From Sedimentibacter saalensis (GTDB taxonomy: Bacteria > Bacillota > Clostridia > Tissierellales > Sedimentibacteraceae): a DNA stretch of 64,000 bases. Position numbers and translations under genes: made by a program. The stretch spans positions 1 to 64,000 of the forward strand of contig NZ_VLKH01000013.1 of assembly GCF_007830175.1 (NCBI RefSeq). The letters are read 5' to 3'. Under the pieces are notes generated by a model, which made no database searches, was not told the origin of the DNA, and saw nothing but the letters and a program-made list of their open reading frames with translations. Shown here piece after piece: positions 1-64,000 of the stretch. The first letter of the stretch is position 1. Each line of letters starts with the position of its first letter.

Positions 1-80
1 GTTCTTTTTTAGAACTCTCAAAGGTTTCTTATGCTGTTTTATTGTCTAAGTTCGTCGCTGTCAGTTGAGACAGCTTTAAT

Positions 81-109
81 AGTTTATCACTTTTGTTTTA
101 ACTTGTCAA
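81..109 (-). promoter_or_regulatory. Tandem promoter P3 (nearest the window edge)
   Basis: On the minus strand this is a TTGACA -35 box (104-109), a 17 bp spacer and a TAAACT -10 box (81-86) in the context TGATAAACT, an extended -10. A small hairpin, GCTGTC...GACAGC, follows at 57-74. It is the third of three near-identical units pointing out of the left edge of the window. The arrangement is typical of rRNA operon promoters in low-GC Gram-positives; the rRNA target is inferred, since it lies outside. Confidence 0.75.
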
Positions 110-177
110 GAACTTTTTTTATTTCTTTTTAATTTCTTTTTTCTTGACTCGCCGTCTCTTGCGGAGACAGCTTTGAT

Positions 178-206
178 AGTTTATCACATCAGTATTTCTT
201 TGTCAA
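178..206 (-). promoter_or_regulatory. Tandem promoter P2
   Basis: Minus-strand TTGACA (201-206), 17 bp spacer, TAAACT (178-183), again as TGATAAACT. A downstream hairpin with stem GTCTC/GAGAC lies at 151-171. Its stem differs from the P3 and P1 hairpins but pairing is kept. Confidence 0.75.
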
Positions 207-274
207 GAAGTTTTTTCTTCTTTTCAAAACTATCTTTTTTATTTGTTTATTCTGTCAAGTTCGACAGCTTTGTT

Positions 275-303
275 AGTTTACCACAACACCGTGATAAAGT
301 CAA
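275..303 (-). promoter_or_regulatory. Tandem promoter P1 (distal)
   Basis: Minus-strand TTGACT (298-303), 17 bp spacer, TAAACT (275-280) preceded by TGG. A hairpin follows at 252-268 (CTGTC/GACAG). The units repeat about every 97 bp. From 304 to 490 I see only A/T-rich sequence with no recognisable gene. Confidence 0.7.
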
Positions 304-490
304 CTGGTTTTTCATTTGTTTTTCAATTAATTTTTGCCTAAACAGCTTAGAAAGCTGAAGTGCTTTTATATTGTAGCTCACTTATTTATTTTTGTCAATC
401 CCCTTTTCATTCTTTGTTTGAACTTTTTTATTTGAGCTTATTTATTGCAGTTAAATCCATTCAAATACAAACAAAAAGAACGATGATTAT

Positions 491-540
491 AAAGTACCCC
501 AAATGCTAGTTTATTATGCCTAACATTTGGGGTACACTTT
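491..540. terminator. Hairpin terminator, TPR gene / rRNA promoter boundary
   Basis: A long stem, AAAGTACCCCAAATG paired with CATTTGGGGTACACTTT, surrounds an 18 nt loop. It lies just after the stop of the minus-strand TPR gene and upstream of the tandem promoters, so it should insulate the two units. T-rich sequence follows on both strands. Confidence 0.75.
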
Positions 541-569
541 AATTAACTACTTTAATCATATCTATAACT

Positions 570-1712
570 CTATTGCTGTGATTTTTCAATTTCTGATTTT
601 ATGGCTAGGGCTACCTGGTCATCTGGATTGATTTTAAGGGCAGTCTGTATATCTTCTAATGCTCTGTCAATCTGGTTGTTGTAAAACAAAGCTACTGCAC
701 GGTTACAGAAAACTTCACAGTTGCCTGGATCAATGCTTAACAGAGTAGAGAAAAGTTCTTCGGCTTCAACGTATTTTTTTCTGCATATTTTGCACAGTCC
801 AAGCTCGTTCATGGCTTCTTTTTGGGAGCCATCGATTTTTAATACATTTTCAAAGTATGTTTCAGCTATTTCATAATCACCTAATGATCTGTAAGCAAGC
901 CCTATAAAGAAAAGCAAGTTCCACCATCCGCTGAAATCTTTAACCAGCGGAAGCAAAAATTCAAGAGCTTCTTCCGGTCTTTCCTTCAATACAAGGTTGT
1001 AACCTCTTTCATAATCAACATATGGCTTTAAAGAAATAAGCTCATTTCTTATTTCATCTATTCTTAATGGATCATCATCAACTTCCTGATGTTTTTCCCA
1101 AGTAAGATTTGCTTTAACATACTGTTGCATCCTTTTGTAATAGTAACCTAGTTTGTAATAAGAAAGAGCAAATTTGTCATCATAATCCAAAGCTTTTTCA
1201 AAATACTTGTGGGCTTCTTCAAAAAAGTACTGGCTTATTGTGTCCTTGCCCTTTTCATTGAGTTGAACACCCATTTTTTCAAGTGCAGAAGCATAAACAA
1301 AGCAGCTTTTTTCATTTTCCTCAATGTTTACCAGAGCCTTGCCGTATATGACGCTGTCCTTTGTTTCATTACCTTCAAACTTGTTGATGCAGTATATTAT
1401 GTATGGCTTGATGTCAAAATGAAGTTCCTTGAGCATTTCATGGTAATCTTTTAAATATTCAAATGAAGGGTCCGTCCCCTGGATGAATATTATACCGTCT
1501 ATTATGTTATTAAGTGTTATACCGTCTCTTTCATTTTGCTTCTTAATGTCTTCAAGAAGCTTTTCTACCCTTACAGGTACCGGCAGTTCCTTTTCTGTTT
1601 TGTAAGTCTTGTCTTTAAAGCTTATTGAAGCACCTTTTCTTAAATCTATGAATGATATGTCGTTTCTTTTTTTAGTAAAGCTATCCTGAAAGTATTTATC
1701 TTTTTTGTTCAT
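570..1712 (-). CDS. Tetratricopeptide repeat protein
   Basis: This 380-residue soluble protein has no signal peptide. The first ~150 residues match no family I recognise. Residues about 155-380 hold at least five TPR-like helical pairs, with the usual A/G/Y/P spacing (for example LGYYYKRMQQYVKA, IGLAYRSLGDYEIAETYFENVL and AVALFYNNQIDRALEDIQTALKINPDD). TPRs normally serve as protein-protein docking surfaces. The start has a good AGAGGAG site and overlaps the end of the upstream radical SAM gene by 17 bp, so the two are probably translationally coupled. The partner and the function are unknown; TPR domains beside radical SAM enzymes can be accessory factors, but that is inference. Confidence 0.85.
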   Translation of the reverse strand: MNKKDKYFQDSFTKKRNDISFIDLRKGASISFKDKTYKTEKELPVPVRVEKLLEDIKKQNERDGITLNNIIDGIIFIQGTDPSFEYLKDYHEMLKELHFDIKPYIIYCINKFEGNETKDSVIYGKALVNIEENEKSCFVYASALEKMGVQLNEKGKDTISQYFFEEAHKYFEKALDYDDKFALSYYKLGYYYKRMQQYVKANLTWEKHQEVDDDPLRIDEIRNELISLKPYVDYERGYNLVLKERPEEALEFLLPLVKDFSGWWNLLFFIGLAYRSLGDYEIAETYFENVLKIDGSQKEAMNELGLCKICRKKYVEAEELFSTLLSIDPGNCEVFCNRAVALFYNNQIDRALEDIQTALKINPDDQVALAIKSEIEKSQQ

Positions 1713-3426
1713 AATCTATCTCCTCTATTGCATGGTTTATTACATGTGTTAAGCATCTGTTGAATATATTGTCCTTATCATAGTAAATAAACAAGGTTGC
1801 ATTTTTTCCTATTTCAACAATTCTGAAATCATTGACTATTTTTTCTTCTTTTTTTGCATGAGCAAAGTACGTTTTTCTAAAATCCGCATCATTTGCAAGA
1901 TATCTTTTAATCAGCCTGTATTTGTCCTCAGATTCTCTTATGAGATAATCCGGAATATCTTCATGCTGATTATTGAACACATAGTCATATTTCATGCAGT
2001 CAATAAATTCATTGTTAATCCCATCCAAGCATTGTACATAATCATATAGTATTTTGTAAAGCTTTTTTCTGCTGTGTGATACTTTATACAAATCATTATT
2101 TTTCCAGAATGAACTGAAAGACTCATAAAATTCAAAGGCTGATGACGTAAAATAATGTTTCAGTATGTACTCAAGGGTTTTTTCAAAGTACTTTTCATTG
2201 TAATACTTGTCAACAAGTTCTTCAATGTCTTTGAGTTTGAATATTTCTTCCGCTGAAATATATTTTGTGCGGATAACTTCATATGGAGCTGTTTTTCTGT
2301 AACGGATTTCATGCTTTTCTTTGTCAGCATATATCTTTGTTCCCTTAAGCACCTTTAAAAAACCAAGCTGTATTTTTTCTGACTGGAGATTGTGAAGACC
2401 ATCAAATGATTTTTTAAACGTGTTGTAATCTTCATAAGGAAGTCCTGCTATGAGGTCTAAATGAAGGTGGACGTTGTTATGATCTTCAATGAACCTGACA
2501 ATGTCAAACAATTTATTGATGTCCATGTGCCTGTTGATTTCTTTCAATGTTTCATCATTCAATGACTGCACGCCTATTTCAAACTGAAACATGTTAACAG
2601 GAAGGGTTCCGACAAATTCAAGGAATTCATTATTTATTATGTCTGCGGTTATTTCAAAGTGAATTGTCATGTTGTTATGGTTGTTCGCTATTATGAAACT
2701 CATTATTTCCATGGATCTTTTGTAGTCTGCGTTGAATGTTCTGTCCACGAACTTGATTTGCCTTGCATTTGTTTTTAAAAGCATGGCCAAATCTCTTTTA
2801 ACCCTTTCCATGGAAAATGTCCTCATTCTCTTATCAATAGAAGACATGCAGAAGCTGCAGCAAAATGGGCATCCCCGGGATGATTCGTAATATATGATTT
2901 TGTCTTCAAAATCATCGACTTCCTCGTATGGGTAGCTCAGTTCATCAAGATTTAAAATGAGATTTCTTTCTTCATTAATAATGATGCTTTTTTCTTTTCT
3001 GAAGACCAGACCATTTATGGATGAATAATCGGTATTTTCACTGTGATATTGTTTAAGGAATTCCCTGAAAGTTATTTCTCCTTCTCCAAACACAACATAA
3101 TCAACGTATGTTTCTTCTTCCATGAGTTTTTTAACTTCAAATGACACTTCAGGTCCACCCCACAGTATGTCCAGGTCGTTTTTTGCTTCTTTAATTATAT
3201 AGGAAATTTCCTTTATGTATTCAATGTTCCATATGTAGCACGAAAAGCATATTAAATCAGCATTGGCCGAAAGTATCTCACCAATTATGTATTCCTGTTT
3301 TTGGTTTATTGTAAATTCCTTTATTTCTATATTAAAATCATCATCCTTGCAGAATTTTTTTAGATATCTTACTGCAAGATTTGCATGGATAAATTTTGAA
3401 TCCAGTGTTACAAGCAAAATTTTCAT
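1696..3426 (-). CDS. B12-binding radical SAM protein, DUF4080 type
   Basis: A 576-residue enzyme with an N-terminal Rossmann-like cobalamin-binding-type domain (about 1-125), a radical SAM core with the [4Fe-4S] motif CPFCCSFC (Cys186, Cys190, Cys193), and a C-terminal extension of ~200 residues of the DUF4080 kind. Members of this family are usually annotated as B12-binding radical SAM proteins, and their substrates are unknown. I place the start at the ATG followed by KILLVTLDSK, because AAGGTGA lies just upstream and the ATGA overlaps the stop of the preceding gene; a longer reading would add 24 atypical residues. It is the middle gene of a three-gene set (unknown protein, radical SAM, TPR). 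Confidence 0.85.
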   Translation of the reverse strand: MKILLVTLDSKFIHANLAVRYLKKFCKDDDFNIEIKEFTINQKQEYIIGEILSANADLICFSCYIWNIEYIKEISYIIKEAKNDLDILWGGPEVSFEVKKLMEEETYVDYVVFGEGEITFREFLKQYHSENTDYSSINGLVFRKEKSIIINEERNLILNLDELSYPYEEVDDFEDKIIYYESSRGCPFCCSFCMSSIDKRMRTFSMERVKRDLAMLLKTNARQIKFVDRTFNADYKRSMEIMSFIIANNHNNMTIHFEITADIINNEFLEFVGTLPVNMFQFEIGVQSLNDETLKEINRHMDINKLFDIVRFIEDHNNVHLHLDLIAGLPYEDYNTFKKSFDGLHNLQSEKIQLGFLKVLKGTKIYADKEKHEIRYRKTAPYEVIRTKYISAEEIFKLKDIEELVDKYYNEKYFEKTLEYILKHYFTSSAFEFYESFSSFWKNNDLYKVSHSRKKLYKILYDYVQCLDGINNEFIDCMKYDYVFNNQHEDIPDYLIRESEDKYRLIKRYLANDADFRKTYFAHAKKEEKIVNDFRIVEIGKNATLFIYYDKDNIFNRCLTHVINHAIEEIDYEQKR

Positions 3427-4301
3427 ATATTCACCTTCATAATTCCTGTCTTGTTTCTTAATATAATTTCTTTTTCGGTTCTTCGAACTATTTTGCACTT
3501 TCCAAGAAGAGGGTGGCTGAATGAAGAATATTTTAAAAATTCCTTCAGTTCAGGAATTTTTCCATCCCCAATCTTAAGCTTCTCAGGACTAATGGTTCCC
3601 TTTCGAAGTTTCAGCAGGTATGCGGAGTAGTTTGAAAGTATTTCATCATTATATTCCTTTTCTTCAGGAGATACATTGTTTATTATGTTCTGTAATGTTT
3701 TTGATTTTAAAATGCATTCCTCTGAATAAAGATGGGCTTTAGTTATAGTTTTAATTCTTTCTTTTTCAAAATCAATTATGCTCATTTTGTCAAGATTGAT
3801 ATTATGTCTTTGTGCAAATTCCTTTATTGAAAATTGAATGATCCTTTCTTTTGCATTTAGATTCATGTTTTCAATATCTATATTTTCATCGCTTAAATAA
3901 TCATACACTGCAGATGATATGAGGATTGAATTTATAATTGTGCTTTTATTAAGAGAATAAAAGGAAGTCATCTTCATTACTTCTTCCATGAGGTTTTCCC
4001 ATACAGTGTTTGAAATTGCAATGGGCATGATTTTATATTCTATTAATCCATCCTCGACATCACATGGAGTTTTGTTTTTAAAATAATTTTCAATGCAATC
4101 ATCATGTCCGTTAATATAAAGTTTGAAAAGATCTATTTCCTTTATGTATCTGTCCTTATCCAGGTAGCATCCAATGTTGTCCTCGTAAGGCATAAGACAT
4201 TTAACTGAAATTAAAAACAGCTGAAATCTAATGTCTGGTAATCTGTCCCATGTAATGTCTTCATAGCAGCTGTAGAGTAGATTTTGTATTTTCGAAAGCA
4301 T
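3423..4301 (-). CDS. Hypothetical protein, first gene of the radical SAM/TPR set
   Basis: I do not recognise this 292-residue protein. It is mostly helical and charged, and has no signal peptide or clear membrane span. The last ~60 residues are basic and end in a short beta-rich stretch (CKIVRRTEKEIILRNKTG). Its stop overlaps the start of the radical SAM gene by 4 bp (ATGA), which implies co-expression. AAGGAG precedes the start. The ribosome binding site lies directly after the terminator of the lytic transglycosylase gene, so expression may depend on read-through or on a promoter hidden in that gene. Confidence 0.75.
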   Translation of the reverse strand: MLSKIQNLLYSCYEDITWDRLPDIRFQLFLISVKCLMPYEDNIGCYLDKDRYIKEIDLFKLYINGHDDCIENYFKNKTPCDVEDGLIEYKIMPIAISNTVWENLMEEVMKMTSFYSLNKSTIINSILISSAVYDYLSDENIDIENMNLNAKERIIQFSIKEFAQRHNINLDKMSIIDFEKERIKTITKAHLYSEECILKSKTLQNIINNVSPEEKEYNDEILSNYSAYLLKLRKGTISPEKLKIGDGKIPELKEFLKYSSFSHPLLGKCKIVRRTEKEIILRNKTGIMKVNI

Positions 4302-4310
4302 ATGTGCTCC

Positions 4311-4346
4311 TTAAAAAATAGAATCGCGTAATGACGCGACTCTATT
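4311..4346 (-). terminator. Terminator after the lytic transglycosylase gene
   Basis: On the minus strand a 12 bp stem (AATAGAGTCGCG / CGCGATTCTATT, one G-U pair) with a 6 nt loop is followed by TTTTTTAA. It lies between the transglycosylase stop and the start of the next gene. Confidence 0.75.
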
Positions 4347-4352
4347 ATACAA

Positions 4353-5012
4353 TTAATTATTAAATTTATCAAACTCTTCTTTATACTCTCCAGCAAATTG
4401 CAAAACTTTTAAGGAATATTCGCTTTCACCGGGATTATTAGCATGACTTCTTTTTTCCATGTAATCATCAAGACCCTGCTGCCCCCTGTTGTATGCAGTG
4501 AGAGCCATGTGAAGATCACCGTCGTAAATGTTGATTAAGTACACCAGCTGGGTTATTGTCAGCTTAATATTAAATTTTGTGTCAAAAAGCCTGTCAGAAT
4601 GGTATTCATAGCCTAAATTCTCTGCAACAGGTTTTGCGGTGTTTTCCATGAGCTGCCCAAGTCCTCGTTCTCCTGATGTTCCTATGGCTGAAGGATTAAA
4701 ATTGCTTTCTCTTCGAAGCACTCCCAAAAGCAAAAATATATCAAGCTTTTCATTTTTACATTCTTTTACCATGTATTCACAGTCGCTAAGATTAAGTTCT
4801 GTCAACTCATTAGCATATTGTATCAATTTTTTTTCATTGATATAGGAATCTCTCAAATCAAATATAAAAGTTTCAATTTTTTGCTGACTTGTGGTCTTGC
4901 CGTAATACTTGGATAAATCTTCAGCACTTGCAGTCATGCTCATGTTTATCATCATAAAATAAGACAGAACACACGTAGCAAATAGCATTGTCATGTACTT
5001 TTCACGTTTCAT
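4353..5012 (-). CDS. Lytic transglycosylase, SLT domain
   Basis: A 219-residue exported muramidase-like protein. Residues 1-30 form a signal peptide or anchor (basic start, hydrophobic core, then TASAED). The SLT fold covers about 80-210. The catalytic Glu lies in LRRESNFNP, followed by the family motifs GERGLGQLM and ALTAYNRG. Such enzymes cleave the MurNAc-GlcNAc bond of peptidoglycan, leaving 1,6-anhydro ends, in wall turnover or sporulation. The RBS is AAGGGTGA. It appears monocistronic: a long repeat-containing spacer lies upstream and a terminator downstream. Confidence 0.9.
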   Translation of the reverse strand: MKREKYMTMLFATCVLSYFMMINMSMTASAEDLSKYYGKTTSQQKIETFIFDLRDSYINEKKLIQYANELTELNLSDCEYMVKECKNEKLDIFLLLGVLRRESNFNPSAIGTSGERGLGQLMENTAKPVAENLGYEYHSDRLFDTKFNIKLTITQLVYLINIYDGDLHMALTAYNRGQQGLDDYMEKRSHANNPGESEYSLKVLQFAGEYKEEFDKFNN

Positions 5013-5171
5013 TTCATCACCCTTTTATGTTTGTTGTCTAATTATATTTTACAACTAATTTTGCAGTCAACGGTGAATAATGATATGTATTGTTGAAATT
5101 TGATTGTTTTTAGCATATCTGCACGACAATGTAAGATTTTGAAAAATGCTTTGATTAATTTTAATATAAAA

Positions 5172-5339
5172 GAGAGGGCTATGCCCTCTCAGACAATTGA
5201 CAAACCCTGCCGTAGTCATCCTGAACGATAGTGAAGGATCTCATCTTTGCTTAAAACATGAGATTCTTCGAGCAAGCTCTCAGAATGACAACATCCAACA
5301 TAAACTTTGTCATAAATCTAAGAGGACAAAAGCCCTCTC
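5172..5339. repeat. REP-like palindromic repeat R1 inside an inverted repeat
   Basis: The 350 bp spacer between argS and the transglycosylase gene holds a palindromic unit at 5215-5290. Its arms are GTCATCCTGA...GAAGGATCTCAT and ATGAGATTCTTC...TCAGAATGAC. An outer pair GAGAGGGCT (5172-5180) / AGCCCTCTC (5331-5339) encloses it. The left flank contains CAGACAATTGACAAACCCTG, also found beside R2 and R3. Related copies lie at 23226-23301, 28977-29168 and 38609-38683. Confidence 0.8.
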
Positions 5340-5362
5340 CTATATTACTAATTAATAATTTG

Positions 5363-7069
5363 CTACATTTTTTCCGGAGTTTCCATTCCCAAAAGCTCCA
5401 TTCCCTTTTTAAGGACTGTGTTAACTGTCTTTGTAAGAAGCAGTCTTGCTTTTTTAACTTCTTCATCTTCAACAAGTATAGGGCACTCATGATAGAATCG
5501 ATTAAATTCCTGAGCAAGGCTCACTATGTATCTTGTGATGAAGAAAGGCTCGTATTTATCATGTGAACCAAGTACTGCTGATTTAAATCCTTCAAGTTTT
5601 CTTATGATGTTGAATGATTCTTTGTCAGTAAGAACTGAATAATCAACATTGTCATCAATATCTGTACCTGCTTTTCTAAGAAGACTGCATGTTCTTGCAT
5701 ATGTATATTGAACATATGGCCCTGTCTCGCCTTCAAAGCTTAAAGTTTTATCCCATGAGAACATGTAGTCCTTAATGCGGTTGTTGAACAGCTCCTGGAA
5801 TATTACAGCTCCTATGCCCACTTGTTTTGCAACCTCTTCCTTATTTTCAAGGTTTGGATTTCTTTCATTTATTATTTCAGTTGTTTTTTCAATTGCTTTT
5901 TTCAAAACATCTTCAAGGAACACAACTCTTCCCTTGCGTGTTGCCAGTGCTCCGTCTTCAAGGCTCACTGTTCCGAACATTATGTGGACACAGTCGTATG
6001 CCCAGTCATATCCCATCAAATCTATGATTTTTCTCCACTGGTCAAAGTGAAGCTTTTGCGGTGCGCCAACAACATATATATTTTTATAGAAATCATAAGT
6101 TCTTTTTCTGTAAGTTGCTGCTGCAATGTCTCTTGTTACATAAAGAGTTGATCCATCGCTTTTTTGAATTACGGCATCTGTCAGTCCATATTCAGAAAGT
6201 TCAACAATTTTTGCTCCTTCTGAATCTTTAAGGAGGCACTTGTCTTCAAGCTCATCTAAAATTGCAGGCATTTTATCTGAATAGAAACTTTCTCCAGCAT
6301 ATGAATCAAATTTTATTCCGAACATGTCATATACACGGTTAAATTCCTTGAGGCTCACTTCTCTGAACCATGACCACAGCTTTTGTGCTTCCTCGTTGCC
6401 GTTTTCAAGTTCCTTGAACCAGTATCTTGCCTCATCCCTGTATTCCGGATGAGTTTCTATTTCCTGGTTGTATCTTACGTACAGCTTCAACAACTCAGGT
6501 ATTGGATCTTTTTCTATGGCTTCAACTATTTCAGGTGTTCCCCATTTCTTATAAGCTGAAATAAGCATTCCGAACTGAGTGCCGTAATCTCCTAAGTGGT
6601 TGATTGCAACTGTGTTGTAGCCCATGTACTTGTATATTTTGTTTATGGAGTTTCCTATAAGAGTTGAACGGATGTGTCCTATATGGAATGGCTTTGCAAT
6701 GTTGGGAGATGAAAACTCAACAATGACAGTCTTGCCCTGTCCTACATCTGTGCTTCCGAAATTTTCTTTTTCTATGTATGCTTGTTTTAATATTCTTTCT
6801 GCAAAATGTTTTTTGTCAACAAAAAAGTTTACATATGGACCGTTGCATTCGATTTTTTCAAATAAATCAACACTGCCAATCTTTTCTGCAATTTCTGTTG
6901 CTACAACTGCAGGAGACTTTCTGTACTTCTTTGCAAATTTAAAGCATGGAACCGCATAATCTCCCATATCCTGGCTGGGTGGTATCTCTATTAACTGAAG
7001 AGCATCATCCATAGACAAATCTGATTCTACGGCAGTGAATATCTCTGCTACTTTTTCTTTAAAATCCAT
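5363..7069 (-). CDS. argS: Arginyl-tRNA synthetase
   Basis: A 568-residue class I synthetase that charges tRNA-Arg with arginine. The N-terminal ~100 residues form the tRNA-binding Add-1 domain. The HIGH motif is present as FHIGHIRS, following SSPNIAKP. The C-terminal DALR anticodon-binding domain starts near YVQYTYAR. The KMSKS-like motif is degenerate (ATRKGRVVFLEDVL), as in many ArgRS. The start is the ATG followed by DFKEKVAEIF, since GGAGGAAAGA lies just upstream; a longer reading would run through the promoter and RBS region. No T-box leader was seen. It appears to be a single-gene unit with its own promoter at 7110-7138. Confidence 0.97.
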   Translation of the reverse strand: MDFKEKVAEIFTAVESDLSMDDALQLIEIPPSQDMGDYAVPCFKFAKKYRKSPAVVATEIAEKIGSVDLFEKIECNGPYVNFFVDKKHFAERILKQAYIEKENFGSTDVGQGKTVIVEFSSPNIAKPFHIGHIRSTLIGNSINKIYKYMGYNTVAINHLGDYGTQFGMLISAYKKWGTPEIVEAIEKDPIPELLKLYVRYNQEIETHPEYRDEARYWFKELENGNEEAQKLWSWFREVSLKEFNRVYDMFGIKFDSYAGESFYSDKMPAILDELEDKCLLKDSEGAKIVELSEYGLTDAVIQKSDGSTLYVTRDIAAATYRKRTYDFYKNIYVVGAPQKLHFDQWRKIIDLMGYDWAYDCVHIMFGTVSLEDGALATRKGRVVFLEDVLKKAIEKTTEIINERNPNLENKEEVAKQVGIGAVIFQELFNNRIKDYMFSWDKTLSFEGETGPYVQYTYARTCSLLRKAGTDIDDNVDYSVLTDKESFNIIRKLEGFKSAVLGSHDKYEPFFITRYIVSLAQEFNRFYHECPILVEDEEVKKARLLLTKTVNTVLKKGMELLGMETPEKM

Positions 7070-7109
7070 CTCTTTCCTCCGAGTATTCCCTTTTATTAGT
7101 TTGTTAGTA

Positions 7110-7138
7110 ATAATATCACAGCTGTTTTTCAATGTCAA
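7110..7138 (-). promoter_or_regulatory. argS promoter
   Basis: Minus-strand TTGACA (7133-7138), 17 bp spacer, TATTAT (7110-7115), with TGA just before the -10. It lies about 40 bp upstream of the argS start codon. Confidence 0.7.
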
Positions 7139-7204
7139 TGCAACATTAGTTAATCAATTGTTGAATTGACTTAGTTTATTCATATAATATTGTTTTTTAT
7201 TATT

Positions 7205-8284
7205 CTACAAATCCAGTTCTGTTTCTCCGTCTCCCTGTGTTATATGCCAATTTTCATGTCCCATGAGTTCCTCAATAGTAACCCGGTCTGAAAGCACGTT
7301 GGCAATCATCATGTTGTTTTTTGGCGGCTTTCTCGTAATCATGAAACCATTGTTCAAAAGAACTTCCTTATATTTTCCGTAAAGCCCTGTTCCTACTACG
7401 GCATATTCAAGCCCGTTGTCATAGCAGTATTTTGCTACTCCGTTTGCCAAAGCCTTTATGTATCTTTCATTTGTAGGGTCTGTGAAAAATTCAACTGCAG
7501 ACGTCATTTTTGAACCATTTGCAACAGAATTGTGAAGAATTGAAAAACCTATTATCTCATTGTTTAGTCTTGCCAGTATTGTAACGTAATTTACGTCAGG
7601 TCTTAAATTGTACCTGTAGTTGCAGTATTTGAAATCACGAACCAGCATAACTCTGTACTTTTCTTTATATTTGTCCCAGCATTTCTGAATTTCTTCAGGA
7701 ACCCTGTCAAGAATTTCAAAACGTATCTCTTTGTCCATCTGTCCTTTGAGTTTATTTTTCATGTAAGCTGAATAAACTGAATTTCCCATTGAAGCAAGGA
7801 ATCCTACCTTTATTCTTCTTTTAAGTATATTGTTTATGAGTATTGGTCTCACATATACTTCCTTTTCAAACAATGTGGGCCAGCCGAATCTTTGGTACGC
7901 AGGATATGACTGGTCATTTGCAAGTCCGATGACAACATCGACACCGTCCTGACGGCCTCTTTCGCAGGAATTCTGAGTCATGGTCCTGAATATTCCCTGC
8001 TTCTTGTAATCGGGATGAGTCATAGATTTTACAGAATGAGCTGTCAAGAGTACTTTTCCGTTAACATAAAGCTCGTTAGGCAAAAGCCCGTCGCAGCCTA
8101 TTACCTTGTCGCCTTCCTTAAGCAGGTACATCATGTTGCCTGATTTATTATATGGGTTTTTATCAAAAAGCCATTGATACATTTCTTTTTTACTGTTAGT
8201 TCCTTCACCGAAGGAAATCACCGAAAGTTCTTCAAAGGCTTCAAAATCTTTATTCATGTCCAATCTTACTATTTCTCTTTCCAT
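7205..8284 (-). CDS. GNAT family N-acetyltransferase, Eis-like
   Basis: A 359-residue protein with two GNAT-like halves. The N-terminal half carries the acetyl-CoA-binding region (about 60-110: MTHPDYKKQGIFRTMTQN, then IGLANDQSYPAYQRFGW). This arrangement resembles Eis/YkkB-type acetyltransferases, which acetylate amines such as aminoglycosides or peptides; the substrate here cannot be told. The RBS is GGAGGT. It is convergent with nothing and stands between argS and the divergent ABC-F gene. A second, only distantly similar acetyltransferase-like protein is found at 49099-50157. Confidence 0.8.
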   Translation of the reverse strand: MEREIVRLDMNKDFEAFEELSVISFGEGTNSKKEMYQWLFDKNPYNKSGNMMYLLKEGDKVIGCDGLLPNELYVNGKVLLTAHSVKSMTHPDYKKQGIFRTMTQNSCERGRQDGVDVVIGLANDQSYPAYQRFGWPTLFEKEVYVRPILINNILKRRIKVGFLASMGNSVYSAYMKNKLKGQMDKEIRFEILDRVPEEIQKCWDKYKEKYRVMLVRDFKYCNYRYNLRPDVNYVTILARLNNEIIGFSILHNSVANGSKMTSAVEFFTDPTNERYIKALANGVAKYCYDNGLEYAVVGTGLYGKYKEVLLNNGFMITRKPPKNNMMIANVLSDRVTIEELMGHENWHITQGDGETELDL

Positions 8285-8393
8285 ATGACCTCCGAGTTTT
8301 GTTTATTGTATGCTTTTTTGTATCTAATTATAATGTTTTAGATATAAAAATGCAATTAATTTAATTTTTTCCATATATTTCAGTACTGCGACA

Positions 8394-8422
8394 TTGACAT
8401 GCAGAATTATATTATATATAAT
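8394..8422 (+). promoter_or_regulatory. Consensus promoter of the ABC-F gene
   Basis: A perfect sigma-A type promoter: TTGACA (8394-8399), 17 bp spacer, TATAAT (8417-8422). Transcription would start near 8429, leaving a ~190 nt leader before the ABC-F start codon. Confidence 0.85.
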
Positions 8423-8453
8423 TAATTAAACATTAAAGAAAGGTAACGGTGAA

Positions 8454-8465
8454 ATGATTAGATAA
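8454..8465 (+). CDS. Three-codon upstream ORF (Met-Ile-Arg) in the ABC-F leader
   Basis: ATG ATT AGA TAA follows AAAGAAAGG and GGTG a few bases upstream, so it looks translatable. It lies ~25 nt after the predicted transcription start and ~27 nt before a terminator-like hairpin. Very short upstream ORFs of this kind occur in the attenuator leaders of other ABC-F and lincosamide/pleuromutilin resistance genes, where a drug-stalled ribosome changes the RNA fold. The role here is inferred from that layout. Confidence 0.5.
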   Translation: MIR

Positions 8466-8491
8466 TTTATTTATTCGATGTATGAAATGTT

Positions 8492-8520
8492 AAACAAGCC
8501 AATATAAGGCTTTGTTTTAA
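8492..8520 (+). terminator. Attenuator-like hairpin in the ABC-F leader
   Basis: The stem AAACAAGCC / GGCTTTGTTT (one bulged T) with a 7 nt loop is followed by TTTTAA. It lies inside the leader, between the short upstream ORF and the ABC-F gene, and could terminate transcription unless a stalled ribosome prevents it. Confidence 0.55.
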
Positions 8521-8620
8521 GAAAATACTTGAGAGTAAATTAATTTCTGATATTTCATGATTCTGTAATGTTTTTTTTGTGTTTTATTTTAAATTAATTT
8601 TCTCTCGTACAGGAGGGATT

Positions 8621-10195
8621 ATGTCTATAATAAGTGTAAAAAATTTGACTTTCAGCTATGAAACAAATTATGAAAATATTTTTGAAAATACGTCCTTTGA
8701 AATTGACACTGACTGGAAGCTTGGCTTCATAGGAAGAAACGGCAGAGGCAAAACAACTTTCTTGAATCTTTTGATGGGAAAATACAGCTACTCAGGAAGC
8801 ATAAGTGCTTCAACAAAATTTGATTACTTTCCTTTCGAAATAAACGGCAATGACAGCACATTGGAAAATGCAAGAAACATCATTGCTCCTTTCACCCGGT
8901 GGGAAAAAGAAATGCAAAGACTTATTACATCCGGTACGGACGGTGACATGGTACGATACGGTGAAATACTTGACTTATACTCTGAAAATGATGGATACAT
9001 CATTAATGAAATGATTGAAAAGGAACTAAACATGCTTCAAGTTGAAAGAGATGTTCTTTCAAGGCAGTTTTCAACATTAAGCAGCGGTGAAAAAACAAAG
9101 GTTATGCTTGCTTCACTGTTTCTTAAGAAAAATAATTTTCTATTGATTGATGAACCCACAAACCACCTGGACCTTGAGGGAAGAAACACAGTTTCTGAGT
9201 ATCTTAAAAACAAAAAAGGATTCATACTTGTATCCCACGACAGACACTTTCTTGACAGCGTTGTTGATCACATTCTATCCATAAATAAAGCATGCATAGA
9301 CATTCAAAAAGGTAATTTTTCAACGTGGCAATCAAATAAGGATTTAAGAGATAATTTTGAAATAAACGAAAACGAAAAGCTTGAAAAAGAAATTAAAAAT
9401 CTTGAAGTATCATCAAGGCGCACTGCTGGCTGGAGCGACAAGACAGAAAAGTCAAAGTTCGGAGAACCTGTGCCTGACAGAGGCTTTATAGGTCATAAAG
9501 CTGCCAAGATGATGAAAAGAGCAAAATCAATTGAGCACAGGAAAGAAAAATCCATTGAAAATAAGAAGCTCCTTCTTAAAAACATTGAAAGAAGCGATGA
9601 ATTAAAAATCATGCCGCTTAAATACCGCAAAAACACCCTCATAAATGTTGAAGGATTGTCCTTAAGTTATGAGGACAGAAAAATATTTGACAACATAAGC
9701 TTTCAGGCAGAGCATGAAGACAGAATTGCACTTCGCGGAAAAAACGGCAGCGGAAAATCTAGCATATTGAAAATCCTAACAGGAGAAAATAACAATTATT
9801 CAGGAACGGTAACTATGGGAAGCGGACTTGTAGTTTCATACGTTCCTCAGGACACAGGATTTTTAAGAGGTTCTTTAAAAAATTACTGCAGGGATGAAAA
9901 TATTGACGAAAGCATATTCAGAATGCTTCTTGACAAGCTTGATACCGGAAATGAAATATTCGAAAAAAATCTGGAACAATTAAGCGGAGGACAAAAGAAA
10001 AAAGTTCTCATTGCAAAAAGCCTTTCGCAAAGAGCTCACATTTATATATGGGATGAACCACTGAATTTTATTGATGTGAATTCACGAATGCAAATTGAGG
10101 AGCTCATTTTGAAGTACTGCCCTACAATGATTTTTGTGGAACATGATTTCATGTTCAATGAGAATGTTGCAAACAAAATTGTTAATTTAAGTTAA
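8621..10195 (+). CDS. ABC-F ATPase, Lsa/CplR-like ribosome protection type
   Basis: A 524-residue protein with two ATPase domains and no membrane segment. Domain 1 has Walker A GRNGRGKTT (38-46), signature LSSGEKTK and Walker B LLIDEPTNHLD. A charged linker follows (about 225-325). Domain 2 has GKNGSGKSS, LSGGQKKK and IWDEPLNFID. Lsa-type proteins share TDWKLGFIGRNGRGK and IYIWDEPLN almost word for word. Members bind the ribosomal E site and free it from lincosamides, streptogramin A and pleuromutilins. The start is set by AGGAGGG just before the ATG. It carries its own promoter, short upstream ORF and hairpin, as expected of an inducible resistance gene. Resistance is inferred, not shown. 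Confidence 0.88.
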   Translation: MSIISVKNLTFSYETNYENIFENTSFEIDTDWKLGFIGRNGRGKTTFLNLLMGKYSYSGSISASTKFDYFPFEINGNDSTLENARNIIAPFTRWEKEMQRLITSGTDGDMVRYGEILDLYSENDGYIINEMIEKELNMLQVERDVLSRQFSTLSSGEKTKVMLASLFLKKNNFLLIDEPTNHLDLEGRNTVSEYLKNKKGFILVSHDRHFLDSVVDHILSINKACIDIQKGNFSTWQSNKDLRDNFEINENEKLEKEIKNLEVSSRRTAGWSDKTEKSKFGEPVPDRGFIGHKAAKMMKRAKSIEHRKEKSIENKKLLLKNIERSDELKIMPLKYRKNTLINVEGLSLSYEDRKIFDNISFQAEHEDRIALRGKNGSGKSSILKILTGENNNYSGTVTMGSGLVVSYVPQDTGFLRGSLKNYCRDENIDESIFRMLLDKLDTGNEIFEKNLEQLSGGQKKKVLIAKSLSQRAHIYIWDEPLNFIDVNSRMQIEELILKYCPTMIFVEHDFMFNENVANKIVNLS

Positions 10196-10197
10196 AA

Positions 10198-10361
10198 AGT
10201 TGCTCCGCAACTCCGCTAGGGGGACCTATGTCCCCCTTCGGCGCAAAAAATACTAACGTATTTTTTGCTGAGCACCCCCCTTGACGGCAAGGGCGTCCCG
10301 CCCTTTGCAATCCCCGTTTTTAATATACTAGGAAAGAGAACTTTCCTAGTATATTAAAAAC
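10198..10361 (+). repeat. Structured multi-hairpin element, copy A
   Basis: About 165 bp with consecutive stem-loops: AGTTGC/GCAACT; GGGGGAC-CTAT-GTCCCCC closed by CCG/CGG; GCAAAAAATAC/GTATTTTTTGC; CTTG/CAAG; AAGGGCG-TCC-CGCCCTT; and a long final stem at 10314-10361. Copy B (27503-27665) has the same order and the same conserved single-stranded blocks, while most stems differ in sequence yet remain paired. No ORF is present. It could be a non-coding RNA or a non-autonomous mobile element. Confidence 0.75.
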
Positions 10362-10386
10362 GGCCCCAAAGGGGCCTTTTTATTAG
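10362..10386 (+). terminator. Terminator after the ABC-F gene / element A
   Basis: GGCCCC-AAA-GGGGCC followed by TTTTTATT on the plus strand, directly after copy A of the structured element. Confidence 0.8.
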
Positions 10387-10416
10387 TTTTATCGTGCGTT
10401 GTACTATGTTCTCACA

Positions 10417-12795
10417 TTATTTGAACGTAACTATTGTTACACCGTCTCCGCCTTCGTTGAACGAACCAAGCCTTGACTCTTTAACATGCTTGTGCTTTTT
10501 CAAAAATTGTGTTATACCTTCTCTTAAGATGCCCATTCCCTTGCCGTGAATGACTTGTATTTCGTTGAGATTTGACATGAACGCATCATCAAGGTACTTG
10601 TCAAGCTCCAAAAGCGCCTCGTCTAAGTTAAGTCCCCTTAAGTCTATTACAGGACTTATGGATGATGTTTTCAGTTTAACCATTCTTGTAGTGTTGTTTT
10701 TTTGTTTCACTTCCTCGTCAGATTTGATTTTTATCAAATCTGATTTCTTTACTTTCATTTTAATAAGGCCTATTTGTACCATTACATTTTGTTGATTGTC
10801 TGTATCAGAAATGACAAATCCCTTTTGATTGAGGCTTCTCACTGTTACGGCATCTCCATTTGATATGGGAGAATCCGTGTCGTATGTGTCTTCCTGGAAA
10901 ATCTGTTCTGTATACTGGTTTTCATCAAGTTCCTTTGATTTATCGTTCAGCGTCTGTCTAAGTTCATTTACCCTTCGGCTTTTGTCCTTATCCATCTCAA
11001 GGTTTAATTTCTTAAGTTCCTTAATGATTTCTGCAGCTTCTCTCTTGGCGTTTTCAACTATTTTTCTTGCCTCGTAATTTGCTTCATCAACAAGCTTTTC
11101 ACTTTTTTCAAGTGATTTTCTTTCCTTGGCCAGAAAGTCCGAGTGCTTTTTCCTGCTTTGCTCATCAAGTCTTTCAATTTCACGCCTTTTTTCTTCAATA
11201 TATACCCGGTTGTCTTCTATTTGCTTCAATGCATCTTCAAATTCAACCTTTTCAGTTTCAATGCTTTTCTTTGCTTTATCTATAATGTCATTACTCAAGC
11301 CAAGCTTTCTCGATATTTCAAAGGCATTAGATTTTCCCGGAACTCCTATTAACAGCTTGTATGTTGGACTTAATGTTTCAACATTAAATTCAACGCTTCC
11401 GTTTATGACTCCTACTGTGTTCAGGGCATATAGTTTAAGCTCGCTGTAGTGAGTTGTGGCAGCAGTTACAATATTTCTTTCGTGAAGAGTATCAAGAATT
11501 GATATGGCAAGAGCAGCACCTTCTGTAGGGTCTGTTCCTGCTCCAAGTTCGTCAAATAAAACAAAAGATTTTTCATCAACTTCTTTCATGATTTTCACTA
11601 TGTTTGTCATGTGGGAAGAAAATGTGCTCAGGCTCTGCTCAATGCTTTGCTCATCACCTATGTCCGCATAGACGGCGCTGAAAACTGATATTTCTGTTCC
11701 GTATTCCGCCGGAATATGAAGCCCTGCCATTCCCATGAGAGAAAATAACCCCAGTGTCTTAATAGATACTGTCTTTCCTCCTGTGTTAGGTCCTGTGATA
11801 ATGAGAGTCCTGAACTTATCCCCCAGCCATGCATCTATGGGAACAACAACTTTTGGGTCAATGAGAGGGTGTCTTCCTTTTTTTATTCTTATATAGCCTC
11901 TGTCATTTACCTTAGGCTCAACGGCATTTAAACTTATGGCATACTTTCCCTTTGCAAATATGAAATCAAGTTCTGTTAGAATTTCCTGGTTTATGAGCAT
12001 TTGTTCGCTTATTTCGCCTATTAATCCGCTCAGTTCAAGAAGTATTCTTTCAACTTCTTTCTTTTCTTCTATTTTTAGGTTAGAAATGTCATTTGTCATT
12101 TCTACCACTGCCATTGGTTCAATAAAAAGAGTGGAGCCTGTTGATGACTGGTCGTGGATTATTCCTCTCACCATGGATCTATATTCCTTGCGAACAGGAA
12201 TTACATATCTGTCATTTCTCATTGTCACTATGTTTTCCTGCAGGTATTTCTGCATGGCGGATGAATTCACAATGGTATTTATTTTATTTTTTATGGCGTT
12301 GTTTTTTATTTGTATTTCTCTTCTTATTCTTTTAAGCTCCGGGCTTGCATCATCTGCAATTTCCTCTTCACTTATAACCACGTGGTATATTTTGTCCTCT
12401 GTGTCCTTGTCTGTGAAAATTCCTTCGCACAGTTCTTCAAGGAGAGAATAGTTTCTTTCTTCCTTGTTGTTGAGGAGCACATAATTTTTTAAAAGCCTAG
12501 CAGCTCTTAATGTATCCGCGCAGTTAAGAAGCCCTCTTAGGGAAATTATTCCTCCCACGGCTCCCCTTCTTGCATATTCTTTTATATCTGATATTCCTCC
12601 TAATGGAGGATTTCCTTTTTCCATAATTATTGAAAGAGCCTGTGAAGTCTGATTTTGCTTAAACTTAACTGCCTCAACATCTGATGAAACATCCAGTTTT
12701 AAAACCTCTTTTTTTCCATTGGATGTTTCCGCATAATTTGAAAGCTTTTCAATAATCTTATCAAATTCCAATACTGATTTAGATTTTTGTTTCAT
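10417..12795 (-). CDS. mutS2: MutS2 family ATPase/endonuclease
   Basis: A 792-residue protein. It has a MutS-type core and clamp, an ATPase with Walker A GPNTGGKT (335-342), Walker B FVLFDELGAGTDPTEG and the H-loop TTHYSEL, then a long coiled coil (about 515-640) and a C-terminal Smr domain. The Smr domain carries DLRGLNLDEA and the nuclease-type HGKGMGILREG. MutS2 suppresses homologous recombination and, in Bacillus, rescues collided ribosomes (RqcU). Length is normal. The RBS is GAAGGGA. Confidence 0.96.
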   Translation of the reverse strand: MKQKSKSVLEFDKIIEKLSNYAETSNGKKEVLKLDVSSDVEAVKFKQNQTSQALSIIMEKGNPPLGGISDIKEYARRGAVGGIISLRGLLNCADTLRAARLLKNYVLLNNKEERNYSLLEELCEGIFTDKDTEDKIYHVVISEEEIADDASPELKRIRREIQIKNNAIKNKINTIVNSSAMQKYLQENIVTMRNDRYVIPVRKEYRSMVRGIIHDQSSTGSTLFIEPMAVVEMTNDISNLKIEEKKEVERILLELSGLIGEISEQMLINQEILTELDFIFAKGKYAISLNAVEPKVNDRGYIRIKKGRHPLIDPKVVVPIDAWLGDKFRTLIITGPNTGGKTVSIKTLGLFSLMGMAGLHIPAEYGTEISVFSAVYADIGDEQSIEQSLSTFSSHMTNIVKIMKEVDEKSFVLFDELGAGTDPTEGAALAISILDTLHERNIVTAATTHYSELKLYALNTVGVINGSVEFNVETLSPTYKLLIGVPGKSNAFEISRKLGLSNDIIDKAKKSIETEKVEFEDALKQIEDNRVYIEEKRREIERLDEQSRKKHSDFLAKERKSLEKSEKLVDEANYEARKIVENAKREAAEIIKELKKLNLEMDKDKSRRVNELRQTLNDKSKELDENQYTEQIFQEDTYDTDSPISNGDAVTVRSLNQKGFVISDTDNQQNVMVQIGLIKMKVKKSDLIKIKSDEEVKQKNNTTRMVKLKTSSISPVIDLRGLNLDEALLELDKYLDDAFMSNLNEIQVIHGKGMGILREGITQFLKKHKHVKESRLGSFNEGGDGVTIVTFK

Positions 12796-12811
12796 TTTTA
12801 ATCCCTTCTTT

Positions 12812-12915
12812 CTCCTAATTAAGAATTAAGAGTTAAGAATTAAGAATTATGGAAGGAATTTTGGTACCCAAAATTCCATCAATTAATTTTTCATTCTTAA
12901 TTATTCATTATTAAT
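12812..12915. repeat. AT-rich palindromic spacer element with terminator stem
   Basis: Arms built of repeated TTAAGAAT/ATTCTTAA units surround the hairpin GGAATTTTGG-TA-CCCAAAATTCC (about 12852-12875). The central stem may end transcription of the U32 gene. Similar arms around a different central stem are at 34428-34499, and partial arms at 26070-26098 and 38711-38745. Confidence 0.6.
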
Positions 12916-12917
12916 TT

Positions 12918-15098
12918 TTAAAGTATGTTCTTTAAATAGTGTCCTCTTGTAAAGCCATTCTCCTGAAGCACGTTTGATGTTTGAACACCGTTTATTTCGC
13001 AGTACATAGCATCAATTATTTCTTCAGGATCTTCAAGATACTTTGTGTCCACAAAGAAAAATTCAATTCCTGCACGTTCAAAATCATATACTTTTCCTAT
13101 GAGCGTCAATGGAACGCTGTTGTATATGTGGGTTAGTTTGTTTTCTCTTTCAATGTTAAAATAAACGCCTTTTCTGTCCTTAAGCATTATTTTTTCCCTG
13201 TACTCGCACTTGCTGCAGTCCTGAAGGTTTTTGCAGTTTTTAACCATTGACATTGGGCAGTTTTTCATAACCATGAGCTGCGCATATGCATGGGATACTA
13301 TTTCAGTCCTGAGAGTTGAATTCCGCGTGATGCTTTCCATGTCTTTTATGTTTGCTTCGATGGAAAATGTAATGCTTTCTGCTCCCTTACCCTTCAAAAG
13401 CTCCGCTGAAAATGAATTTATGATGTTGAAGAACGGTCCGCAGTGTATTTTTAAATTTGAGTTTTCCTTGAAGAAATAAAAACTTCCGGGATTGTTAACA
13501 CATACACCGTCAAAAATTCCCTCATAAATCTTCATGTTTTTGTCGAACTGAGCATATTCCGATTTTGAAACTATGTTTGGTATCCAGAGGTATTTTTCTT
13601 CAACTTCAATTGTCTTTGCCATTTCCATGTCAAGATTGTATGGAACATAAACTCTTTTTACCTTCATGTTGTCTATGAATTCTATTTCGTTGTTGTGATT
13701 TATTTTCAGACTTATTTTTGCCCTTGCATCATTTTTGTTTTTCTCAAAGTCGAACACTCTGCTCAGTGGTATGTTTCCTGCTTCTTTTCTTGAATAAACA
13801 ACGGCTCCCTTTTCATAAAGAAGTTCAGTAGCTTCTCTTCTAAGCTGATTCAATGTGCTTTTTCTTAAGAACACATTTTCGTCACTGGCAATGTCTAGTT
13901 TTTCTAACTCATATATTGTACTTCCCAGTTTTCCCAACTGTTCCTTTATTATTTCTTCTGTGGCAGGATTTTTAATGCTTGTTTCGCAAACTTCGCTGCT
14001 TTTCACAACAACTTCATTTTCCCCGTCTGTTGCAGTAAGTACAGCCTGCTCTCCAACCTTAAGTGAAATAGCAAATTTCACTTTTTTCCTTCTGAATGAT
14101 GAAAATTCATGGGCAATGTCCTTTGTTTCTTCCTCAATATTTTCAATATCATCACCCTTAACGCCTGAACTTGTTCTTGCAAACATCTCATCGTCCTTTG
14201 ACGGTTTTAAATATCCATTTGTATATCCTCTTGAAAATGTTGATATTGCTTTTTTCTCAAGTTCACTGATGTCTGTCGTTTTGCCTGTCAGATGATTGTC
14301 TATAATCTCTCTGTAATATTCCACGACTGCAGAAGTGTATTCAGGTCCTTTCATGCGCCCTTCAATTTTAAATGTTTTTATGCCTGCATCAATTAATTCG
14401 CCTATTGACTGACCTGCATTGAAATCCTTCATGCTGAGTACAGGAATAGTTCCGAAGTCATGAAGTTCTTCCTTCTTTTCTTTGTCGTAAAAGCTGTAAT
14501 TAAGCCTGCAAGGCTGAGCACATTTTCCTCTGTTGCCGCTTCTGCCTCCTAAGAAGCTTGACATGTAGCACTGCCCTGAATAACACGCACAAAGTGCTCC
14601 GTGAATGAAAATTTCAAGGTCCACATTTGTGATATTAAGGGTTTCCTTAAGCTGGCTGATGGACAATTCTCTTGCCATTATGACTTTGTTAATGTTAAAG
14701 TCTTCAAAAAACTTCACTCCATATTCATCATAAATGGCCGCCTGTGTGCTCATGTTCACGCTTAAATCCGGAAGAAACTTATTTATTAGGTACAACAATC
14801 CAAGATCCTGCACTATTACAGCATCTGCATCAGAATCATGCAGAAAAGCTGCATAGTTTAGAGCATCTATCATTTCCGAATCTTTAAGTACTGTGTTCAT
14901 AGTTACATATACCTTCACACCCTTGTTGTGGGCATAGCGTATTATATGTTTCATTTCTTCGTTGTCAAAATTTTGTGAGTTTTGTCTTGCGTTGAATAGC
15001 TTTCCTCCAAGATACACTGAATCTGCTCCGCTGTTAACTGCGGCATAAAATGATTCCATGCTTCCTGCAGGTGCTAAAAGTTCAATTTGTTTTTTCAT
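12918..15098 (-). CDS. Peptidase U32 family protein, DUF3656/RlhA-like
   Basis: A 726-residue protein. Residues 1-~300 form the U32 TIM-barrel (ELLAPAGSMESFYAAVNSGADSVYLGG, then the iron-sulfur-type cysteines in GNRGKCAQPCRLNY). The rest includes a DUF3656-like middle and a second U32-related barrel with cysteine clusters (NCPMSMVKNCKNLQDCSKCEY). The length fits the RlhA group; E. coli RlhA hydroxylates C2501 of 23S rRNA using prephenate-derived intermediates. Collagenase-type activity, the older annotation, is less likely. The RBS is AGGAGAAAGC. It follows the zapA-like gene but a terminator stands between them. Confidence 0.85.
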   Translation of the reverse strand: MKKQIELLAPAGSMESFYAAVNSGADSVYLGGKLFNARQNSQNFDNEEMKHIIRYAHNKGVKVYVTMNTVLKDSEMIDALNYAAFLHDSDADAVIVQDLGLLYLINKFLPDLSVNMSTQAAIYDEYGVKFFEDFNINKVIMARELSISQLKETLNITNVDLEIFIHGALCACYSGQCYMSSFLGGRSGNRGKCAQPCRLNYSFYDKEKKEELHDFGTIPVLSMKDFNAGQSIGELIDAGIKTFKIEGRMKGPEYTSAVVEYYREIIDNHLTGKTTDISELEKKAISTFSRGYTNGYLKPSKDDEMFARTSSGVKGDDIENIEEETKDIAHEFSSFRRKKVKFAISLKVGEQAVLTATDGENEVVVKSSEVCETSIKNPATEEIIKEQLGKLGSTIYELEKLDIASDENVFLRKSTLNQLRREATELLYEKGAVVYSRKEAGNIPLSRVFDFEKNKNDARAKISLKINHNNEIEFIDNMKVKRVYVPYNLDMEMAKTIEVEEKYLWIPNIVSKSEYAQFDKNMKIYEGIFDGVCVNNPGSFYFFKENSNLKIHCGPFFNIINSFSAELLKGKGAESITFSIEANIKDMESITRNSTLRTEIVSHAYAQLMVMKNCPMSMVKNCKNLQDCSKCEYREKIMLKDRKGVYFNIERENKLTHIYNSVPLTLIGKVYDFERAGIEFFFVDTKYLEDPEEIIDAMYCEINGVQTSNVLQENGFTRGHYLKNIL

Positions 15099-15114
15099 GC
15101 TTTCTCCTGTTTTT

Positions 15115-15138
15115 AAAAAGGAACGCTTCTGCGTTCCC
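15115..15138 (-). terminator. Terminator between the zapA-like gene and the U32 gene
   Basis: On the minus strand GGAACGC-AGAA-GCGTTCC is followed by TTTTTA. Confidence 0.8.
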
Positions 15139-15142
15139 CTGG

Positions 15143-16222
15143 TTAATTAGACGTTTCATCCTCTAGAAGTTCCATTAATTCTCTGTTGTCTTTCTTAAGC
15201 TTACTGATTTCAAGCTGATTCTGATAATTTTCTGTTTCCTTGCGATTTAACCTGTCCTGAAGTTCATTGATGCTGTTTATTAGGTTTTCCTTGTCGTTGT
15301 TTGTCATCAGCAGCTCTTCAAGGTATCTTTCCTTTTCATCGTTGATGTTTTCATATTTTTGCTTAAGCTCTTCAGTGCTCTTTTTAAGTTCTAAAATTGA
15401 CTTATCCTTGTTGTTAATAACTTCATCTTTTTCATTCAGCTTGTTTTGAAGCAGCGTGATTTTATTGTTCAATGTATCAATGTCGTTTTGCTTGGACTCT
15501 ATAATCATGTTCATTTTTTGCTGGTCGTCGCTGAAATTATAAATTTTCTGAGATTTGTCCTCAAGGTTTCCTTTAAGTTCCCTGATATTTTTTTCAAGCT
15601 GAACAACGTACTGTTCCCTTTCGTTCAGCTTCAGCTGAAGTTTTGAAATTCTTCCGTTTAAGCTGCTCTTGGTGTTGTTCATGAAATTTATTTCTTTTGT
15701 GAAATTTTCTCTTTCATTTTTAAGCTCTTCACATAGTTCATTAAGTTCTTCATTTTTGATTTTAAGCTCATTAATGAACATTTCGCTTTTTACAAGCTGC
15801 TGTTCCTGCTCTGAAAGTTTTTCCTGTAGTTTTGAAATCTGTGAATTCAGATATTCTCTGTCATTGTCCCTTGCAAGAAGTTTTTCTCTGTATCTTTCCT
15901 TTTCAAGCACAGCTTCAGAAGATTTTACAAATGCTTCGTCCTTTTCCTGCAGAGCCTTGATTTTTTCTTCCTTCAAAAGCTGTATTTCATCTTTGATTTC
16001 TTTTCTGTAGTCGCTTGCTTCCTTCGAAAGTTTAATATATTTATCAACAATCACAAATGAAGACAAAATCATCTTGTCTATTTCGTTGAAGCGTTTGTTT
16101 GCATTTGCTATTGAATTTATCTGGTCATTAAGGACTGTTTCTATATTTTTCACATATTCGGGACTTTCATCAGTTTTAACGTTGTATTTTTTATCACCTA
16201 TAACAATTTCTATTTTATTCAT
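15143..16222 (-). CDS. ZapA-like cell division protein with long coiled-coil extension
   Basis: A 359-residue protein. Residues 1-~95 match ZapA (KIEIVIGDKKYNVKTDESPEYVKNIETVLNDQINSI in overlapping parts, then MILSSFVIVDKYIKL), the factor that bundles FtsZ at the division ring. The remaining ~260 residues are almost continuous coiled coil, rich in E, K, L and N, with internally similar segments such as ISKLQLKLNEREQYV and ITLLQNKLNEKDEVI. Typical ZapA is ~85-110 residues plus a short coil, so this is an unusually long version. It is inferred to act as a long tether or bundler at the septum. The RBS is AAGGGGAT. Confidence 0.8.
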   Translation of the reverse strand: MNKIEIVIGDKKYNVKTDESPEYVKNIETVLNDQINSIANANKRFNEIDKMILSSFVIVDKYIKLSKEASDYRKEIKDEIQLLKEEKIKALQEKDEAFVKSSEAVLEKERYREKLLARDNDREYLNSQISKLQEKLSEQEQQLVKSEMFINELKIKNEELNELCEELKNERENFTKEINFMNNTKSSLNGRISKLQLKLNEREQYVVQLEKNIRELKGNLEDKSQKIYNFSDDQQKMNMIIESKQNDIDTLNNKITLLQNKLNEKDEVINNKDKSILELKKSTEELKQKYENINDEKERYLEELLMTNNDKENLINSINELQDRLNRKETENYQNQLEISKLKKDNRELMELLEDETSN

Positions 16223-16413
16223 ATAATCAAATCCCCTTTATATTATTTTCTTTTGATTCTGAATAATAACGGAATGACTAACATTTATTTAAAATTTCCG
16301 AATTTACTTCAATTATATATTAATATTAATGTAAAACACTTAAAATTTCAATAGCAAATAATACTTTTTGGTTATTTTTTAATTTTTTCGGCAAAATGTA
16401 AACTTTTCCGTGA

Positions 16414-16441
16414 TTGACATTCATTTTTGCGTGTATATATA
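16414..16441 (+). promoter_or_regulatory. Promoter of the nqr operon
   Basis: TTGACA (16414-16419), about 16 bp spacer, TATATA (16436-16441). It lies ~25 bp upstream of the nqrB start codon. Confidence 0.6.
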
Positions 16442-16466
16442 TAGTATTGATATTTCGGAGGTGATT

Positions 16467-17417
16467 ATGATTTACAAAGATATTTTTAAAGTTCAGAAAA
16501 ATATGCGGGCTGTTCTTTTGTCCCTTGTGCCTATAGTGTTGTTTTCAATCTATATTTATGGACAAAGAGTTCTTGTTTTATTGATACTTGTGACAACTAT
16601 TGGAACAGCTGCAGAGTATATGTGGGAAAAGCACTATGGCAGCAAAGCATCTGAAGCCGTGTTTGTCACATGCATTCTTTACACAATGACCCTGCCTCCG
16701 TCCATTCCCATGTGGATTGCAGCTATAGGAATTCTTTTCGGACTCTTTTTTGGTAAATTGTTTTTTGGAGGTTTTGGGCGCAATATTTTCAATCCGGCAC
16801 TTGTGGGTCGTGCCTTTATTTATGTCAATTTTCCCGAACCCATGACCATATCATGGAATGTGGCTTCTGGTTTTTTTCCCGGTGGATTTTCCTCTTATTT
16901 GACTCAAGAGATTGATGCAGTATCAAGTTCAACTCCAATGATAATGTTTAAAAATTCAGGAGCATTGGCTGATATTAAATCTCTTGTCCTTGGCACCATT
17001 CCAGGTGCAGCAGGAGAAACATGCAAAATTTTAATAATAATTTCAGCTTTATATTTAATTTACAAAAAGACTGCATCTCATGAAATAATGCTGGGCTCTG
17101 TGGCTGGTTTTAGCTTATTATCTATTGTCATGAAATTTGCAGGTGTACATGCAGCAAATCCCCTTTATGGTATGATGATGGGAGGATTTTTGTTTGGAAC
17201 CGTGTACATGGCGACTGATCCCATAAGCGCTGCAAAAACAAAGGCAGGAAAATGGATTTACGGTTTAATAATAGGTGCTGTGACCATACTCATAAGGAGC
17301 ATGTCTCTTTTTAACGGCGGAATGATGTTTGCAATATTAATAGGAAACACATTTGCCCCTATAATTGATTACTTTGTTAAAGAAGCAGAAAAAAAGAAAA
17401 AGGAGGCTGCAATATGA
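16467..17417 (+). CDS. nqrB: NqrB-like membrane subunit of an Na+-pumping NADH oxidoreductase
   Basis: A 316-residue protein with 8-10 membrane spans. NqrB-type signatures are FGGFGRNIFNPALVGRAF and YMATDPISAAKTKAGKWIYG, with MFAILIGNTFAPIIDYF at the end. The flavinylation-site region reads SSSTPM; Thr156 would be the covalent FMN site. NqrB in Vibrio is ~410 residues; this one lacks most of the N-terminal extension, so its length is nearer RnfD. The start is the ATG after CGGAGGTG; the longer reading starts inside the promoter. The stop overlaps nqrC by 4 bp. Confidence 0.88.
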   Translation: MIYKDIFKVQKNMRAVLLSLVPIVLFSIYIYGQRVLVLLILVTTIGTAAEYMWEKHYGSKASEAVFVTCILYTMTLPPSIPMWIAAIGILFGLFFGKLFFGGFGRNIFNPALVGRAFIYVNFPEPMTISWNVASGFFPGGFSSYLTQEIDAVSSSTPMIMFKNSGALADIKSLVLGTIPGAAGETCKILIIISALYLIYKKTASHEIMLGSVAGFSLLSIVMKFAGVHAANPLYGMMMGGFLFGTVYMATDPISAAKTKAGKWIYGLIIGAVTILIRSMSLFNGGMMFAILIGNTFAPIIDYFVKEAEKKKKEAAI

Positions 17418-18022
17418 AAAAACAAAAATCATTTTTTTATCCGATTATTTTCATGACTGTTGTAACAGCCTTCTTCGTATTTATTCTTTCTGCATTCAGC
17501 CAAGCAACAAAAGATACAATTGCTTTTAACAACGAAAGCGAGCTAAGATATAAAATTCTTTACATATTCAACATTCTTCCGGAAAGTAAAAATCCAAAAG
17601 ATATAGAAAAAGTTTTTAATGAACGTGTTGAAGAAAGATTTACTGGCGGAAAGAACATTTATGTTCTCATGGACGGGGAAAAAGAAATTTCTTATGCAGT
17701 TCCTGTTGAAGGACCCGGTCTTTGGGGTACTATTTCAGGATATGTAGGTCTTAATGAAGACTATTCAAAAATAACAGGCATTGATTTTGTCAAACAATCT
17801 GAAACACCTGGGCTTGGAGGGAGGATTTCAGAAGAATCATACAAGGAACAGTTCAGAGAAATCGACATATCTGATGTTCAGGACGGCAAGTTTATAGTTT
17901 CCTCTCCCCAAACCGGAAACAATGTGGATGCCATTGCAGGAGCAACCCAGACTTCAGCGGCTGTGGAAAAACTTATCAACGAAGATTTAAATGATTTTTT
18001 TAAGAAACTGGAGGTGAAATAA
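17414..18022 (+). CDS. nqrC: NqrC-like subunit with covalent FMN site
   Basis: A 202-residue protein with one N-terminal membrane anchor (about 8-30) and an extracytoplasmic FMN-binding domain. The flavinylation motif is DAIAGATQTSAA, so Thr178 is the likely FMN-phosphoester site made by ApbE (not in this window). It also has SETPGLGGRI, typical of NqrC/RnfG. It overlaps nqrB by 4 bp and nqrD by 1 bp (TAATG). The length is shorter than Vibrio NqrC (~257). NqrC rather than RnfG is chosen from the company of nqrF. Confidence 0.88.
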   Translation: MKKQKSFFYPIIFMTVVTAFFVFILSAFSQATKDTIAFNNESELRYKILYIFNILPESKNPKDIEKVFNERVEERFTGGKNIYVLMDGEKEISYAVPVEGPGLWGTISGYVGLNEDYSKITGIDFVKQSETPGLGGRISEESYKEQFREIDISDVQDGKFIVSSPQTGNNVDAIAGATQTSAAVEKLINEDLNDFFKKLEVK

Positions 18023-18648
18023 TGAGCCTTAAGAAGGATGCAACAAAAATCTTTAAAAAAGGAATATTATATGACAATCCAATACTGGTTCAGGTTATAG
18101 GAATTTGCTCAGCCCTGGCAGTGACAAACAGAATGATGAACTCCCTCATTATGGGCATTGCACTTTCATTTGTAACAGCATTTTCTTCCATGACCGTATC
18201 GCTTTTAAAAAGCCGCACCCCCAGACACATACGCATGATGGTCCAGGTTCTAATAATTTCTGCCTACGTAATTATTGTAGACATATTCTTAAAGGCATAT
18301 ATGATTGATATGAGCAAAGCACTGGGTCCTTATGTGGGACTTATTATTACAAACTGCATTATTATGGGAAGGGCTGAAGGTTTTGCTCAGTCTAATCCAC
18401 CATTATTATCATTCCTTGACGGTCTGTCCTCCGGTTTCGGGTACACGCTAGTACTTCTTTTTATTTCACTGGTAAGGGAACTGCTTGGATTCGGCACTGT
18501 GTTCGGAAGAGCTGTAATGCCTGAAAACTTCACAAAATGGACACTGATGGTAATGCCGCCCTCTGCATTCTTCATACTTGCTTTGATTATGTGGGCAGCA
18601 TACAACTTAAGAACTAAAAAGGAAAAAGAAGGAGTTGAGAAAAAATGA
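18022..18648 (+). CDS. nqrD: NqrD-like membrane subunit
   Basis: A 208-residue protein with six predicted membrane spans and the family stretches NPILVQVIGICSALAVTNRM, GLIITNCIIMGRAEGFA and SLVRELLGFGTVFG. NqrD and NqrE form an antiparallel pair in the membrane that binds an iron cofactor and carries electrons across. It overlaps the next gene by 4 bp (ATGA). Confidence 0.92.
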   Translation: MSLKKDATKIFKKGILYDNPILVQVIGICSALAVTNRMMNSLIMGIALSFVTAFSSMTVSLLKSRTPRHIRMMVQVLIISAYVIIVDIFLKAYMIDMSKALGPYVGLIITNCIIMGRAEGFAQSNPPLLSFLDGLSSGFGYTLVLLFISLVRELLGFGTVFGRAVMPENFTKWTLMVMPPSAFFILALIMWAAYNLRTKKEKEGVEKK

Positions 18649-19235
18649 TTGACGTACATCCATTTGTAATTTTCGTAGCTTCAATTTTCACCAGCAACAT
18701 GATATTTTCCAATTTTCTCGGAATGTGCTCCTTCATAGCTGTATCAAAGGAAATTCCAACTGCAATTGGACTTGGTGTTGCAGTCACCATGGTTCTTTCA
18801 TTCACCACAGTACTAAACTACATTGTTTACTGGAACATACTTGTTCCTTTCGGGCTTGAATACCTTATGTATATAGTGTTCATCCTTGTCATTGCAGCAT
18901 TTGTACAGCTTTTGGAAATGGTCATGGAAAGATACTTATCAAATCTTTACTACGCACTTGGAATATTTCTTCCTCTCATAACCGTAAACTGCGCCATACT
19001 TGGTGTATCTTTGTTCATGGTTGCAAGGCAGTATGATTTTCTTCAGACATTTATGTTTTCTGTTGGCTCAGGAATTGGATGGGCTCTTGCCATTACGGCA
19101 ATGGCAGGAATAAGATCAAAACTAAATGAAAGTTCCATACCTGAAGGTTTAAGAGGCGCACCTATAACACTTATTATAACCGGCATCATGGCCCTGGCAT
19201 TCATAGGCTTCAGCGGCATGGTTCAAATTCAATAG
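18645..19235 (+). CDS. nqrE: NqrE-like membrane subunit
   Basis: A 196-residue protein with six membrane spans. It contains FTSNMIFSNFLGMCSFIAVS and LPLITVNCAILGVSLF, with one conserved Cys in each half-helix (Cys residues in LGMCSF and TVNCAI) as expected for the intramembrane iron site shared with NqrD. The preceding gene overlaps it by 4 bp and nqrF follows after 9 bp. Confidence 0.92.
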   Translation: MIDVHPFVIFVASIFTSNMIFSNFLGMCSFIAVSKEIPTAIGLGVAVTMVLSFTTVLNYIVYWNILVPFGLEYLMYIVFILVIAAFVQLLEMVMERYLSNLYYALGIFLPLITVNCAILGVSLFMVARQYDFLQTFMFSVGSGIGWALAITAMAGIRSKLNESSIPEGLRGAPITLIITGIMALAFIGFSGMVQIQ

Positions 19236-19244
19236 GAGGCCACC

Positions 19245-20336
19245 ATGAGCACAATATTAACCACTACATTGATAATCTCTGCAATTACCTCAATCCTTGC
19301 TGCAATACTAACAGCTGCAGACAGGACAGTGGGAAATTATGGAGAAGTAAAACTCACCATCAACAATGAAAAAACTTACACCGTGGAAGGAGGAACCAGC
19401 CTTCTTTCAACACTGAGGAACGAAAAAATATTCATACCATCGGCCTGTGGAGGCAAGGGTTCCTGCGGATACTGCAAAGTTGTGGTAACAGAAGGTGGAG
19501 GGCCTGTGCTTGCTACGGAACTTCCTCTACTAACAAAGGAAGAGTTTGCAAAAAACATGCGCCTTTCATGTCAATGTAAATTAAAACAAGACATAAAAAT
19601 TGAAATACCTGAAGAGCTTTTCAACGTGAAGGAATATGCTTCAACAGTTGTAAAAATGGAAAAGGTAACTCCAACAATCAAGTATCTGCGCTTTGATCTG
19701 GGAGATGAAGAAATAAACTTCAGACCCGGACAATATGTGCAGCTTAAGGCGCCTGCATATGAAGGTAACGATGAAGAGGTTTACAGGGCATATTCTGTTG
19801 CTTCAAGCGTCAACGACAAACATGCAATCGAGCTTTTGATAGGATATACCGGAGGCATTGCAACAACATATGTTCATCAGCACCTGAATGTGGGAGACAA
19901 TGTGCACATAAACGGACCCTATGGAGATTTCTACTACCACGAGGATGACAACGGCCCCATAATACTGGCAGGAGCAGGAACCGGCATGGCGCCCATACTT
20001 TCAATACTTAAGTACATGGCTGAAAATAACATAAACAGAAAAACAATATTTTTCTTCGGAGCAAAGACAATGTCGGATTTGTTCATGCTTGAACAAATAA
20101 AATATTTTGAAGAAAAACTTCCAGCTTTTAAATTCATAGCAACACTGTCCCGTGAAGAATCTCCTGATTGGAATGGAGACAGGGGAAGAGTTCCGGATTC
20201 AATAATAAAACATGTGGAAAATGGAGAAAATTATTCAGCATATCTTTGCGGCAGCCCTGCAATGATTGATTCCATAATAAAATCTCTGGAAGAAAAGAAT
20301 GTTCCCCTTAATAAAATTTATTACGACAAGTTCTAA
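19245..20336 (+). CDS. nqrF: NqrF-like NADH dehydrogenase subunit
   Basis: A 363-residue protein. An N-terminal membrane anchor (about 4-24) is followed by a plant-type [2Fe-2S] domain with CGGKGSCGYC and a later Cys (68, 74, 77, 109), then a ferredoxin-reductase-like FAD/NADH module with RAYS (181-184) and AGAGTGMAPILS. It takes electrons from NADH and passes them via FAD and 2Fe-2S to the membrane subunits. Vibrio NqrF is 408 residues. Its presence, with no rnfB or rnfC here, makes this an Nqr-type rather than Rnf-type operon. A terminator follows directly, so no nqrA can belong to this operon's 3' end. Confidence 0.93.
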   Translation: MSTILTTTLIISAITSILAAILTAADRTVGNYGEVKLTINNEKTYTVEGGTSLLSTLRNEKIFIPSACGGKGSCGYCKVVVTEGGGPVLATELPLLTKEEFAKNMRLSCQCKLKQDIKIEIPEELFNVKEYASTVVKMEKVTPTIKYLRFDLGDEEINFRPGQYVQLKAPAYEGNDEEVYRAYSVASSVNDKHAIELLIGYTGGIATTYVHQHLNVGDNVHINGPYGDFYYHEDDNGPIILAGAGTGMAPILSILKYMAENNINRKTIFFFGAKTMSDLFMLEQIKYFEEKLPAFKFIATLSREESPDWNGDRGRVPDSIIKHVENGENYSAYLCGSPAMIDSIIKSLEEKNVPLNKIYYDKF

Positions 20337-20351
20337 AATAAATTCCCTGGG

Positions 20352-20397
20352 AAAAAAGCACGGCCTCAAACTATAGCAGTCTGAAGCCGTGCTTTAT
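20352..20397 (+). terminator. Terminator of the nqr operon
   Basis: Stem AAAGCACGGC / GCCGTGCTTT, extended inward by a weaker TCA/TGA pairing. It can also serve the convergent peptidase C26 gene. Confidence 0.8.
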
Positions 20398-20404
20398 TGT
20401 ATAC

Positions 20405-21136
20405 TCAATTCTTTTTTAAAGAATATGTTTTTGAAGCCTCTATAAAACTGATGAAAATATTGCAAAATACAGGATATCTCTCAAACATTATTTCAGGATG
20501 CCACTGAATACCCAGTGCAAAATCAAGTTCTGCAGATTCTATGCATTCTATTATTCCATCTTCAGTAAAAGCAGTTGCAATGTAATCATCAGCCACATCC
20601 TTCACTGCCTGGTGGTGAAATGAATTTGTTTTAATCTTGTCTGTTTTTAATATGTTAAAAATCATGGAATCCTTTAACAAATTAACAGTGTGGTGCTCAT
20701 ATCCTCCAAATGTGAACTTTGGGGAATGCCCGTTCGTATTTTGTCTCTGGGTGTATATGTCCTGGTATAGTGTTCCTCCTGCGGCAATGTTCATTATTTG
20801 CTGCCCCCTGCATATGCCAAGCATGGGCATGTTTTTTGCTGCGGCATGTTTGTACAATTTCACTTCAAATGCATCCCTGTCGTAATCTATGGCACCTATT
20901 TGTCTGATTGGTTCCTCACCAAACAACAGAGGGTTTATGTCTCCGCCTCCTGTGAAATAAATTCCGTCAACAAAACTTAAATATTTTTCTATTGTTTTTT
21001 CATCTTCAGTTATCGGAAGAATGACAGGCACGCCTCCATGTTGAAAAACAGCATTTAAATTGCTTTCGTTGACCTTTTCATAGTAAAATCCGTCTTCCAT
21101 AATTTTATCAGCTGTAATACCGATTATGGTGTTCAT
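20405..21136 (-). CDS. Gamma-glutamyl-gamma-aminobutyrate hydrolase family (peptidase C26)
   Basis: A 243-residue class I glutamine amidotransferase-like hydrolase. It has the nucleophile elbow LGICRGQQ, the oxyanion-type GGGDINPLLF and the His/Glu pair in GIQWHPE. Related enzymes (PuuD type) cut gamma-glutamyl bonds in polyamine or folate breakdown; the substrate is not determined here. It lies 2 bp downstream of dxs on the same strand and is probably co-transcribed with it, though no functional link is apparent. Confidence 0.88.
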   Translation of the reverse strand: MNTIIGITADKIMEDGFYYEKVNESNLNAVFQHGGVPVILPITEDEKTIEKYLSFVDGIYFTGGGDINPLLFGEEPIRQIGAIDYDRDAFEVKLYKHAAAKNMPMLGICRGQQIMNIAAGGTLYQDIYTQRQNTNGHSPKFTFGGYEHHTVNLLKDSMIFNILKTDKIKTNSFHHQAVKDVADDYIATAFTEDGIIECIESAELDFALGIQWHPEIMFERYPVFCNIFISFIEASKTYSLKKN

Positions 21137-21138
21137 TT

Positions 21139-22998
21139 TTACCTCCCCAAGAATTTTTTTATGTCATAAGCAATGCTCTCAGGGTCCATATTGTTTTCCT
21201 TAAGCAGTTCTTCAACAGTGCCGTGTCTGATAAATTCATCAGGCAATGTCTTTATGAGAACATCAGCATGATCTTGAAGTGCTGCTTTTATACTTAATGC
21301 AAAAGATCCCCATGGAACAGCTTCATCTATAACAACAGCCTTCTTTGTCTTCATTACTGATTTTAACAGCAAATTATCATCCAAAGGCTTTATGAATCTC
21401 AAATTTACAACTTCAGCATCAATATCTTGCTCTTTTAATATTTCTCGGACATGAAGTGCAGTCACAACCATTTTACCGCTGGCAGCTATGGTAACATCAC
21501 TGCCTTCCTCAGCCACGATGCCCTTGCCTTTTTCTATTTTTTTATAGCTTCCGCTCACATATTCCTTGAGACTTCCTCTTGGATACCTTATGGCCACAGG
21601 CCCGTCAATTTCATTCACTGCATATTCAAGCATACTTTCAAGCTCTCTGTAGTCTGCAGGACACATGACAGTCATGTTTGGAATCTGTATTAAAAATGAC
21701 TCATCAAACACCCCCTGGTGTGTTTCACCGTCATTTCCCACAAGACCTGCCCTGTCAACAGCAAGCACAACATGAAGGTTTTGAATTGCAACATCATGAA
21801 TTACCTGGTCATAAGCTCTTTGAAGAAATGAAGAATAAAGAGCCACAACAGGAACAATTCCATTTGCAGCAAGTCCTGCAGCCATAGTAACTGCATGCTG
21901 TTCGGCAATGCCTGCATCAAAAATTCTTTTTGGGAATTTCCTTGCAAAATTAGTGAGCCCTGTTCCATCTGTCATGGCTGCTGTAATGGCTACAACATTG
22001 TTGTTGTTTTCAGCTATTTCGCAAAGCTTCTTTCCAAATACATCAGAATACGAGGCAACTGTAGACTCTTTTATGTTCTTTCCTGTTTCTATGTCAAATG
22101 CTGATACGCCGTGGTATTCATTTGGCCTTTGTTCAGCAAATTTATATCCTTTTCCTTTTTTTGTTACCACATGCATTATAAGAGGCCCTTCAATGTTTTT
22201 TGCAGTCTTGAAGGCTTCTAACAAATCGTCAATGTTGTGTCCATCTATGGGGCCCATGTATGTGAGACCAAGCTCTTCAAAAAGCATTCCTGGAACAACC
22301 ATCTGCTTGACTGCGTCCTTGGCTCTCTTTAAAAACGCTTTTACTTTCCCCCCTGCAACGGGCATGTTGTTTAGTATTTTTTCAACATCCTTTTTTGTAG
22401 AAAGGTACCTTGTGTCGGTCCTGACCTTGCTTAGGTATTTTGACAGACCTCCCACGTTTTTTGAAATTGACATTTCATTGTCGTTTAATATTATAATAAG
22501 TTTTGTATTGCTTCTTCCAGCATCATTTAAAGCTTCAAATGCCATGCCTCCGGTGAGGGCTCCATCACCTATTACTGCAACTATTTCATAATTTTCTTTT
22601 TTCAGATCTCTTGCCCTTGCCATTCCCATGGCTGCAGAAATAGAAGTGCTGCTGTGCCCTGTGTCAAAACAGTCGTATATACTTTCAGCACGTTTTGGAA
22701 AACCGCTGAGGCCTTTCAACTGCCTCAAGGTGGACATTTCATTTTTTCTTCCTGTCAATATTTTATGAACGTATGACTGATGTCCCACATCCCATATTAT
22801 TTTATCTTCAGGAGTATTTAATGAATAGTGCATTGCTACTGTAAGCTCTACCACTCCAAGGTTTGAAGCAAGATGTCCTCCTGTTTTTGACACGCTTTGT
22901 ATTATGTATTCCCTTATCTCATTGGCAAGTATGGGCAGCTCACTTGTTTTAAGCTGTTTTAACTCCAATGGAGAATTTATTTTATCTAAAAATTTCAT
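21139..22998 (-). CDS. dxs: 1-deoxy-D-xylulose-5-phosphate synthase
   Basis: A 619-residue thiamine-diphosphate enzyme. It condenses pyruvate with glyceraldehyde 3-phosphate in the first step of the non-mevalonate isoprenoid pathway. Visible features are the ThDP motif GDGALTGGMAFEALNDAG, the His in DVGHQSYVHK, the transketolase pyrimidine domain with IAEQHAVTMAAG, and the C-terminal domain. Length is normal. The RBS is GAGAGGT. It may supply the cis-prenyltransferase at 29301. Confidence 0.97.
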   Translation of the reverse strand: MKFLDKINSPLELKQLKTSELPILANEIREYIIQSVSKTGGHLASNLGVVELTVAMHYSLNTPEDKIIWDVGHQSYVHKILTGRKNEMSTLRQLKGLSGFPKRAESIYDCFDTGHSSTSISAAMGMARARDLKKENYEIVAVIGDGALTGGMAFEALNDAGRSNTKLIIILNDNEMSISKNVGGLSKYLSKVRTDTRYLSTKKDVEKILNNMPVAGGKVKAFLKRAKDAVKQMVVPGMLFEELGLTYMGPIDGHNIDDLLEAFKTAKNIEGPLIMHVVTKKGKGYKFAEQRPNEYHGVSAFDIETGKNIKESTVASYSDVFGKKLCEIAENNNNVVAITAAMTDGTGLTNFARKFPKRIFDAGIAEQHAVTMAAGLAANGIVPVVALYSSFLQRAYDQVIHDVAIQNLHVVLAVDRAGLVGNDGETHQGVFDESFLIQIPNMTVMCPADYRELESMLEYAVNEIDGPVAIRYPRGSLKEYVSGSYKKIEKGKGIVAEEGSDVTIAASGKMVVTALHVREILKEQDIDAEVVNLRFIKPLDDNLLLKSVMKTKKAVVIDEAVPWGSFALSIKAALQDHADVLIKTLPDEFIRHGTVEELLKENNMDPESIAYDIKKFLGR

Positions 22999-23160
22999 TT
23001 TTACCTCTCAAGCATTTTATTGAGTATGCATTTAATAATTATATATTGTTTAAATATATATGTCAAAATTAATATTTTTATATCAAGGGTCAAAAATATT
23101 CTGTACTTTTAGTTAAATGTGTTATATTATATTTGTAATATTCATCAAATATAAATGACA

Positions 23161-23336
23161 AAACAAGGAAACATAAATACTGACAAAATGTCAGTCAGGT
23201 TGATGATAAAGTAATTTTCGACGTTGTCATTCTGAGGACGTAGCCCGAAGAATCTCATGTTTTCAATAAAAATGAGATCCTTCACTATCGTTCAGGATGA
23301 CAGCATCAGGGTTTGTAAAGTCTGACTGGCGAAATG
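23161..23336. repeat. REP-like repeat R2 enclosed by an inverted repeat
   Basis: The ~400 bp spacer between dxs and ppdK is otherwise A/T-rich. It holds a palindromic unit at 23226-23301, in the opposite orientation to R1. Flanks containing CTGACAAAATGTCAGTCAG (about 23180-23198) and GTCTGACTGGCGAAATGTCAG (23320-23339) are imperfect inverted copies, so R2 sits in the loop of a larger hairpin. Confidence 0.75.
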
Positions 23337-23399
23337 TCAGTGCGTAACAATCACTCTAGAAATATTAGAAATTATATATGATTAAAATGGAGGACGATT

Positions 23400-26024
23400 A
23401 TGAGCAAAAAATGGGTTTATTTGTTTAAGGAAGGAAATGCTTCACAAAAATATCTTCTTGGTGGTAAGGGTGCCAATCTGTCAGAAATGACAAACATAGG
23501 TCTTCCTGTACCTCCTGGAATTACAGTCACTACAGAAGCATGCACAGAGTTTTACGAGCAAGGAAAAAAATTAACTGATGAAATAATAAATCAGATTAAA
23601 ACACACATGACTCTATTAGAAGAGCAGACAGGAAAAAAATTCGGTGATGAAGAAAATCCGCTGCTTGTTTCAGTACGTTCAGGAGCAGCTTTTTCCATGC
23701 CTGGCATGATGGACACAATTTTAAATCTAGGACTCAATGACCTCACAGTTGAAGGTATGGCTAACAAGACAGGAAATCCTCGTTTTGCTTACGACAGCTA
23801 CAGAAGATTCATTCAGATGTTCGGTGATGTTGTGCTTGAAATTCCAAAATACAAATTTGACAACGTGCTGGATGACACAAAGGAAAAAAACAACTACAAG
23901 TATGACACTGAACTCACTGCAGATGATTTAAAACAACTGGTTAAAGAATTCAAGGAAATTTACAAAAAAGAAACAAAATCTGATTTTCCTCAGGAACCTG
24001 AGGCTCAGCTACTCATGGCTGTTGAAGCAGTGTTCAGATCATGGAACAATCAAAGAGCCATAACATACAGAAACCTATACGACATTCCTCACAACCTGGG
24101 AACTGCAGTTAATGTACAATCCATGGTTTTCGGAAATATGGGAGACAGTTCGGGAACAGGGGTTGCCTTTACAAGAAATCCTTCCACCGGAGAAAAGAAA
24201 GTATTCGGAGAATTCCTAATTAATGCACAGGGAGAAGATGTTGTTGCAGGAATAAGAACTCCTCTTACAATAGATAAATTAAACGACGTTATGCCTGAAA
24301 TATACAAAGAATTCATGGAATCTGCCAACACACTTGAACAGCATTACAAAGACATGCAGGACATTGAGTTCACCATTGAACAGGGAAAATTATACTTCCT
24401 TCAGACCCGTAACGGAAAAAGAACAGCAGAAGCAGCTCTTAGAGCTGCAGTAGAAATGGTTGGGGAAAATCTTATTGACAAAAAGACTGCCGTAATGAGA
24501 GTTGACCCAAAATCATTAGACCAGCTTCTTCACCCTAAATTTGATCCTGATGATTTGAAAAAGGCAACGCCTGTTGCCAAAGGGCTTCCTGCCTCTCCGG
24601 GAGCAGCCACAGGAAAAATATATTTCACAGCAGATGAAGCAGTTGCTGCAGCTAAAAACGGCGAAGCAGCCATTTTGGTAAGAAAAGAAACATCTCCTGA
24701 AGACATTGAAGGAATGAGTAAAGCCAAGGGAATACTCACTTCAAGAGGAGGAATGACATCCCATGCTGCAGTTGTTGCCAGAGGAATGGGAAAATGCTGT
24801 GTGGCAGGATGCGAAACAATATTTGTTGATGAAGCAAGAAAAACAATGACAATTGAAGGTAAAGTCTACACTGAAGGAGATTATATCTCTCTTGACGGAA
24901 GTACAGGCAATGTATATATAGGAAAAATAAAGACCGTTGAAGCAAATATTTCAGGAAACTTCGGAATACTCATGGAATGGGCAGATGAGTTCAGAAAGCT
25001 CAAAATAAGAACTAATGCTGATACTCCTAATGATTCAGCAATGGCTGTTAAATTTGGCGCTGAAGGAATAGGCCTTTGCAGGACTGAGCACATGTTTTTT
25101 GAAGAAAGCCGTATTTTCTCAGTAAGAAAAATGATTATTGCAGACACCGTTTCTCAAAGAGAAAAAGCACTGGCTGAAATTCTTCCAATGCAGAAAAATG
25201 ACTTCAAGGGAATATTCAAAATAATGGGAGTTCGACCAGTGACAATAAGACTACTTGATCCTCCTCTTCATGAGTTCATTCCTACAAACAAACAAGACAT
25301 AGAAGACCTGGCACGGGACATGAATGTTCCTGTTGATAAGCTGACGGACAAAATAAACTCTCTTCATGAGTTTAACCCAATGCTTGGACACAGAGGCTGC
25401 CGACTTGCTGTAACATATCCTGAAATAGCAAAAATGCAATCAAGAGCAATAATGGAAGCTGCAATTGAGGTATCAAAGGAAGAAAATATCACAATTGTTC
25501 CTGAAATAATGGTTCCACTTGTTGGAAAGAAATCAGAGCTTGACTTTGTAAAGAAATATATTGTAGAAACAGCTGAAGAAGTTAAAAAAGAAATGAATTC
25601 AACTATAGAGTACCTTGTTGGAACAATGATAGAAGTTCCAAGAGCATGCGTAACAGCTGATGAAATTGCAGAAACAGCAGATTTCTTCTCTTTCGGAACA
25701 AACGACCTCACTCAGATGACATTTGGCTTCTCAAGAGATGATGCAGGAAAATTCATCAATGACTACAAGGAAGTTGGAATACTTGAACAAGATCCGTTCC
25801 AGAGCATTGACCAGGACGGAGTTGGAAAAATGGTTAGTATGGCAGTGAAGCTTGGAAGAGCTGCCAAGGACCACATTCACCTGGGAGTTTGCGGAGAGCA
25901 CGGCGGCGACCCTGCATCCATTGAATTCTTCCACAGAACAGGACTTGACTATGTTTCCTGCTCACCATTCAGAGTTCCAATAGCAAGACTTGCAGCAGCA
26001 CAATCAGCAATAAAAAGCAATTAA
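23400..26024 (+). CDS. ppdK: Pyruvate, phosphate dikinase
   Basis: An 874-residue enzyme that interconverts pyruvate, ATP and phosphate with PEP, AMP and pyrophosphate. It has an N-terminal ATP-grasp domain (about 1-340), a central phosphohistidine domain with GGMTSHAAVVARGMG, and a C-terminal PEP/pyruvate TIM barrel with the catalytic Cys in HLGVCGEHGGDP. Size and order match clostridial PPDK. The RBS is GGAGGA. In anaerobes it often runs as the glycolytic or gluconeogenic alternative to pyruvate kinase. It is monocistronic, with a terminator immediately after. Confidence 0.98.
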   Translation: MSKKWVYLFKEGNASQKYLLGGKGANLSEMTNIGLPVPPGITVTTEACTEFYEQGKKLTDEIINQIKTHMTLLEEQTGKKFGDEENPLLVSVRSGAAFSMPGMMDTILNLGLNDLTVEGMANKTGNPRFAYDSYRRFIQMFGDVVLEIPKYKFDNVLDDTKEKNNYKYDTELTADDLKQLVKEFKEIYKKETKSDFPQEPEAQLLMAVEAVFRSWNNQRAITYRNLYDIPHNLGTAVNVQSMVFGNMGDSSGTGVAFTRNPSTGEKKVFGEFLINAQGEDVVAGIRTPLTIDKLNDVMPEIYKEFMESANTLEQHYKDMQDIEFTIEQGKLYFLQTRNGKRTAEAALRAAVEMVGENLIDKKTAVMRVDPKSLDQLLHPKFDPDDLKKATPVAKGLPASPGAATGKIYFTADEAVAAAKNGEAAILVRKETSPEDIEGMSKAKGILTSRGGMTSHAAVVARGMGKCCVAGCETIFVDEARKTMTIEGKVYTEGDYISLDGSTGNVYIGKIKTVEANISGNFGILMEWADEFRKLKIRTNADTPNDSAMAVKFGAEGIGLCRTEHMFFEESRIFSVRKMIIADTVSQREKALAEILPMQKNDFKGIFKIMGVRPVTIRLLDPPLHEFIPTNKQDIEDLARDMNVPVDKLTDKINSLHEFNPMLGHRGCRLAVTYPEIAKMQSRAIMEAAIEVSKEENITIVPEIMVPLVGKKSELDFVKKYIVETAEEVKKEMNSTIEYLVGTMIEVPRACVTADEIAETADFFSFGTNDLTQMTFGFSRDDAGKFINDYKEVGILEQDPFQSIDQDGVGKMVSMAVKLGRAAKDHIHLGVCGEHGGDPASIEFFHRTGLDYVSCSPFRVPIARLAAAQSAIKSN

Positions 26025-26033
26025 AAAATGAAT

Positions 26034-26062
26034 AAAAAAGTCAGGCGAGCCTGACTTTTTTC
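26034..26062. terminator. Terminator after ppdK
   Basis: AAAAAAGTCAGGC-GA-GCCTGACTTTTTT: a near-perfect stem with T-runs on both strands, so it may act for ppdK and for the convergent folA. Confidence 0.85.
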
Positions 26063-26085
26063 ATATCATTCTTAATTCTTAACTC

Positions 26086-26595
26086 TTAATTATTAATTTG
26101 CTTAACGTTCAGGTTTTTATAAGTGTTGAAGTTAAACTTAAGCCCGTTGTTCTCATGGAGCTCTGAAGCAAATGTCAGCAACCAGTCCTGATCCTGGTCG
26201 AAGTTGTGAAGATATGAATCAGCATCTTTCACAGCATCAACCTTTGTTATGTATGCTTCACTGCAGTATGGATAAAGCTCATTGTAAATTTTGCTTCCAC
26301 CAATTACAAACACATCATCGCTGTTATATTTTTTTACCTCTTCAAGAAGCTCCTCCACTGAATGAACTACAGTGCATCCTTCTTTTTCATAATTCATGTC
26401 AGTTGTCATTACAATGTTCACCCTGTTTTTCAGTGGATTGCCTCCCGGAAGTGAAAGAAGTGTTATTCTTCCCATAACAACTGTTTTGTTTTTTGTGGTT
26501 TCCCTGAAGAATTTCATGTCATCGGGCAAATCAAAAAGAAGATCTCCGCTATTTCCTATTCCCCAGTCTTTTGCCACAGCTACTATTAATTTCAT
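26086..26595 (-). CDS. folA: Dihydrofolate reductase
   Basis: A 169-residue enzyme that reduces dihydrofolate to tetrahydrofolate with NADPH. It has the N-terminal VAVAKDWGIGNSGDLLFDLPDDM (in overlapping parts), the NADPH-binding VVMGRITLLSLPGG and the FVIGGSKIYNELYP motif. It lies 9 bp after thyA on the same strand; the two regenerate THF after thymidylate synthesis. An unusual point is ITLLSLPGG where most DHFRs read T(Y/W)ES(L/I)P. Confidence 0.93.
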   Translation of the reverse strand: MKLIVAVAKDWGIGNSGDLLFDLPDDMKFFRETTKNKTVVMGRITLLSLPGGNPLKNRVNIVMTTDMNYEKEGCTVVHSVEELLEEVKKYNSDDVFVIGGSKIYNELYPYCSEAYITKVDAVKDADSYLHNFDQDQDWLLTFASELHENNGLKFNFNTYKNLNVKQINN

Positions 26596-26604
26596 ACTTG
26601 CTCC

Positions 26605-27435
26605 TTATACCGCTATAGGTACTTTTGTTTTAAAAGGATTATATTCATAATTTATGAATTTAAAGCTGTCAACTGTAAAATCATAAAAGTTGTCAATGGA
26701 TTTGTCGATTTCAAATATAGGCGCATCGTGCTCAACTCTTTCGATAAGCTCTTCAATTATTGGAACATGTCTATCATAAATGTGTGCATCTGATATTACA
26801 TGCACAAGTTCTCCCGGAACAAGACCGCTTACCTGAGCCATCATATGTACAAGAAGAGAATACTGCACAACATTCCAGTTGTTTGCTGCAAGCACATCTT
26901 GTGAACGCTGGTTAAGTATGGCATTTAACTTGTTTCCTGAAACATTGAATGTCATGCTGTATGCACATGGGTAAAGGTGCATTTCATTCAAATCCTGGAA
27001 ATTGTAAATGTTGGTCATAATTCTTCTGCTTGCAGGGTTATTTTTTAAATCATAAATGACCCTGTCAACCTGATCAAATTCGCCTTCCTTGTACTTGTGC
27101 TTCAATCCAAGCTGGTATCCGTATGCCTTTCCTATGGAACCTGATTCGTCTGCCCATGAATCCCAGATGTGGCTGTTAAGGTCGTTTACATTGTTTGATT
27201 TCTTCTGCCATATCCACAGAAGTTCATCAGCGGCTGCAGTGAAATTTGTCTTCCTCAATGTCAGGATAGGAAAACTTTCCTGCAGATTGTATCTGTTTAC
27301 AATTCCGAATTTTTTTATGGTATGAGCAGGTGTACCGTCCTCCCACCTTGGTCTCACTTCATAATCTTTGTCCCAAACTCCGTTTGTGAGTATATCTTTG
27401 CAAGTCTCTATAAAAATTTTATCTGCTGTGCTCAT
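26605..27435 (-). CDS. thyA: Thymidylate synthase, ThyA
   Basis: A 276-residue enzyme that methylates dUMP using methylene-THF. It resembles the Bacillus/phi3T ThyA group: RWEDGTPAHT, ELLWIWQKKSNNVNDLN, the catalytic Cys in LYPCAYS and C-terminal DFYDFTVDSFKFINYEYNP. The usual PPCH is YPCA and the usual RSCD is RSQD (NQRSQDVLAANNWN), both within this subgroup's range. The RBS is AGGAGGTTCC. folA follows in the same unit. Confidence 0.95.
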   Translation of the reverse strand: MSTADKIFIETCKDILTNGVWDKDYEVRPRWEDGTPAHTIKKFGIVNRYNLQESFPILTLRKTNFTAAADELLWIWQKKSNNVNDLNSHIWDSWADESGSIGKAYGYQLGLKHKYKEGEFDQVDRVIYDLKNNPASRRIMTNIYNFQDLNEMHLYPCAYSMTFNVSGNKLNAILNQRSQDVLAANNWNVVQYSLLVHMMAQVSGLVPGELVHVISDAHIYDRHVPIIEELIERVEHDAPIFEIDKSIDNFYDFTVDSFKFINYEYNPFKTKVPIAV

Positions 27436-27502
27436 GCGGAACCTCCTGTCTAATTAATATTTATATTATACAATAGCCGGACTTTCTTTACAATATAAAA
27501 AA

Positions 27503-27665
27503 AATTGCTGCGCAATTTCCGCTAGGGGGACCTACGTCCCCCTTCGGCGTTAAAACGCATACGCGTTTTAACTGAGCACCCCTCTTAAGGTTAAGGGCGT
27601 CCCGCCCTTTGCAATCCCCGTTTTTTATATCATAGGAAAGAATAATTTCCTATGATATAAAAAAG
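27503..27665 (+). repeat. Structured multi-hairpin element, copy B
   Basis: Same orientation and order of stem-loops as copy A: AATTGC/GCAATT; GGGGGAC-CTAC-GTCCCCC; GTTAAAACGC/GCGTTTTAAC; CTTAA/TTAAG; AAGGGCG-TCC-CGCCCTT; and a final stem TATATCATAGGAAA / TTTCCTATGATATA. Conserved blocks are CCGCTAGGGGGACCTA, CTGAGCACCCC and CCCTTTGCAATCCCCG. It lies in the 248 bp gap upstream of thyA. Confidence 0.75.
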
Positions 27666-27682
27666 AGAACTATTCGTTCCCT
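27659..27682 (-). terminator. Terminator of the small gene at 27684
   Basis: On the minus strand GGGAAC-GAATA-GTTCTC is followed by TTTTTTAT; it overlaps the end of element copy B. Confidence 0.55.
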
Positions 27683-27683
27683 G

Positions 27684-27878
27684 TTATTTCATGGTGTTTT
27701 GATTTATGAAATTTTTAATCTGCATTTTCTGATCAAATCCTGACACCCTCATTGCCTCTGAATTTTCATTTTCAAAGTTTTTGAAATAAATGCACATTTC
27801 TCCGTCCTTAGTGTCATCGTACCTTATGCATCTGTATCCGCTGTCGTACATTTTTTTGATTTTATCAAATTCGTCCAT
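27684..27878 (-). CDS. Small hypothetical protein
   Basis: A 64-residue acidic/basic mixed protein with no membrane segment. I do not recognise it. The start is the ATG followed by DEFDKIKKMY, because GGGGAG lies 7 bp upstream; a longer reading adds an atypical hydrophobic stretch. It ends shortly before a terminator-like hairpin and lies downstream of the HAD phosphatase gene. Confidence 0.6.
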   Translation of the reverse strand: MDEFDKIKKMYDSGYRCIRYDDTKDGEMCIYFKNFENENSEAMRVSGFDQKMQIKNFINQNTMK

Positions 27879-27988
27879 AATACACTCCCCAAGTATTTTA
27901 TATACTATATTATTGACGCATATCCATAAATTATTACATTTTTCCAAAAAAAAAATTAAGTCCTTGAACTACTGTGTAATTCAAAGAC

Positions 27989-28750
27989 TTACGCTGTTTT
28001 AAATTTTCTTTCAGATGCTTCTTCATAAAGGGCGCTGAGCACTTCTTTATCAAACAGCGATTCAACTGACGGTATTATTATGTCCGCAGTATCTTTTAAG
28101 TTTATTTTGCTGCTCACACCGGAAAGTACTCCTACTCCAATGGCTCCTGAATTTCTTGCAAATATCATGTCGTTGTATGAGTCTCCTACAATAGCAACCT
28201 CATATGGCTTGAATCCGTACATTTCACAGAACCTTACGCACATGTCCTTGTGTGGTTTTGGTTTCATTACTCCGTCATAAGAACCGAAGAAATCATACAT
28301 GTCCTGATGGTTGAGTTTGTTCACCATGTGCATTGCTGACTGATATGTGTCTGCTGTTGCCAGTCCTACCTTTATGCCATTTTCCTTAAGATGATTGAAC
28401 AATGCTCTTAAATCTGTGGTTTCCCTTATATCTGCATCGTCTCTCAGCACTTCGTTTCTTAAAAGCTCTGCCACATGAACCTTGAATTCTTCAAAATCTA
28501 TGTTTCTGTACCTGCTCAGGATGAAATGCATTTCTAAAGCCACGTGTTCATGGGTTTTATAAGCCAGTGCGCCGAATGGTTCCACTCCGTTTTCAGTTAT
28601 TCCTATGGACCTTTGAAGTTCTCTTTTTAAATTTCCATCACTTAATCCATATTCCCTTAAAACAGTTTCTATCATGTTTACTCCGGCATTTCTCCACAAT
28701 GAAAAATCTATTATGGTTCCATCTTTGTCAAACAATATTCCTTTTATCAT
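27989..28750 (-). CDS. HAD superfamily hydrolase, phosphoglycolate phosphatase-like
   Basis: A 253-residue HAD phosphatase: motif I is LFDKDGTIIDF, motif II is VGLATADT, and motif III/IV is KPKPHKDM and VGDSYNDMIFARNSG. An alpha-helical cap is inserted after motif I (subclass I). Substrate unknown; relatives act on phosphoglycolate or nucleotides. It has a strong AAGGAGGTGA site. Confidence 0.88.
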   Translation of the reverse strand: MIKGILFDKDGTIIDFSLWRNAGVNMIETVLREYGLSDGNLKRELQRSIGITENGVEPFGALAYKTHEHVALEMHFILSRYRNIDFEEFKVHVAELLRNEVLRDDADIRETTDLRALFNHLKENGIKVGLATADTYQSAMHMVNKLNHQDMYDFFGSYDGVMKPKPHKDMCVRFCEMYGFKPYEVAIVGDSYNDMIFARNSGAIGVGVLSGVSSKINLKDTADIIIPSVESLFDKEVLSALYEEASERKFKTA

Positions 28751-28976
28751 ATTTTCACCTCCTTGTACACAATATCACTCTTTTGTAAATATAAAATAAG
28801 TGTATTGTAAAATATATGTATATTATATACCCCCAAGCTTTAGCTAGCCTTAAAGAGTAATGCTGTATTATATAACATAATTAATAAAATGTGAATACTT
28901 TTTTTATAGAATAGGACATTAGTCCCCTTAGCGAAAGTAGTGTAACAACTTCAGACTATTGACAAACCCCGACTCT

Positions 28977-29168
28977 GTCATCCTGAACGTTAGTGAAAGT
29001 TGCCCTAACCCTATTTTTCAAGTGTTTTCTGAAAAATAGCGGTAGGTCATTCGCAACGAGCACCAAATTTATATGAACGTTAGCGAATAAATAAATTTGT
29101 GTCCGAAACTGCAGGATCTCATCGTTATAAGAAACATGAGATTCTTCGGGCTACGCCCTCAGAATGAC
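28977..29168. repeat. REP-like repeat R3, interrupted by a second element
   Basis: The spacer 28751-29300 contains R3 in the same orientation as R1, split after GTGAA (28997) and resuming at GGATCTC (29114). The flank CAGACTATTGACAAACCCCG matches the R1 flank. The rest of the spacer is A/T-rich with no other recognisable feature. Confidence 0.8.
28998..29113. mobile_element. About 115 bp hairpin (MITE-like) element, copy 1, nested in R3
   Basis: Two stem-loops lie inside it (CTATTTTTCA / TTGAAAAATAG and ATAAATTTGG-type arms), with short terminal inverted ends AGTT...AACT. The other copy is at 31706-31819 on the opposite strand; the pairing is kept although the sequence has changed. No ORF. 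The clean interruption of the REP unit is direct evidence of insertion. Confidence 0.7.
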
Positions 29169-29300
29169 ACGGTCGAATGTTACTTTGTTACCAAAATAAA
29201 ATTTTAGAACTTTTTTACATGTCCAAATTATCCATAGAAAAGTATATTTGTCAAAAAAATGCAGATAATACAATATCATTACAGAAAGGTTGTGTTTTTA

Positions 29301-29939
29301 TTGAGAGTGCCAAGGCATATTGGAATAATACCAGACGGCAACAGGCGCTGGGCACAGGACAAGGGATATGAAAAGAAAGATGGCTACCAGTACAGCCTCA
29401 CACCCGGTCTTCATGCATTGTACCTTGCCAGGGAATACGGAATAAATGAAATTACATATTATGGTTTCACAACAGACAACTGCAAAAGACCAAGAATACA
29501 AATTGACTCTTTTGTTAAGGCATGTGTTGATGCAGTTAATTTAATTGCAAAGGAAGATGTGTCTCTTTTAGTCATAGGAAACAAAAATTCACCCATGTTT
29601 CCTGAAGAACTTCTCAAGTTCACAAACAGAACAAACATAGGCAGGGGTGGCATGAAAGTAAACTTTCTTGTTAACTATGGATGGGACTGGGACATATCAA
29701 ACTTATCAAACAACGCAGGAAGAAAAAGCATACTGGATGGGCTTTATTCAAGAGATATATCTAGAATAGACCTGATACTCAGGTGGGGAGGGAGAAAAAG
29801 GTTGTCCGGATTTTTGCCCTTGCAGTCTGTTTATTCAGATATCTACACCATTGATGACATGTGGCCTGATTTCAAACCGGAACAATTTCATGAGGCCATG
29901 AAGTGGTACAACATGCAGGATGTGACACTGGGAGGATAA
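29301..29939 (+). CDS. Cis-prenyltransferase (undecaprenyl diphosphate synthase family), divergent
   Basis: About 213 residues from a TTG start preceded, at 12 bp, by AGAAAGG; a longer ATG reading from 29259 would place that site inside the gene. The family core is present: HIGIIPDGNRRWA with the catalytic Asp, and RWGGRKRLSGFLPLQSVYSDIY. The FSTENW motif reads FTTDNC, and several normally conserved positions are altered. It is monocistronic with a terminator after it. Classical UppS makes C55 lipid carrier; this one may make a different chain length or be a second, non-essential paralogue. Confidence 0.78.
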   Translation: MRVPRHIGIIPDGNRRWAQDKGYEKKDGYQYSLTPGLHALYLAREYGINEITYYGFTTDNCKRPRIQIDSFVKACVDAVNLIAKEDVSLLVIGNKNSPMFPEELLKFTNRTNIGRGGMKVNFLVNYGWDWDISNLSNNAGRKSILDGLYSRDISRIDLILRWGGRKRLSGFLPLQSVYSDIYTIDDMWPDFKPEQFHEAMKWYNMQDVTLGG

Positions 29940-29952
29940 TTCCCTGTCAAAA

Positions 29953-29996
29953 AAAATTGTGACGGCACTCGCAAGAGGACAAAGCCGTCACTTTTC
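29953..29996. terminator. Terminator between the prenyltransferase gene and yhbY
   Basis: GTGACGGC (29959-29966) pairs with GCCGTCAC (29984-29991), followed by TTTTCT; A-runs on the other side allow bidirectional use. Confidence 0.8.
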
Positions 29997-29998
29997 TG

Positions 29999-30289
29999 TT
30001 ATTTAGGTATTACAATTTGTGCATCTTTTGCTTCTCTGTAAAGCACAAATTTGTTTCCTATGCTTTGAACAAACTCAGCTCTCACTGACTCAGCAATTTC
30101 ATTGGCAGTTTGTTTTGCCTCAAGCTGACTGTTGTTCAGCAGTTTTATCTTAATTAATTCTCTTGCTTCCAAAGCGTCGTCAATCTGCTTGAGCACATTG
30201 TCTGTAACGCCGCCTTTGCCTATCTGCATAATGGGGTCTATTCCGTTTGCAAGAGACTTTAAATAACTTCTTTGTTTTCCTGTTAGCAT
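29999..30289 (-). CDS. yhbY: YhbY/CRS1 family ribosome assembly RNA-binding protein
   Basis: A 96-residue CRM-domain protein: LTGKQRSYLKSLANGIDPIMQIGKGGVT with the GKGG-type RNA loop, and C-terminal GNKFVLYREAKD. YhbY binds precursor large-subunit rRNA. It lies 56 bp downstream of obg, a frequent pairing in Firmicutes. The RBS is AAGGAGGAC. Confidence 0.93.
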   Translation of the reverse strand: MLTGKQRSYLKSLANGIDPIMQIGKGGVTDNVLKQIDDALEARELIKIKLLNNSQLEAKQTANEIAESVRAEFVQSIGNKFVLYREAKDAQIVIPK

Positions 30290-30345
30290 TTGTCCTCCTT
30301 TAGAACATTGGTTGCATAAAGCATTCAGTGCATTGACTAATAATA

Positions 30346-31697
<1,352 letters not shown>

Positions 31698-31705
31698 TTC
31701 CTATC

Positions 31706-31819
31706 GCAGTCTCATTCACAAAATTATCAGCTCACTATCGTTCGCATAATTTTGGAATTCGTTGAGTCTGACCTACCAACCATTTTCAAAAAACCTCTGA
31801 AAATGAGGATAGGGCAAAC
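31706..31819. mobile_element. About 115 bp hairpin (MITE-like) element, copy 2
   Basis: It aligns with the reverse complement of 28998-29113. Shared blocks are GCAGT, TCGTTG, TGACCTACC and TAGGGCAA. The stems read CAAAATTAT/ATAATTTTG and CATTTTCA/TGAAAATG, differing from copy 1 but still paired. It occupies most of the obg-rpmA spacer. Confidence 0.65.
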
Positions 31820-31823
31820 AAAC

Positions 31824-31854
31824 AAAAACCTACCGTTAAGGTAGGTCACTTTCG
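31824..31854 (-). terminator. Terminator of the rplU-prp-rpmA unit
   Basis: Minus-strand ACCTACC-TTAAC-GGTAGGT followed by TTTTGTTTG, just past the rpmA stop. Confidence 0.8.
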
Positions 31855-31858
31855 TTTA

Positions 31859-32152
31859 TTATGCTTCTAATTCACAAGGATATACACTGACTTGCTTTCT
31901 TGTTTTGTCTTTTCTTTCAAACTTTACTTTTCCGTCTACCATTGCAAACAATGTATCATCGCTGCCGATGCCTACATTCAATCCTGGATGAAGTTTAGTT
32001 CCTCTTTGTCTTACAAGAATATTTCCAGCCAATACGAATTGACCGTCAGTTCTTTTTACTCCAAGTCTTTTAGCATTGCTATCACGACCGTTTTTAGAGC
32101 TACCAACACCTTTTTTATGTGCGAATAACTGTAAGTTTAATTTCAATAACAT
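31859..32152 (-). CDS. rpmA: Ribosomal protein L27 with cleavable N-terminus
   Basis: A 97-residue L27. The N-terminus is [14 protein letters not shown]: Firmicute L27 carries this extension, cut after LQLF by the Prp protease before the protein enters the ribosome. Prp is encoded immediately upstream. The RBS (GAGGAGGTG) lies within the end of prp. The mature N-terminal tail reaches the peptidyl-transferase centre. Confidence 0.97.
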
Positions 32153-32154
32153 GG

Positions 32155-32484
32155 TTACACCTCCTCAAATTTAAGTGTAATATAATCACTGTAATCTTCC
32201 AGCAACAATTCAATTCCTACCATAAAGTTTCTGTATATGACATCAGTCTTATCATTTACCTTCAAAGTCCTCATGTTCATAAATCCGGTCTCTTCATCAA
32301 CTTCATAACTTATGAATTCAGGACTCACACCTGCAACTAAGTTCATTGCATTAAGTGCAGTGTAAGATAAAATTGAAACTGATGCGCATACTATGTCCGA
32401 TCCTTCTTCAGCGTATCCAGAATGACCTTCAACTATAAAACCATTGATTTGTTCTTTAGTTTTATATATTGTGATTGTAATCAT
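32155..32484 (-). CDS. prp: Ribosomal-processing cysteine protease Prp
   Basis: A 109-residue DUF464 protein. The catalytic pair is His21 in [17 protein letters not shown] and Cys33, at the same spacing as in Staphylococcus Prp. It removes the N-terminal extension of L27. The first ATG is chosen; a TTG four codons earlier would overlap rplU by 8 bp, and the site before the ATG is weak (GGATAGTGAT), so coupling to rplU is likely. Confidence 0.92.
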
Positions 32485-32488
32485 ATCA

Positions 32489-32800
32489 CTATCCAACTAT
32501 TTTACCGATTTTTACTTGTGTATATGGCTGACGATGACCTTGTTTCTTTCTGTAGTCTTTTTTAGCTTTGTATTTGAAAATTATGATTTTCTTTGCCTTA
32601 CCTTGGTTTTCAACTACAGCTTCAACTACAGCTCCGTCAACATATGGTTTTCCAACATTTAATTTTCCTTCATCAGCTACAAGTAAAACTTTATCAAATT
32701 TTACTGTTTCACCATCAGCGATTTCAAGTTTTTCAACTCTTACAACATCGCCTTCCTGAACTCTATATTGTTTTCCACCTGTTTCAATAATTGCGTACAT
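32489..32800 (-). CDS. rplU: Ribosomal protein L21
   Basis: A 103-residue L21, the family's usual length: [17 protein letters not shown] at the start and [15 protein letters not shown] near the end. The start is fixed by AGGAGG just upstream; the longer reading runs through the leader RNA. First gene of rplU-prp-rpmA. Confidence 0.97.
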
Positions 32801-32880
32801 AATATTACCTCCTCTTCCCAGTCTCGCCATTGCAGGTACATAAAGTTTTAACCTGATCCGTGCGGCTCTTGCAAATATAA
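32801..32880 (-). ncRNA. Likely L21 leader RNA
   Basis: The ~80 nt between promoter and rplU RBS reads, on the minus strand, GCAAGAGCCGCAC, GGTTAAAAC, ACCTGCAATGGCGAGACTGG in order, a pattern like the L21 leader family of Firmicutes, which is thought to mediate autoregulation by L21. Assignment is by eye; a covariance search was not possible. Confidence 0.55.
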
Positions 32881-32909
32881 AGTTTATCAAACATTATCAA
32901 GTTTGTCAA
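32881..32909 (-). promoter_or_regulatory. rplU promoter
   Basis: Minus-strand TTGACA (32904-32909), 17 bp spacer, TAAACT (32881-32886), preceded by TGA. The same TGATAAACT -10 appears in the tandem promoters at the left edge of the window. Confidence 0.75.
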
Positions 32910-32910
32910 C

Positions 32911-34410
32911 TTATTTTTCTTCATTTAAATATGAATTTATTAAGTTTGTCTTTCCAATTTTATCAACAACTATATCGTCAGTGCTCATATTGTCATCCAT
33001 TTTAAAAAATAGTTTAATGCTGTATTTGTTTTCAACTTTCTTGATAATATCCGTGCAGTTGTTTTTTATGAAATTGTTCATAAGATAACCGCATTTAAGA
33101 ACAACAGCGTCCGACGAAGTGTTTCTTTTTATGTTTTTTATTATACTTTCAAGCCTGAAGAAAACATACAGCTTTGACCCGGTCCTTCCGCTTCCGCTGC
33201 AGTGGCTGCACTGCTGTGTTATAAGGTTGTAGAAGTTATCCTTGTTTTTCTTTCTTGTGATTTCCATAAGATTTAGTTTTGTCATTCCAAGGATGTTTGT
33301 TTTGGCCTTGTCTTCCTTGAACACTGATTTTGCTTTGTTCACTATAATTTCAATATTATCCTTACTTTTAACATCAATGAAATCAATTAATATGATTCCG
33401 CTTATGTTTCGAAGCCTCACCTGCAGGGCTATTTCATCTAAGGCAGAAAGATTAATTTGAAGTGCGGTTTCCTCCATGTTTTCGCTTCCTATGAATTTGC
33501 CGCTGTTTACATCAATAACCGTCAATGCTTCAGTTACATCAATGAAAATAGAACCTCCGTTTTCAAGCTCTACCTTTCTCTGAAAAAGTGTCTTGATTTG
33601 ATTTTCCACGTTGAAGTCTTGAAATGCTCTTTCAGACTCAATAATTCTAATATCATTTAGATTGTCGCCACATCCCTTAACAAGAGAAGTGATTTTATCC
33701 TTTGTTTTCTTGTCCTCTACATATATTTCATCAACTGTAGAATCTATGGAATCCAAAAATACTTTTTCTACCAGGGAATTGCTTTTATACAGAAGCTTAG
33801 GGGCATAGGAATAATTGTTTTCCTTTTCTATCTGATTGTATATGGATGAAAGCATATTGTATTCATTTTCAATTTCTTCTCTTTCACAGTCTTCGGAAAA
33901 CGTCCTGATAATCATTCCGTTTCCATCAGTCATGATTGACTTGCCAATTTCCGTGAGCCTTTTTCTTTTTTCAGCATCCTTGATTTTTTTTGATATATTA
34001 ACTTTAGTGCTTTTGGGAATAAGGGCTATATACTTGCCTGAAATTGAAATATCAGTTGTTACAGCTATGTTTTTTTCACCGATTGGTTCTCTTGCAATCT
34101 GCACAAGGATTTCCTCACCCTTTTTCAAAACATTTACAATGCTTTTAGCATCCTTTTTCTTCAGATTCTTTTCTTTCAGGAATTTATCTGAAAGCAAGTC
34201 ATCCAAAAATATATATGCGTTTTTTTCAAGACCCACATCAATAAAGGCTGCTTCCATACCAGGCAATATGTTCATTACTCTTCCTTTGTAAATGTTCCCC
34301 ACCAAACTTTTGTAGTCCTTTTCTTCGTGCATAAAATCATGCAGTCTTCCATCTTTAAGGATTGCCACCTGATCGAAAAAAACCGAATTATTGATTATAA
34401 TCTGCTTCAT
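32911..34410 (-). CDS. rng: Ribonuclease E/G family protein
   Basis: A 499-residue endoribonuclease. The S1 domain covers about 35-125 (GNIYKGRVMNILPGMEAAFIDVG in overlapping parts). The catalytic metal Asp residues are in TVIDVNSGKFIG and IILIDFIDV. The Zn-link is CSHCSGSG. Size fits RNase G rather than the longer RNase E. The start is the ATG followed by KQIIINNSVF, after AAAGGGGTT. The order rSAM-DUF2344-rng-rplU is a conserved clostridial block. Confidence 0.93.
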   Translation of the reverse strand: MKQIIINNSVFFDQVAILKDGRLHDFMHEEKDYKSLVGNIYKGRVMNILPGMEAAFIDVGLEKNAYIFLDDLLSDKFLKEKNLKKKDAKSIVNVLKKGEEILVQIAREPIGEKNIAVTTDISISGKYIALIPKSTKVNISKKIKDAEKRKRLTEIGKSIMTDGNGMIIRTFSEDCEREEIENEYNMLSSIYNQIEKENNYSYAPKLLYKSNSLVEKVFLDSIDSTVDEIYVEDKKTKDKITSLVKGCGDNLNDIRIIESERAFQDFNVENQIKTLFQRKVELENGGSIFIDVTEALTVIDVNSGKFIGSENMEETALQINLSALDEIALQVRLRNISGIILIDFIDVKSKDNIEIIVNKAKSVFKEDKAKTNILGMTKLNLMEITRKKNKDNFYNLITQQCSHCSGSGRTGSKLYVFFRLESIIKNIKRNTSSDAVVLKCGYLMNNFIKNNCTDIIKKVENKYSIKLFFKMDDNMSTDDIVVDKIGKTNLINSYLNEEK

Positions 34411-34427
34411 AATAACCCCTTTTGTTA

Positions 34428-34499
34428 ATGAAGAATTAAGACGTAGGGGAGGGTCTCGTACCCTCCCGCATTTTTCACTCTTCATTCTTCATTCTTAAT
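34428..34499. repeat. AT-rich arms around a GC-rich terminator stem
   Basis: Arms of AATGAAGAATTAAG and CATTCTTCATTCTTAATT surround GGGAGGGT-CTCG-TACCCTCCC. It lies between the DUF2344 gene and rng. Same class as the element at 12812-12915 but with an unrelated central stem. Confidence 0.6.
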
Positions 34500-34502
34500 T
34501 GC

Positions 34503-35183
34503 TTAAAGAATTGGCTGCATGTTTTTATCCAGAGCATCTATTTTCATTATAGAATGATAATCTGCGGTGAAGCCTCTTTCTTCCATTAGCTTTAAAAGCT
34601 CGTCAACTTTCATGCTTCCTGTTTCTGTTGTCAAAAATACGGCTTCCACTTTTAATTTTCCTTCCGAAAGTCTTTCGGCTTTCAGATATTTTATATAATC
34701 CAATGTGTTTATGTCTTTAATAACTGTTTTGTTTTTCTTGTTCTTTTTCTGCCTTGGGTACACAAGTCCCGTCTCTAACATTTCATTGAACAAAATATTG
34801 AGATTGTCCGCATCCATTGTTTCTGATTCAAGTGTTATTATATATTCTGCATAGGCGCACCTTGACATTATGGATTCCTGTTCGTCAGTTTCCATTGATT
34901 TTTGAATCTGCATTTCTTTGGGCAGCACTTTGTTCATCTTGCTTACAAAATCTTCAGGATCAACATGTTCATTGAATTCAAGCTCAAAATATTCACCAAT
35001 GCTTTCAGTTCCCAATGACAGCGGATATCCGAAGGCCGTCTTCATGTGAGGATTGAATCCTTCTGAATATTTTGCAGGAAGACCTGTTCTTTTAACAGCT
35101 CTTTGGATGAATCTTAAAACATCCAGGTGTGAAATATATTTTAAATTTCCTGTCTTGCTGTACTTATTTATTAACTTGCACAT
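34503..35183 (-). CDS. DUF2344 protein, radical SAM-linked
   Basis: A 226-residue protein of the TIGR03936/DUF2344 family, recognised from KYSKTGNLKYISHLDVLRFIQRA and GFNPHMKTAFGYPLSLGTES. It is normally encoded beside, or fused to, the B12-type radical SAM protein that here precedes it. Function unknown; a role in tRNA or rRNA modification has been suspected from its neighbours. The start ATG lies 9 bp after AGGAGGTG and overlaps the radical SAM gene's end by 20 bp. Confidence 0.9.
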   Translation of the reverse strand: MCKLINKYSKTGNLKYISHLDVLRFIQRAVKRTGLPAKYSEGFNPHMKTAFGYPLSLGTESIGEYFELEFNEHVDPEDFVSKMNKVLPKEMQIQKSMETDEQESIMSRCAYAEYIITLESETMDADNLNILFNEMLETGLVYPRQKKNKKNKTVIKDINTLDYIKYLKAERLSEGKLKVEAVFLTTETGSMKVDELLKLMEERGFTADYHSIMKIDALDKNMQPIL

Positions 35184-37026
35184 GAGGGCATGCACCTCCT
35201 ATAAATCTATGGTTCACGCCGCAGTTCACGCACTTTTGTCTGCAGTCAGGTGTTGTTGTATATCCCATTGCTTTTTCATATTCACTCACAAGGAATTTTT
35301 TGTCAACTCCTATGTCAATGAAGTCCCAAGGAAGAACTTCTGTAAGAGATCTTTCCCTTCTTCCGAAAAAGTCAGCGTCAGTTGAAGTTTCTTCAAAAGC
35401 TTCCATCCACTTGCTAAAATCAAACATGTCATACCATCCGTCAAAACGGCAGCCTTTTTCCCATGCTCTTATAAGCGCAGAAGAAAGTCTTCTGTCTCCT
35501 CTTGCAAACACAGCTTCAAGGTAGCTTAATTTTGGCTCGTGGTAGCTGAAGGAAACTTTTTTGTCCTTTATTTCCCTCTGCAGCGATTTAGCCTTGTCGA
35601 AAAATTCCTCCATGCTGTCCTGCTTAACCCACTGGAACGGCGTGAAAGGCTTAGGCACAAAGCACGATGCACTGGCATTTATTTTTAAGTTTCCTTTTAT
35701 GTCTTCCTTTGGCCTTTGGAAGAATTTATCCTTTACCTTGTAGGCTAGTTCCTTTATTCCAAGAACATCTTCCATTGTTTCTCCAGGAAGTCCTATCATG
35801 AAATAAAGCTTTACAGTTGACCATCCCAGATTGAATGCAGTTTCCACAGGTCCCAATATTTGCTCTTCCGTAAGATTTTTGTTTATGACATCCCTCATCC
35901 TTTGAGTGCCTGCTTCAGGTGCAAATGTAAGACCTGATTTTCTTACTTCCTGAAGTCTTTCAATGATGTCAAAAGTCATTGAGTCAAGCCTCAGTGAAGG
36001 AAGCGAAATGCTTACATTTTGATTTTCATACATGTCTAATAGCTTCAGTGTAAGGTCGGGAAGACATGAGTAATCGCCGGAACTCAGTGATGTAAGAGAT
36101 ATTTCATCGTGTCCCGTTGAATCAATAAGTCTTTCAGCTTGTTTTACAAGAGTGTCTGCTTCTTTTTCCCTTACAGGTCTGTAAACCATTCCTGCCTGAC
36201 AGAAACGGCAGCCTCTGGTGCATCCGCGGAAAAGCTCAAGGACAACACGGTCATGAACAACGTCAATGTAAGGAAGAATGCTTTTTTCGGGGTAAAAACT
36301 TTTGTTCAGATCCCTGATGATTCTTTTAGTGATTGTTTCCTTAGCATTTTCATTAAGTGTCTTTCTTCCTTTTACAGTGCCGTCTTCATTGTATAATTCC
36401 TCATAGAATGAAGGAACATAAATTCCATCCAATTTTGCTGCTTTTTCAAGAAAAACAAGTCTGTCAAATCCGTTTTTCTTTTCTTCTTCATAAAGCTTCA
36501 AAAGTTCAGGGAGAAGTTCTTCTGTTTCTCCTATTGTAAACAGGTCAATGACTTCATAAAGAGGTTCAGGATTGTAAGCACACGGTCCTCCTGCAATAAC
36601 AAGAGGCATATCATTTGTCCTGTTTTTTGACCTTACAGGGATTTTTCCAAGGTCAAGCATATTCAGGATGTTTGTGTAGCTCATTTCATATTGAAGAGTG
36701 AATCCAACAAAATCAAATTCCATTAGTTCGTCCTTGCTTTCAAGTCCGTAAAGAGGAATGTTGTTTTTGCGCATTATTTCTTCCATGTCTGTCCATGGAG
36801 CAAAGACTCTTTCGCACCACACATTTTCCATGCTGTTCATGAGATGGTACAAAATGTGCATTCCTGTATGTGACATTCCTACTTCGTAAACATCAGGAAA
36901 AGCAAAAGCAAATCTTACATTTACATCTTCTTTGTTTTTTACAACAGAGTTAAGCTCGCTGCCCACATAACGGGCAGGTTTTTCAACCTTCAAAAGCTCT
37001 CTGTCCAACTTTTTCATATCTATCAT
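35164..37026 (-). CDS. TIGR03960-type B12-binding-like radical SAM protein
   Basis: A 620-residue protein. The N-terminal ~200 residues are a Rossmann-like cobalamin-domain relative (FAFPDVYEVGMSHTGMHILY). The radical SAM motif is GCTRGCRFC (Cys269, Cys273, Cys276) followed by QAGMVYRPVREK. The C-terminus has conserved cysteines (CRQKCVNCGVNHRFIGGACP in two stretches) that could bind a second cluster or zinc. It is the constant partner of DUF2344; the reaction is unknown. The RBS is AAAGGA. It is the first gene of the block running to rng. Confidence 0.92.
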   Translation of the reverse strand: MIDMKKLDRELLKVEKPARYVGSELNSVVKNKEDVNVRFAFAFPDVYEVGMSHTGMHILYHLMNSMENVWCERVFAPWTDMEEIMRKNNIPLYGLESKDELMEFDFVGFTLQYEMSYTNILNMLDLGKIPVRSKNRTNDMPLVIAGGPCAYNPEPLYEVIDLFTIGETEELLPELLKLYEEEKKNGFDRLVFLEKAAKLDGIYVPSFYEELYNEDGTVKGRKTLNENAKETITKRIIRDLNKSFYPEKSILPYIDVVHDRVVLELFRGCTRGCRFCQAGMVYRPVREKEADTLVKQAERLIDSTGHDEISLTSLSSGDYSCLPDLTLKLLDMYENQNVSISLPSLRLDSMTFDIIERLQEVRKSGLTFAPEAGTQRMRDVINKNLTEEQILGPVETAFNLGWSTVKLYFMIGLPGETMEDVLGIKELAYKVKDKFFQRPKEDIKGNLKINASASCFVPKPFTPFQWVKQDSMEEFFDKAKSLQREIKDKKVSFSYHEPKLSYLEAVFARGDRRLSSALIRAWEKGCRFDGWYDMFDFSKWMEAFEETSTDADFFGRRERSLTEVLPWDFIDIGVDKKFLVSEYEKAMGYTTTPDCRQKCVNCGVNHRFIGGACPHVQVNK

Positions 37027-37109
37027 AGTAAATCCTTTCTATATTATATAACGCCAAGAAATTTTCCATGTTGTAAAACATTATATATGTTTAATTATTT
37101 TTCACTTTA

Positions 37110-37139
37110 TTGACATTACAATTCATTAAATTCTATATA
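37110..37139 (+). promoter_or_regulatory. Possible folC promoter
   Basis: TTGACA (37110-37115), 18 bp spacer, TATATA (37134-37139). It is ~115 bp upstream of the folC start; the gap in between shows nothing else. Confidence 0.45.
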
Positions 37140-37255
37140 TTTTATCATACCAAATATTAAATGACAACTTATAAAGAAAATTTATTTGTAAAAAGCTTGA
37201 AATATTGTATTGCTTGAAATATTATAGTATTTGAATACATATAGCGGAGGTTAAA

Positions 37256-38569
37256 ATGAACTACGAAGAATCAATTGAATTCATTCATTCAACTTACAAA
37301 TTCGGTTCCAAATTAGGACTTGAAAATATTACAAGACTCACAGAACTTCTTGGCAATCCACAGGACTCATACAAAATAATCCACGTTGCAGGAACAAACG
37401 GAAAAGGTTCCACAAGCAACATGATTCACGATGTGTTAATGGCCTCCGGATACAAGACCGGACTTTTTATAAGCCCCTTTCTTGAAGAATTCACAGAAAG
37501 AATACAAGTGAACAAACACCACATAGACAAGGAATCCCTGGCAAAAATAACTTCTCTGGTGAAGGAAAAAATTGCAGTGATGCTTGAGGAAGGATACAAT
37601 CACCCCACGGAATTTGAAGTTGTCACTGCCATAGGTTTTAAATACTTTCAGGAACAAAACATTGACTTTCTTGTGCTTGAAGTAGGCATGGGAGGAAGGT
37701 TTGACGCTACAAATGTTGTAAAAGACACCCTTGTATCCGTCATAACATCCATAAGCTTCGACCACATGGAGTATCTTGGAGACACACTTGAAAAAATAGC
37801 ATTTGAAAAAGCTGGCATTATAAAGGAAAACTCAAGCGTAATAATATATCCGCAGGCTGAAAATGTTGTGAAAACAATAAGTGATGTTGCTGAAGGTAAA
37901 AATTCAAACGTATATGTTGTGAACATTAAAGATATAGAAAAAACCCGGGGAAATCTCACAGGTCAGTGGTTTAACTACCTTAAAAAAGATGTGTTCAGCC
38001 TTTCTGAAACAAAAATGAACTTCCTTGGGGAACATCAGCTCTACAACGTGCTCACAGCACTTCGTGCCCTTGAAATAGTAAAAACATCAGGATACAATGT
38101 AACAGAAGAATCAATAAAAGAAGGACTTTTTACATGCCGTTTTGCCGGAAGGTTTGAAATATTAAGGGAAAATCCGGTTATTGTCCTTGACGGCGGCCAC
38201 AACATAAACGGCATCGAATATTTTTCTAAGGCTGTGAAGGAAAATTTCAAGGAAAATAAAATCACTTTGTTTTTTGGAATGCTTAAGGACAAAAACCCTG
38301 AAGATGTTCTTCCATTTATTATTCCTCTTTGCAAAAAAGTTTACACATTGACTCCAAACAATCCACGTGCCATGAAGTCGGAAGATCTGGCATCACTAAT
38401 CAGAGAACACTATGAAGTTGAGGTTGCTCCTCTTAACTCATATGAGGACACACTACCTATTTTAAATGCAGCAAAAAAAGAAGACTGTATAGCATTTGTA
38501 GGTTCCCTTTACATGATAGGCGACATAAGAACACTGTTGAAAAACAACGGCTTCATAGAAAATAAATAA
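37256..38569 (+). CDS. folC: Folylpolyglutamate synthase / dihydrofolate synthase
   Basis: A 437-residue Mur-ligase-like enzyme that adds glutamate to folates. ATP-binding loop: HVAGTNGKGSTSNM. Further: EVGMGGRFDATNVV, and the C-terminal domain opening VLDGGHNINGIEYF. It works in the same pathway as folA and thyA at 26086-27435, but is separated from them. The RBS is CGGAGG. Its terminator appears to be split by repeat R4. Confidence 0.96.
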   Translation: MNYEESIEFIHSTYKFGSKLGLENITRLTELLGNPQDSYKIIHVAGTNGKGSTSNMIHDVLMASGYKTGLFISPFLEEFTERIQVNKHHIDKESLAKITSLVKEKIAVMLEEGYNHPTEFEVVTAIGFKYFQEQNIDFLVLEVGMGGRFDATNVVKDTLVSVITSISFDHMEYLGDTLEKIAFEKAGIIKENSSVIIYPQAENVVKTISDVAEGKNSNVYVVNIKDIEKTRGNLTGQWFNYLKKDVFSLSETKMNFLGEHQLYNVLTALRALEIVKTSGYNVTEESIKEGLFTCRFAGRFEILRENPVIVLDGGHNINGIEYFSKAVKENFKENKITLFFGMLKDKNPEDVLPFIIPLCKKVYTLTPNNPRAMKSEDLASLIREHYEVEVAPLNSYEDTLPILNAAKKEDCIAFVGSLYMIGDIRTLLKNNGFIENK

Positions 38570-38575
38570 ACAGCA

Positions 38576-38710
38576 AAAAGAGGCTGCTGCATTAATGATT
38601 TTTATCGTGTCATTCTGAGGACTTTATCCCGAAAGATCTCATACCTTCAAAAGATGAGATCCTTCGCTATCGCTCAGGATGACATGAAAATGCAGCAACC
38701 CCTTTATTTT
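38576..38710 (+). repeat. REP-like repeat R4 inside the folC terminator stem
   Basis: The palindromic unit occupies 38609-38683. It is enclosed by AAAAAGAGGCTGCTGCATT (38576-38593) and AATGCAGCAACCCCTTTATT (38689-38708), which pair and are followed by a T-rich run, as a terminator would be. The REP thus forms a long loop within that stem. Confidence 0.75.
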
Positions 38711-38775
38711 AATTCTTAACTCTTCATTCTTAATTCTTCATTTTATTTTAATTTAATTATTGATTTTAAACGTAA

Positions 38776-39126
38776 TTAAAAATCAATGAGCCCCAAACTT
38801 ATTTTCAAGCAGTCGTCAACTTCGCCCATGAGATTTTTATCAAACCTGCCTATTTTTTCTTTTAAACGCTTCTTGTCGATTGTGCGAATTTGTTCTAAGA
38901 GAACTACAGAATCTTTTGGCAGACTGAAGTCTTCAGAACTTATCTCTATGTGTGTAGGCAGCTTTGCCTTATTGATCTGAGAAGTAATTGCAGATACAAT
39001 AACTGTTGGACTATATCTATTCCCTATGTCGTTTTGTACAACTAAAACCGGCCTCACGCCCCCTTGTTCTGAACCTATGACAGGGCTTAAGTCGGCATAG
39101 TATACATCTCCCCTTTTAACAATCAA
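38776..39126 (-). CDS. mazF: MazF/NdoA endoribonuclease toxin
   Basis: A 116-residue PemK/MazF toxin, collinear with Bacillus NdoA from [20 protein letters not shown] to the C-terminal ISLGLIDF. It cuts mRNA at short single-stranded sequences. I choose a TTG start 8 bp after AGGAAG, which gives the family's exact length; a GTG three codons earlier would lie on top of that site. It follows the antitoxin gene with 1 bp between them. Confidence 0.93.
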
Positions 39127-39127
39127 A

Positions 39128-39403
39128 CTATTCACTTCCTATTAATTTTGTTTCATAGCTTAAAAAGTCCTCATAGTCCCCTTCTGAGTATTCTTCTGTA
39201 ATACTTTTGTTAATGTTGCTCATTTCCAAATATCCGGCCTTCATCTTGTTTCTGATTTCAAGCTTTCTTTTTTCAATTAAATAAAACCTTATTGATTTTC
39301 TAATAAAGTCGCTTCTGTTTGTTCCTTCTTCTTTAACGGCATTATCCAGTTCTCTCAGCAGGTTTTCCGGAATGGATATCAATATTTTCTTATTATCAGC
39401 CAA
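39128..39403 (-). CDS. mazE: MazE-type ribbon-helix-helix antitoxin
   Basis: A 91-residue protein. Residues 1-45 are a ribbon-helix-helix DNA-binding fold ([19 protein letters not shown], then [14 protein letters not shown]), and the acidic C-terminus would bind and silence the toxin. The start is a TTG placed 6 bp after GAGGTG; a longer reading adds an implausible Cys-rich stretch. The pair probably autoregulates. Confidence 0.9.
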
Positions 39404-39504
39404 ATCACACACCTCACAATTGCATCTCAGTTCATGTTTTATTAGTAATTTTACCACATGAATACTAAAAGTTGTATGGTAACTTTTTGTATTTATGTGA
39501 AATA

Positions 39505-40008
39505 TTATTCCTCTACTTTTATGTTTTCATACTTGATAGTCTTAACCAAATCGTCATTTTTATAAATAAAAATTGTGTCTGGAAGCAAGTTTTCACTGCT
39601 AAATCTAAGAACATGCCTGAACGTTCCGTCCCAATAGATTATTTCCTCCGACAATCCGTCTACTGTGTTTTGAAACTTACTAAGATCAATATCCTGAACA
39701 AGATACTTTTCCGTCTTGAAGTTTTCAATTGTTACACTGCCATCCGGAAATTTGTCGTTGCTTAAAACGCACCTGCCCCCTGAGAGATAAGCAGTGTTCC
39801 ACGTTTGATTTCCAGAGGTAGTCTTGATGCTGTAATTATTGTCTCTCGAGATAATGCTCAAGTTGTAAGTGTCTTCTCTTGTTTGTTCATACACCTGCAT
39901 CACCGCATCTGCAGTATAATTAACAGGTATCGAAAATGTTTTGTCTTCTTTTTTACAGCTTGAAAGCAAAAAAACAATCAAAATCAGGCAGCAAATTTTA
40001 AGCTTCAT
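39505..40008 (-). CDS. Putative lipoprotein
   Basis: A 167-residue protein with a lipoprotein signal peptide: MKLKICCLILIVFLLSSC, Cys18 being the lipidated residue. The mature part is beta-rich and shows no domain I recognise for certain; LolA/outer-membrane-lipoprotein-sorting-like folds look similar. It lies between acpS and mazE on the same strand, a place often taken by such a gene in Firmicutes (near acpS-alr-mazEF). Confidence 0.8.
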   Translation of the reverse strand: MKLKICCLILIVFLLSSCKKEDKTFSIPVNYTADAVMQVYEQTREDTYNLSIISRDNNYSIKTTSGNQTWNTAYLSGGRCVLSNDKFPDGSVTIENFKTEKYLVQDIDLSKFQNTVDGLSEEIIYWDGTFRHVLRFSSENLLPDTIFIYKNDDLVKTIKYENIKVEE

Positions 40009-40081
40009 ACCAATATCCTCTCCATAGTTATATAATACATATATGAAGAGATTTCAAAATATATGCCTAATAACTTAAAAA

Positions 40082-40447
40082 CTATTCAGCCACACAATAG
40101 GCAACAGCATACTCACTTGTGTGGGATATGGATAGGTGGATTGTTTCAATATTTAGTTCCTGGGCTCTTTTTTTTGCATTATTTTTTAAAATAATTCCCG
40201 GTTTTCCCATTTCATCCTTCACAACTTCTATGTCGCAGGGGCCGAAATTTGTAAATCCGGTGCCAAGGCACTTTGATACAGCTTCTTTTGCTGCAAACAT
40301 TCCTGCAGCAGTCTGAGGATTGAATTTCCGTGACTTTAAATATTCAATTTCAACCGTTGAATAAATTTTATGAAGGAATCTCTCATTTTCAATGTTATTT
40401 TTAATTCTGTCCACTTCCGTCATATCTATTCCTGTGCCTTTTATCAT
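40082..40447 (-). CDS. acpS: Holo-[acyl-carrier-protein] synthase
   Basis: A 121-residue phosphopantetheinyl transferase that arms ACP for fatty-acid synthesis. Mg-binding residues lie in GTGIDMTEVDRI and in FAAKEAVSK, with the substrate-site HLSISHTSEYAVA. Length is standard. Divergent from upp. Confidence 0.96.
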   Translation of the reverse strand: MIKGTGIDMTEVDRIKNNIENERFLHKIYSTVEIEYLKSRKFNPQTAAGMFAAKEAVSKCLGTGFTNFGPCDIEVVKDEMGKPGIILKNNAKKRAQELNIETIHLSISHTSEYAVAYCVAE

Positions 40448-40570
40448 TGTGCATACTCCTTTTTAAGAAAAAAATTAATTGACAAAGTTCTTCATGTATA
40501 TAATAATTATATTACATGTTTAAATTCATTACAACTAATACTAACAATTCTTCAATAAAGGAGTCAACAT

Positions 40571-41200
40571 ATGAGTAATGTAACAGTAGTCTCTCATCCA
40601 TTGATACAGCACAAACTGACAATGCTTAGAGACAAAAACACATCTTCAAAAGATTTCAGAGAACTAGTAAGAGAAATAGCAATGCTAATGGCTTACGAAG
40701 TAACAAGAAATCTTCAGCTTAAAGACATTGAAATTGAAACACCCATAATAAAGACAACAGGAAAGGTCCTTGCAGGTGAGGATATTGCAATAGTTCCGGT
40801 ACTTCGTGCCGGCCTTGGAATGGTTGATGGTATGCTTGATTTAATACCAAATGCAAAAATAGGCCACATAGGATTGTACAGAAATGAAGAAACATTGGAA
40901 CCTGTTGAATATTACTGCAAACTTCCAAGTGACATCGGAAACAGAATAGTAATAATTACAGAACCAATGCTTTCAACCGGAGGCTCAATGAACGGAGCCA
41001 TAGCATTATTAAAAAAACACGGCGCAAAAAAAATAAAATCAATACACTTGGTATGTGCTCCCGAAGGGCTTAAAAAAGTTACAGATGCTCATCCTGATGT
41101 TGAAATTTATACTGCAAGCATTGATGAAAAATTCAACGACATAGGTTACATAGTACCTGGCCTTGGAGATGCAGGCGACAGATTGTTCGGCACAAAGTAA
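40571..41200 (+). CDS. upp: Uracil phosphoribosyltransferase
   Basis: A 209-residue salvage enzyme making UMP from uracil and PRPP. N-terminal [25 protein letters not shown] and C-terminal [14 protein letters not shown] are family-typical. The PRPP loop reads EPMLSTGGS where most have DPMLATGGS, a conservative change at an acidic binding residue. The RBS is AAAGGAG. Confidence 0.95.
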
Positions 41201-41233
41201 GCAGATGTCCCAAATCTTCGATTTGGTGACAGT

Positions 41234-41353
41234 CGCTTATCCTGAGCGTAGCGAAGGATCTCGTTTGATAAGCAAAGAGGTTTGACGTCTCACAGCTTAT
41301 CCTGAGCGTAGCGAAGGATCTCGTTTGATAAACGAAGTGTAAGACATCTCACA
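41234..41353. repeat. Tandem 60 bp repeat (two units), REP half-sites
   Basis: Units at 41234-41293 and 41294-41353 share GCTTATCCTGAGCGTAGCG, then AAGGATCTCGTTTGATAA, and a diverged end (GACGTCTCAC / GACATCTCAC). The motif resembles one arm of the REP family. It lies in the 270 bp upp-MATE spacer. Confidence 0.75.
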
Positions 41354-41422
41354 AGAGATGAACTCTTGTACCCAGAAAAATTTCGCCAATATCGGCACGA
41401 ACATGTGAAAATTTACTATATA

Positions 41423-41461
41423 AGCAAACAGGGCGGATTTTAATCCGTCCTTAAGTTTGCT
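41423..41461 (+). promoter_or_regulatory. Hairpin directly before the MATE gene's ribosome binding site
   Basis: AGCAAAC + GGGCGGAT paired with ATCCGTCC + GTTTGCT. No T-run follows on either strand, so it is not a simple terminator; it ends 3 bp before the Shine-Dalgarno sequence and may control translation or be an operator. Confidence 0.5.
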
Positions 41462-41472
41462 ATGAGGTGGAA

Positions 41473-42840
41473 ATGAACAAGCTTTTTAAAACCAGCAAAG
41501 ACAAAGTATTTCTTACAACACTGATTATAATTGCACTTCCTGTAGTAATACAAAATATCATAAGCATCGGTCTTAACATGATTGATACCATAATGGTAAG
41601 CAGTCTGGGTGAAAATGCTATTTCAGCTGTAGGCCTGGCTAACAGAATTTATTTTATTTTTACTACGATATGTTTTGGAATTTACAGCGGAGCTGCTATT
41701 TTCATAGCTCAGTACTGGGGAGCCCAGGACAAAGTAAGCATCAAAAAAGTTTTCGGCATTGACATAATAATAGGTTCGTCTCTTTCAATTTTGTTTTCTT
41801 TGACAGTATTCTTTCTAAGAGATCAAATAATGAGAATATTCATAGATGATCCCACTGTAATAGCACTTGGAAGCAAGTATCTTAAAATTGTGTCGTTTTC
41901 ATATTTTTTCACTGCAATTTCCTTTGCTTTCAGCTTCAACTCAAGAGCAATACATATGCTCAAGATGCCTACAGCAGTAAATGCAGTGGCACTTTTGATA
42001 AATACATTCATAAACTGGCTTCTGATAAACGGAAATCTTGGATTTCCTGCACTTGGAGTAGAAGGAGCAGCAACTGCAACACTTATTGCAAGAATTTTTG
42101 AATTTACAGCTCTTATATTTCTTATTTACAGAAATAAAAATCATCCCCTTGCTGCTTCCATAAAGGAAATGACTTCTTGGGACATGAATATGTTAAAAAA
42201 GGTTCTTAAAACATCCTTTCCTGTAATTTTATCTGAAACTGCATGGTCTGTGGGAACAAGCGTATACTTCATAGCATACGGCTTCATGGGAGCTTCGGCA
42301 ATTGCAGTTGTTCAGATAGCATACAACATATCAGACTTTTTCCAGGCCTTCTTCTTCGGCATTGGAAATGCAAGTGCTGTAATGATAGGAAATGAAATTG
42401 GAAGAAATGATATTGAAAAAGCACGTGACTACAGCAACAAAATACTAAAAATAACATTTGTTCTGAGCATAATTCTTGCTTCACTGCTGTTTGTGTCAAG
42501 AGGAATGATAGCAAGTTACTTCAACCTGGAGCAAGCAACAAGCATTTCCCTGAACAAGACACTGATTGTGTTTACGGCATACTTCACTCCCAAAATGTTC
42601 TCATACATTTTCATCTGCGGAATACTCCGTTCGGGAGGAGATACAAAGTTTTGCATGATCGTAGACATTGTAACCATATGGTTCATAGGCGTTCCTGTTG
42701 CATTTTTCTCAGTCCTTGTTTTAAAACTTCCAATACACTGGGTAATGGCCATGGTTTTTGCAGAAGAGCTCATAAAATCCATAACTGTACTTAAAAGATA
42801 CTACAGCAACAAGTGGATTAACAATTTAATTATGGAATAG
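41473..42840 (+). CDS. MATE family efflux transporter
   Basis: A 455-residue exporter with 12 predicted spans in two related halves. It shows the NorM/DinF-like pattern (PVVIQNIISIGLNMIDTIMVSSLGENAISAVGLANR in overlapping stretches; ILRSGGDTKFCMIVDIVTIW). Such proteins export drugs or metabolites against Na+ or H+; an Na+-coupled version would fit the Nqr pump, but that is inference. The ATG is chosen after GAGGTGG; spacing is short. A GTG two codons earlier is possible. Confidence 0.9.
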   Translation: MNKLFKTSKDKVFLTTLIIIALPVVIQNIISIGLNMIDTIMVSSLGENAISAVGLANRIYFIFTTICFGIYSGAAIFIAQYWGAQDKVSIKKVFGIDIIIGSSLSILFSLTVFFLRDQIMRIFIDDPTVIALGSKYLKIVSFSYFFTAISFAFSFNSRAIHMLKMPTAVNAVALLINTFINWLLINGNLGFPALGVEGAATATLIARIFEFTALIFLIYRNKNHPLAASIKEMTSWDMNMLKKVLKTSFPVILSETAWSVGTSVYFIAYGFMGASAIAVVQIAYNISDFFQAFFFGIGNASAVMIGNEIGRNDIEKARDYSNKILKITFVLSIILASLLFVSRGMIASYFNLEQATSISLNKTLIVFTAYFTPKMFSYIFICGILRSGGDTKFCMIVDIVTIWFIGVPVAFFSVLVLKLPIHWVMAMVFAEELIKSITVLKRYYSNKWINNLIME

Positions 42841-42922
42841 CAAAGAAGGCGCAAGCCTTTTTTGAATTATTGACAAAATGTTTTCACAATGATATGTTTA
42901 TTATGACTATGGGGAGGATATT

Positions 42923-43864
42923 ATGAGGCATATTTTTATAATTAATCCTGTTGCCGGCAAAGGCAGATCTCAGTCTGAAATTGCAAGCAACATTAATTCT
43001 CTGCTACAAAACAAGGAAATACAATATGAAATTTATTACACCAGGTACAAAGGCGATGCTAAGTCATTTGTTGACAGCAAGTGTACGGACAAGTCTCCTG
43101 TGGTATTTTACGCATGCGGCGGAGACGGAACGCTTCATGAAGTCATAAACGCAGCTGTATCTTACAGCCATGCAAGCGTGGGTGTTATTCCCTGCGGTTC
43201 AGGAAATGATTTCGTAAAAAATTTCAACAACCATTATCTTTTTGGTGATATTGCAGCTCAGGTATCAGGAGAAACAGTAAAGCTTGACATGATAAAAGCA
43301 CAGAATGAATATTCCGTTTCTGTATGCAACATAGGATTTGACGCAGATGCGGCATTCAACATGCACAAGTTTAAAAAAATACCCTTTATTACAGGCTCCG
43401 GTTGCTATATTCTTTCTGTTTTATACTGTTTATTAAAAAAACTAGGCAAGAAACTGAAAGTTGTGCTGGATGATGACTATACATTTGAAGGAACATTTCT
43501 TCTTGGTGTTGCAGCTAACGGCCATTCCTATGGAGGAGGCTATAAATGCGCTCCAAAAGCTTTGATTAATGACGGAGTTATAGATGTTTGTTTCGTAAAT
43601 AAAATGTCGAGATTTAAGATTTTGGGCCTCATAGGAAGTTACAAAAATGGAACCCACCTGGAAAATGAAAAGCTTAAAGATTACATCACATACAAAAAAT
43701 GCAAGACAGTGAAAATCATAAGTCAGGAATCAATCAACTTATGTGTTGACGGTGAAAATTATGTATTTGAAGAAATTGATTTTGAAATTGTTCCTGAATC
43801 GCTGAATTTCCGTCTTCCTAAAGGAGTTACGGTTCAAGGTTCAAAACCTCAAAAAGCTCAATAA
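42923..43864 (+). CDS. Diacylglycerol kinase family lipid kinase (YegS/DgkB-like)
   Basis: A 313-residue lipid kinase. It has FIINPVAGKGRS at the start, the glycine-rich ACGGDGTLHEVINA loop and GVIPCGSGNDFVKNF. Members phosphorylate diacylglycerol (DgkB) or other lipids; which one is not certain. The RBS is GGGGAGGAT. It lies 82 bp after the MATE gene and may be read with it. Confidence 0.9.
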   Translation: MRHIFIINPVAGKGRSQSEIASNINSLLQNKEIQYEIYYTRYKGDAKSFVDSKCTDKSPVVFYACGGDGTLHEVINAAVSYSHASVGVIPCGSGNDFVKNFNNHYLFGDIAAQVSGETVKLDMIKAQNEYSVSVCNIGFDADAAFNMHKFKKIPFITGSGCYILSVLYCLLKKLGKKLKVVLDDDYTFEGTFLLGVAANGHSYGGGYKCAPKALINDGVIDVCFVNKMSRFKILGLIGSYKNGTHLENEKLKDYITYKKCKTVKIISQESINLCVDGENYVFEEIDFEIVPESLNFRLPKGVTVQGSKPQKAQ

Positions 43865-44065
43865 AAAAGACGACTCTTGTAGAATCGCCAGGCTATTGAC
43901 AAATATAATTTTCCACAAATCATAAGGGCGGATCTTGTTTCCGCCTGGGGTTATTAATACAATAATTTTCTTATCTTCGGGAGGACTCGAGGTCCTCCAC
44001 TACAAAATATGATTTCAAGTTCACCGACAATTACCAATATTAATTAATTTTAATAACTTTGTCAT

Positions 44066-44100
44066 CAAAAAGACGATTCTTAATTGAATCGTCTTTTTAT
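44066..44100. terminator. Bidirectional terminator
   Basis: AAAAAGACGATTC / GAATCGTCTTTTT. It serves the convergent lipid kinase and queT genes. The 250 bp spacer also holds two smaller GC hairpins (GGGCGGA/TCCGCCT near 43926-43950, GAGGACT/AGGTCCTC near 43981-43999). Confidence 0.85.
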
Positions 44101-44113
44101 TTCTTAATACAAT

Positions 44114-44623
44114 TTAGTTTATTGTAAGTCTTTCTGACAAGGCTGAATTTTTCATTACAGCATTTACAACCTGTGTTCCCACAAGTGTAACGACAACAAA
44201 TTCTCCAATTGCCACATACAATGCATTCAGCAAGAAAGGTGTCTGGAACAGATACGTAAGCTCAAGTCCAACAAAAATTGCATTTGATAAAACAGGTCCC
44301 AAACTTGCCAGGTACATGGATTTTTTATTGTATCCAAAAGTTTTTCTTATAGCTGCAATGTACAATATTGCAATCAGAGTTGCAAATGAACCAACTACAA
44401 CGTCAATTACCCCAAGAGGGCTTGTGAAGTTAGCCAATATGCATCCAAGGACAAGTCCCAGACCATATTTTGGCTCAATGAACGCAAAAAGCACCAATAT
44501 TTCAGATACACGAAACTGTACCTGTCCATAGCTCATAAATGCAAAGGCATAGGTAAGCGCTGCATAGGCTGCCGCTATGAGGGCAGTGTGTGTTAAAAAT
44601 TTTAAATTTACGTTTTTTTCCAT
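44114..44623 (-). CDS. queT: QueT queuosine-precursor transporter, ECF S-component
   Basis: A 169-residue membrane protein with about five to six spans, matching COG4708/QueT (QFRVSEILVLFAFIEPKYGLGLVLGCILANF, in two stretches). As the substrate-binding S-component it needs the shared EcfA1/EcfA2/EcfT module, which is encoded at 46498-48969. The substrate, preQ1 or preQ0, is inferred from the family and from the preQ1 riboswitch in its leader. Confidence 0.92.
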   Translation of the reverse strand: MEKNVNLKFLTHTALIAAAYAALTYAFAFMSYGQVQFRVSEILVLFAFIEPKYGLGLVLGCILANFTSPLGVIDVVVGSFATLIAILYIAAIRKTFGYNKKSMYLASLGPVLSNAIFVGLELTYLFQTPFLLNALYVAIGEFVVVTLVGTQVVNAVMKNSALSERLTIN

Positions 44624-44657
44624 TAAAAAAACTCCTTTCGAATATAATTCTCGGAGT
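44624..44657 (-). terminator. Expression-platform hairpin before queT
   Basis: On the minus strand ACTCC-GA-GAAT pairs with ATTC-GAAA-GGAGT and is followed by TTTTTT. The stem includes the queT Shine-Dalgarno (AAAGGAG), so it could act as a terminator, a sequestering stem, or both, downstream of the riboswitch. Confidence 0.65.
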
Positions 44658-44668
44658 CACTAAAAAAA

Positions 44669-44703
44669 CCTTGATTTTTAAAGTGGGTGCCAAGAAAACA
44701 CTT
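44669..44703 (-). promoter_or_regulatory. preQ1-I riboswitch aptamer
   Basis: A 35 nt minus-strand aptamer. P1 is AAGTG / CACTT; the loop has TTTTCTTGGCACC; the tail is TAAAAATCAAGG, whose CAAG pairs with CTTG of the loop to form the H-type pseudoknot. The order (stem, pyrimidine-rich loop ending CACC, stem, A-rich tail, pseudoknot strand) is that of class I preQ1 riboswitches. The neighbouring gene, queT, is a known regulon member. Confidence 0.8.
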
Positions 44704-44728
44704 GGAGATTCTGCAATGCAGAACCTCC
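44704..44728 (-). terminator. Hairpin between rpsI and the riboswitch
   Basis: GGAG-G-TTCTGC-ATT-GCAGAA-T-CTCC on the minus strand, 18 bp after the rpsI stop, followed by AAGTGTTTTCTT. It may end the rplM-rpsI transcript, though the T-run is poor, leaving read-through into queT possible. Confidence 0.5.
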
Positions 44729-44745
44729 ATTGTATATAATTTTTA

Positions 44746-45135
44746 TTATCTCTTGCTGAACTGTGAAGCTCTTCTTGCTTTTTTCAAACCGTATTTCTTT
44801 CTTTCTTTCATTCTTGAATCTCTAGTCAAGAATCCGGCTTTTTTAAGTATTGGTCTTAATTCTCCGTCTACCTGAAGAAGTGCTCTTGAAATACCGTGTC
44901 TGATTGCTCCGGCTTGGCCAGTGTATCCGCCGCCTTTAACATTAACCAATACATCATACTGTCCTAATGTGTCAGTAATCACCATTGGTTCTCTAACGAT
45001 AGTTCTTAAAGTTTCATACTTGATGTAATCTTCCAAGTCTCTTTTGTTTATATTGATTTTTCCAGTTCCTGGAACTAATCTTACTCTAGCAATTGCGCTT
45101 TTTCTTCTGCCTGTTCCTCTGTATTGTACGTTCAT
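44746..45135 (-). CDS. rpsI: Ribosomal protein S9
   Basis: A 129-residue S9: [21 protein letters not shown] at the start and [17 protein letters not shown] at the end, the C-terminal Arg-containing tail that contacts P-site tRNA. It lies 20 bp after rplM. Confidence 0.98.
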
Positions 45136-45155
45136 TTAATCGTCCTCCTCCCTAA

Positions 45156-45584
45156 TTAAAACTCGTATACTTGTGGTTTCTGAGCTTGGTTGTTGTGCTC
45201 TGGACCAGCGTATACTTTAAGTTTCTTCAACATTTGTCTTCCAAGGCTGTTTTTTGGAAGCATTCCTTTTACTGCAAGATAAAGAGGTTGAGTCGGTTTA
45301 TCCTGGAATAAGTTTCTGTAAGGAGTTTCCTTCAATCCACCTGGATATAGAGAGTGGTGTCTGTATAATTTCTGATCTAATTTTTTACCTGTCAATACAA
45401 CTTTTTCAGCATTTACTACTATAACAAAGTCTCCTGTATCAACGCTTGGTGTATATATTGCTTTGTGTTTACCTCTTAAAAGTTTAGCAACTTCAGTTGC
45501 GAGTCTACCTAAAGTTTTTCCTTCGGCATCTATTACATACCATGCCCTTTCAACTTCATTAGGTTTAGCCAAGAAGCTTTTCAT
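45156..45584 (-). CDS. rplM: Ribosomal protein L13
   Basis: A 142-residue L13 (standard length): [20 protein letters not shown] and [19 protein letters not shown]. The start is set by ACAGGAGGAAACAAG; a longer reading would consume that site. Confidence 0.98.
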
Positions 45585-45721
45585 CTTGTTTCCTCCTGTA
45601 ATTTTCAATATTAAAATTTGTATATCAATCTATTCAAAAAACCTAACTCCGGGGCATTGGACCGGTTTTTCTCTGCATTTCATACCTAGGATATTTTATA
45701 TTACCTAGCATTAAATGTCAA
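45585..45721 (-). promoter_or_regulatory. rplM promoter and leader with hairpin
   Basis: Promoter: TTGACA (45716-45721), 17 bp, TAAAAT (45693-45698), with CTAGG/CCTAG inverted boxes around the -10. A leader hairpin, AAAAACC...GGTTTTTT (45636-45670), resembles an attenuator and could be the autoregulatory L13 leader; that identity is tentative. Confidence 0.6.
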
Positions 45722-45735
45722 GACTTTTTTTAAAT

Positions 45736-45759
45736 TATAGGAAAGCTCTCTTTCCTATA
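45736..45759 (-). terminator. Hairpin at the end of truA
   Basis: TATAGGAAAG-AGAG-CTTTCCTATA; it includes the truA stop codon. The T-run is weak. Confidence 0.5.
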
Positions 45760-46504
45760 ATACTTTATTATAGTTGACACTTAATAAAAATAATCCTTCC
45801 GGTGCTGCTGTTTGTCCCAGAAGGGCTCTTTCTTTTGATTCAAGGGCATTTTCTATACATGATATTTCCTTTAAACCCTTGCCCACATCAATGAGTGTTC
45901 CTGCTATTATTCTCACCATGTTGTACAAAAATCCGCTTCCTGTTACATAAAGCCTGATGAGATTTCCTTCCTTTTCAATTCTTGTGCTGTAGACTGTCCT
46001 GACAGTTGTCTTTGCCTGTGAACCGGCTGCCATAAATGCTCTGAAATCATGAGTACCCACAACCAGCTTAAAAGCTTCCTCCATTTTGCCCATATCAAGT
46101 ATTGATGGAACAAATGTTGAGTAGTTTCTGTAAAACGGATTGCCTACCCTGCTGTTGTATATCTGATACATGTACGTCTTGTCGTGAGCATCAAAGCGCG
46201 AATTAAATTCCAACGGAACATCAACACTATCAAGAATGCTTATGTCATGAGGCAAATTTGCATTTAGGGCAATTTTAATTTTTTGCTCTTCTATTCTTGT
46301 GTCAGCCTTGAAGTTTGCTACTTGCCCAAGGGCATGAACTCCGCTGTCAGTTCTTCCGGAGCCAGTAAGTTCAATTTTTTGCTTCATTACCCTGGCTGCA
46401 GCATTTTCTATAACTTCCTGGATACCGATGCCGTTTGTCTGTGTCTGCCATCCGTTGTAGTTTGTGCCGTCATAGGCAACAGTTAATTTAATGTTTCTTA
46501 CCAT
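45755..46504 (-). CDS. truA: tRNA pseudouridine synthase A
   Basis: A 249-residue enzyme making pseudouridine at positions 38-40 of tRNA anticodon arms. The catalytic Asp lies in GSGRTDSGVHALGQVANF. Overlaps ecfT by 7 bp, in the usual Firmicute order. Confidence 0.97.
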   Translation of the reverse strand: MVRNIKLTVAYDGTNYNGWQTQTNGIGIQEVIENAAARVMKQKIELTGSGRTDSGVHALGQVANFKADTRIEEQKIKIALNANLPHDISILDSVDVPLEFNSRFDAHDKTYMYQIYNSRVGNPFYRNYSTFVPSILDMGKMEEAFKLVVGTHDFRAFMAAGSQAKTTVRTVYSTRIEKEGNLIRLYVTGSGFLYNMVRIIAGTLIDVGKGLKEISCIENALESKERALLGQTAAPEGLFLLSVNYNKVL

Positions 46505-47295
46505 ATTTTCAATGCGATTACAGCTGCAAAATAAACAATAAAAATAAATGATGCAGCATAATCTCCCTTAGATATTTTAAGCTGTCTCATGCGTGTTCTG
46601 TTTTCTCCGCCTCTGTAACATCTTGCTTCCATTGCCATTGCCAGTTCATCAGCTCTTCTGAATGCACTTATAAACAGCGGCACCAAAAGAGGCACCAGGT
46701 TTTTTGCCCTGCTCATAATGTTTCCGCTTTCAAAATCCGCTCCTCTTGATTTCTGAGCCTTCATTATTTTTTCAGTTTCCTCCATGAGTGTTGGAATGAA
46801 ACGAAGTGCTATTGTCATCATCATTGCAAGTTCATGAGCCGGAAGTCCGAACCTTTTAAATGGCTTTAAGAGGCTTTCTATACCATCTGTCAGAATTATT
46901 GGCGATGTTGTAAGCGTAAGAAGCGATGTTCCCATTATCAAAAGTGTAAGTCTTATGGCCATGAAACCCGCTTGTTTCAAACCTTCCTCTGTTATCTTGA
47001 TAAATCCTGCCTGGAAAATTATTCTTCCCGGTGTCATTAGAAGGTTAATAACAAATGTTATGATTATAATCATGAGTATGGGTCTTAAGCCCTTAATTAC
47101 AAACTTTACAGGAACTTTCGATATTGTAATGGCTGCTGTGAGAAACACCACAACTATTAAATATGTTGAAAAACTGTCAATCAGAAACAATGAAACCAAA
47201 AATGCCAGAGTGATTATTATCTTAACCCTGGGATCGAGATTGTGAACAGGTGATTCGACAGGATAATGCTGTCCTATGGTTAAATTCTTAAACAT
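46498..47295 (-). CDS. ecfT: EcfT, transmembrane subunit of ECF transporter
   Basis: A 265-residue membrane protein with about five spans. Coupling motifs KSRGADFES and EARCYRGGENRTRMR carry the Ala/Ser-Arg-Gly signatures that touch the two ATPases. It serves several vitamin S-components, presumably including QueT. Overlaps ecfA2 by 8 bp. Confidence 0.95.
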   Translation of the reverse strand: MFKNLTIGQHYPVESPVHNLDPRVKIIITLAFLVSLFLIDSFSTYLIVVVFLTAAITISKVPVKFVIKGLRPILMIIIITFVINLLMTPGRIIFQAGFIKITEEGLKQAGFMAIRLTLLIMGTSLLTLTTSPIILTDGIESLLKPFKRFGLPAHELAMMMTIALRFIPTLMEETEKIMKAQKSRGADFESGNIMSRAKNLVPLLVPLFISAFRRADELAMAMEARCYRGGENRTRMRQLKISKGDYAASFIFIVYFAAVIALKIW

Positions 47296-48148
47296 AATTC
47301 CTCCTCACTTCCTTGAGTATTTCTTCCTTGGCTTCTTCAACAGTGAGTATATCAGGCCTTATGTTAAATCCTCGTTTTCTGAGTTCATTGACTATTTCTG
47401 CTACCTGAGGAACTCCAAGTCCGATTTTTTTAAGTTCTTCAGACTGGGAATAAATTTCCTTTGGTGTTCCCTGCATGTGTATTTTGCCCTTGTAAAGTAC
47501 TATTACTCTGTTTACAAGCTTGGCAATGTCTTCCATGCTGTGAGAAACAAGTACAACCGTCACATTTGCTTTTTTGTGAAGTTTCTTTATCTGTTCGAAA
47601 ATTTCATTTCTTCCTGCAGGATCAAGCCCTGCAGTAGGTTCATCAAGAATGAGGTAATCAGGTTTCATTGCAAGAACACCTGCAATGGCAACTCTTCTTT
47701 TTTGTCCTCCGGAAAGGTCAAACGGTGATTCATCCTTTATGCTTTTATAGTTAAACCCTACAAGCTCCAGTGCTTCTTTGACTCTCTTTTCTGTTTCTTC
47801 TTCGGAAAGGTTTAAGTTCATTGGACCAAAGGCAACATCCTTCGCAACAGTTTCTTCAAATAGCTGATATTCCGGATACTGAAAAACCAAACCCACAGTC
47901 TGGCGTATTTTGCTTAATTTTTTCTTGTCTTCCCCAACAACTGTGTCATTGACAATTATTTTTCCGTCAGATGGTTTTTCCAGACCGTTTAAAAGCTGAA
48001 TCAGCGTGGATTTTCCGGAACCGGTGTGTCCTATTACTCCCAGAAAGTCCCCTTCTTTTATTTCCAGATTTATATCATCAAGAGCAACAGTCCTGAAAGG
48101 TGTTCCTTCGCTGTAAATGTATTTTATGTTTTCTGCTTTTATTGACAT
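47288..48148 (-). CDS. ecfA2: EcfA2, ATPase of ECF transporter
   Basis: A 286-residue ABC ATPase: Walker [10 protein letters not shown], signature LSGGQKRR, Walker [14 protein letters not shown], and the C-terminal EcfA extension with [18 protein letters not shown]. Overlaps ecfA1 by 10 bp. Confidence 0.95.
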
Positions 48149-48969
48149 AACAAATCCACCAAATCCTTTACGTTTATTATATCAGGTGGTATATTAAGAC
48201 CTTCCTTGGCAAGTTCCTGTGCAAGCTCAGTTACTTGTGGAACATCAAGTCCAAATTTTTTTATAGCTTCAATATTTTTAAAAACGTCTTTAGGAGTACC
48301 ATCCAATTTTATATTTCCCTTGTCCATAATAACAACCCTGTCTGCAAGAACGGCCTCATCCATGTAATGAGTTATGAGAAGTATTGTCTTACCCTGGGTA
48401 TCCAGTTTTTTCAGTGTGTCCATAACTTCTTTCCTGCCTGAAGGGTCAAGCATTGCTGTTGGCTCATCCAGTATTATGCAGTCAGAATTAAGAGCAAGAA
48501 CACCTGCTATGGCAATTCTCTGCTTTTGTCCTCCAGATAAAAGATGTGGTGGTCTTTTTCTGTATTCATACATTCCAACAGCATTCAAGGCATCATCCAC
48601 CCTTCTTCTTATTTCAGAAGACTCAACCCCTTGATTTTCAGGTCCAAATGCAATGTCTTCCTCAACTATTGTTGCAACAAGCTGATTGTCAGGATTCTGA
48701 AAAACCATTCCTGCTGCCTGTCTTATGTCCCAGAGCTTGGAATCATCTGCTGTGTCCATTCCCTTTACATAAATTTTTCCTTCTGTAGGAAGAAGTATGG
48801 AATTTATTAATTTTGCCAGAGTTGACTTGCCTGAACCGTTGTGACCGATTATAGCAGTGAACTCGCCTTTTTTGATATTCAGACTGCAGCCGTCAACGGC
48901 GTAGTCCGTATCTTCCTTGCTGTATTTAAACTTGACATTTTCAATTTTAATTATGTAATCGTCCATCAT
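48139..48969 (-). CDS. ecfA1: EcfA1, ATPase of ECF transporter
   Basis: About 276 residues, paralogue of EcfA2: [39 protein letters not shown] and the tail [18 protein letters not shown]. Two adjacent ATG codons (48969, 48966) follow CAGGTG; I use the first. In most Firmicutes this gene directly follows rplQ; here a 7.5 kb cluster stands between. It has its own promoter. Confidence 0.95.
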
Positions 48970-49010
48970 ACACCTGTATTCATTTAAATTGTGCGTCACT
49001 TCGCATTAAG

Positions 49011-49039
49011 ATAATATCATCAATCACATAATTTTACAA
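49011..49039 (-). promoter_or_regulatory. ecfA1 promoter
   Basis: Minus-strand TTGTAA (49034-49039), 17 bp spacer, TATTAT (49011-49016), preceded by TGA. It would start the ecfA1-ecfA2-ecfT-truA unit independently of the upstream cluster. Confidence 0.6.
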
Positions 49040-49098
49040 CAGTAATTTTAATCATGTTGTTGAAACTCAACGTAAATTTGTTTGAAATTTAAGGAAAT

Positions 49099-50157
49099 CT
49101 AAAGCAATCCGCATTCAATGCGTCTTGGCCTTGCAGGGTCAAAATTAAATTCATCTTTGAAATCGGCACAGTAAATTTTGCTTTTGAAATTGATTGTCCT
49201 GATTTTTTTATACAGTTTGTCTGCAGGATCATCATCACATATTCCAATGACGAACATTTTATATTTTTTTCTCATGGACTGGGCAATTTGATTTATAAAT
49301 AAGTTGTAGTATTCCATGTTTCCGTCTTTTGAATAAAAAAAAGAAAGCATGGGAAAATCAAGTTCTTTTCCTTCCTCCGGAATATCAATGTACCCAAGAA
49401 GATTTGTAACAAATGAAAATTTCTGTATTGTTTTTAATGTTCTTGAATACCCCTTGACTATGTACTGCTTAAATCCTTTTTGGTTCCACAGCGCTCCGAA
49501 TGCCAGTATTTCTCCTCTTTTTTCCAGGACGTAACAATCATCAATATTAAGTCCGTAAAAATCTGTAATATTGTTTATGGCCGTTGAAAAATTATATTTC
49601 ATCATTTCTCTTTTTAAAAATTCATGGACATATTCAAGATCATCACTTTTTATACTCCTGAATGTTAAGCCTTCCGGACACACTTTCGTAAATATTTTGG
49701 GATTGATTATGTAAGTTGTATAGTCGCAAAGAGGTATGAGCTCTGGAAAAAAGCTTCTTTTTTTATAAAACATTTTTTCTGCTGCTTCATTGTCAGACAA
49801 AAATGAACAAAGATAAAGACCTAAATCCTGCTTTTCAAAAAAATCAGCCACATTTTTCCAGTTTATTACTCCATTATAATCATTTCTTTTTCTTATTCCC
49901 CCTACATATCCTGCAAGTACACTTTTTCCGTCAACATGGTAACTACCGGGAACACAGGCTGCCTGAAAAACTATTTTTCCTTTTTTGTCCCTTATGATGG
50001 CAATCTTTGAATCTTTGCTCTCTTTTTTATAGGATTCAAATGCATTTGTCCTCCTGGTATAAATAAGTTCAATATTACCCTTAGATGCTTCTGATTCAAT
50101 TATTTCAAGCATTTCAACGCCGTCTTCTAGACAGGCTTCTTCAATTTTATTTATCAT
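49099..50157 (-). CDS. GNAT-like N-acetyltransferase, end of the radical SAM cluster
   Basis: A 352-residue protein that looks like two tandem GNAT-type halves (about 1-160 and 160-350), with weak acetyl-CoA loops (GYVGGIRKRNDYNG; YVLEKRGEILAFGALWNQ). I cannot name a close relative. It starts inside the end of the upstream radical SAM gene (11 bp overlap, site GAGGT), so it is translated with it. It may acetylate the product of the radical SAM enzymes or a carrier; this is inferred only from the operon. The last of six genes. Confidence 0.7.
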   Translation of the reverse strand: MINKIEEACLEDGVEMLEIIESEASKGNIELIYTRRTNAFESYKKESKDSKIAIIRDKKGKIVFQAACVPGSYHVDGKSVLAGYVGGIRKRNDYNGVINWKNVADFFEKQDLGLYLCSFLSDNEAAEKMFYKKRSFFPELIPLCDYTTYIINPKIFTKVCPEGLTFRSIKSDDLEYVHEFLKREMMKYNFSTAINNITDFYGLNIDDCYVLEKRGEILAFGALWNQKGFKQYIVKGYSRTLKTIQKFSFVTNLLGYIDIPEEGKELDFPMLSFFYSKDGNMEYYNLFINQIAQSMRKKYKMFVIGICDDDPADKLYKKIRTINFKSKIYCADFKDEFNFDPARPRRIECGLL

Positions 50158-51496
50158 TAATTACCTCATCCATGTTTTCTCCTATGGGAATACCAAAGCG
50201 CTTGTCCACTTCAAAATGAAAAAGAATGTTCTGATACCAGTATACCATGTTTATGAGAGGTTTTTTTGTGCGCCTTAAAAGAGTGATTCCCCTTTTTAAT
50301 ATGGAGAAGAATGTATAGTATTTTTTCTTGTACTTCCTGCAGAGATTTTTAAGCTCAAAATCAGAAACAAGCTTCGGCATAAATGAGATTGTACCGAATG
50401 TGTATCCTTTTTCCAGCCACCAGCTTTCATGAAACAGTCTTCCTTCCTCCAGAAATCGTTCATATGTCTCTGTTCCCGGAAAAGCCAAAAGATGATTGAA
50501 CGCAGTTACAAAAAACTCATGACGGCTGCAAAATTCAAGATTTTTTATAAAGCTTTCCTCGTTGTCATAGTCAAAACCAAATACAAAACTGGCATAAATG
50601 CTTATGCCGCATTTGTGAATTCTTTCAACTAGCTCGTCCCTCTCGCCAAGTCGGGCTGACCATGACTTGTTCATCTGCTCCAGGTTTTTCGGATCAATTG
50701 ATTCAAATCCTATCAATATCATTTCACATCCGCTTTTTTTCATTAAATTAAGAATTTCTTCATCACGGGCAATGTCTAGAGTGATCTGGGTTACCCATAT
50801 GATATTCAGCTTTTCTACTTCTTTAAAAAGCTCTTTTGCAAATTCCCTGTCAGAAAAAATGCTGTCATCAACAAAAAAGTAAATTTTATTGCGGCACATT
50901 TTAATTTCTTCCACTATGTCACTTATTTTTCTGTGCATATACTGTCCGCTGTAATATGAATGGATGGAACAAAATTCACACAGATGGCGGCACCCTCTTC
51001 CTATTTCAACCAGTGTAATTGGAAGATACTTCTTTTGCTTATCAACATAAATACTTCTATCTGGAAGACCATAGTCAATGTTCGCTTTACCTTCATAAAC
51101 TTTTTTGAAACTTTTATTTTCAATATCTAAGAGCACTCCTGCCCACACTTCTTCAGCATTTCCCTTGACAACTATGTCGGCGTGCTTAATAACTTCATGT
51201 TCTGCCAATGTTGCATGGTATCCTCCCATTACAACTATTTTACCTCTTTGTTTAAACTTTTCTGCTATTTCATAGGCTCTTCTGGCTGTGTATGCTTCAA
51301 CTGTTATTGCCACAACATCTGTTTCACAGCCATAGTCAATGTTTTCAATACGGTCGTCAAAAAAATTTCTTTGGTACCTTTCAGGAGTGAGCTTGTTTAA
51401 TACTGCAATGGTCAATGGTTCCATGAGCCAGGATTTTAAATATTTTTCATTTTTCTTCCTGCCTATTCCAGGCAAAATAAATGTTATTTTCATCAT
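50147..51496 (-). CDS. B12-type radical SAM protein, cluster paralogue 1
   Basis: A 449-residue enzyme. N-terminal cobalamin-domain-like Rossmann fold (1-~135) with VVMGGYHATLAEHE, then the radical SAM core GCRHLCEFC (Cys169, Cys173, Cys176), then a ~100-residue C-terminal part rich in aromatic and basic residues. The classic cobalamin motif DxHxxG is not seen. Overlaps paralogue 2 by 4 bp (ATGA) and the acetyltransferase gene by 11 bp. Related families methylate unreactive carbons or cyclise; the substrate is unknown. Confidence 0.85.
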   Translation of the reverse strand: MMKITFILPGIGRKKNEKYLKSWLMEPLTIAVLNKLTPERYQRNFFDDRIENIDYGCETDVVAITVEAYTARRAYEIAEKFKQRGKIVVMGGYHATLAEHEVIKHADIVVKGNAEEVWAGVLLDIENKSFKKVYEGKANIDYGLPDRSIYVDKQKKYLPITLVEIGRGCRHLCEFCSIHSYYSGQYMHRKISDIVEEIKMCRNKIYFFVDDSIFSDREFAKELFKEVEKLNIIWVTQITLDIARDEEILNLMKKSGCEMILIGFESIDPKNLEQMNKSWSARLGERDELVERIHKCGISIYASFVFGFDYDNEESFIKNLEFCSRHEFFVTAFNHLLAFPGTETYERFLEEGRLFHESWWLEKGYTFGTISFMPKLVSDFELKNLCRKYKKKYYTFFSILKRGITLLRRTKKPLINMVYWYQNILFHFEVDKRFGIPIGENMDEVINDK

Positions 51497-52836
51497 TGTC
51501 CGTCCTTAAATCCAAATTTCATTCCTTGTTTTCTGAAAACTTCTTTTTTGAATATGGGGTTATAAACCATGTATGTTAAAAGCTTGTACGGATTTCGCAT
51601 GTTTGTTTTAAAGTCAAATGCCCTGTAAATTATGGAACTCATAGAATTGTAATTTTTTCTGCACCCAAAAGACACTTCTGTAAGCTCAATAGCCGACATG
51701 TTCTTTGGAACAAATGACGCGTAATTGAACCTGTAGTCAGGATGAAGCCACCACTTCTTTTCGTAAAGAAGCCTTCCTTCACGTGAAAGCTCATCGTAAA
51801 GAGGAGTTCCGGGATATGGCATCAAAATGTTGTATGCAGCAAAAGAAAATTTATTTTTAAGGGCAAAATTATATGTTTCTTTGATTGAATCCAGTGTATC
51901 TGTGTCGTGGCCAAGAGTGAACGCAGCCCATATCTGCAGTCCGTAGGATTTAAGCATACGAATTGCTTCCTTGTAATGATTGTCTGCATAACTTTTGTTT
52001 ATTCCCTTTTTCATTGCTTCTATGCTTTCAGACATTATCGATTCAAACCCAACAACAAGTCCCATACAGCCGCTTTTGACCATAATGTCCATAAGTTCTT
52101 TATCTTCAAGCATGTCAAGGCTCGCCTGACTAACCCATTTTATTTTTAGAGGTATGAGAGCACGAAATAGTTCCTTGGCTTTTTCCTTGTTGCCTACAAT
52201 GTTGTCGTCAACAAAGAACAACACTTTCCTTTCCTGGCTTTTAATTTCTTCAATTACTTCAGAGACATCCCTGCAGTAATGGTGGTGTCTGAAGTATGCC
52301 CCTGAAGCACAAAAGCTGCACGAATTTCTGCATCCCCTGCTAAACTGCAAAAGTGTAATGGGAAGATAGTTTTTTCCCTTGAAAATGTCCCTTCTTGTGA
52401 TTATTCCTTTTTGAGGAACAATAACTTCACTGCACACATATTCTTCCTTTAAACATCCATTACGCAGATCCTCTGTCATTTCCAGCCATTTGTCTTCTGC
52501 ATCTCCAATCATAATGCTTGTTGCATGTTCCTTAACTTCACCGGGAAGAAGCATGGCATGCATTCCCCCCATGAGTACTTTGACTCCCATGTCCATGAAC
52601 TGCCGGCTTATTTCATAGGCTCTTCTTGCAGTGAATGTTTCAACTGTTATGCATACAAGGTCCGTTTTTTCATCATAGGGAATCACTTCAGCCCTGTCGT
52701 CATACATTACAACTTCTATGTCAGATGGTGTAAGTGCTGCAAGTATTCCAAGCTGCAGAGGCTCCATCCTGCTTTCATCCACATACAGGCTGTGACCTCT
52801 TCTTCCTATGTTTGGTTTAATCAGCGTAATTTTCAT
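51493..52836 (-). CDS. B12-type radical SAM protein, cluster paralogue 2
   Basis: A 447-residue paralogue with the same layout: VLMGGMHAMLLPGEV, the cluster motif GCRNSCSFC (Cys169, Cys173, Cys176), and FYDD/YDDRAE-type residues in the Rossmann part. The start is the ATG followed by KITLIKPNIG (GGTGACAGAG upstream); it overlaps paralogue 3 by 20 bp. Cysteine positions are identical to paralogue 1, supporting a duplication. Confidence 0.85.
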   Translation of the reverse strand: MKITLIKPNIGRRGHSLYVDESRMEPLQLGILAALTPSDIEVVMYDDRAEVIPYDEKTDLVCITVETFTARRAYEISRQFMDMGVKVLMGGMHAMLLPGEVKEHATSIMIGDAEDKWLEMTEDLRNGCLKEEYVCSEVIVPQKGIITRRDIFKGKNYLPITLLQFSRGCRNSCSFCASGAYFRHHHYCRDVSEVIEEIKSQERKVLFFVDDNIVGNKEKAKELFRALIPLKIKWVSQASLDMLEDKELMDIMVKSGCMGLVVGFESIMSESIEAMKKGINKSYADNHYKEAIRMLKSYGLQIWAAFTLGHDTDTLDSIKETYNFALKNKFSFAAYNILMPYPGTPLYDELSREGRLLYEKKWWLHPDYRFNYASFVPKNMSAIELTEVSFGCRKNYNSMSSIIYRAFDFKTNMRNPYKLLTYMVYNPIFKKEVFRKQGMKFGFKDGQ

Positions 52837-54121
52837 CTCTGTCACCAAGTTTCCTTCCCTGCTTGAACATTATTTCAAATCTGGATACTAGATTGGTAAT
52901 CAAGTAGACATGCACATTTTTTAAATTGCTTCGACTCATCATTCTTTTAAAAATATTTCCCAAGGAATAAAATGAATATCTTGCATCTCTGCAACTTTCT
53001 TTTAGCTGCCGGACAGTCATATTTTCAGGAACAATCATTGAATCTCCGTACCTGAAATTATTTTCAAGCCACCACTTATCTATAACAAGTTTGTTTTCCC
53101 ACTTAAGTCTCTCATAGAGGGCAGTACCCGGCATTGCCATTAGGGGATTGAAGTTTGCAATTGCAAATTTATGATGTACTGTAAAATCCACTATTTCCTG
53201 TGCAGAATTCACAGTGTCTTCCCCATAGCCTATTACAAATGTGCCGTAAACCATGAGTCCTGCATCGTAAATATTTTTCAGGACTTTTTCATAGTCAAGT
53301 TTCATATTTGCCTTCTTGTTCATCTTTTTCAGGTTTTCTTTATTTAAAGATTCAAAACCAATGAGAACCATCATGCAGCCGCTTTGTTTCATGATTTTCA
53401 AAATTTCAGCGTTTTCTGCAATGTCCATCGATATCTGGCATGCCCATTTCTTTCGGAGTTTTTTCATGAGCAAGAATAGTTTTACAGCTTTTTCCCTGTC
53501 TGCAAAAATGTTGTCATCAACAAAGAAAATATATTTTTCCTTTATTTTTTTAATGTCGGCTACAACATTCTCAACGTTTCTAGTTCTAACACTGCCTTTA
53601 TAGAAAGCATTTATAGAACAGAAATCACAGCAATACCTGCATCCCCGTCCAAACTGCACCAATGCAATGTTGTTATAATATTTTCCGTTAAAAACAGTGT
53701 AGTCGTATTTCACTTGGGATAAATCTGAACTGTTATTGCTAATATACTTTTTCTTTAAGGAGTTGTTCTTTAGGTCTTCTACAATCATAGTCCATGTGTC
53801 TTCTGCTTCTCCCACAACAACTGCATCTGCATATTGAAGGCATTCATCAGGAACCATGGTAGGGTGAAATCCTCCCATGATTACAATTTTATTTTCTTTT
53901 TTGTACTTTTGTGCAAGAAAATAAGCCCTTCGGGCAGAAAATGTGTCCACAGTCATGGCCACAACTTCAGCATCAAGATTTTCCGGCAATTTTTCTATTT
54001 TTTCATCATAAAATTCTATTGGTGCTTTTGTAAGAGGCTTTATTATTGCAAAAACAAGGGGCATCATTGCATCCCTTGACTTTTTCCCGAACATGCCGGG
54101 TCTTATAAATGCTATTTTCAT
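52817..54121 (-). CDS. B12-type radical SAM protein, cluster paralogue 3
   Basis: A 434-residue paralogue: IVIMGGFHPTMVPDE, motif GCRYCCDFC (Cys161, Cys165, Cys168). The sequences between motifs are clearly homologous to paralogues 1 and 2 (TVDTFSARRAY, VFFVDDNIFADREKA). It lacks a few residues in the first 30 compared with the others. It lies 9 bp after paralogue 4. Confidence 0.85.
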   Translation of the reverse strand: MKIAFIRPGMFGKKSRDAMMPLVFAIIKPLTKAPIEFYDEKIEKLPENLDAEVVAMTVDTFSARRAYFLAQKYKKENKIVIMGGFHPTMVPDECLQYADAVVVGEAEDTWTMIVEDLKNNSLKKKYISNNSSDLSQVKYDYTVFNGKYYNNIALVQFGRGCRYCCDFCSINAFYKGSVRTRNVENVVADIKKIKEKYIFFVDDNIFADREKAVKLFLLMKKLRKKWACQISMDIAENAEILKIMKQSGCMMVLIGFESLNKENLKKMNKKANMKLDYEKVLKNIYDAGLMVYGTFVIGYGEDTVNSAQEIVDFTVHHKFAIANFNPLMAMPGTALYERLKWENKLVIDKWWLENNFRYGDSMIVPENMTVRQLKESCRDARYSFYSLGNIFKRMMSRSNLKNVHVYLITNLVSRFEIMFKQGRKLGDRDENYAD

Positions 54122-54130
54122 ATTGCTCCT

Positions 54131-55474
54131 TTAGTCGGGTATATCGGAATTGTCAGCCATAACTGTCTTGCCGTACGCTTCAAAAGATTCAGCATATTTT
54201 TTATATCCAAAATTCAGGCCGAAATAAATGCCATATAAAATATTGATTTTCCATAAATTTTTTATGTCTATTCGCTTTATTATGTTCTTAACTGAATAAG
54301 CATCCTTCCATGCTAATTTGATTCCTTCTTCAAGTTCATTTACAGTCATATTTTTTGGTCTGTAAACAACATGCTCCACATCGTACATGGACCAGTCCGT
54401 TTCAATTATTCTTTGTTCTCTTTCAAGCTGCCTGTAGTAATCTGTTCCAGGAAATGGAGTAATAACGGAAAACCTTGGCAAATCTATTTTTGCTTCCAGG
54501 CACAAATTTACAGTTCTTAAAAATACGTCTATTTCATCATCGTCGCTTCCAAAGGCAAAGCATCCCATTACCATTATGCCGTGAGAGTGCAATTTATCCA
54601 TGAGAAGCTGGTATTCATAAACTTTGTTGACGCCTTTTCTCATGCTTTTCTGGGTTTCCTGATTTACAGATTCAAATCCTATGAGGAGTCCCTTGCAGCC
54701 GCTTTTTTCAAACAGCTCAATGAGTTCATGGTCAGCTCCTATTGCTGAAGTTGTCAGACCGAACCACCACTTTTTAAGGGGTATCATTTCCCTGAAAAGT
54801 TCCTTTGCAAAAGAAGTGTCTGCTATTAAATTAACATCCGGAAAAACAACAATCCTGCCCTTGAGAGTTTTTATTTCATCTATGATATTTTGTACTGTCC
54901 TCTTGTAGAGCTTACTTCCAAAAGCCTTAGGATAGGCGCAGAATGTGCAGTTTAAGTTGCATCCACGTATTGCCTCTACAGTGTTGAGTGTAATGTACTT
55001 ATCTTCTTTTAAAAGGTCTTTGCGGGGTAGAGGACGGTTTTCAACAGTGGTGTTTTCTCCTTGAAAATACAGTCTCTGCATGCAATCATCCCGGAAATCT
55101 TTTAATGCTCTCGGAAAATTGTTTTCTCCCAGTCCCACAACAACTGAATCAGCATGCTCCATTGCTTCATAGGGTTTAAGTGAAGGATGAACTCCCCCCA
55201 AAATTACCTTTATGCCTCTTTTTCTGAAATAATCGGCATACCTGTAGCACCTTGAAGCAGTTCCTGTAATGCAGGTAATTCCCACAATATCAGCATCAAT
55301 ATCAAGAGGGATTTTTTCAGCTGTTTCATCATATATTTTTACATCAGCACCCAGTTCTTCAGGAACAAGTGCTGCAAGTAGAGCCAGGGTTATGGGCGCA
55401 TAGTGAAGATTTTTATGAAACATGCCGTTGTAGCGGTGCATTGCACCAGCTGGAGCTAACAGTGCTATTTTCAT
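54131..55474 (-). CDS. B12-type radical SAM protein, cluster paralogue 4
   Basis: A 447-residue protein, the most divergent of the four: VILGGVHPSLKPYEA, motif GCNLNCTFC (Cys172, Cys176, Cys179) followed by AYPKAFGSKLYKRT. It has FPDVNLIADTSFAKELF where the others read FFVDDNIxxxxxxA. First of the four to be translated, 18 bp after the permease gene. Divergence suggests a different step or substrate. Confidence 0.85.
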   Translation of the reverse strand: MKIALLAPAGAMHRYNGMFHKNLHYAPITLALLAALVPEELGADVKIYDETAEKIPLDIDADIVGITCITGTASRCYRYADYFRKRGIKVILGGVHPSLKPYEAMEHADSVVVGLGENNFPRALKDFRDDCMQRLYFQGENTTVENRPLPRKDLLKEDKYITLNTVEAIRGCNLNCTFCAYPKAFGSKLYKRTVQNIIDEIKTLKGRIVVFPDVNLIADTSFAKELFREMIPLKKWWFGLTTSAIGADHELIELFEKSGCKGLLIGFESVNQETQKSMRKGVNKVYEYQLLMDKLHSHGIMVMGCFAFGSDDDEIDVFLRTVNLCLEAKIDLPRFSVITPFPGTDYYRQLEREQRIIETDWSMYDVEHVVYRPKNMTVNELEEGIKLAWKDAYSVKNIIKRIDIKNLWKINILYGIYFGLNFGYKKYAESFEAYGKTVMADNSDIPD

Positions 55475-55492
55475 TTTATCCTTCCTTTGATT

Positions 55493-56632
55493 TTAGTTTA
55501 TAAACGAAGAAGCTGCCATTAATATATATGATGCCAACACTATGCTCAGCAATATCTTGTTTTTTCCCAGATTTCCAAGCATAAGATTTCCATTTGAATG
55601 TTCTGTGGCTTTTATGTAACCGGGTATGACAAGCAGTGACGTTATGACTGCTACTATGCCCCCAACCACCTGAATCATTGCTATGAAACTTATGGGAAGA
55701 AACAGTGCCGTCAAAAGAGAAGGAACCGTGGCCCCCATGAAGGCAGTCTTTCTTTTCACTTTAATTTCAGTGCATATTATGTCAATCTGAGCCAGGGCTA
55801 TGGACAAATATGAAGTGAACATTGCCAAAGCAACAAACAAAGCACACACTACATTTGTCATATTTCCTAAGGAGCTGCTAAGCCCTATGGTGGCAACCTG
55901 AGTTACAGTATCTGAAGCTTTTATTGCAGAAAATGTAAAAAAGAGAGTTATGGCTGCATTAATTGCAATCCCTGCTATTATTGCAGTCTTTAACTTGTTT
56001 TTATTTTCAATGTTGTTTGCAGCCTGAGGAATGGAAAACAATGCAGAAAATGAAAACATCACCAGACCATACAATGCAAGTGCTCCCCTATAGCTTCCAA
56101 ATGTAAGTTCTATATTCCTTACAGGATGGTCTAATGACTTGACAGTCAAAAACATTACCACACCACCAATTATAATCATGGAATACTTTTCACTGACACC
56201 TATTATTTTTATTCCTGCAACAACTATTAAAGAACTGATGCCGTAAAATATTATTTTTGAAACGGACGGAGCTATACCAAAAGTTTCAGTAAAAACTTCA
56301 GCAGCAACCAAAATGTATATTGCAAGATTAAATAGAAGCACCACTGCAAGCACTGCAAAAAACAAAGACGAATACAAATTTTCATTTTTTCCCTTAAACA
56401 AGTGCTCTTTAAAAATTCCCATGAGCTGCGTAGAATTTTTAGAGTTCAAAACAAGATCTGCAACAAGCAGATGCATGAGTGCACTTGCAACAAATGCAGC
56501 AGCAACAGCTGTAATAATTCCAAACAGGCCTGTCCTTGAAGCAGCGTAGGGAATGGCAAGAATTCCGGTTCCAAGACCGCTTCCTGCAATGAGCATTGCT
56601 GCTTCCCACGCAGATATTTTTTTACTCTTCAT
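55493..56632 (-). CDS. Aromatic amino acid permease (HAAAP family, Mtr/TnaB/TyrP-like)
   Basis: A 379-residue transporter with 11 predicted spans. N-terminal signature LIAGSGLGTGILAIPYAASRTG is typical of tryptophan/tyrosine permeases. The start is the ATG followed by KSKKISAWEA, after AGGAG; a longer reading adds a non-helical stretch. First gene of the cluster, so the pathway probably takes in an aromatic amino acid or a relative, an inference from position. Confidence 0.82.
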   Translation of the reverse strand: MKSKKISAWEAAMLIAGSGLGTGILAIPYAASRTGLFGIITAVAAAFVASALMHLLVADLVLNSKNSTQLMGIFKEHLFKGKNENLYSSLFFAVLAVVLLFNLAIYILVAAEVFTETFGIAPSVSKIIFYGISSLIVVAGIKIIGVSEKYSMIIIGGVVMFLTVKSLDHPVRNIELTFGSYRGALALYGLVMFSFSALFSIPQAANNIENKNKLKTAIIAGIAINAAITLFFTFSAIKASDTVTQVATIGLSSSLGNMTNVVCALFVALAMFTSYLSIALAQIDIICTEIKVKRKTAFMGATVPSLLTALFLPISFIAMIQVVGGIVAVITSLLVIPGYIKATEHSNGNLMLGNLGKNKILLSIVLASYILMAASSFIN

Positions 56633-56757
56633 AAGTTCTCCTAAACACAATGTTAACGTTATTTTACCCAATAAGAGTATGTTGAAACAAGCTTTATAAA
56701 CATGAATTTCAAATTTCTATAACATAAAGGTAAATAATTTGTCGGAATTTGCGCATA

Positions 56758-56789
56758 CTAAAATCCCGCAGGTATGCACCTGCGGGATT
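56758..56789 (-). terminator. Terminator of the alpha ribosomal operon
   Basis: AATCCCGCAGGT-GCAT-ACCTGCGGGATT, followed on the minus strand by TTAG. Strong GC stem just after rplQ; it separates the ribosomal operon from the radical SAM cluster. Confidence 0.8.
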
Positions 56790-56813
56790 AAGTCAACTAT
56801 ATTGCTAATTGAA

Positions 56814-57155
56814 TTATACTAATTCAATTATTGCCATTTCTGCTCCATCGCCTCTGCGTGGTCCCAATTTTAGAATTCTAGTGTATCCACCGTTTCTATC
56901 CTTGTATTTAGGAGCAACTTCTTCAAATAGCTTACTTACTGCATTTTTATCATATAAATAAGCTGCTGCTTGACGTCTTGCATGTAGATCTCCTCTTTTA
57001 CCAAGAGTAATAGTTCTTTCTGCAACTCTTCTTAATTCTTTGGCTCTAGTTACTGTTGTAACCATTCTGCCATTGTTAATTAAGTCAGCAGTCATGTTTC
57101 TTAACATTGCTACTCTGTGGTCAGACTTGATACCAAGCTTTCTGTGACTACCCAT
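56814..57155 (-). CDS. rplQ: Ribosomal protein L17
   Basis: A 113-residue L17: [18 protein letters not shown] and the C-terminal [17 protein letters not shown]. Last gene of the alpha operon, 20 bp after rpoA. Confidence 0.98.
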
Positions 57156-57175
57156 GCTTAGTCCTCCTTTTACTG

Positions 57176-58123
57176 CTAATTATCATTTTTCCTTAAAGAT
57201 AAACCCAACTCTTCAAGTTTCTTCGCTACTTCATCCAAAGATTTCTTTCCGAGGTTTCTAACTTTCATCATGTCATCTTCTGACTTGTATGTAAGTTCCT
57301 CTACAGTATTGATTCCTGCTCTCTTCAGACAGTTGTAGGATCTTACTGATAAATCAAGTTCCTCTATTGTCATTTCCAAAACTTTTTCTTTTTCATCTTC
57401 TTCTTTTTCAATCATTATTTCAACATCGTTAATATGTTCTGTCAATGATATGAACAAGTTGAGATGTTCGTTCAATATTTTTGCTCCTAAAGAAACTGCT
57501 TCTTCAGGTTCAATTGTTCCGTTAGTCCAAATCTCGATTGTCAATTTGTCAAAATCTGTTCTGTTTCCAACTCTGGTGTCTTCCACTGAGAAGTTTACTT
57601 TTTTAACAGGAGTGTAGATTGAATCAATTGGGATAACGCCGATTGACTGGCTATCCTTCTTGTTTCTTTCAGCTATTACATATCCTCTTCCTTGTTCCAT
57701 TTCCATCTCAATAATGAGTTCGGAACCTTCTTCAAGAGTTGCAATATGCAAATCTTCGTTGATTATATCAACGTCGCCTCCTGTTATAATATCTGCTGCT
57801 GTAACCTCTTTAGGGCCCTTTGCGTCTATTAAAAGCTGCACAGGTCCGGGCACGTTCATTTTCGCAGCCAGATTCTTAATATTAAGAATTATCTCTGTTA
57901 CATCTTCTCTTACTCCAGGTATTGTAGAAAATTCATGCAATACACCTTGGATGTTGATAGATGTAACAGCAGCTCCTGGTAACGATGAAAGTAGTATTCT
58001 TCTGAGTGAATTTCCAAGTGTTGTTCCGTAACCTCTTTCAAGTGGTTCAACAACTATCTTCCCATATGAGTTATCATCATTCTTTTCAATTAACGTAATA
58101 TTAGGTTTTTCTATTTCTATCAT
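57176..58123 (-). CDS. rpoA: RNA polymerase alpha subunit
   Basis: A 315-residue alpha subunit. The NTD (about 1-228) holds the dimer/assembly region ([25 protein letters not shown]). A linker with an acidic EEDEKEK stretch follows, then the CTD with helix-hairpin-helix [14 protein letters not shown] and [12 protein letters not shown]. Length is normal. Confidence 0.98.
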
Positions 58124-58176
58124 CCCAACCCTCCTTAGATGTGATGTATGTCGAGGGTAATAATTCTTAATTCTTA

Positions 58177-58800
58177 CTACTTAGAGTACAACTCGACAAT
58201 CAGATGCTCTTCTATTGGTATTTCAATATCTTCTTTCGCAGGTTCAGCTATTATTCTGCCTGTGAAGTTTTCAGGTTCAACTTGCAGCCATTGTGGTGCA
58301 GTCTTCTTGTGATTTTCAACTAAAGCTTTGAACTTATCAGAGCTTTGGCTCTTTTCCTTAACCTTTATTACATCGCCAACTGAAAGAGTCATTGATGGAA
58401 TATCAGCCTTCTTACCGTTTACTGTAAAATGACCGTGAACTACCAATTGTCTTGCTTCTGGTCTTGAACTTGCAAAGCCTAATCTGTATATTACATTGTC
58501 AAATCTAAGCTCCATCAATTTCAATAAGTTATCACCAGTTTTTCCAGACATTTTATCTGCAACTTTAAAAGCTTCAGCAAATTGTCCTTCCAAAACTCCG
58601 TAATACTTTCTAACTTTTTGTTTTTCTCTCAACTGAATACCGTAGTTAGTCAGTTTCTTGTTGTTTTGACCGTGCTGTCCAGGAGCATAGTTTCTTCTTC
58701 CTATAGAACACTTGTCAGTGTAACATCTGTCACCTTTTAAATATAACTTTAATCCTTCTCTTCTGCATATTCTGCAAACAGGTCCAGTATATCTTGCCAT
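58177..58800 (-). CDS. rpsD: Ribosomal protein S4, zinc-binding form
   Basis: A 207-residue S4 with the C+ zinc knuckle CRICRREG...CYTDKC in the first 32 residues and the S4 domain [22 protein letters not shown] (in pieces). The 53 bp to rpoA contains AT-rich TTCTTAATTCTTA arms. Confidence 0.97.
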
Positions 58801-58819
58801 CTTTTCACCTCGTTTCTAA

Positions 58820-59218
58820 TTATACTCTTCTACGTTTTGGTGGTCTGCAACCATTATGTGGTATTGGAGTAACGTCTTTTATTAAATTAACTTCCAGTCC
58901 AGCTGCCTGCAAAGATCTTATTGCTGCTTCTCTGCCTGAGCCCGGTCCTTTAACGTACACTTCTACTGTCTTCAAACCATGTTCCATAGCTCTTTTTGCT
59001 GCTTCTTCTGCAACCATGCTAGCTGCATATGGAGTAGATTTTCTTGAACCCTTGAATCCCAATTGTCCTGAACTAGCCCAAGAAAGTGCGTTTCCCTGCA
59101 AGTCAGTAAGAGTTACAAGTGTATTGTTAAAAGTTGACTTAATATGTGCCTGGCCTTTTTCAATATTTTTACGTTCTCTTTTTCTTACTCTTGTTTTTTG
59201 TTGTTTTTTAGCTGCCAC
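58820..59218 (-). CDS. rpsK: Ribosomal protein S11
   Basis: A 132-residue S11: [35 protein letters not shown] and the C-terminal [13 protein letters not shown]. Confidence 0.98.
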
Positions 59219-59232
59219 TTAAGTCCCTCCTT

Positions 59233-59601
59233 TTATTTTTTAGATTTTTTCCCTGAAACTCTCTTAGGACCTTTTCTAGTTCTAGCATTGTTCTTAGTGT
59301 TTTGTCCTCTGACAGGCAATCCTTTTTTATGTCTTAAGCCTCTGTAGCAGTTGATTTCTTTTAATCTCTTAATATTCAACGCTATTTCTCTTCTCAAGTC
59401 ACCTTCAACAGGATGCTTATCTATTTCAGTTCTTAACTGTTGTATTTCATCTTCAGTCAGGTCTTTAACTCTTGTGTCAGGGTTAATACCTGTGTCTTTT
59501 AATATCTGGTTTGAAGTCTTTCTGCCTATACCATAGATATATGTCAGACCGATTTCAACTCTTTTTTCTCTTGGTAAATCCACACCAGCGATTCTGGCCA
59601 T
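59233..59601 (-). CDS. rpsM: Ribosomal protein S13
   Basis: A 122-residue S13: [23 protein letters not shown] (in pieces) and the conserved [18 protein letters not shown] tail. Confidence 0.98.
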
Positions 59602-59653
59602 TAAGCTTACACCTCCTACCTCAGTAGCACTTAATCTTCTATTTTATATCTGT

Positions 59654-59779
<126 letters not shown>

Positions 59780-59998
59780 TTACTTTTTCCTCCAGGTTAT
59801 TCTTCCTCTTGTCAAATCATATGGTGATAATTCAACAGCTACAGTATCTCCCGGAAGAATCCTGATATAGTTCATCCTCAGTTTTCCAGAAATATGCGCT
59901 AAAATCTGGTGTCCGTTCTGAAGCTCAACTATGAACATTGCATTAGGAAGTGCTTCCAGGACTTTTCCTTCGACTTCTATAACATCTTTCTTGGACAT
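59780..59998 (-). CDS. infA: Translation initiation factor IF-1
   Basis: A 72-residue OB-fold protein: [21 protein letters not shown] and the C-terminal [15 protein letters not shown]. Standard length and position. Confidence 0.98.
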
Positions 59999-60001
59999 TG
60001 A

Positions 60002-60304
60002 TCACTCAACCTCCATTTCTACAGATACATTTTTTGTGAATGGCTCTAAGAGCTTTCTCACATATGCATCATCGAGATTTTCGTTACATTGTAACTTGAA
60101 TGCAAATTCTGTCAATACTGTATTATAAATCATTAAATGTTTAATTTTTTTCTTCTTAGGAGAATCTAGCTTTCTGAGATCTCCGTCACATACCAACACA
60201 TTTTGTTCATCCGCAACGCTGCATACAATAAATATTCTTCCTTTATCTCTGCCTGCCTTGGATTTCACTATTTGACCAATTTTTATATCTGTTGTAAATT
60301 CCAA
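60002..60304 (-). CDS. KOW domain RNA-binding protein
   Basis: A 100-residue protein with a KOW-like motif near the start (IKIGQIVKSKAGRDKGRIFIV), as in L14e/L19e-type proteins. It is commonly found between map and infA in Clostridia, function not established; it probably binds rRNA or the ribosome. Ends 3 bp before infA. Confidence 0.85.
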   Translation of the reverse strand: MEFTTDIKIGQIVKSKAGRDKGRIFIVCSVADEQNVLVCDGDLRKLDSPKKKKIKHLMIYNTVLTEFAFKLQCNENLDDAYVRKLLEPFTKNVSVEMEVE

Positions 60305-60314
60305 TAAATCACCC

Positions 60315-61061
60315 CTATAATACGGTTAACAGCTCTGGTTCGCCGTCTGTAATAGCAACAGTATGTTCATAGTGAGCTGACGGTTTGCCGTCTGTGGTCA
60401 CCACAGTCCAGTTGTTGTCAAGGACTTTCACGTTGTATGTTCCTGCGTTTATCATAGGCTCTATAGCAAGGACCATTCCAACTTGCAGCCGCGGCCCTTT
60501 ACCAGGTCTTCCGAAGTTAGGTATTTGCGGTGATTCATGCATATCCTTCCCAACTCCGTGCCCAACGTAATCTCTTACAACCGAGAACCCTTGACTTTCT
60601 GCATACTGCTGTACTGCATGCGATATGTCTGAGAGTCTGTAAGACGTCTTTGCATACTTTATTCCTTCATAGAAGCTTTGTCGAGTAGCTTCGACTAAAC
60701 GTCTCTTCTCGTCGTCAACTTCTCCCACGAGGAATGTTTTTGCGCTGTCTCCCACATATCCTTCAAAAGTAGCACCTATATCAATGCTGACAATATCGCC
60801 TTCAATAAGTTTTCTGCTGCTGGGGAATCCATGAACAACTTCTTCATTTACTGAAGCGCATATTGAATATGGAAATCCTCCGTAACCTTTGAATGTAGGT
60901 ATCGCATTTTGAGATCTTAAGAAATCTTCAACCATCTGATCAATTTCTTTAGTAGTAACTCCGGGTTTAATGTACTTTCTCACAAGTTCATGAGACTGTG
61001 CCACCAAACGTCCGGCTTTTCTCATAATTTCTATTTCTCTTCTTGTTTTGAGGATAATCAT
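60315..61061 (-). CDS. map: Methionine aminopeptidase, type I
   Basis: A 248-residue dinuclear metal enzyme removing initiator Met. Metal/active-site motifs: [36 protein letters not shown], and EP in [10 protein letters not shown]. Confidence 0.97.
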
Positions 61062-61062
61062 A

Positions 61063-61710
61063 CTATTTATTCCTCAATTTTGCAACAATGTTTTTGCCAA
61101 CCTCAGCTATAGGTTTTTCTCCGTCTATGTTAACTATTATACCTTTATTGGTGTAATACTCTATAAGCGGTTCAGTCTGCTCCTGGTAAACATTAATTCT
61201 TTTGGTAACAGTCTCTTCAGTATCATCCTTGCGCTGAAGAAGTTCGCCTTTACAATTGTCACAAACACCTTCCACTGCTGGTCTGTTGAAAGTCATATGG
61301 TATGTCTGACCGCAGTCTTTACACACTCTTCTTCCAACAGCTCTTTCAATGAGAAGTTCTTTTCTTACTTCTATATTAACTACATAATCAAGACTCTGAT
61401 TCATGTCCTTTAAAGCTTCTTCTAAAGCATCTGCCTGGAAAATTGTTCTTGGAAATCCGTCTAACAGAAATCCATTTTTGCAATCTTCATCAAGCAATCT
61501 GTCCTTGACAAGTTCCACTGTCAGTTCATCCGGAACAAGTAAACCCTGATCCATATATTCTTTAGCTTTTTTGCCCAGAACAGTTCCTTCTTTAATATTT
61601 TTTCTGAATATATCACCTGTGGATATATGTGGTATTGAAAATTCCTTTACTATGGTGTCTGCCTGAGTTCCTTTTCCGGCTCCGGGAGGCCCCAATAAAA
61701 TTGCTCTCAT
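61063..61710 (-). CDS. adk: Adenylate kinase, zinc-lid form
   Basis: A 215-residue enzyme with P-loop [19 protein letters not shown] and a LID carrying four Cys (CKDCGQTYH...CDNCKGEL), the Gram-positive zinc version. It keeps ATP, ADP and AMP in balance. PPDK in this window makes AMP, which adk would recycle. Confidence 0.97.
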
Positions 61711-61725
61711 TTTCCTTACCTCTCT

Positions 61726-62994
61726 TTACTTCAAAAATCCTTTGTAGTGTCTCATCAACATCTGTGCTTCAACTTGCTTCATTGTTTCAAGAGCTACACC
61801 GGTTACAATCAACAGTGACGTTCCGCCAAAGTTAATGTTTAAATCTGTAAATGAAAATATTAAAGTTGGTATTGTCGCTATTATTGCAAGTGATATTGCA
61901 CCTGCTATTGTTATTCTGTTTAAAACTTTGTTTAAATACTCTGCAGTTGGTCTGCCTGGTCTGATTCCAGGTATAAATCCTCCATTTTCTTTAAGGGTAT
62001 TTGAATATTCAAATGGATTGAACTGTACCGCTGTATAGAAATATGTGAAGAATATTATCAATAATATATTTAAGATTGTATAAACATATATTCCTGGACT
62101 TTGAGCTGTTGAGAAATACTTTTGTACTCCCTCTGCCATGCTTGGGAAGAAGAATGCCAATGTCTGTGGTATTGCTAAGAGTGTTGAAGCAAATATTACC
62201 GGCATAACTCCTGCCATTAACACTTTCATAGGAATGTGTGTGCTTTGTCCGCCATACATCTTTCTTCCTACAACTCTTTTTGCATACTGAACCGGTATCT
62301 TTCTTTCACCTTGCTGGATAGCTATTACTCCAACAACTATGAAGAAAGCAAATATCAGGAATATTAAGATCTCTATTATATTTACCGCTCCGTTTTGAAC
62401 CTGGAAAATCATTGTTCCAAAGTCTCTAGGATAGCGGGATACTATACCAATCATTATTATCAGTGATATACCGTTGCCAATACCTTTGTCTGTAATTAAC
62501 TCTCCCAGCCACATCAAGAATGCTGTTCCTGCTGTAAGTACTATTACTACTGAAACTATTGATAAGAAGCTTTTGTCAATGATTGCTGAATTAAAGAATC
62601 CAACGCTGTATGCTGTAGCTTGTATCAATGCCAATATAACAGTTACATATCTGGTCCATTGAGCCATTTTTTTCTTTCCGTCTTCTGCTTTGAAAAATTG
62701 TTCAATTGATGGAATTGCAATTGCCAGCAACTGAAGAATTATAGAAGACGTAATGTATGGATAAATATTTAATGCAAATATTGTAAAATCTTTGAAAGCA
62801 CCGCCGGACATCATATCAAAGAAATCCAGCAGACCTCCTGCTGTGCCTGAAAACATGTTTTGAACAACTGCTTTATCTATTCCTGGAACAGGTATTACAG
62901 CGCCTAATCTGTACACTACTAACATTAAAAAAGTAAAAATCATTCTTTTTCTTAAATCAGGTATTTTCCATGCATTTTTTAAAGTTTCAAACAA
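61726..62994 (-). CDS. secY: Protein translocase subunit SecY
   Basis: A 422-residue membrane channel with ten spans: PGIDKAVVQNMFSGTAGGLLDFFDMMSGG early, the cytoplasmic loop with KMYGGQSTHIPMKV, and a C-terminal loop with PGRPTAEYLNKVLNRIT. Lies in the standard spc-operon position between rplO and adk. Confidence 0.98.
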   Translation of the reverse strand: MFETLKNAWKIPDLRKRMIFTFLMLVVYRLGAVIPVPGIDKAVVQNMFSGTAGGLLDFFDMMSGGAFKDFTIFALNIYPYITSSIILQLLAIAIPSIEQFFKAEDGKKKMAQWTRYVTVILALIQATAYSVGFFNSAIIDKSFLSIVSVVIVLTAGTAFLMWLGELITDKGIGNGISLIIMIGIVSRYPRDFGTMIFQVQNGAVNIIEILIFLIFAFFIVVGVIAIQQGERKIPVQYAKRVVGRKMYGGQSTHIPMKVLMAGVMPVIFASTLLAIPQTLAFFFPSMAEGVQKYFSTAQSPGIYVYTILNILLIIFFTYFYTAVQFNPFEYSNTLKENGGFIPGIRPGRPTAEYLNKVLNRITIAGAISLAIIATIPTLIFSFTDLNINFGGTSLLIVTGVALETMKQVEAQMLMRHYKGFLK

Positions 62995-62995
62995 C

Positions 62996-63436
62996 TTAAA
63001 TCACCTCAGCTTTTCCGCCGGCAGCTTCGATTTTTTCTACCGCTGATTTGCTGAATTTATGAGCTTTAACTGTAAGCTTCTTAGCAAGTTCACCGTTTCC
63101 CAGTATCTTAATACCATCAAGTTGTTTTTTAACAATACCCTCTGACTTAAGAACTTCTGGAGTAACCTCTGCTCCATCTTCGAATTGGTTTAACACTTCA
63201 ACATTTATCTCAGCAAACACTGTTCCAAAGACATTAGTAAATCCTCTCTTTGGCAGTCTCCTGTAAAGAGGCATCTGTCCGCCTTCAAATCCTGGTCTTA
63301 CTCCGCCGCCAGAACGTGATTTTTGTCCATTCATACCTCTGCCGGCTGTCTTACCCTGTCCTGTAGCTGTACCTCTTCCTAATCTTTTTCTGTTTTTTGA
63401 ACTACCAGGACTAGGTTTTAATTCATGAAGTTTCAT
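62996..63436 (-). CDS. rplO: Ribosomal protein L15
   Basis: A 146-residue L15: [21 protein letters not shown] and the glycine-rich [23 protein letters not shown], in pieces. The start is the ATG after AAGGAGGTGTTAAAG; 1 bp before secY. Confidence 0.98.
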
Positions 63437-63457
63437 CTTTAACACCTCCTTATAGTC

Positions 63458-63634
63458 TTATTCAATAACCTCTACCATAAAGTCGACTTTTTTAATCATT
63501 CCTCTGATTTGAGGAGTATCTTCTTTTTCAACTATCTGGCCTATTTTTCTCAAACCTAAAGCTTTAATGTTTTTAACCTGGTTAGGTGTTCTACCGATCT
63601 TGCTTTTTGTTTGTTTAATTTTTATCGTTGCCAT
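63458..63634 (-). CDS. rpmD: Ribosomal protein L30
   Basis: A 58-residue L30: [35 protein letters not shown] and [13 protein letters not shown]. It lies between rplO and rpsE, as usual; short and easily missed. The RBS is AGAGGTGA. Confidence 0.96.
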
Positions 63635-63645
63635 AATTTCACCTC

Positions 63646-64000
63646 TTAACCTAATATTTCTTCTACAGATTTACCTCTGATTTTTGCTACATCTTCAGGC
63701 TTCTTAAGAAGTTTTAAGGCTTCAATTGTTGCATTTACTACGTTTCTTGGGTTGCTTGATCCCAAAGACTTTGTTCTTATATCTCTTATTCCTGCAAGTT
63801 CTAATACTGCACGAACAGGACCGCCGGCTATGATTCCAGTACCTTCTTTGGCTGGTTTAACAAGAACTCTGCCTGCGCCATATCTGCCAATTATTTCATG
63901 TGGCACTGTTGTATCTTTCAGTGGCACTTCGATCATGTTCTTTTTAGCATCCTGGATTGCTTTTCTAATAGCATCTGGAATTTCAACAGCTTTTGCCATT
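63646..64000 (-). CDS. rpsE: Ribosomal protein S5, partial (3' part)
   Basis: The visible ~118 residues run from [19 protein letters not shown] to VEEILG and match the C-terminal two thirds of S5. Full S5 is ~165 residues and begins with an RNA-binding domain, so the gene runs past the right edge; the Met at the edge is internal. Confidence 0.95.

Follow-up and report, generated by a model that had tools for sequence, protein, structure and literature searches.

A recurrent cluster of radical SAM enzymes and a tandem-GNAT acyltransferase in Clostridia as a candidate pathway for N-acylated, radical-modified amino acids or amino lipids

INTRODUCTION

In a 64,000-nucleotide stretch of the Sedimentibacter saalensis genome (here called the window; contig NZ_VLKH01000013.1, positions 1 to 64,000), six genes, including four for homologous radical SAM proteins, lie between rplQ and ecfA1. 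Did these genes arrive as a unit, and what do they make together? An initial annotation proposed that they were inserted together and form one pathway, perhaps acting on an aromatic amino acid and ending with an acetylation. On the basis of the comparisons presented here, we give roughly even chances to the reading that the six genes travel horizontally as a single biosynthetic unit, whose product would be an amino acid or amino lipid that is N-acylated and radical modified.

RESULTS

Six ORFs (P, A, B, C, D, and N) are arranged head to tail on the minus strand and are bounded upstream by rplQ (56814..57155, minus strand) and downstream by ecfA1 (48139..48969, minus strand), in agreement with the annotated series of a permease, four radical SAM genes, and a GNAT-like gene. 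The first gene, P (55493..56632; ATG at 56632), encodes a Trp_Tyr_perm (HAAAP-like) permease of 379 aa. It is followed by A (54131..55474; 447 aa; Cys172, Cys176, and Cys179) and B (52817..54121; 434 aa; Cys161, Cys165, and Cys168), which encode B12-binding radical SAM proteins, and by two further radical SAM genes, C (51493..52836; 447 aa; ATG start) and D (50147..51496; 449 aa), whose products both carry the cysteines at positions 169, 173, and 176. The final gene, N (49099..50157; 352 aa), encodes a predicted tandem-GNAT acyltransferase. The successive intergenic gaps from P to N are 18, 9, -20, -4, and -11 bp, as expected from the annotated spacing (i.e., within 18 bp or overlapping), and every cysteine position originally given coincides with a CX3CX2C site.

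The regulatory elements proposed for the flanks fared less well. The hairpin 3' of rplQ (56758..56789, minus strand) is readable in the sequence but is missing from the list of the terminator scan, while the promoter-like site ahead of ecfA1 (49011..49039, minus strand) is listed by the promoter scan but belongs to a class of sites that are no more frequent here than expected by chance (29 sites versus 26.1 in shuffled sequences; SD, 5.0). A search of positions 46000-59500 against Rfam yielded a single match, to a snoRNA model (E = 0.35), and we rejected riboswitch control on this result. The GC part of the composition check suggested in the initial annotation gave no foreign mark; the GC contents of the six genes (0.33 to 0.40) bracket the window mean (0.367), and we rejected a foreign origin as an inference from composition.

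We located rplQ in 21 of 25 genomes of the same genus. The cluster lies between rplQ and ecfA1 in two of the 21 (G000 and G003), and the interval is empty (i.e., contains no intervening ORF of at least 90 aa) in four (G014, G016, G017, and G023). A whole or partial agr-like cassette is present at the rplQ site in 12 genomes, with ecfA1 next in 9; the other 3 cases are broken by a contig end, including G012, in which the regulator alone is visible. The remaining three genomes (G024, G002, and G009) have other or unclear content at the site. In a third carrier, G022, N adjoins ecfA1 on a short contig, and the cluster is found at a different location in G023 and in the Sedimentibacter MAG L011. 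Since the cluster is absent from this site in many relatives, its presence here is not a trait of all close relatives. Both the variable occupancy among the 21 genomes and the same gene order in other Clostridia (i.e., P-A-[B-C]/[E]-D-N, in which E is a fifth radical enzyme) support insertion as a unit. Some neighborhoods may be misassembled, since MAGs are the source of many loci and the genome of the window has a listed contamination of 6.49%.

We examined 59 loci, 40 of which are uncut; these represent 39 distinct clusters once L133, the same contig as L045 under another handle, is dropped. The sweep that produced L010 to L086 started from A and took the best 80 of 89 matching stretches, and it is therefore not a random sample and cannot reveal clusters without A. 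The uncut loci comprise P-A-B-C-D-N (15 loci; 14 distinct), P-A-E-D-N (8 loci), P-A-D-N (6 loci), P-A-E-B-C-D-N (4 loci), P-A-B-C-E-D-N (1 locus), forms with a GH3 gene (4 loci), A-N (1 locus), and A-B-C-D-N (1 locus). The cultured Butyrivibrio sp. NC2007 (L041) carries the P-A-E-B-C-D-N form. P is the first gene in 33 of the 39 distinct clusters and is missing from the other 6, and N is the final gene with two exceptions (L137 and L175). In 40/40 uncut loci, B and C occur as a pair or not at all. P and GH3 never occur together (34 loci with P, 4 with GH3, and 2 with neither, namely, L050 and L052, the former also without D). On the cut contig L047, A lies beside a C-like gene without B; a quick early tree with long branches does not group that gene with C. 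Acetoanaerobium L184 carries a solitary A-like gene (34% identical). These gene contents show that A, D, and N are the core and that the B-C pair and E are optional additional enzymes, with either the permease or a gn2-GH3 gene pair usually as the partner. The order and partners shared across genomes likewise support the one-pathway proposal.

A to D all exceed the Pfam cutoff for Radical_SAM, and their mutual identities are 30 to 38%. For the B12-binding domain, A and B exceed the Pfam cutoff, while the matches of C (E = 4.5e-4) and of D (E = 1.9e-6) fall short of it. Among homologs longer than 400 aa, the CX3CX2C motif is kept in 147/147 and GGxH in 140/147. This conservation, together with dN/dS values of 0.08 to 0.18 against UBA6113 homologs (the range across all six genes), suggests that A to D are working enzymes. 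The dN/dS values and the recurrence of the gene order across genomes also mark the cluster as more than a chance arrangement. In a midpoint-rooted tree of 74 chosen rows, including four outgroup rows trimmed to at most their last 480 aa, each of the families A, B, C, D, and E has a clade of its own (support, 94/91 [just below the tool's star], 100/99, 100/100, 97/93, and 100/99, respectively). Each clade contains Bacillota and Citrobacter members, and a Chloroflexota member is present in clades A to D but not E. The several radical steps that had been proposed for the four paralogues would fit such separate orthogroups. An alternative in which the four enzymes are functionally unrelated and adjacent through duplication only might draw on their homology, but it is very improbable, given that each belongs to an old orthogroup with the same partners across phyla.

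The structural model of D (pLDDT, 85; pTM, 0.87) has AprD4 as its nearest fold (E = 2.8e-18; TM, 0.71), followed by other cobalamin radical SAM enzymes (MgmA, TsrM, CysS, TokK, and OxsB). D shares with them the CX3CX2C core and a putative B12-binding-type N-terminal part, but it is only 13 to 16% identical to them, and the cluster differs in combining two to five orthogroups. MiaB, which to our knowledge is not a cobalamin enzyme, aligns as well. AprD4 is a dehydratase and not a methylase, a point that we counted against our best explanation. The D proteins of at least 425 aa (34 of 35) were retained as set A3. PADLOC returned low-scoring matches of A to D to the phage defense candidate PDC-M51A (best for B; E = 5e-11; 40 bits) and, for A, to pVip (E = 4e-4), with no match for P or N; we read these as general radical SAM likeness and set aside a defense function on these low scores.

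The model of N (pLDDT, 91; pTM, 0.89) resembles N-myristoyltransferases most closely in the PDB (E = 1.4e-13; TM, about 0.6), with tandem GNATs within the top 50 matches, from which we judge that N contains two GNAT domains in tandem. Its Pfam match is below the cutoff, and by eye it lacks what we take to be the customary acetyl-CoA loop motif. The protein ends in E-C-G-L-L; the last residue is Leu in 39/39 N proteins and Glu is at position -5 in 38/39, while the commonest last residue in the other five families reaches at most 24/35. Set A1 retained the N proteins of 340 to 385 aa (37 of 39); the N frame of L135 stops early (301 aa). Two reports (PMC12219266; PMC4964394) describe the C terminus of N-myristoyltransferase as reaching into the active site and serving as a base, and note that bacteria also have folds of this type. 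N shares the predicted tandem fold with the double-GNAT acyltransferases covered there (PMC12219266), and its conserved terminal Leu would fit the comparison, but its identity to them is about 12%. The model thus changes the proposed final acetylation to a predicted acylation by a tandem GNAT with a fold nearest N-myristoyltransferases.

Relatives without P, one of them a Chloroflexota genome, mostly carry a predicted GH3 amide synthetase and the gn2 protein, which occupy the place of the permease in seven clusters (L049, L135, L137, L170, L171, L175, and L183). All three GH3 domains (N-terminal, central, and C-terminal) exceed the Pfam cutoffs in L135, L137, and L183. Simple patterns for the GH3 nucleotide motifs matched motif II in 7/7, motif III in 4/7, and motif I (with plant spacing) in 0/7; the shortfall in motifs I and III counts against our best explanation, and the matches are not taken as proof of activity. 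In NCBIfam, the cluster GH3 scores best against the lyso-ornithine lipid synthetase OlsH (E = 9e-15 and 3e-20), with 54.2 (L049) and 72.1 (L175) bits against a cutoff of 620 bits; since these scores are far below the curated cutoff, the GH3 substrate is not necessarily a fatty acid. N-acyl ornithine is given as the OlsH product in PMC12493201, in the text of which the word "radical" is absent.

A search for GH3 in the genome of the window gave no match. Nine other GH3 loci of the phylum (L159, L160, L161, L164, L165, L167, L168, L169, and L172; L162, L163, and L166 were outside this comparison) are only 25 to 28% like the cluster GH3, were rejected as its counterparts, and have no nearby radical SAM gene of the cluster kind, nor does such a gene adjoin a Burkholderia GH3 (L185). 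The gn2 protein, found only in G461 among 151 Chloroflexota genomes, gave no Pfam, NCBIfam, or PDB match, and a profile comparison with N (probability, 6%) led us to reject it as a GNAT. On a mobilizable Citrobacter plasmid (L183), the order is gn2-GH3-A-D-N-B-C-PAP2, with E and a fatty acid desaturase gene on the opposite strand; no match to this cluster DNA was detected in 5,426 E. coli genomes (near mode).

DISCUSSION

Taken together, the forms of the cluster agree best with a product of the amino acid or amino lipid class that is N-acylated and modified by radical chemistry. The next candidate, which is unlikely but is the strongest of the alternatives, is a small secreted signal or antibiotic derived from an aromatic amino acid: P would import tryptophan or tyrosine, A to D would methylate it serially, as TsrM does on tryptophan, and N would acetylate it. 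P matches Pfam Trp_Tyr_perm over nearly its full length (E = 1.3e-10; 41.4 bits versus a cutoff of 22 bits), a domain that it shares with the HAAAP aromatic amino acid permeases; TsrM is among the fold neighbors of D and weakly matches A in sequence (E = 2.3e-4), and some tandem GNATs near N in fold are presumably of the Eis-like kind. The aromatic substrate originally suggested is weakly supported by the domain match, but P scores only 34.2 bits against the 350 bits needed for the NCBIfam aromatic transporter family araaP and, in uncut loci that carry it, heads an enzyme cluster. Moreover, a simple tryptophan importer does not account for GH3/gn2 standing in its place, and no tailoring or export gene recurs beside the cluster: among ORFs of at least 70 aa, the most widespread other family, that of ABC ATPases, reaches 11 of 48 neighborhoods.

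A membrane lipid pathway is a still less probable reading. Here the radical enzymes would cyclize, methylate, or couple fatty-acyl chains, as proposed for ladderane and hopanoid enzymes, and GH3 and N would add an amino acid head group. The desaturase and PAP2 genes of the Citrobacter form and the OlsH-like GH3 agree with this, as do the best NCBIfam scores of the radical enzymes (i.e., rSAM_ladder_B12 for B, tied with PhpK at E = 1.9e-27, and HpnJ for A, C, and D). However, A to D reach only 86 to 99 bits against cutoffs of 360 to 578 for the ladderane and hopanoid families and of 360 to 600 for the named families as a whole (HpnJ, BchE, PhpK, ladderane, and others), none of which was passed (for A, B, and C, among the best 25 matches listed), and the desaturase and PAP2 genes were met beside one cluster only. 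We also rejected identity with Mss, the membrane-spanning lipid synthase of Bacillota, which has a Tes-like architecture that differs from the set of enzymes in the cluster (PMC13274423; PMC11868695); the available part of PMC13274423 mentions neither cobalamin nor B12. Peptides are C-methylated by B12 radical SAM enzymes, but a ribosomal peptide substrate is highly improbable, because the overlapping or abutting genes of the window's cluster leave no room for a precursor gene and no neighbor is conserved among ORFs of at least 70 aa.

For the N-acylated amino acid or amino lipid, the following route can be envisaged. P would move an amino acid or amino acid derivative across the membrane, and A, D, B, and C would use cobalamin and SAM to alter the scaffold by radical chemistry at separate sites. 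Methylation is said to be the commonest reaction of the class (PMC11659888), which would make C-methylation the most probable individual reaction; ring or C-C bond chemistry is possible instead. N would then acylate the amine from acyl-CoA, with the C-terminal carboxylate of its own Leu352 serving as general base in the manner of N-myristoyltransferase. The GH3 of relatives would use ATP to convert a free acid to an amide, and the gene content (two to five radical enzymes) would set the degree of decoration. More tentatively, and with less confidence than in the general reading, we suggest a cross-phylum, plasmid-borne pathway whose N-acylated amino acid or amino lipid structures are written in the gene content: A and D would make the core change, B-C and E would contribute extra radical modifications, each at a set position, and the NMT-like N would act last through its C-terminal carboxylate, while gut and digester Clostridia may have traded GH3/gn2 for the permease, changing from making one part to importing (or exporting) it.

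Our search of the literature for this combination of genes returned no described pathway that matches. The kinds of enzyme are known, apart from gn2, and it is the combination that appears to be new. Radical enzymes here have an acyltransferase of NMT-like type and a GH3 resembling OlsH as neighbors, in anaerobes and on a plasmid of Enterobacteriaceae. The natural variants with two, three, four, or five radical enzymes and a common core constitute a ready series for assigning steps. Comparing the products of carriers of A+D, A+E+D, A+B+C+D, and A+E+B+C+D would assign each B12 radical enzyme to its step.

The window's six genes

The six ORFs found on the minus strand at 49099-56632 bear out the layout proposed in the initial annotation, and the Cys positions and intergenic gaps computed here match those that it gave. 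The first gene (P) encodes a permease (Pfam Trp_Tyr_perm; E = 1.3e-10). The four middle genes (A, B, C, and D) encode B12-type radical SAM paralogues that share 30 to 38% pairwise identity; all four match Radical_SAM (E = 4e-15 to 1e-18), while the B12-binding match lies over the Pfam cut-off in A and B and under it in C and D. The last gene (N) encodes a GNAT-like acyltransferase with a single sub-threshold Pfam match (Acetyltransf_9; E = 0.009). None of the four radical SAM proteins reached the cut-off of a named NCBIfam family in its list. A sister genome (UBA6113; L010) carries all six genes at the same site, and because the dN/dS values against it are low throughout (P, 0.18; A, 0.08; B, 0.13; C, 0.10; D, 0.10; N, 0.18), all six appear to be maintained by selection. 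Promoter-like sites around the cluster are at the chance level of shuffled sequences and terminator-like sites little over it (7 versus 4.5; sd, 2.0), so it is from gene spacing that we infer one transcript for the six genes.

A variable slot beside the ribosomal operon

In its own genome (G000; 3.83 Mb in 23 contigs; completeness, 99.22%; contamination, 6.49%), the cluster adjoins the ribosomal operon. N was present in four of the 61 genomes searched (G000, G003, G022, and G023), all of the same genus. The site comparison rests on the 21 of 25 genus genomes in which rplQ was located, and among these the claim that the cluster was inserted between rplQ and ecfA1 holds: the interval contains the cluster in two (G000 and G003), is empty (no ORF of ≥90 aa) in four (G014, G016, G017, and G023), and contains a cassette in 12. 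In nine of the latter (G005, G008, G010, G011, G013, G015, G018, G019, and G021), a three-gene cassette is followed by ecfA1; in three (G001, G007, and G012), it is whole or partial at a contig end, with only its regulator visible in G012 (L113). We take the cassette genes to encode a LytTR-type regulator, a sensor kinase, and an AgrB-like protein (i.e., an agr-like set). All or part of this agr-like cassette occurs at L108-L112, L113, L114, L116-L118, L122, and L126 (12 of 21 genomes); its AgrB has only distant matches (24 to 28%) in G000, G003, and G022. The slot content is different or unclear in G002 and G009, and G024 presumably has a transposase-like gene and a deacetylase-like one there.

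N adjoins ecfA1 in G022. In G023, B-C-D-N lies on a different contig from the empty slot and is broken within B, and in a Sedimentibacter MAG (L011), P-A-B runs up to a contig end amid other genes; a presumed kynureninase-like gene (L011:5925-7214) lies a few genes ahead. On sequence comparison, the differing slot contents and the location of the cluster elsewhere in G023 and L011 indicate that rplQ-ecfA1 is a variable slot accepting different cassettes and that the cluster has moved. The slot looks like a cassette-swapping site.

Composition and gene order of the module

We scanned the species-genome collection with A as the starting protein and retained the best 80 of the 89 stretches that matched, which gave 77 loci. 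Of these, 48 (L010-L057) carry the Clostridia-type module, whole or partial, including L048, from an Actinomycetota bin, and L054, from a Lentisphaerota bin, in which A stands alone on a 3.2-kb contig. By called ORFs, the permease family and the N family each occur in 39 of the 48, and no further family recurs in more than 11 of these neighborhoods. The other 29 loci (L058-L086) carry distant A-like genes (30 to 38% identical), single or paired, and a search of them at E = 1e-8 found no further module proteins. One, from a Candidatus Anammoxibacter MAG (L058:9893-12747), has two tandem A-like genes (38% to A) without other module genes.

We assigned orthogroups at 59 loci, including an optional fifth radical SAM group (E), and counted gene orders in the 40 loci unbroken by contig ends. 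The order P-A-B-C-D-N was found in 15 (one of them a duplicate, L133 and L045 being a single contig), P-A-E-D-N in eight, P-A-D-N in six, P-A-E-B-C-D-N in four, and P-A-B-C-E-D-N in one. The remaining orders occur once each: gn2-GH3-A-B-C-E-D-N (L049), gn2-GH3-A-D-N (L135), A-D-N-gn2-GH3 (L137), B-C-D'-N-gn2-GH3 (L175, with its A upstream on the same contig, L177), A-N (L050), and A-B-C-D-N (L052, without a permease upstream). In each of the 40, B and C are either both present or both missing; L047, whose contig is cut, may be an exception. The cluster is a conserved operon-like unit of separate orthogroups with intact Cys motifs, and GH3 or a permease serve as alternative partners.

The GH3/gn2 form and its history

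Seven permease-less clusters (L049, L135, L137, L170, L171, L175, and L183) carry GH3 and gn2. GH3 matches Pfam in L135, L137, and L183, the remainder being assigned by likeness to these; gn2 (~236 aa) lies outside known families. N (E ≤ 1e-20) was found in six of 398 phylum genomes (our own; G265, of the permease form; G170; G215; G293; and G370), and GH3 over the cut-off in 25, among them G170, G215, G293, and G370; GH3 had no match in G000 and G265 in this search. G215 and G370 each have the cluster on two contigs, treated separately, with D broken at the edge. One Anaerolineales contig (G461) carries A, B, C, a class V PLP enzyme, D', N, gn2, and GH3; other small ORFs lie among them. The enzyme between C and D' of the Chloroflexota cluster (L175:4422-5609) is SufS/EgtE-like. 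Immediately ahead of E-gn2-GH3-A in G215 lies the gene for an additional, SPASM-domain-containing radical SAM protein (L171:269-1540), and immediately ahead of the G170 cluster are what we take to be lysine fermentation-like genes (L137:777-7106). At L135:11022-11927, the N frame stops at 301 aa, short of the conserved C terminus, through either a premature stop or a misassembly.

A plasmid of Citrobacter portucalensis from a gull (NZ_CP134684.1; IncFIB/IncFII, typed as mobilizable) carries the GH3 form with every one of the five radical SAM orthogroups (L183:11361-23456). The genes run gn2, GH3, A, D, N, B, C, a PAP2 phosphatase, and an unknown gene, followed on the opposite strand by E and a fatty-acid desaturase. 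It was the sole match to its own N (E = 1e-8) among 72,556 plasmid records, and E. coli genomes gave no near matches to the cluster.

In a midpoint-rooted tree of 74 chosen proteins, A to E form separate clades (support, 94/91 for A and at least 97/93 for the others), with Citrobacter copies inside all five and Chloroflexota copies inside all but E; D' is C-like by score and falls in the D clade. GH3-form members (G170, Citrobacter, and Chloroflexota) branch early in the A and D clades, permease forms are nested, and the window's sister amid permease forms is L049, itself of the GH3 form. This suggests GH3/gn2 as the older partner and more than one exchange of partners, within the limits of midpoint rooting and partly weak deepest forks (85/26 in A).

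Predicted structures of N and D

The model of N (ACYLTRANSFERASE) is confident (pLDDT, 91.1; pTM, 0.89). Its top PDB matches by Foldseek are eukaryotic N-myristoyltransferases (NMTs; E = 1.4e-13), whose tandem GNAT fold it is predicted to share (TM, ~0.6), and tandem or related GNATs (e.g., 7q3a, 2i00, and 3n7z) are within the first 50; sequence profiles found no PDB relatives at E = 0.1. The last residue of N is Leu in 39 of 39 proteins, with Glu at -5 in 38 of 39, while the commonest last residue of other cluster families reaches at most 24 of 35. Seven more N proteins with complete C termini (one, L133, a duplicate) all end in Leu, and the Citrobacter protein ends in EIALL. PMC4964394 describes the C-terminal carboxylate of NMT as the proposed base, and PMC12219266 describes NMT-type enzymes, with bacterial examples, as double GNATs whose C terminus reaches the active site. 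N may use its C-terminal carboxylate as is proposed for NMT.

The closest structural neighbors of the D model (pLDDT, 85.4; pTM, 0.87) are AprD4, MgmA, MtaB/MiaB, TsrM, CysS, TokK, and OxsB. Because these catalyze different reactions (e.g., AprD4 is a diol dehydratase and MgmA a glutamine methylase, both near D by fold), the predicted fold of D does not discriminate between methylation and other chemistry. The residue under cobalt varies among OxsB, TsrM, and TokK (PMC13331322).

Discussion

The kinds of components are already known, gn2 excepted. Searches of an open-access literature collection brought up no title or abstract describing the cluster, which is weak evidence of absence since subscription papers and bioRxiv preprints lie mostly outside that search. 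Three findings have an acyl/amide theme in common: the fold of N, the OlsH-like GH3, and the lipid genes beside the plasmid form. OlsH yields an N-acyl ornithine, according to PMC12493201. Against this theme, GH3 scores far under the cut-off for OlsH, lipid genes were seen beside a single cluster, and GH3 and lipid genes are both absent from the window's cluster. In the mechanism that we propose, P would transport an amino acid or a derivative, A, D, B, and C would carry out radical modification, and N would transfer an acyl group onto an amine.
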